From Amanita rubescens (lineage: Eukaryota; Basidiomycota; Agaricomycetes; Agaricales; Amanitaceae), in assembly GCA_015039365.1 (NCBI GenBank), contig WION01000790.1, positions 1-16,184 on the forward strand: DNA of 16,184 bases. Reading direction: 5' to 3'. The translations under genes and the position numbers were made by a program. The notes beneath the pieces are model-generated. The model searched no databases. It was not told the DNA's origin and worked only from the letters and a program-made list of their open reading frames with translations. Shown here in pieces: positions 1-16,184 of the stretch. Every line of letters starts with the position of its first letter. Within the stretch, counting starts at the first letter, position 1.

Positions 1-309
1 ATTCAAACACCATCATCGGCTGATGAAAAGACAGAGAAATGTTCTGCCAATTCCAATGTTGTCATTGGCGGATCATAAGTCATGTTATGCTCTGAAGGCA
101 GAAATCATTCCACCTATTCTCATGTCTTCATACCTCGTTAAATATGTACTGAATATATAAATACCAATTCAGAACCCTGAAACTCATCACCCACACTTCT
201 AGATGCCTCAGCCACATATGTTTTTATGTCAATATGTTAGGTTTCATATGTGTTATATACATTCTAACCAATATATCCGCACATTATTTTTAAACTTTGG
301 ACCATGCAG

Positions 310-375
310 TGGGCAAAATTGATACCTGAACCCCCCCCTGTATACCCTGAACCCCCCACCCTTACTGACTTAGTC
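310..375 (+). repeat. Imperfect direct repeat, copy 1
   Basis: Shares the core gtataccctgaacc, then an ACCCT-ACTGA-TTAG block and a TATA(A/T)AATC-like end, with a second copy at about 980-1045. The copies are of the order of 65 bp, with scattered mismatches and a longer C-run in this one. No terminal inverted repeats or target duplications were recognised. It may be a fragment of a dispersed element. Confidence 0.5.
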
Positions 376-979
376 CTATAAATCAGTTCAGTCTCAGTTG
401 CCCATTCACCCAGCCATTGTTTTCCATTCTTCAATAGTTAGCATAACCATTCTTGGTCCTCATGGACCTATACCACTCATCTGTGGTCTCTCGGGTCTGA
501 TCTAGAAGCTGTAACTGAGGGGGTGGCAGGACTAGTATGGGCTCAGCCTGAATAGGAGTGGCAAGTTGCGACTTGTGACTGTGACTATTCTTTGTGATGG
601 TGAGGGAGGGGAGTCATGTAAGGAACAGCAGCAGAGGTCCTGCTCCCACTGGTGGACTTTGTCAGTGTGCGAGGCATTGGCAGAGCACTTATTTGAAGAG
701 CAACTGGCGAGTTAAGACTCCATCCAGGTGGAAGTGTCAGTAACAAGCACATGGTTATTGGCAGCAGAGAAAAACATATGTTATGGTTTGCACAGCTCAA
801 TCACAGGTTGTGGTAATTAGGCAATTTAATGAAGTGCTTAAATCTCACACATCATTTTCTTAAATTTGCCCCAACTATGGCCTACATAATTCAAAATCTC
901 TGCCTTTGATCCTGTATCACTCATATTAATAGGCCACTGATTGCAATAGCATCATTGGCAGAGCATTTTCAAAAAAAAC

Positions 980-1045
980 CATACCCATAACCCCTCCAGT
1001 GTATACCCTGAACCTGGGACCCTAACTGAATTAGGGTCTATATAA
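980..1045 (+). repeat. Imperfect direct repeat, copy 2
   Basis: Second copy of the element at 310-375, same orientation, again with gtataccctgaacc followed by an ACCCTAACTGA-TTAGGG stretch and TATATAATCC. The two copies lie about 670 bp apart. Confidence 0.5.
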
Positions 1046-1439
1046 TCCAAACGTCATCAGCAGATGGCATGTTTCCAATCCAGAGCATGCTGCCTGTTGG
1101 ATCAAAGCCGAGCCTGTTGTGCTTTGCTCTGAATTCCTTCTCCAGCCAAAATCCTGATGTGATATCTTTACTTCCAGGAAAAAATGGTTCTTTATTATAC
1201 ATATAGGTATGTAATCCACATTAATGTGTACATGAGGAAGAAAATATTACAGGTGCTTGAACAACAATGGGAATGCATATGAGAAGTGATCTATGTACAA
1301 ATAAATATGATCTCAATGCAAGCAATGCAGCCAATATATCACTGACTGGATATCATACTGTGTGTTTCACCCTGCCATAAATTGTTCATAACTAATGCAT
1401 GACTAGACAAAGCACATACCATCAATGTGAGACACCTGC

Positions 1440-1787
1440 CTATTGAGTAATGTGACAAAAATCTTGATGACCAGAGTGCATAAAGTCAGGAGTAATGTCA
1501 GTCTTCAGCTTCTGAGCATAGCCTTTTTGCTTGTATTGATCCAAGGCCTCTGTGACTGATGGCAGAAATGGTTTATTGATCCAAAAGGATAGCTTGGCAA
1601 TGATAATAATTGCTCCAAGGTTTAAGCATAAATTCAGTACATGAAAAGGAGTGATTCACAAACTAAGACCTGGCAATCAGTAGGCTTGTTTGCAATGTCA
1701 TCGTTTTGTACTACCCAAAAAGAAAAAAGAAAAACCCTTGACTGCAAAGTTCCTTTTCTTGTTTCCAAACATTGAGAAAAAATCATG
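1440..1787 (-). CDS. Candidate 3'-terminal coding exons of the GTPase gene, beyond the intron array
   Basis: Two open stretches lie here. 1440-1655 is open in one frame, without an ATG near its start. It encodes a hydrophobic segment (LGAIIIIAKLSFW), then INKPFLPSVTEALDQYKQ and a stop at 1440-1442. The pattern of hydrophobic helix, FW, then ALxxYK resembles the C-terminal part I remember for mushroom GTPases of this type; that is recollection, not a search. 1634-1787 is open in another frame. It is reached if the last array intron (donor GTAAGA at 1860) ends at the CTAG whose last base is 1788, and this is the frame in which the concatenated microexons arrive. One possible join between the two is a donor GTGAAT at 1657 with a weak GGAG acceptor ending at 1613 (45 nt); it keeps frame but is not well supported. 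Exon limits are unresolved. Confidence 0.4.
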
Positions 1788-2018
1788 CTAGTTATGTATG
1801 AGATAGAGAATACAGAATAATCACATGAGGTGTGGTGGGTGAGCTGAAATGAAATCTTACAATCTATGTGATAATAATGTAAAAGGACAACATGGAAAAG
1901 ATAAGGCAATATGCTCACTTTCTGATATGTATAATAGTAGGATGTAATGATGCATCAAACATTCATGAATTGAGGTATGCTGAGAATGCAGTCAAAAAAT
2001 TGCAAAGGAACTCACAAG
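1788..2018 (-). repeat. Distal diverged end of the intron-microexon array
   Basis: Read on the minus strand, the geometry of the main array continues in sequence that no longer resembles the repeat consensus. Exon CTT is at 2016-2018, then a 94-nt intron (2015-1922, GTGAGT...ATCAG), exon AAA at 1919-1921, a 55-nt intron (1918-1864, GTGAGC...CATAG) and exon ATT at 1861-1863. A GTAAGA donor at 1860 has a candidate acceptor ending at 1788 (73 nt). All three exons are exactly 3 nt. Old units therefore flank the homogeneous array on both sides. This argues against a random minisatellite and suggests that splicing crosses the whole tract. Confidence 0.6.
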
Positions 2019-5000
2019 CTGTTGGTCATAGGAAAAAATGTGATGAGACTGCCTTTCACAAAATGTGCAATGTCACTCACTCTGTTGGTCATAGGAAAAA
2101 TGTGATGAGACTGCCTTTCACAAAATGTGCAATGTCACTCACAAACCTGTTGGTCATAGGAAAAGATGTGATGAGACTGCCTTTCACAAAATGTGCAATG
2201 TCACTCACTCGCTGTTGGTCATAGGAAAAGATGTGATGAGACTGCCTTTCACAAAATGTGCAATGTCACTCACTCGCTGTTGGTCATAGGAAAAGATGTG
2301 ATGAGACTGCCTTTCACAAAATGTGCAATGTCACTCACTGCTGTTGGTCATAGGAAAAGATGTGATGAGACTGCCTTTCACAAAATGTGCAATGTCACTC
2401 ACACTTCTGTTGGTCATAGGAAAAGATGTGATGAGACTGCCTTTCACAAAATGTGCAATGTCACTCACTCCTGTTGGTCATAGGAAAAGATGTGATGAGA
2501 CTGCCTTTCACAAAATGTGCAATGTCACTCACTCCTGTTGGTCATAGGAAAAGATGTGATGAGACTGCCTTTCACAAAATGTGCAATGTCACTCACTGCT
2601 GTTGGTCATAGGAAAATGTGATGAGACTGCCTTTCACAAAATGTGCAATGTCACTCACAAGCTGTTGGTCATAGGAAAATGTGATGAGACTGCCTTTCAC
2701 AAAATGTGCAATGTCACTCACTCGCTGTTGGTCATAGGAAAAGATGTGATGAGACTGCCTTTCACAAAATGTGCAATGTCACTCACTCTGTTGGTCATAG
2801 GAAAAGATGTGATGAGACTGCCTTTCACAAAATGTGCAATGTCACTCACTGCTGTTGGTCATAGGAAAAGATGTGATGAGACTGCCTTTCACAAAATGTG
2901 CAATGTCACTCACTCGCTGTTGGTCATAGGAAAAGATGTGATGAGACTGCCTTTCACAAAATGTGCAATGTCACTCACTCCTGTTGGTCATAGGAAAAGA
3001 TGTGATGAGACTGCCTTTCACAAAATGTGCAATGTCACTCACTGCTGTTGGTCATAGGAAAAGATGTGATGAGACTGCCTTTCACAAAATGTGCAATGTC
3101 ACTCACATCTGTTGGTCATAGGAAAGATGTGATGAGACTGCCTTTCACAAAATGTGCAATGTCACTCACTTGCTGTTGGTCATAGGAAAAGATGTGATGA
3201 GACTGCCTTTCACAAAATGTGCAATGTCACTCACCTGTTGGTCATAGGAAAAGATGTGATGAGACTGCCTTTCACAAAATGTGCAATGTCACTCACTCGC
3301 TGTTGGTCATAGGAAAAGATGTGATGAGACTGCCTTTCACAAAATGTGCAATGTCACTCACTCTGTTGGTCATAGGAAAAGATGTGATGAGACTCCCTTT
3401 CACAAAATGTGCAATGTCACTCACAAGCTGTTGGTCATAGGAAAAGATGTGATGAGACTCCCTTTCACAAAATGTGCAATGTCACTCACTTGCTGTTGGT
3501 CATAGGAAAAGATGTGATGAGACTCCCTTTCACAAAATGTGCAATGTCACTCACATGCTGTTGGTCATAGGAAAAGATCTGATGAGACTCCCCTTTCACA
3601 AAATGTGCAATGTCACTCACTTGCTGTTGGTCATAGGAAAAGATCTGATGAGACTCCCCTTTCACAAAATGTGCAATGTCACTCACTTCCTGTTGGTCAT
3701 AGGAAAAGATCTGATGAGACTCCCTTTCACAAAATGTGCAATGTCACTCACAAGCTGTTGGTCATAGGAAAAGATCTGATGAGACCTCCCTTTCACAAAA
3801 TGTGCAATGTCACTCACTCGCTGTTGGTCATAGGAAAAGATCTGATGAGACTCCCTTTCACAAAATGTGCAATGTCACTCACAGCTGTTGGTCATAGGAA
3901 AAGATCTGATGAGACTCCCTTTCACAAAATGTGCAATGTCACTCACTGCTGTTGGTCATAGGAAAAGATGTGATGAGACTCCCTTTCACAAAATGTGCAA
4001 TGTCACTCACTAGCTGTTGGTCATAGGAAAAGATGTGATGAGACTCCCTTTCACAAAATGTGCAATGTCACTCACTTCCTGTTGGTCATAGGAAAAGATG
4101 TGATGAGACTCCCTTTCACAAAATGTGCAATGTCACTCACTTGCCTGTTGGTCATAGGAAAAGATGTGATGATGACCCCTTTCACAAAATGTGCAATGTC
4201 ACTCACTTGCTGTTGGTCATAGGAAAAGATGTGATGTAGACTCCCTTTCACAAAATGTGCAATGTCACTCACTTGCTGTTGGTCATAGGAAAAGATATGA
4301 TGATGACCCCTTTCACAAAATGTGCAATGTCACTCACTTCCTGTTGGTCATAGGAAAAGATGTGATGTGACCCCCTTTCACAAAATGTGCAATGTCACTC
4401 ACTTGCTGTTGGTCATAGGAAAAGATGTGATGAGAGCCTCTCCCTTTCACAAAATGTGCAATGTCACTCACTTGCTGTTGGTCATAGGAAAAGATGTGAT
4501 GAGAACCTCTCCCTTTCACAAAATGTGCAATGTCACTCACTTGCTGTTGGTCATAGGAAAAGATGTGATGAGACTGCCTTTCACAAAATGTGCAATGTCA
4601 CTCACTCCCTGTTGGTCATAGGAAAAGATGTGATGAGAGCCTCTCCCTTTCACAAAATGTGCAATGTCACTCACTCGCTGTTAGTCATAGGAAAAGATCT
4701 GATGAGACTCCCTTTCACAAAATGTGCAATGTCACTCACAAGCTGTTGGTCATAGGAAAAGATCTGATGAGACTGCCTTTCACAAAATGTACAATGTCAC
4801 TCACTCCCTGTTGGTCATAGGAAAAGATGTGATGAGAGCCTCTCCCTTTCACAAATGTGCAATGTCACTCACTCGCTGTTGGTCATAGGAAAAGATCTGA
4901 TGAGACTCCCTTTCACAAAATGTGCAATGTCACTCACAAGCTGTTGGTCATAGGAAAAGATCTGATGAGACTCCCTTTCACAAAATGTGCAATGTCACTC

Positions 5001-5121
5001 ACTCGCTATTAGATGTGATGAGACTCCCTTTCACAAAATGTGCAATATCACTCACTTGCTGTTGGTCATAGGAAAAGATGTGATGAGACTCCCTTTCACA
5101 AAATGTTGCAATGTTACTCAC
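2019..5121 (-). repeat. 48 near-identical tandem intron copies of about 62 nt, separated by 0-4 nt
   Basis: The period is about 64.7 bp. On the plus strand each unit runs from ctgttggtcatagg to caatgtcactcac. On the minus strand it is a complete short intron: donor GTGAGTGAC, a body with TCTTTTCCTATGAC near the 3' end (pyrimidines plus a possible branch site) and acceptor CCAACAG, 62 nt in the commonest form. The 15 junctions nearest the GTPase core (4207-5124) are all exactly 3 nt. The remaining 34 (2016 to 4144) are 0-4 nt, half of them 3 nt. The junction at 3234/3235 has zero length, so acceptor and donor abut. Subtypes cluster: GATGTG...ACTGCC at 2.0-3.35 kb, ACTCCC from 3.36 kb, GATCTG at 3.57-3.94 kb, GAGAGCCTCTCCC at 4.43-4.86 kb. 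A three-unit higher-order duplication occupies 4606-4804 and 4805-5002. One copy (5006-5055) is shortened to 50 nt. Confidence 0.9.
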
Positions 5122-6156
5122 ATACTGTTAGACATAGGCAAAAATTTGGTAAGGTCATCTTTTGAACCACTAAATTAGCATGACATGCTGCTAACCTTCT
5201 ATGTTTATAGGAAAAGATGTGATTTCACTACTTTTCACACAACTTGCAATATCACCCACAGTCTGTAGAACAAAATAATGTCTCCAAATTGTCCTGTAGC
5301 AAAATGGCCAGCATCACTCACTTCCTTTTAGAATGGAATTAGTATCATGAGGAGTTGAGGAAAAAGAAAAAAATGCCACTGACTCTCTTTTGCCATATTA
5401 TTTCATATGATGAATTCACATGTCTTAGAATGATCACATACATCCTATTTATTTTGCAATAGCTTGCAAAGAGACTTTGAAAAGGAGAAATATTTACTGT
5501 CTGTTGTTTTGGGACATCATATAATGTTTATAAGCAGACAGAAAGGAAATGTTACTTACTTCCTGTTATTAATCCAATGAAATCTGTTGAGACTCTCTTT
5601 CAGATAATACTATGTTACCAACTTTCTGTTGCTCATTGAGTAATATGTCTGATAAGCTGTACAAACATCAATGTTGCTTACTTTCTTTAAGCAGGTCAGA
5701 TGTGGTGTGAAGGAATGTTGTAGTACTCACTCCCTGTCCATGAGAGACTGGATTGACAAGTCTGCTTACAATGATAGATCAACTCACTTGCTATTGGCCA
5801 TATGATACACCATGGGATCATTTACCATAAGAACCAAAATTGACTCATGTCGCTCACTTCCTGTAGATTATGGGACAAGACTGCTGATCACAAAAGGAAG
5901 CATTACTCACAAACTGTTGTCATGAGACAATATATCAGAACTATGCTATGTAGTTCAATGTCACTTACCCACTGATATCAATAACGTGAGATCCTGCCAC
6001 CAAGAATATTGACAGTGACTAACCTGCATTTCACTCAATTGTTTATTGGCCATCTGAAGCATGACTAATGTTGTTTTCATGTGAAGGCATTGGAGTGTTA
6101 CTTACCTCCTGATGAACATTTGCAAGTATTTATCATTCCATATGAAGTTCACCTAC
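5122..6156 (-). repeat. Proximal diverged array: 17 introns separated by single-codon exons
   Basis: On the minus strand from 6156 downward there are 17 introns of 48, 52, 52, 55, 50, 67, 54, 46, 56, 60, 59, 53, 55, 59, 59, 61 and 71 nt. Each starts GT (GTAAGT, GTGAGT, GTGAGC, GTAAGC, GTTAGT, GTTGGT, GTAAAT, GTATGT, GTCAGT, GTGGGT or GTTAGC) and ends AG. The exons after them are GAG (6106-6108), a 30-nt exon (6024-6053), TGG (5969-5971), TTT (5911-5913), GAA (5858-5860), CAA (5788-5790), GGA (5731-5733), AAA (5682-5684), AAA (5623-5625), GAA (5560-5562), ACA (5498-5500), GAT (5442-5444), AGA (5384-5386), GAA (5322-5324), ACT (5260-5262), AAG (5196-5198) and TAT (5122-5124). All are phase 0 and none is a stop. 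Remnants of the repeat consensus show common origin, but the bodies have diverged widely while splice sites and exon length persist. Confidence 0.8.
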
Positions 6157-7538
6157 CTCCCTGTCCACCTATTGCCATTTAAATTTTCCTATGCTGATGT
6201 GCAGTTTGACAAAAATGCATACCCAAAAATGTGGAAATTTTGAGAAAACTATAATAATGACATTGTCCCATGCCCAATTTTTATATTTCAGAACTTGTCT
6301 GAAAAATGTCAATGTTAGTAAGTGATATTTTGAATGTGACTCTCACCGAAGTGCAGATTTAACACAAAGGTCAAGATTATTCATCTGTGTTGAAACAAAC
6401 AGCTGATGTATGCTGTCATCATCTATTGCATCAGCAGTTCGCTGAGTTAATTCAGGACAATCCTTCTCTGGCAAATCCATGTCTATGAAACAACATTACT
6501 CCCATTTTTCAGGAAGAAATGGCTCATCATTCTCACCTTCCAACAGCACATATGCCTTGGGAGGATATTTGGCACCCAAAACTTTTGGAAGATAAACCTT
6601 CTGAAAAGTGACTTCAGCAATTTCACTGGCTCTCTCCCACTTATCTTCATCCATTGTATCAGTCAAGTTAACAAATTCACTGGCTATTTGACCATCAAAT
6701 TTAGTGAATATAACCACCAAGGGAACTGTAAAGGAAATATTTACTAGTCAGTATTAGTATATTTTCTGGAAAATTGGCCAATGGAAAGGTAACCCCTCCA
6801 AAACCAACAAGTTGCAAGATGAGTTCATTAGGACTTACCTCTGCCTGTCCCTTTATTGAAGAATTCAAGTTCTGAAGATAGAATGGGACGAGGGCTGTCC
6901 ATGGGTATACAGTACCTAGTAGAGGATGTAAAGTCAACCAGTAATGTAAAGGAATGATGCAAAATACCAAATTGCATGCAGCTGGCTTTTCAGCTCAGTT
7001 TCTGCAGACTTCTTTTCAATGAACTTCCAAGCAATATCCAATTCCTCAGTTGAACCAGATTCAAAACCCTGAGAGTCATGGAAGATAAAGTTACTCCCAG
7101 GGTATGTAATTTGATGCTCAATATCATGCAGGCCTCTCTGTTATCATTGCATGTGAATGGGTGCATCCATACATCATTATGTACCTGGCTCACTTCAAGT
7201 GATGGCATCAAATGAATGATAGACTGTTCAAGCCGATTACCTGCAAGAAACTCAGCAGCCAAACTTGGAAGCACAAAACTCAGAATGACTTACCATCCTT
7301 GCCATATATGATGGGCTTTGTCCCCTTTGCTATACCACAAACCTTCTCAAGGATGGTTGTCTTGCCTGCATTAGCCCTCCCAATGACAAGGATGCGAAAG
7401 TGTGGGCATAGATAGCGTTCTTTGAGCATTTGAAGATTTGTCTCATTTTGATCTGCTATTGTCAAGGATTAGATATGTTCACATAAAATAATAAATTAGC
7501 CTACTCAAAGATCCAGGTGCACCAGTTGTAGCTGCCAT
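6157..7538 (-). CDS. P-loop GTPase core (AIG1/50S-binding-GTPase-like, basidiomycete type), start of a much longer gene
   Basis: Exons, as plus-strand intervals in minus-strand order: 7505-7538, 7294-7455, 7194-7240, 6968-7137, 6839-6915, 6537-6725, 6347-6482, 6223-6298 and 6157-6168. Introns are 49, 53, 56, 52, 113, 54, 48 and 54 nt, all GT-AG, and frame is kept throughout. The first eight exons give 297 aa. G1 is GRANAGKT at residues 37-44, the G3-like DSQG at 102-105 and the G4 TKFD at 171-174, so it should bind and hydrolyse GTP. LHAIWYCIP, before G4, is typical of the fungal family as I remember it. A hydrophobic stretch (VIIIVFSKFPHFW, 285-297) precedes the 12-nt exon VDRE, after which the microexon array begins. 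The start ATG at 7538 is the nearest upstream one in frame; an in-frame ATG at 7742 would add 68 residues of low-complexity look. If the 54-nt intron at 6169-6222 is retained, translation stops at the TAG at 6169-6171 and gives a 314-aa form. The exact cellular role is unknown. Confidence 0.85.
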
Positions 7539-7542
7539 AGCT

Positions 7543-8050
7543 TGAGCTAGGATCAAGATCAGATTGTTTGATTGAGGGGGTGGTGAAATGGAAATATGCT
7601 TGCCACTGGAGATATGGAAAAAGCAGTGATAGCTGGGTGTGTGAATCAAGAGGGGATTGTGTACTGGAGACTTGGATGAGGCAATGGATGATGTGTCTGG
7701 ATTCTGGATCAAGAGATCAGCAAGCAGCCATGGTGGTTCCATGATGTGGCTTGACCTACTAGTTCGTGAGGCGTAGATGGTGTGTGCGGGCAAAGTAAGT
7801 TGCAATACAGTCAGATGACCGTGTGAAAGGCAAGAGCTGGTTAGAGATGATGCGTTTGCTGTTGGTTAAGACTTGAGAGCGCACGGAGCGATGCGAGTGC
7901 ACTCTGGGTACAAGCGAAATCAAATGGCCGTCTTGTCAAAGGATTGAGAGCGCGCAGGACTACTATAAGTTCACGTGCGAGGCAGCACTGACCCCAGGAA
8001 CCAGGCTGCTCTCGGGCCCAGTCATACATATTTAGGTAACTTCTCCATTT
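7543..8050. promoter_or_regulatory. Upstream region of the GTPase gene and composition boundary
   Basis: This is the putative 5' flank of the minus-strand GTPase gene. The open frame continues in phase to an ATG at 7742, so part may be 5' UTR or an N-terminal extension. Near 7850 base composition changes visibly from AT-rich, repeat-bearing sequence to about 50% GC. No clear TATA box or other element could be assigned. Confidence 0.35.
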
Positions 8051-9500
8051 GGCAACGTGGGTCTTCCTGAGGCCATTCTAGCTCTTTCTCGAGACTACGG
8101 ACTATCATCGGGCAAGTTACGCAACAATACGGACGGGCGCTCGCCTACCACGGTGCTTCCAGAGACTACTACAAATTGTCCACCCCAACCGCCATCTTCT
8201 ATTCGCGTCTCGGCCAGTTCATTGAAACCTAACCAATCTTATAATCGAGCTACTGGCGATATGCGGAGGACGGGGCATGCGAGCTGTTCCGAACAGGCTT
8301 TACGGCGCTACACGCAAACGACAGAGACGGACAGTAGGGACCAACACATACGAAGGTGCATTCATCTCTTTCCGTCTCAAAACTTGACTGACCCCCTTCC
8401 TCAGGCTTCCGAGTCAGGTCCTTCATGCGCCCATCAACGTCTATAAACTCCATATCGGCGCCATCTCCTACCCGATATCCGTACGTCACGATCCAACCTG
8501 AAAAACACCGACGCGCACAGGCCCCATGGCATGTCGTCGAACGTAATCCAGCCTCTACCAACCTCGTTCATGTCGGCCTGCCGCCTACTCCGTTCCATCT
8601 GGTTTGGTCCCTGCTGCTGCAAATATATCTCTCAATACGGCCTCATCTTCCTCTGCTGCCTCCCAACTTTCTTCTTCCCACAGAAAAAATCATCGCTACC
8701 GCATTCTACTTACTCCCCTCTTCCTCCTCCCCCCGCATATGATGATTGCAGACCCTACTTGCCCCTCACCCGACACGGCTCAGATCTGCTCTCGAAGTAC
8801 AGGTCCGCGAAACGCCACTCTGGCTATGCTATTGCTTCCGGTGAACGCGTATCTCCCGTTTCATTTGCAGATTACCGACCTCGCCCTTCCACAGATTCCG
8901 TCATACAGCCGCTTCCTGTGCCTCTCGCGCATTCCATTCTGCTTATGCACCGGCTGTCCCCTTCTCTTCCTGCCGTGTACAGTAACAAGGAAATAGGAAA
9001 AGAAAACTCGGTTGAAGTTGACGTCACCCTAGTCCATGACAAATCCAGCCCAGAAGATATCGTGTCGAGATGCAGGACGATGATGACTCTAGTTAGTAAG
9101 TCGTTTACTCCTCGTACAATGGACGATCCGTGATGCCTAATTACCTCAGTGATGCACACTGGATCATGTGCCTCTACGAACGATCCCTTCATCCCGGCCT
9201 ATTGATCTTCTTTCATGGTCCAAATCAAGAAATAGCCGGCCGACGACCTCCTTCCTCCCGGCCCCATTACTATGCCAGAACCCACTCACTACGAGTCCCC
9301 AATGACTACTGAGGCCGCACCCGTGTCTTCCCACTGTCGCCTCATGAATCGGAAGAGCTACCCGATGCACCGGTCATACGAAGCGCAAATCTCAATAGTT
9401 AGTTCGGTTCGTATCCTCCTCGCCCTTATCTGTCCAATCTAACTACCGAGTGTAACAGCGATTATAACCGCATATTCATCATCACTCGCTATCCTTTAAT
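8050..9500. pseudogene. Broken coding-like sequence, family not recognised
   Basis: Several overlapping frames on the plus strand carry protein-like stretches that pass from one frame to another. Around 8604-8710 a Ser-rich segment (NTASSSSAASQLSSSHRKNH) is followed in another frame, near 8720-9070, by a stretch containing PPPAYDD, SGYAIASGERVSPVSFADYR and ENSVEVDVTLVHDKS. On the minus strand, GWITFDDMPWGLCA (about 8510-8550) and VGDGADMEFIDVDGRMKDL (about 8410-8470) also look coding but lie in different frames. The picture is of one or more decayed genes, like the polymerase remnant next door. No join gives a long intact product and I cannot name a family. Confidence 0.3.
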
Positions 9501-9506
9501 CACACC

Positions 9507-9785
9507 ATGATCGACGCCAAGGCTCCCGTACAAAAACACAAAGGTGCACCCACAAATCATTACTACTCCTTCTCGCTCAACCTAATGACCTCCGACAGTT
9601 TGGAGCGGTTAGATTTGTACAACCATAGTGCAAATGCGAAGAGTAAGGAAATTATTTTCTTGAATGCTCCCTTCGCTATGCTTGGTGAATGTGTTCACGA
9701 GGAAGGACCTCATTCCTGCCTGGGTCTTAGCACTGGTATTACGTACAGAATGTATAACTTTTTCTTCCTTATTTCGAAAAATTAA
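9507..9785 (+). CDS. Small hypothetical open frame, doubtful
   Basis: A 92-residue frame starts at an ATG with a good context (CACACCATGAT) and ends at 9785. It has a Lys-rich start (MIDAKAPVQKHK), no signal peptide and no motif I recognise. It lies next to the decayed polymerase gene and may itself be a fragment. A possible donor, GTGCAC, follows the KHK codons, so it could also be a first exon whose remainder is lost. Confidence 0.2.
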   Translation: MIDAKAPVQKHKGAPTNHYYSFSLNLMTSDSLERLDLYNHSANAKSKEIIFLNAPFAMLGECVHEEGPHSCLGLSTGITYRMYNFFFLISKN

Positions 9786-9799
9786 CATAAATTACACCA

Positions 9800-11500
9800 A
9801 TAACGATACTCATTCCGCCATAACTCGTATTCACTCAGCCAATCAAGGCCTTTCGCTCCTGGTCCACCCCCAATCCCACCTTCAAACTTGACACCATGAA
9901 CTTTTTGTACAAGCCCCTGATCTGCCTGCGCTTTCAAGCTGTCGTCTTGGGTCGACGAACTGCCGACACTCAGTTCTGTGATCCCCACCCAAACTCCCTC
10001 TCACAGTACTTCCTCTTTGACGAGGTACCGCAATTCATCGTGCACCGAGATGAGGCATCGCGCTCGGATATGGTCCCGCATGATGAGGGATTGATCAGTA
10101 TGTGGAAATAATCCACACCCGAGCAGCCGTTTGTGGAAACCTATACGTGTTTTTTAGCTTCCGGTATTGACATCGTCACATCATCGCGTTGGCTTGGATG
10201 AGTGGCTGAGTATCTTTCGAATGCAAATCCGTTCCAGCGCTTTTCGTCCCTTCGAGTATCATCCGCCTCGATGCCGTCGCATTGTGCATACCAAACTGCG
10301 CGTCCCCCAACCCGAGATCCACATTTCTGAATCCATACCGCCACCGACGATCGTGTAGCCGGGCGGTGCATAGACCACTGCTTTCAGTTCTGACCCGAAG
10401 TGGTTCATTTTCACGTTGAAAGCGGTTAACTTTTGAAGTCTTTTCAATCGCGCGGTAGGTGACGGTGCCCCTGACTTGAGGGAGAATCATGCCCCACTTG
10501 TCATCCTTATCCTCCACGTTCTTGGAACCCAACTTCCGCCCACGGTCCTCCCAAACGGTCTGGTCCATAATCCTATCTCTCAAGCACATCCAATACCCAC
10601 ACAGCGCGTTCAACGCCTCTTTCACCTCTCCACCCGGACTCGTTGACAGCATCTCATCTTGCCGAGGGAGACCCACGTTGGCTTTTTACCGTCTTTATGA
10701 GGCAACTTGGGGAACTCGGAAAAACTGATGAAAAAGTAGCGAAGGTCGAATCGTCGGGGTTGGAGGACATCAGAGATGATCCGTGCTTGGAATTTTCCGA
10801 GGTGGAAGAAGGAACGCGTTATACACAACCACGTTCTATAGACTGAAACAAAAGGTAGCCTCTCCAACGCCAACTTGAGCAAGAGCGGTGCAATTCGGTT
10901 TCGAGGCATGAGAGGGAGGTCGCCCCAGCACCATTTCGGCTAATACATGTTGAGCGCTTTCGGCTTCTCCTACTCTTTCGGCTTTGTCCTTTCCCCGGCT
11001 CAAATCGAGTTGAGAGAACCACGGTCCTTGAACAATGACCGATTCGGGATCCTTCCTAGCCTCGTCCATCATGCGAGCCGCTGGTCCTGTATTCGGTCAT
11101 CCAGGTTATTAGAGCCAGACGGTAAGACCATCGCTAGCTCGTTATCGTGATATGTCATCTCCCCCGATGCTAACGGCACCTTTGCCTGGCACAGACCAAG
11201 GATCTGATTCGTCTTCTTACCGCGAGCGGTACGCAGTTTGCCCACTTCTCCTTTGTCGTCGAAGTAATTCCAGCCTTCTTTGCTCGAGAATTCGAGTGGA
11301 CAGCCTTGCCGTTGGGATGTTGGGTCCGAATGCGACATAAGCTCGCTCGCCTTGCCCTGTTCCAATTGATGTTGCGACGGAGTCTCGCGACGTCCACAGT
11401 GGGTGAGTTGAGTGATTCCCAAGTTCTATTCCGCCGACTCTTTCCACTTGTACCAGCAAGGGAGTATTCATTTTCGACGCGGGCGTGATCGAAAGGAAGA
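9800..11500 (-). pseudogene. MIP1: Decayed mitochondrial DNA polymerase gamma (MIP1/POLG-like)
   Basis: Family-A polymerase gamma segments occur in the right order on the minus strand but in changing frames. An ExoII-like PFDHARVENEYSLAGT is at 11449-11496. The linker has MMDEARKDPESVIVQGPW (about 11015-11072) and IAPLLLKLALERLPF (about 10850-10895). Then come PGGEVKEALN (10608-10637), [20 protein letters not shown] (10437-10496), [16 protein letters not shown] to motif A (10313-10429), GDAQFGMH...GTDLHSK (10215-10307) and motif C, LISVHDELRYLVKEE (10010-10054). A stop follows soon after motif C. Motif A reads GGGMDSEMW where GADVDSEELW is expected, so the catalytic Asp is Gly and a residue is missing. 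Only about 160 bp separate DLHSK from HDE, where the family has roughly 200 codons; motif B is gone. The N-terminus is not recognised. The functional gene must be elsewhere. I am confident of the family. Confidence 0.85.
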
Positions 11501-12096
11501 TACGGTGGCCCAAAGCGTGGCTCGTGATAGAAAAGGACCAGGCGCGCAAAGCGTTGAACTTACCACCGTGCGGAACGGGATCTAGATCTAAACGGTTGAG
11601 ACGGGTGGCTGTGCTGCCACGTCAAATTCAAGAGCTGGCTTGCCTGCTGTGCTCACATTTTGACTCGGAGTCTAAGTCAGTTCGGAACATCGAACACCTG
11701 CTCACCTACACCTACAACTCCGCATTCGTCTGCCACGAGCGTCCACGGAGGCCGTGAACCAGTGAGCTCTTTTCTTTATGCACAGCAGGACTCGGAACTC
11801 ATCGTCGGCCTAGGTTGAAGTGTACACGAATCAAAAAACAAGTACCATCGGGAGGCACGAGATATGGTTTTGAAACACACCCTACAAGATAAGCCACCCA
11901 CCTAGACCGTACGCGCCATTTTCTGAACTGGTTCTGATTGCTCAGTTTCGTGCTCGCGTTTGCGTAGTACTATGCCCGGCTCAAGAGCCATCCTTCAAAT
12001 AAAATTGGAGGATCTCGAACAAGGACTCAGGAACTGGCAAAGACGGGACCGTTACAACAAATGATTCACGGAAAATGAGTGGCGCCTACGGTACCA
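11500..12096. other. No supported gene; perhaps the eroded 5' end of the polymerase remnant
   Basis: Upstream of the ExoII-like segment the minus strand should carry the N-terminal and ExoI parts of polymerase gamma, but I could not recognise them. A plus-strand frame at 11485-11757 shows no motif. From 11760 to 12096 I see no gene, repeat or RNA. Confidence 0.4.
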
Positions 12097-12456
12097 CTAC
12101 TTTACAAACGACTGCGATAACATACTGATCAATATATTGAAATTTACAAAGACTATGTGCATAACTTGCTCATGTAACGCAAATGTCACATAGGTATGAA
12201 GTCGTTTTTCGTTTGCCACAAATCTCGTCCTTGTCAGGCCACCGATATCGAATGGAGTAGAAGGTGAATCGACGCGGGAGGTTGCGGATTGGATGGCTTG
12301 GTGAACGTCATTGGGGAAGGAAATCCAAGGCGTGAGTGTCTGAAGATCGGTCCTAGGATGTGTCCGTAATGATTTGGCAGGACTACGAAAACCAGAGGGA
12401 TCGAGTTCTATTCCCCCACGACCCGCAAAAGGGAGATCTGGGAGGCTGGTTTGCAT
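12097..12456 (-). CDS. Hypothetical protein or fragment, 119 aa
   Basis: An uninterrupted frame begins at an ATG at 12456 and ends at 12097. The first 85 or so residues look protein-like (GRGGIELDPSGFRSPAKSLR, then LTPWISFPNDVHQAIQSAT and PFDIGGLTRTRFVANEK); the last 30 are hydrophobic and look like read-through into non-coding DNA. It could be the first exon of a small gene or another fragment. It lies about 90 bp downstream of the monooxygenase stop on the same strand. No family recognised. Confidence 0.3.
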   Translation of the reverse strand: MQTSLPDLPFAGRGGIELDPSGFRSPAKSLRTHPRTDLQTLTPWISFPNDVHQAIQSATSRVDSPSTPFDIGGLTRTRFVANEKRLHTYVTFALHEQVMHIVFVNFNILISMLSQSFVK

Positions 12457-12544
12457 GAGGCGTCGTAAATTTCGATCTCCGCCCGCGCCGGAACAAACAA
12501 GACAAACGCATCGTACCCCACAGCGAACATGGTAAAAGAATGTA

Positions 12545-14715
12545 CTAGGATGATGAACTTATTGCAACCCTCTGCGCCCGCCGCTCTTCACCAAGCCTTG
12601 CAATCTCGCTCTGCTCGATCACCCGGAAAGGCCAAGTGAACCAATTTCCACCGCTCCGCATGGAAGGAAGATGCATGTCCATAAGCAACGTATCTACATG
12701 TCGACACCAGCTGAATGAAAACAAATGATCAACCAAAAAGTGGTGTTTATGCTGAAGAAACTCACTCCCACAAGCAGAGAGCACCGCAGTAGCTCTCGTT
12801 AACGAACATAGGCACATTCGGGAACCGCTTCCTCAGCCATGCAGCATAGTATTCCCCAGTCGCCAGTGCTTCTTCCACAGAAGATGGAAGCCGCATTGTA
12901 TCTTTGAGGAAGTACGAAGATATCCAGTGAGCTGAAACTTCGTACGTGTAGCCACTATTGGCGCTAAACTGCAAGCAGATGTAAGAATAGATATGATGGA
13001 TTGACGGCTTGACCACGTACGACAGCACCGTTAATAGCAAAATCATGTCTTTCAATGTTCTTCGCGGGAACAATGCCACGGTAGATCGAGGACGCCCACT
13101 GCTCGCTATCTGGATGAGCTACCGGAGCGTCTTTCAGGGTAATAAAGGAATCCCAAGCATCCTTCAACACCTGTGTTCGCGGAGGATGTCTATTGATCCC
13201 CAGCTTTTCCGCTGTCTCGGCTACGATGCATACTAACTTTCAGCCTCACGTTCCCAAAAGTATGACGAACAAAGACGCACGCACCATCAAATAGATGGCT
13301 CCAAGACGATGTGTAACCTGTGGCTAAAATGACAATATCCGCTGGCAAGCTTTGGCCCGTGCTCAGAATCACAGAGCGGCCGTCCGCGCCGAAGCCTTCC
13401 ACATGGGCTGAAGGAAAAAGCTGGACGTCTCCCCGATTGACTGCGGCGAAGAAGCTGTCGGGGCGGTAAGTCCCCTCGTCAGTGGTGCGAACGTTCCAGA
13501 AAAGTGAGTGGGTGCTTCGGAGTGGAGAGTTATTGGGGAGTTCGAGTACGTCAAACTAATAGTGGTGTCAGGTTGTATGGTGGAGGTAACAGACTTTACG
13601 TACTGATGATGATGATAATTTATTCCAAATGAAGTGTGTAATTTTACTCCCCACCCAGGTCGTGTGTAAGAATCGTCTAGAGGATTTTGGTGAGAGGAGA
13701 ACGAGAGAAGGTCGAAGACTGACTCTAGGCGTGTCCGTAATTCAATATGAGGGGACAGAATGCTCAAGAATCTTATTTGAATAAATTCACTAAATCGCAA
13801 GAGAAGAGTAACGACCTGCTACTTGCCGACTTCTTCGAATATAGTTAGGGAGGGGCTTTTTATTGGCCATTGGGGCATCTGATTTGCTAAAAACGAGGGC
13901 AACGTTTCGACCCTCATTTGCCAGATGACAAGATGTACTACGTGCAGAATATCAGATTGTTGGCGTGCGTGCAAGAGAACGCAATATCCTACTCTTGCGC
14001 GGATTTACCGCCTCCTACGACGACGACGTATTTGGGTTCACTTTCAGAGTTGGTCCTCGCAAGAATGTTATCCAAGTTTGGTGCAAAGTCCCTTGCATGA
14101 ACGACGAGGCCCTGGAACCCGGCGGCTTCTGCAGCCGAAGGCGACAAGGCTTTAGGAACATTGGGAGAATGGCAACCCTGTAGATACGCGTACTTCAGAA
14201 GTCGTTCGAACGTTTTCAAACTGAGTACTGACGCCGGTGCACAGGACAATCCTGGAGTATTCAAGAACTGTTATGGTTCCCTCGTGCTTGTCCTTGATGT
14301 CCACGTTCCAGGAACCGCTAGGAGACCGCCGTATGTTGAGGACCTCGACCTCAAATTTGATTTTGTCTTTCAAAAACGTTTCCGCAAATGTTTCCATATA
14401 ATTGCATATATCTTTTCCGGACAGTCGACCGCCAGTCTTCGCGGATTCTTCAGGTGACATGGACAAAGAAGAGAAGCAAAACTCTCCCTGGGGGCTGTGG
14501 CCGATCATTTAAGAGATGAGGGATAAGGTCGCCTGTGGAACGCACCTGTTAATTTTCATGCTGGGATAGACACGATGTCTGGCCCAGACGCCTCCGGGGG
14601 ACCTGTCCTCAGTAAGGAGCTGGACGTCAAACCCGTCTTGTAACAGGACGTGAGCCGTGATAAGACCGGAGGGACCGGCACCGATGATTCCTACAGTATT
14701 AGCGAGGGTGGCCAT
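12545..14715 (-). CDS. FAD/NADPH-dependent flavin monooxygenase (FMO-like), nine exons, intact
   Basis: Exons, as plus-strand intervals in minus-strand order: 14546-14715, 14233-14494, 13993-14177, 13827-13937, 13600-13771, 13285-13555, 13021-13220, 12766-12968 and 12545-12710. Introns are 51, 55, 55, 55, 44, 64, 52 and 55 nt. The joined frame is 579 codons plus stop, a normal length. The FAD-binding GAGPSG is at residues 12-17, then GGVWARHRVYPSMKIN. FQGLVVHARDF (165-175) matches the FMO signature FxGxxxHxxx(F/Y). The NADPH-binding VVVVGGGKSAQD is at 195-206 and LATGY at 377-381; the C-terminal RSGGNWFTWPF is conserved in fungal homologues as I recall. It should oxygenate a small nucleophilic or ketone substrate in the cytosol; the substrate cannot be told. 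The fourth intron (13772-13826) has a GCAAGT donor; all others are GT-AG. Upstream in-frame ATGs at 14880 and 14796 would add hydrophobic residues, but 14715 gives the usual short leader before the FAD site. Confidence 0.9.
13772..13826 (-). other. GC-AG intron in the monooxygenase gene
   Basis: The only join that keeps the conserved reading ...YIRRSR|FLSILSPHIEL... uses donor GCAAGT at 13826 and acceptor AATAAG ending at 13772 (55 nt). No GT near the boundary gives the needed phase. GC donors are a known minor class and normally carry exactly this strong AAGT context. Confidence 0.75.
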
Positions 14716-15827
14716 TGCGGAGGTATTGGAGGTTGAAGAAGTCGAGTCGTTCAGTAACATCGAGCTATATGTTGTCATTAATGCATCGTTTCCCATGCTA
14801 AAGAACAATACGATCAGCTCGGACGTCACGGTGAGGCTTCTGAGGCTTGTTCTTAAGAGTATAAGTAATAACCGAACCAATTCTGTAGCACTCCATACGG
14901 TGAAGTAAGATACTGGCCGAGGATCGATCGATCAACGTTTCATTCTCGCCTACACGCTGGACGGAACGAGTCGAACGAATTTGCTTCTGCCATCGAAAAA
15001 CCAGACAAGCCATAGATGTTACCTACAGCTATTAACCCAGACGGCTGCGGCAGCTCCAGGAATCTGAGCAAATTTGGGCAGAGCCCCTAGTACACGAATA
15101 CTCTCAATTCGCTTCTATCATCAAGAAGCCCATTGCGAGCAGCCACCAGAAGCATGTTTCAGTTCGAGATGACACAGGGGAGGAGGGTGGCGGGTAAGGA
15201 GCGAAGGGGATGGCGGGAGCAAGCTGGGGGGCTCAGCAAAGCGTCAGCAGCTTTCTTTCCATTGCCGTCTAATTTATGGCTTCGATATCCAATTTCAGTA
15301 TTGCGCCATGAACGTCCCGCGATCAGGAAAAATTGCCGCGTATATGACGGCTGCAGATGACGTGGCTGCGACTCCAGTCATCGTCTGCGGGGGTGGTGCG
15401 GCATCAGCTTGATCCAGAAGGCAAATGAATCATACCCGGGTCTTATGGACAGCTGACATTATTTCCAAAATGGGAAAAAAGGGTTGGAGGCGCAGAGCGT
15501 GAGATTTGATTAGTCAGAACTGTGCATGTGGTTTTCCAAAAGAAGTAAACGCACGAATCTAGTCATTTGCCTCCCTTGTCTCGCGCCTTGAACCGTTTCG
15601 CTGGTCTGCTATGGACCCGCAGTCACCACCCGCTCATCCCTCGTCCTTTAAATCATTTTCTTTTCCATCATCAAGACCTTTTGGCTTCACTTTTTCACTA
15701 CCAGGCGCATTACAGAGAACTCTCTCATTCACATTCGCCACGCGCCTACGCTCGACTATTAAGAAACGCCACGTTTGGCAGTGGCTACGGTTCATCCGAA
15801 TCACAACCTCAACCTGGGAGTTCCTCA
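14716..15827. promoter_or_regulatory. Divergent intergenic region
   Basis: About 1.1 kb separates two divergent starts, the monooxygenase on the minus strand and an unknown gene on the plus strand. It probably holds both promoters. A pyrimidine-rich tract (about 15640-15740) lies before the plus-strand start, as is common in fungal promoters. Frames at 15567 and 15611 read through it, but their composition looks non-coding and the first begins at TTG. No binding site could be assigned. Confidence 0.4.
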
Positions 15828-16184
15828 ATGGTTACCGATACTCCCGAATCAGAAATAGATCAAGTACGTCCACCTTTTTGTTCTTTTTGTTTATTGTATC
15901 ACTCGTCAACCGCATTATGAAGGATCCCGCATCTCAGATACCCCGAGCAGTATCTCCGGTACCCACAGAGATCCTGGAGGATCCGCCAGTAGAAGATATC
16001 ATAGCCAACCTCGTCGCGCGAGGTATCGAAATTCGGGACTTTGCTTCACCGGAAGAAGTACGCCAGTTGACACTGAAACCCGTACCCGAGATTTTCGACC
16101 CGTACCGCGGCGTGGCAGAGTTTGAATATCGCTTGGGCGTCCAAAACATTTAGGCGGCCCGTTCCGGGCAAGACTCTTCGCCGT
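15828..16184 (+). CDS. 5' part of an unrecognised basidiomycete-type gene, cut by the window edge, with an apparent frame break
   Basis: The proposed start ATG at 15828 gives MVTDTPESEIDQ, followed by an intron with donor GTACGT at 15864. The acceptor is either the CTCAG ending at 15937 (74 nt) or an AAG ending at 15922 (59 nt); both keep frame. Exon 2 encodes VSPVPTEILEDPPVEDIIA, then ARGIEIRDFASPEEVRQLTL and PVPEIFDPYRGVAEFEYRL, a soluble acidic protein. The frame ends at TAG 16150-16152, yet one base over the sequence reads FRRPVPGKTLRR to the edge. A one-base insertion, a pseudogene, a sequencing error or an unseen splice could explain this. An alternative unspliced start at 15611 is open in the same frame, but its first 100 residues look non-coding. 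Function unknown. Confidence 0.5.

Follow-up and report, generated by a model that had tools for sequence, protein, structure and literature searches.

Amanita rubescens GTPase genes with a segment probably spliced one codon at a time

In GTPase genes of Amanita rubescens, a segment that connects the GTPase to a C-terminal helical domain is quite probably spliced one codon at a time. The analysis started from the window, i.e., the whole 16,184-nt stretch of contig WION01000790.1 that was examined. The 3' part of the window array looks relaxed and a stop is predicted before the C-terminal domain; therefore, the strongest evidence comes from relatives of the window gene. The original prediction that dozens of one-codon exons follow one another in a GTPase gene was supported and extended to a large gene family, while in the window itself the spacing is lost below 4146. 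The array had also been read as a C-terminal tail; tblastn and alignment to relatives replaced this reading with a linker between two domains.

Window copy of the gene

The gene lies on the minus strand, with the following features.

6157..7538, minus: GTPase part, nine exons encoding 304 residues in a continuous frame with GT-AG boundaries
7538-7505, 7455-7294, 7240-7185, 7137-6968, 6915-6839, minus: GTPase exons 1-5
6725-6537, 6482-6347, 6298-6223, 6168-6157, minus: GTPase exons 6-9
6108, minus: one-codon exon GAG, preceding the 30-nt exon
6024..6053, minus: 30-nt exon MANKQLSEMQ; protein P0033 shows DEMANKQLSEAQ at the same position
5122..5971, minus: 15 one-codon exons W F E Q G K K E T D R E T K Y, a conserved block with diverged introns
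4207..5058, minus: 14 more in-frame one-codon exons Q R L R G L R G Q Q Q E Q Q
1992..5143, minus: near-identical repeat units, each a 62-nt master intron plus spacer
1861..4144, minus: remainder of the array, 36 exons of 0-4 nt, the last two being AAA (1921) and ATT (1863)
1670..1741, minus: probable first post-array exon, containing a stop in the spliced frame of the window copy
1464..1628, minus: segment of the C-terminal helical domain (AIIIIAKLSFWINKPF..), 47% identical by tblastn to residues 394-448 of P0046

The GTPase part has relatives in Amanita species, and assemblies of A. muscaria, A. brunnescens and A. polypyramis are among those that contain them. Its model contains a P-loop GRANAGKT and a TKFD motif, matching the GxxxxGKT and TKxD motifs of IRG/dynamin-like GTPases. 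A Pfam scan of the 304 residues returned no family at E 0.001. The structural model of the related protein P0057 comprised a GTPase and helices, with low confidence in the array-encoded part, as expected of a flexible linker. Foldseek placed IRG/dynamin-like GTPases (Irga6/IIGP1) as the best matches to this model (best E 1.4e-5); the best match had a TM-score to the query of 0.36 and 12% identity, which suggests no more than a resemblance of fold. We infer that the array forms a diversified linker of an IRG/dynamin-like GTPase.

Between 6108 and 1861, 67 minus-strand array exons were found, all with GT-AG boundaries, in agreement with the prediction that good splice sites bound every unit. The exon-listing script gave 66 of them; the exon it missed, owing to an acceptor that reads CTAACAG, was CGA at 4677, whose two flanking introns make up the single 131-nt gap in the array. 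Exon sizes were 3 nt (49 exons), 2 nt (10), 4 nt (3), 1 nt (3), 0 nt (1) and 30 nt (1). The introns have GT-AG ends and measure 46-94 nt, mostly 62 nt, a length that suits spliceosomal introns and is usual for fungi. Tandem Repeats Finder described positions 1992-5143 as 48.7 copies of a 65 bp period with 93% matches. Both strands of the window contain open frames, a reflection of the few stops in the repeat unit.

A recount of the stretch from 6108 to 4207 again gave 31 exons, 30 of 3 nt and one of 30 nt, all in phase 0 and without stops. The exon ahead of the array (6168-6157, VDRE) closes on a codon boundary and brings the 304-residue frame into register with it, as had been proposed. The predicted order of residues (E, ten residues, the W to Y block, then Q R L R G L R G Q Q Q E Q Q) was reproduced, and so was the retention of exons among the oldest, diverged introns, where GAG and the 30-nt exon are followed by the 15 one-codon exons.

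The first departure from the frame occurs at 4144 (GCAA), after the 31st exon, and strict 3-nt spacing is lost below 4146, where the window copy appears relaxed or decaying. We give about an even chance to the reading in which the family is genuine and the window copy is a decaying member, with its first 31 exons inherited from a working ancestor and the remainder drifting. In its favor, exon lengths below 4146 range from 0 to 4 nt, the frame is off by two at the array end with a stop predicted in the next exon, before the C-terminal domain, the C-terminal end differs from that of the relative L062, and L071, a 91% relative of the window, also departs in part from 3-nt spacing. However, the spliced reading meets no stop in the 36 later array exons despite their varying lengths (about 30 codons, possibly by luck), the splice sites are still present, and the GTPase frame is unbroken.

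Extent of the family and controls for the 3-nt spacing

The one-codon array pattern is family-wide in A. rubescens. Genome-wide, 5,839 junction matches were found with no more than two mismatches, versus 187 for the control. The junction matches listed, typed and thinned by hand, gave at least 85 clusters; 63 of the 85 listed follow a GTPase relative on the same strand, as judged against at least 144 GTPase places among the matches listed. Four of the other 22 clusters were probed, and three of the four follow a GTPase relative. At cluster C3, no GTPase match was found in the 2.3 kb read before the array; this array is long and stop-free, a C-terminal domain is present, and the listed junctions continue past that domain. 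Near-identical contigs may represent two copies of one locus. In the 39 relatives listed, the gene body was 83-91% identical to that of the window.

The splice-site parse left exon length free, from 0 to 60 nt. In the window it returned 44 exons of 3 nt among 64, and the same parse returned none on the reverse strand and none in each of 20 dinucleotide shuffles. Over the window, cluster C8 and locus L073 together, such exons were absent from three reverse strands, and 60 shuffles produced one, which rules out a chance origin of the 3-nt exons. The parser skips a few weak old junctions, so that the longest unbroken run in the window was only 18. With exon length left free, L061, L062, L071-L074, C1 and C3 yielded 45-74 exons of 3 nt each. 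The longest unbroken one-codon runs parsed in these loci and C8 spanned 26-55 exons, with the maximum of 55 in C8, whose array would encode peptides such as LQKLQKYLER.

The chain of 15 one-codon exons in the conserved block was traceable in all eight genes compared, by a search pattern that demanded 3-nt exons. Intron lengths are unequal in about half of the pairs compared. No exon in the old block changed length by indels, which proves little, given that roughly 5% of the sequence is exonic and that the pattern demanded 3 nt. Among the four closest relatives, the introns of the block are more alike than the codons.

Array residues in proteins and diversity of codons

Proteins on contigs of 1.4-1.9 kb, too short for the introns, contain residues that one-codon exons encode. 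These proteins probably derive from spliced RNA; the RNA origin of the JGI proteins is deduced from the short contigs, across which their frames run without interruption. Since P0057 and P0002 belong to other genes or species, their one-codon exons are deduced from A. rubescens homologues. P0057 (478 aa, 1486-nt contig) was aligned exon by one-codon exon with its A. rubescens orthologue L070. Outside the middle G-I-H-S stretch and the last few codons, which were excluded as the aligner lost register there, 31 of 38 one-codon exons were identical in order, versus a mean of 4.1 and a maximum of 14 in 20,000 shuffles. The GTPase part of L070 has three frame breaks in this assembly; P0101, which is free of these breaks, is identical to L070 at 221 of 223 positions over the aligned part.

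The WFExGKK block of the window also occurs in P0002 and P0033. Six of the 21 JGI-only proteins are clear carriers of the block (P0002, P0019, P0033, P0046, P0051 and P0057); P0067 and P0104 fit the loose pattern too and were not counted, and a narrower pattern misses P0033. The 120 relatives listed include 98 NCBI-sourced models, none of which contains the block; 29 of the 98 reach FPHxW, with a median end 9 residues beyond it. Many members of this large Amanita GTPase family thus end near the array start in public annotation. Unspliced translation of the repeat was rejected, as no such repeat was present in any of 28 relatives' sequences.

In P0002, 43 residues lead from the conserved Y to R-I, followed by VRFHF; the window reads VRFHF likewise, from ATT at 1863 into the last intron (12-residue match, E 7.3). 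P0046 and P0051 are alike except for the sequence and length of the array-encoded part and a short stretch preceding it; their divergence from L075 was too great for that comparison to be used. Spliced alignments of P0033 with the window and of P0002 with L062 were good over the GTPase and the initial conserved one-codon exons; beyond these, locus-to-locus differences in the hypervariable codons made them lose register. A search for further spliced relatives with the P0002 tail region returned only P0002 itself, and a search for the C-terminal region with the deduced L062 protein left none of 247 candidates at E 10.

Ten regions, picked from the first listings and not at random, hold 521 one-codon exons, to which the window contributes only those ahead of the first frame departure (26 found by the parser). 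One stop was present versus 27.3 expected, and none of 5000 permutations was as low. This sole stop, a TAA in C8, is probably a parsing error, because the anchored chain reads K-K there. At exact junctions genome-wide, TAA was seen in 0 of 465 NAA codons, TGA in 1 of 440 NGA codons (in C537) and T-first codons in 5 of 78 NYA codons.

Intron sequence barely varies within young arrays or from one locus to another, and codons are hypervariable. Within L072, L073 and L074, intron diversity was 0.008-0.011 and diversity at codon sites 0.44-0.71; between L072 and L073, differences were found at 9 of 144 codon sites and 9 of 3374 intron sites (23-fold). Such a concentration of diversity in the codons of young arrays is compatible with selection, unit exchange and mutation. 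The modal intron is 62 nt long (53 nt in one array), and its consensus is identical in nine of ten parsed regions, the window included and one being a duplicate. This uniformity, set against gene bodies of the 39 listed relatives that match the window at 83-91%, favors exchange between loci. Third bases of the one-codon exons are A or T in 90% of cases.

Proposed mechanism, alternatives and known systems

The spliceosome would join single codons, placed between short GT-AG introns, into a peptide that links the GTPase and the C-terminal helical domain. Each intron would be removed separately by intron definition, the usual mode for introns 50-70 nt long. With every unit equal to an intron plus 3 nt, the frame would survive the gain, loss, swap or skipping of units. 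Exchange of units among arrays may have homogenized the introns, with selection favoring new codons and rejecting stops. The array would thereby act as a cassette that diversifies a flexible linker, with a logic like that of the WD repeats of fungal allorecognition genes. A wider proposal, that dozens of loci share one pool of intron-plus-one-codon units and that the recognition segment of an immune-like GTPase is rewritten residue by residue in a frame protected by splicing, is put forward tentatively, with a chance slightly short of even.

If one-codon splicing takes place, about 50-85 introns in a row, as in the parsed chains, would be removed to yield a peptide in which every exon supplies one residue, a scale far above that of the isolated 1-3 nt exons returned by searches of open-access full text. 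This would be a limit test of intron definition, with the next donor 3 nt past the previous acceptor. Minisatellite instability, usually harmful in coding DNA, would alter the protein by one residue per unit and leave the frame unshifted.

The array could be a neutral minisatellite that sits in a single large intron or a defunct 3' end, with internal splice sites as unused by-products of duplication. The young half of the window array consists of 93% identical repeats, so that the spacing there needs no selection, and the 0-4 nt spacing below 4146 and the broken downstream frame agree with this. However, apparently RNA-derived relatives show the one-codon residues in matching order, the highly varied codons almost never include a stop, and the 15-exon block is traced in eight genes though about half of the compared intron pairs differ in length, which leaves a neutral origin scarcely credible. 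One intron consensus across loci with diverse codons would also fit introner-like insertion of near-identical introns between codons of a pre-existing ordinary exon, as would the same-codon units of C1 and C3, whose introns are no more similar. Random insertion should, however, produce many 6- and 9-nt exons and split codons; the short exons are nearly all 3 nt, and 6- and 9-nt exons are nearly absent. In C8, codon and intron move as a unit, with an intron identity of 0.909 between units sharing a codon versus 0.843, and the examined arrays lie in one gene family. Insertion into an ordinary exon is accordingly disfavored and highly improbable.

A role chiefly in alternative splicing, like that of schistosome micro-exon genes, with units skipped in many in-frame combinations, is quite unlikely: skipping any 3-nt unit would be frame-neutral and the splice sites are interchangeable, but P0057 includes the one-codon exons of its orthologue and hardly any appear to have been skipped. 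Mutation, in place of selection, could underlie the codon diversity. A mutation process targeted at the junctions would account for the 23-fold excess of codon differences between L072 and L073 and for the A or T third bases; the near-absence of stops indicates that selection filters at least, and, with identical introns, unit exchange between arrays would alter codons alone. Targeted mutation in place of selection is thus unlikely, with a modest chance of being correct.

The preferred reading, a linker spliced one codon at a time, was compared with published systems. Searches of open-access full text yielded single 1-3 nt exons and, judged by titles and abstract openings, no tandem one-codon arrays; they returned nothing on Amanita microexons. 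A 1-nt exon in Fusarium CYP621A (PMC12940212) and a 3-bp exon in Drosophila homothorax (PMC7392893) indicate that the spliceosome can use exons of 1-3 nt, with one per gene there versus dozens in a row in Amanita. In schistosome micro-exon genes, the coding region consists largely of very small symmetrical exons (PMC4350168). The Amanita arrays are similarly built of tiny frame-neutral exons, with many consecutive exons in multiples of three; unlike them, the Amanita exons, known so far from sequence, are single codons, up to 55 in succession (C8), the introns are homogenized across arrays, the host is a fungus and the gene encodes a GTPase.

Fungal introner-like elements are multiplied, invasive introns in one genome (PMC4457414). 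Such introns would be scattered in unrelated genes, whereas 63 of the 85 listed clusters follow the same GTPase family, and the Amanita copies are tandem, carry one codon each and, where examined, lie in one gene family. In a potato gene, a new intron arose from duplicated splice signals in a single event (PMC4974935); in Amanita the duplication is serial and each round adds a codon. The P0057 model resembles IRG proteins such as Irga6 in combining a P-loop GTPase with a helical C-terminal part. The het-d/het-e (hnwd) genes of Podospora anserina exchange WD repeats within and between members, with concerted evolution and diversity at few positions (PMC1805685). The GTPase part, with no Pfam family and no WD repeat, differs from an NLR with WD repeats; the Amanita units are nevertheless homogenized within and between loci, and in the young arrays their diversity is concentrated in the codons. 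In hnwd the repeat itself is protein-coding, whereas in Amanita, as read from the DNA, the homogenized part is the intron and the variable part is the one-codon exon.

The GTPase gene and its array in the window

The array, a row of near-identical short introns separated by mostly single-codon exons, adjoins a GTPase part whose exons, with GT-AG boundaries, form a single 304-residue frame that contains the motifs GRANAGKT and TKFD.

Features of the window, all on the minus strand
7538 to 6157: GTPase part, nine exons
6108 to 1861: 67 array exons; a script listed 66 of them, and the one at 4677 comes from a separate reading
6108 down to 4207: first 31 array exons; apart from a single 30-nt exon each is 3 nt long, and the frame is kept throughout
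4144: 4-nt exon, the earliest break of the 3-nt spacing
1628-1464: C-terminal domain segment, 3' of the array

The original prediction of about 67 tandem introns in a GTPase gene was borne out, and the early exons agreed with it in number, size and frame. As it had also claimed, the exon before the array, here the ninth of the GTPase part, closes on a codon boundary and leads into the array in frame. The first 31 array exons read E MANKQLSEMQ W F E Q G K K E T D R E T K Y Q R L R G L R G Q Q Q E Q Q. Over the whole array, 49 of 67 exons are 3 nt long; a single exon has 30 nt, and the other 17 measure 0, 1, 2 or 4 nt. Joining all of them gives an open reading to the array end, followed by a stop in the next exon.

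Below the first 31 exons the spacing is relaxed and the frame at the array end is off by two; the predicted protein has ~384 residues and lacks the C-terminal domain. Part of the same relaxation was seen in L071, a 91% relative of the window. Whether the window copy is a decaying member is about an even call. Elsewhere in the window, open frames (GAGPSGLITAHVLLQDGFDVQLL..) interrupted by introns lie at 12000-15000 on the minus strand, which we take to be FAD-dependent monooxygenase-like.

One-codon exons across the genome

In the A. rubescens assembly (75.7 Mb, 786 contigs), the junction CAG-NNN-GTGAGTGACATT occurred 5,839 times with at most two mismatches; the reversed pattern occurred 187 times. 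Array regions were parsed into splice-site exons, allowing any exon length from 0 to 60 nt.

Exons of exactly 3 nt in parsed regions, exon length free
C8: 70 of 74
C13: 51 of 58
C1: 64 of 72
C3: 74 of 84
L070: 41 of 48
L071: 55 of 64
L072: 47 of 53
L073: 48 of 53
L074: 45 of 50

Exceptions were mostly long merged pieces, arising from weak junctions overlooked by the parser. The longest unbroken run of one-codon exons was 18 in the window; in the other regions it ranged from 24 to 55. Control parses of the window, C8 and L073 yielded no 3-nt exons on the reverse strand and one in 60 shuffles.

Among the matches listed, a same-strand GTPase match lay at most 13 kb upstream in 63 of 85 array clusters and downstream in none; five clusters had an opposite-strand match on the far side. 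Four of the other 22 clusters were probed, and three had a family GTPase directly before the array. The fourth, C3 (C3:126454-135581), is a long and stop-free array; its chain starts at 126454, and the 2.3 kb read ahead of this point gave no GTPase match. A C-terminal domain match lies at ~132.5 kb, and junctions extend past it to at least 135.6 kb (among the matches listed). In L061, the region holding the C8 array, more than 1 kb (~6350-7750), perhaps an insertion, separates the array end from the C-terminal domain exon. The C170 array (L069, C170:54900-61500) parses exon by exon like that of C1, and search scores were also equal within the contig sets C79/C239/C667 and C89/C459, among others; the assembly probably contains both haplotypes, or recent copies, of these loci.

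Among 521 one-codon exons of ten regions there was one stop, versus 27.3 expected when bases were shuffled within arrays and positions (0 of 5,000 permutations as low). This stop is a TAA in C8, where the anchored chain reads AAA AAA for the conserved K-K. Genome-wide, exact junctions comprised 465 NAA, none of them TAA; 440 NGA, one of them TGA; 78 NYA, five of them T-first codons; 225 TNT; and 15 TGG. The sole TGA is at C537:2929-2946. Third codon bases in the ten regions were 60% A, 31% T, 6% G and 3% C; the scarcity of NAG codons, and of C directly 5' of the donor, fits a splice-site constraint on codon choice.

A 15-exon one-codon chain was traceable in all eight genes compared. Mean codon identity was 0.93; intron interiors were 0.87 identical (0.82 when gaps were counted), and in 49% of pairs the two introns were unequal in length. 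In the four closest relatives, introns were more alike than codons.

Probable splicing, as read from related proteins

The first homology search listed 120 of 1,431 relatives. Twenty-one were found on JGI contigs only (~0.9-2.1 kb), with long frames free of the introns of the A. rubescens genes; because such frames run uninterrupted on short contigs, most of these proteins are presumably RNA-derived. The block encoded by one-codon exons is present in six of the 21 (P0002, P0019, P0033, P0046, P0051 and P0057) and in none of the 98 NCBI-sourced models among the 120 matches listed. Twenty-nine of those 98 reach FPHxW, and their ends lie no more than 98 residues beyond it, with a median of 9 (among the matches listed). 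In P0087, an NCBI A. rubescens model, the C-terminal domain follows FPHYWVMM at once and the array region is left out, which illustrates that annotation may lose it.

P0057 is the strongest case for splicing among the relatives. In a script-made protein-to-genome alignment it tracks its A. rubescens orthologue L070 exon by exon, each exon giving a single codon (F E S A D N A A A K E R Q Y Y D D), and, past a short loss of register, again through A G Y G Y Y G G E K I S E K E R D K R K D into the C-terminal domain. It is identical at 31 of these 38 one-codon exons; 20,000 shuffles of P0057 averaged 4.1 identities and reached 14 at most. The L070 GTPase part has three frame breaks in this assembly, absent from P0101, which is identical at 221 of 223 aligned residues.

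Two proteins match window-type arrays, P0033 with DEMANKQLSEAQWFEHGKKDTDKQIVYDG and P0002 with WFEKGKKESDREIEYDGG. P0002 continues 43 residues beyond the conserved Y to R-I and then VRFHF, the window reading from ATT at 1863 into the last intron (a 12-residue match only, E 7.3), as if that intron were retained.

Alike introns, varied codons and known systems

Nine of ten parsed regions, among them the window and the duplicate L069, share one 62-nt modal intron consensus; C8 has a 53-nt variant. Gene-body identity to the window was 83-91% (39 matches listed). Within L072, L073 and L074, introns had a per-site diversity of 0.008-0.011 and codon sites one of 0.44-0.71; intron diversity was higher (0.19-0.27) in C13, C1 and C3. 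L072 and L073 differ at 9 of 3,374 intron sites and 9 of 144 codon sites. Intron identity in C8 was 0.909 between same-codon units versus 0.843; in C1 and C3, introns of same-codon units were not more alike than others. P0046 and P0051 differ in sequence and length over the array-encoded stretch, show a few differences just before it and are mostly near-identical elsewhere.

The simplest account is exchange of units among arrays, by which only the codon is visibly changed, together with selection removing stops. Selection may also favour codon novelty.

In the P0057 structure predicted with AlphaFold2 (mean pLDDT 79, pTM 0.80), a GTPase domain precedes a C-terminal part made of helices; residues 316-360, of low confidence, roughly coincide with the array-encoded part. 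Foldseek placed immunity-related GTPases at the top and dynamin-like proteins among the next (TM-score to query 0.36). The fold resemblance, the large expanded family and the hypervariable segment suggest, as a guess, a role in recognition or defence.

The original prediction knew of no gene with dozens of consecutive one-codon exons, and searches of open-access full text showed no such array among the titles and abstract openings listed. Related papers describe single exons of 1-3 nt, with a 1-nt example (PMC12940212), the small exons of schistosome micro-exon genes (PMC4350168), introner-like elements in fungi (PMC4457414), concertedly evolving fungal repeats (PMC1805685) and a new intron from duplicated splice signals (PMC4974935).
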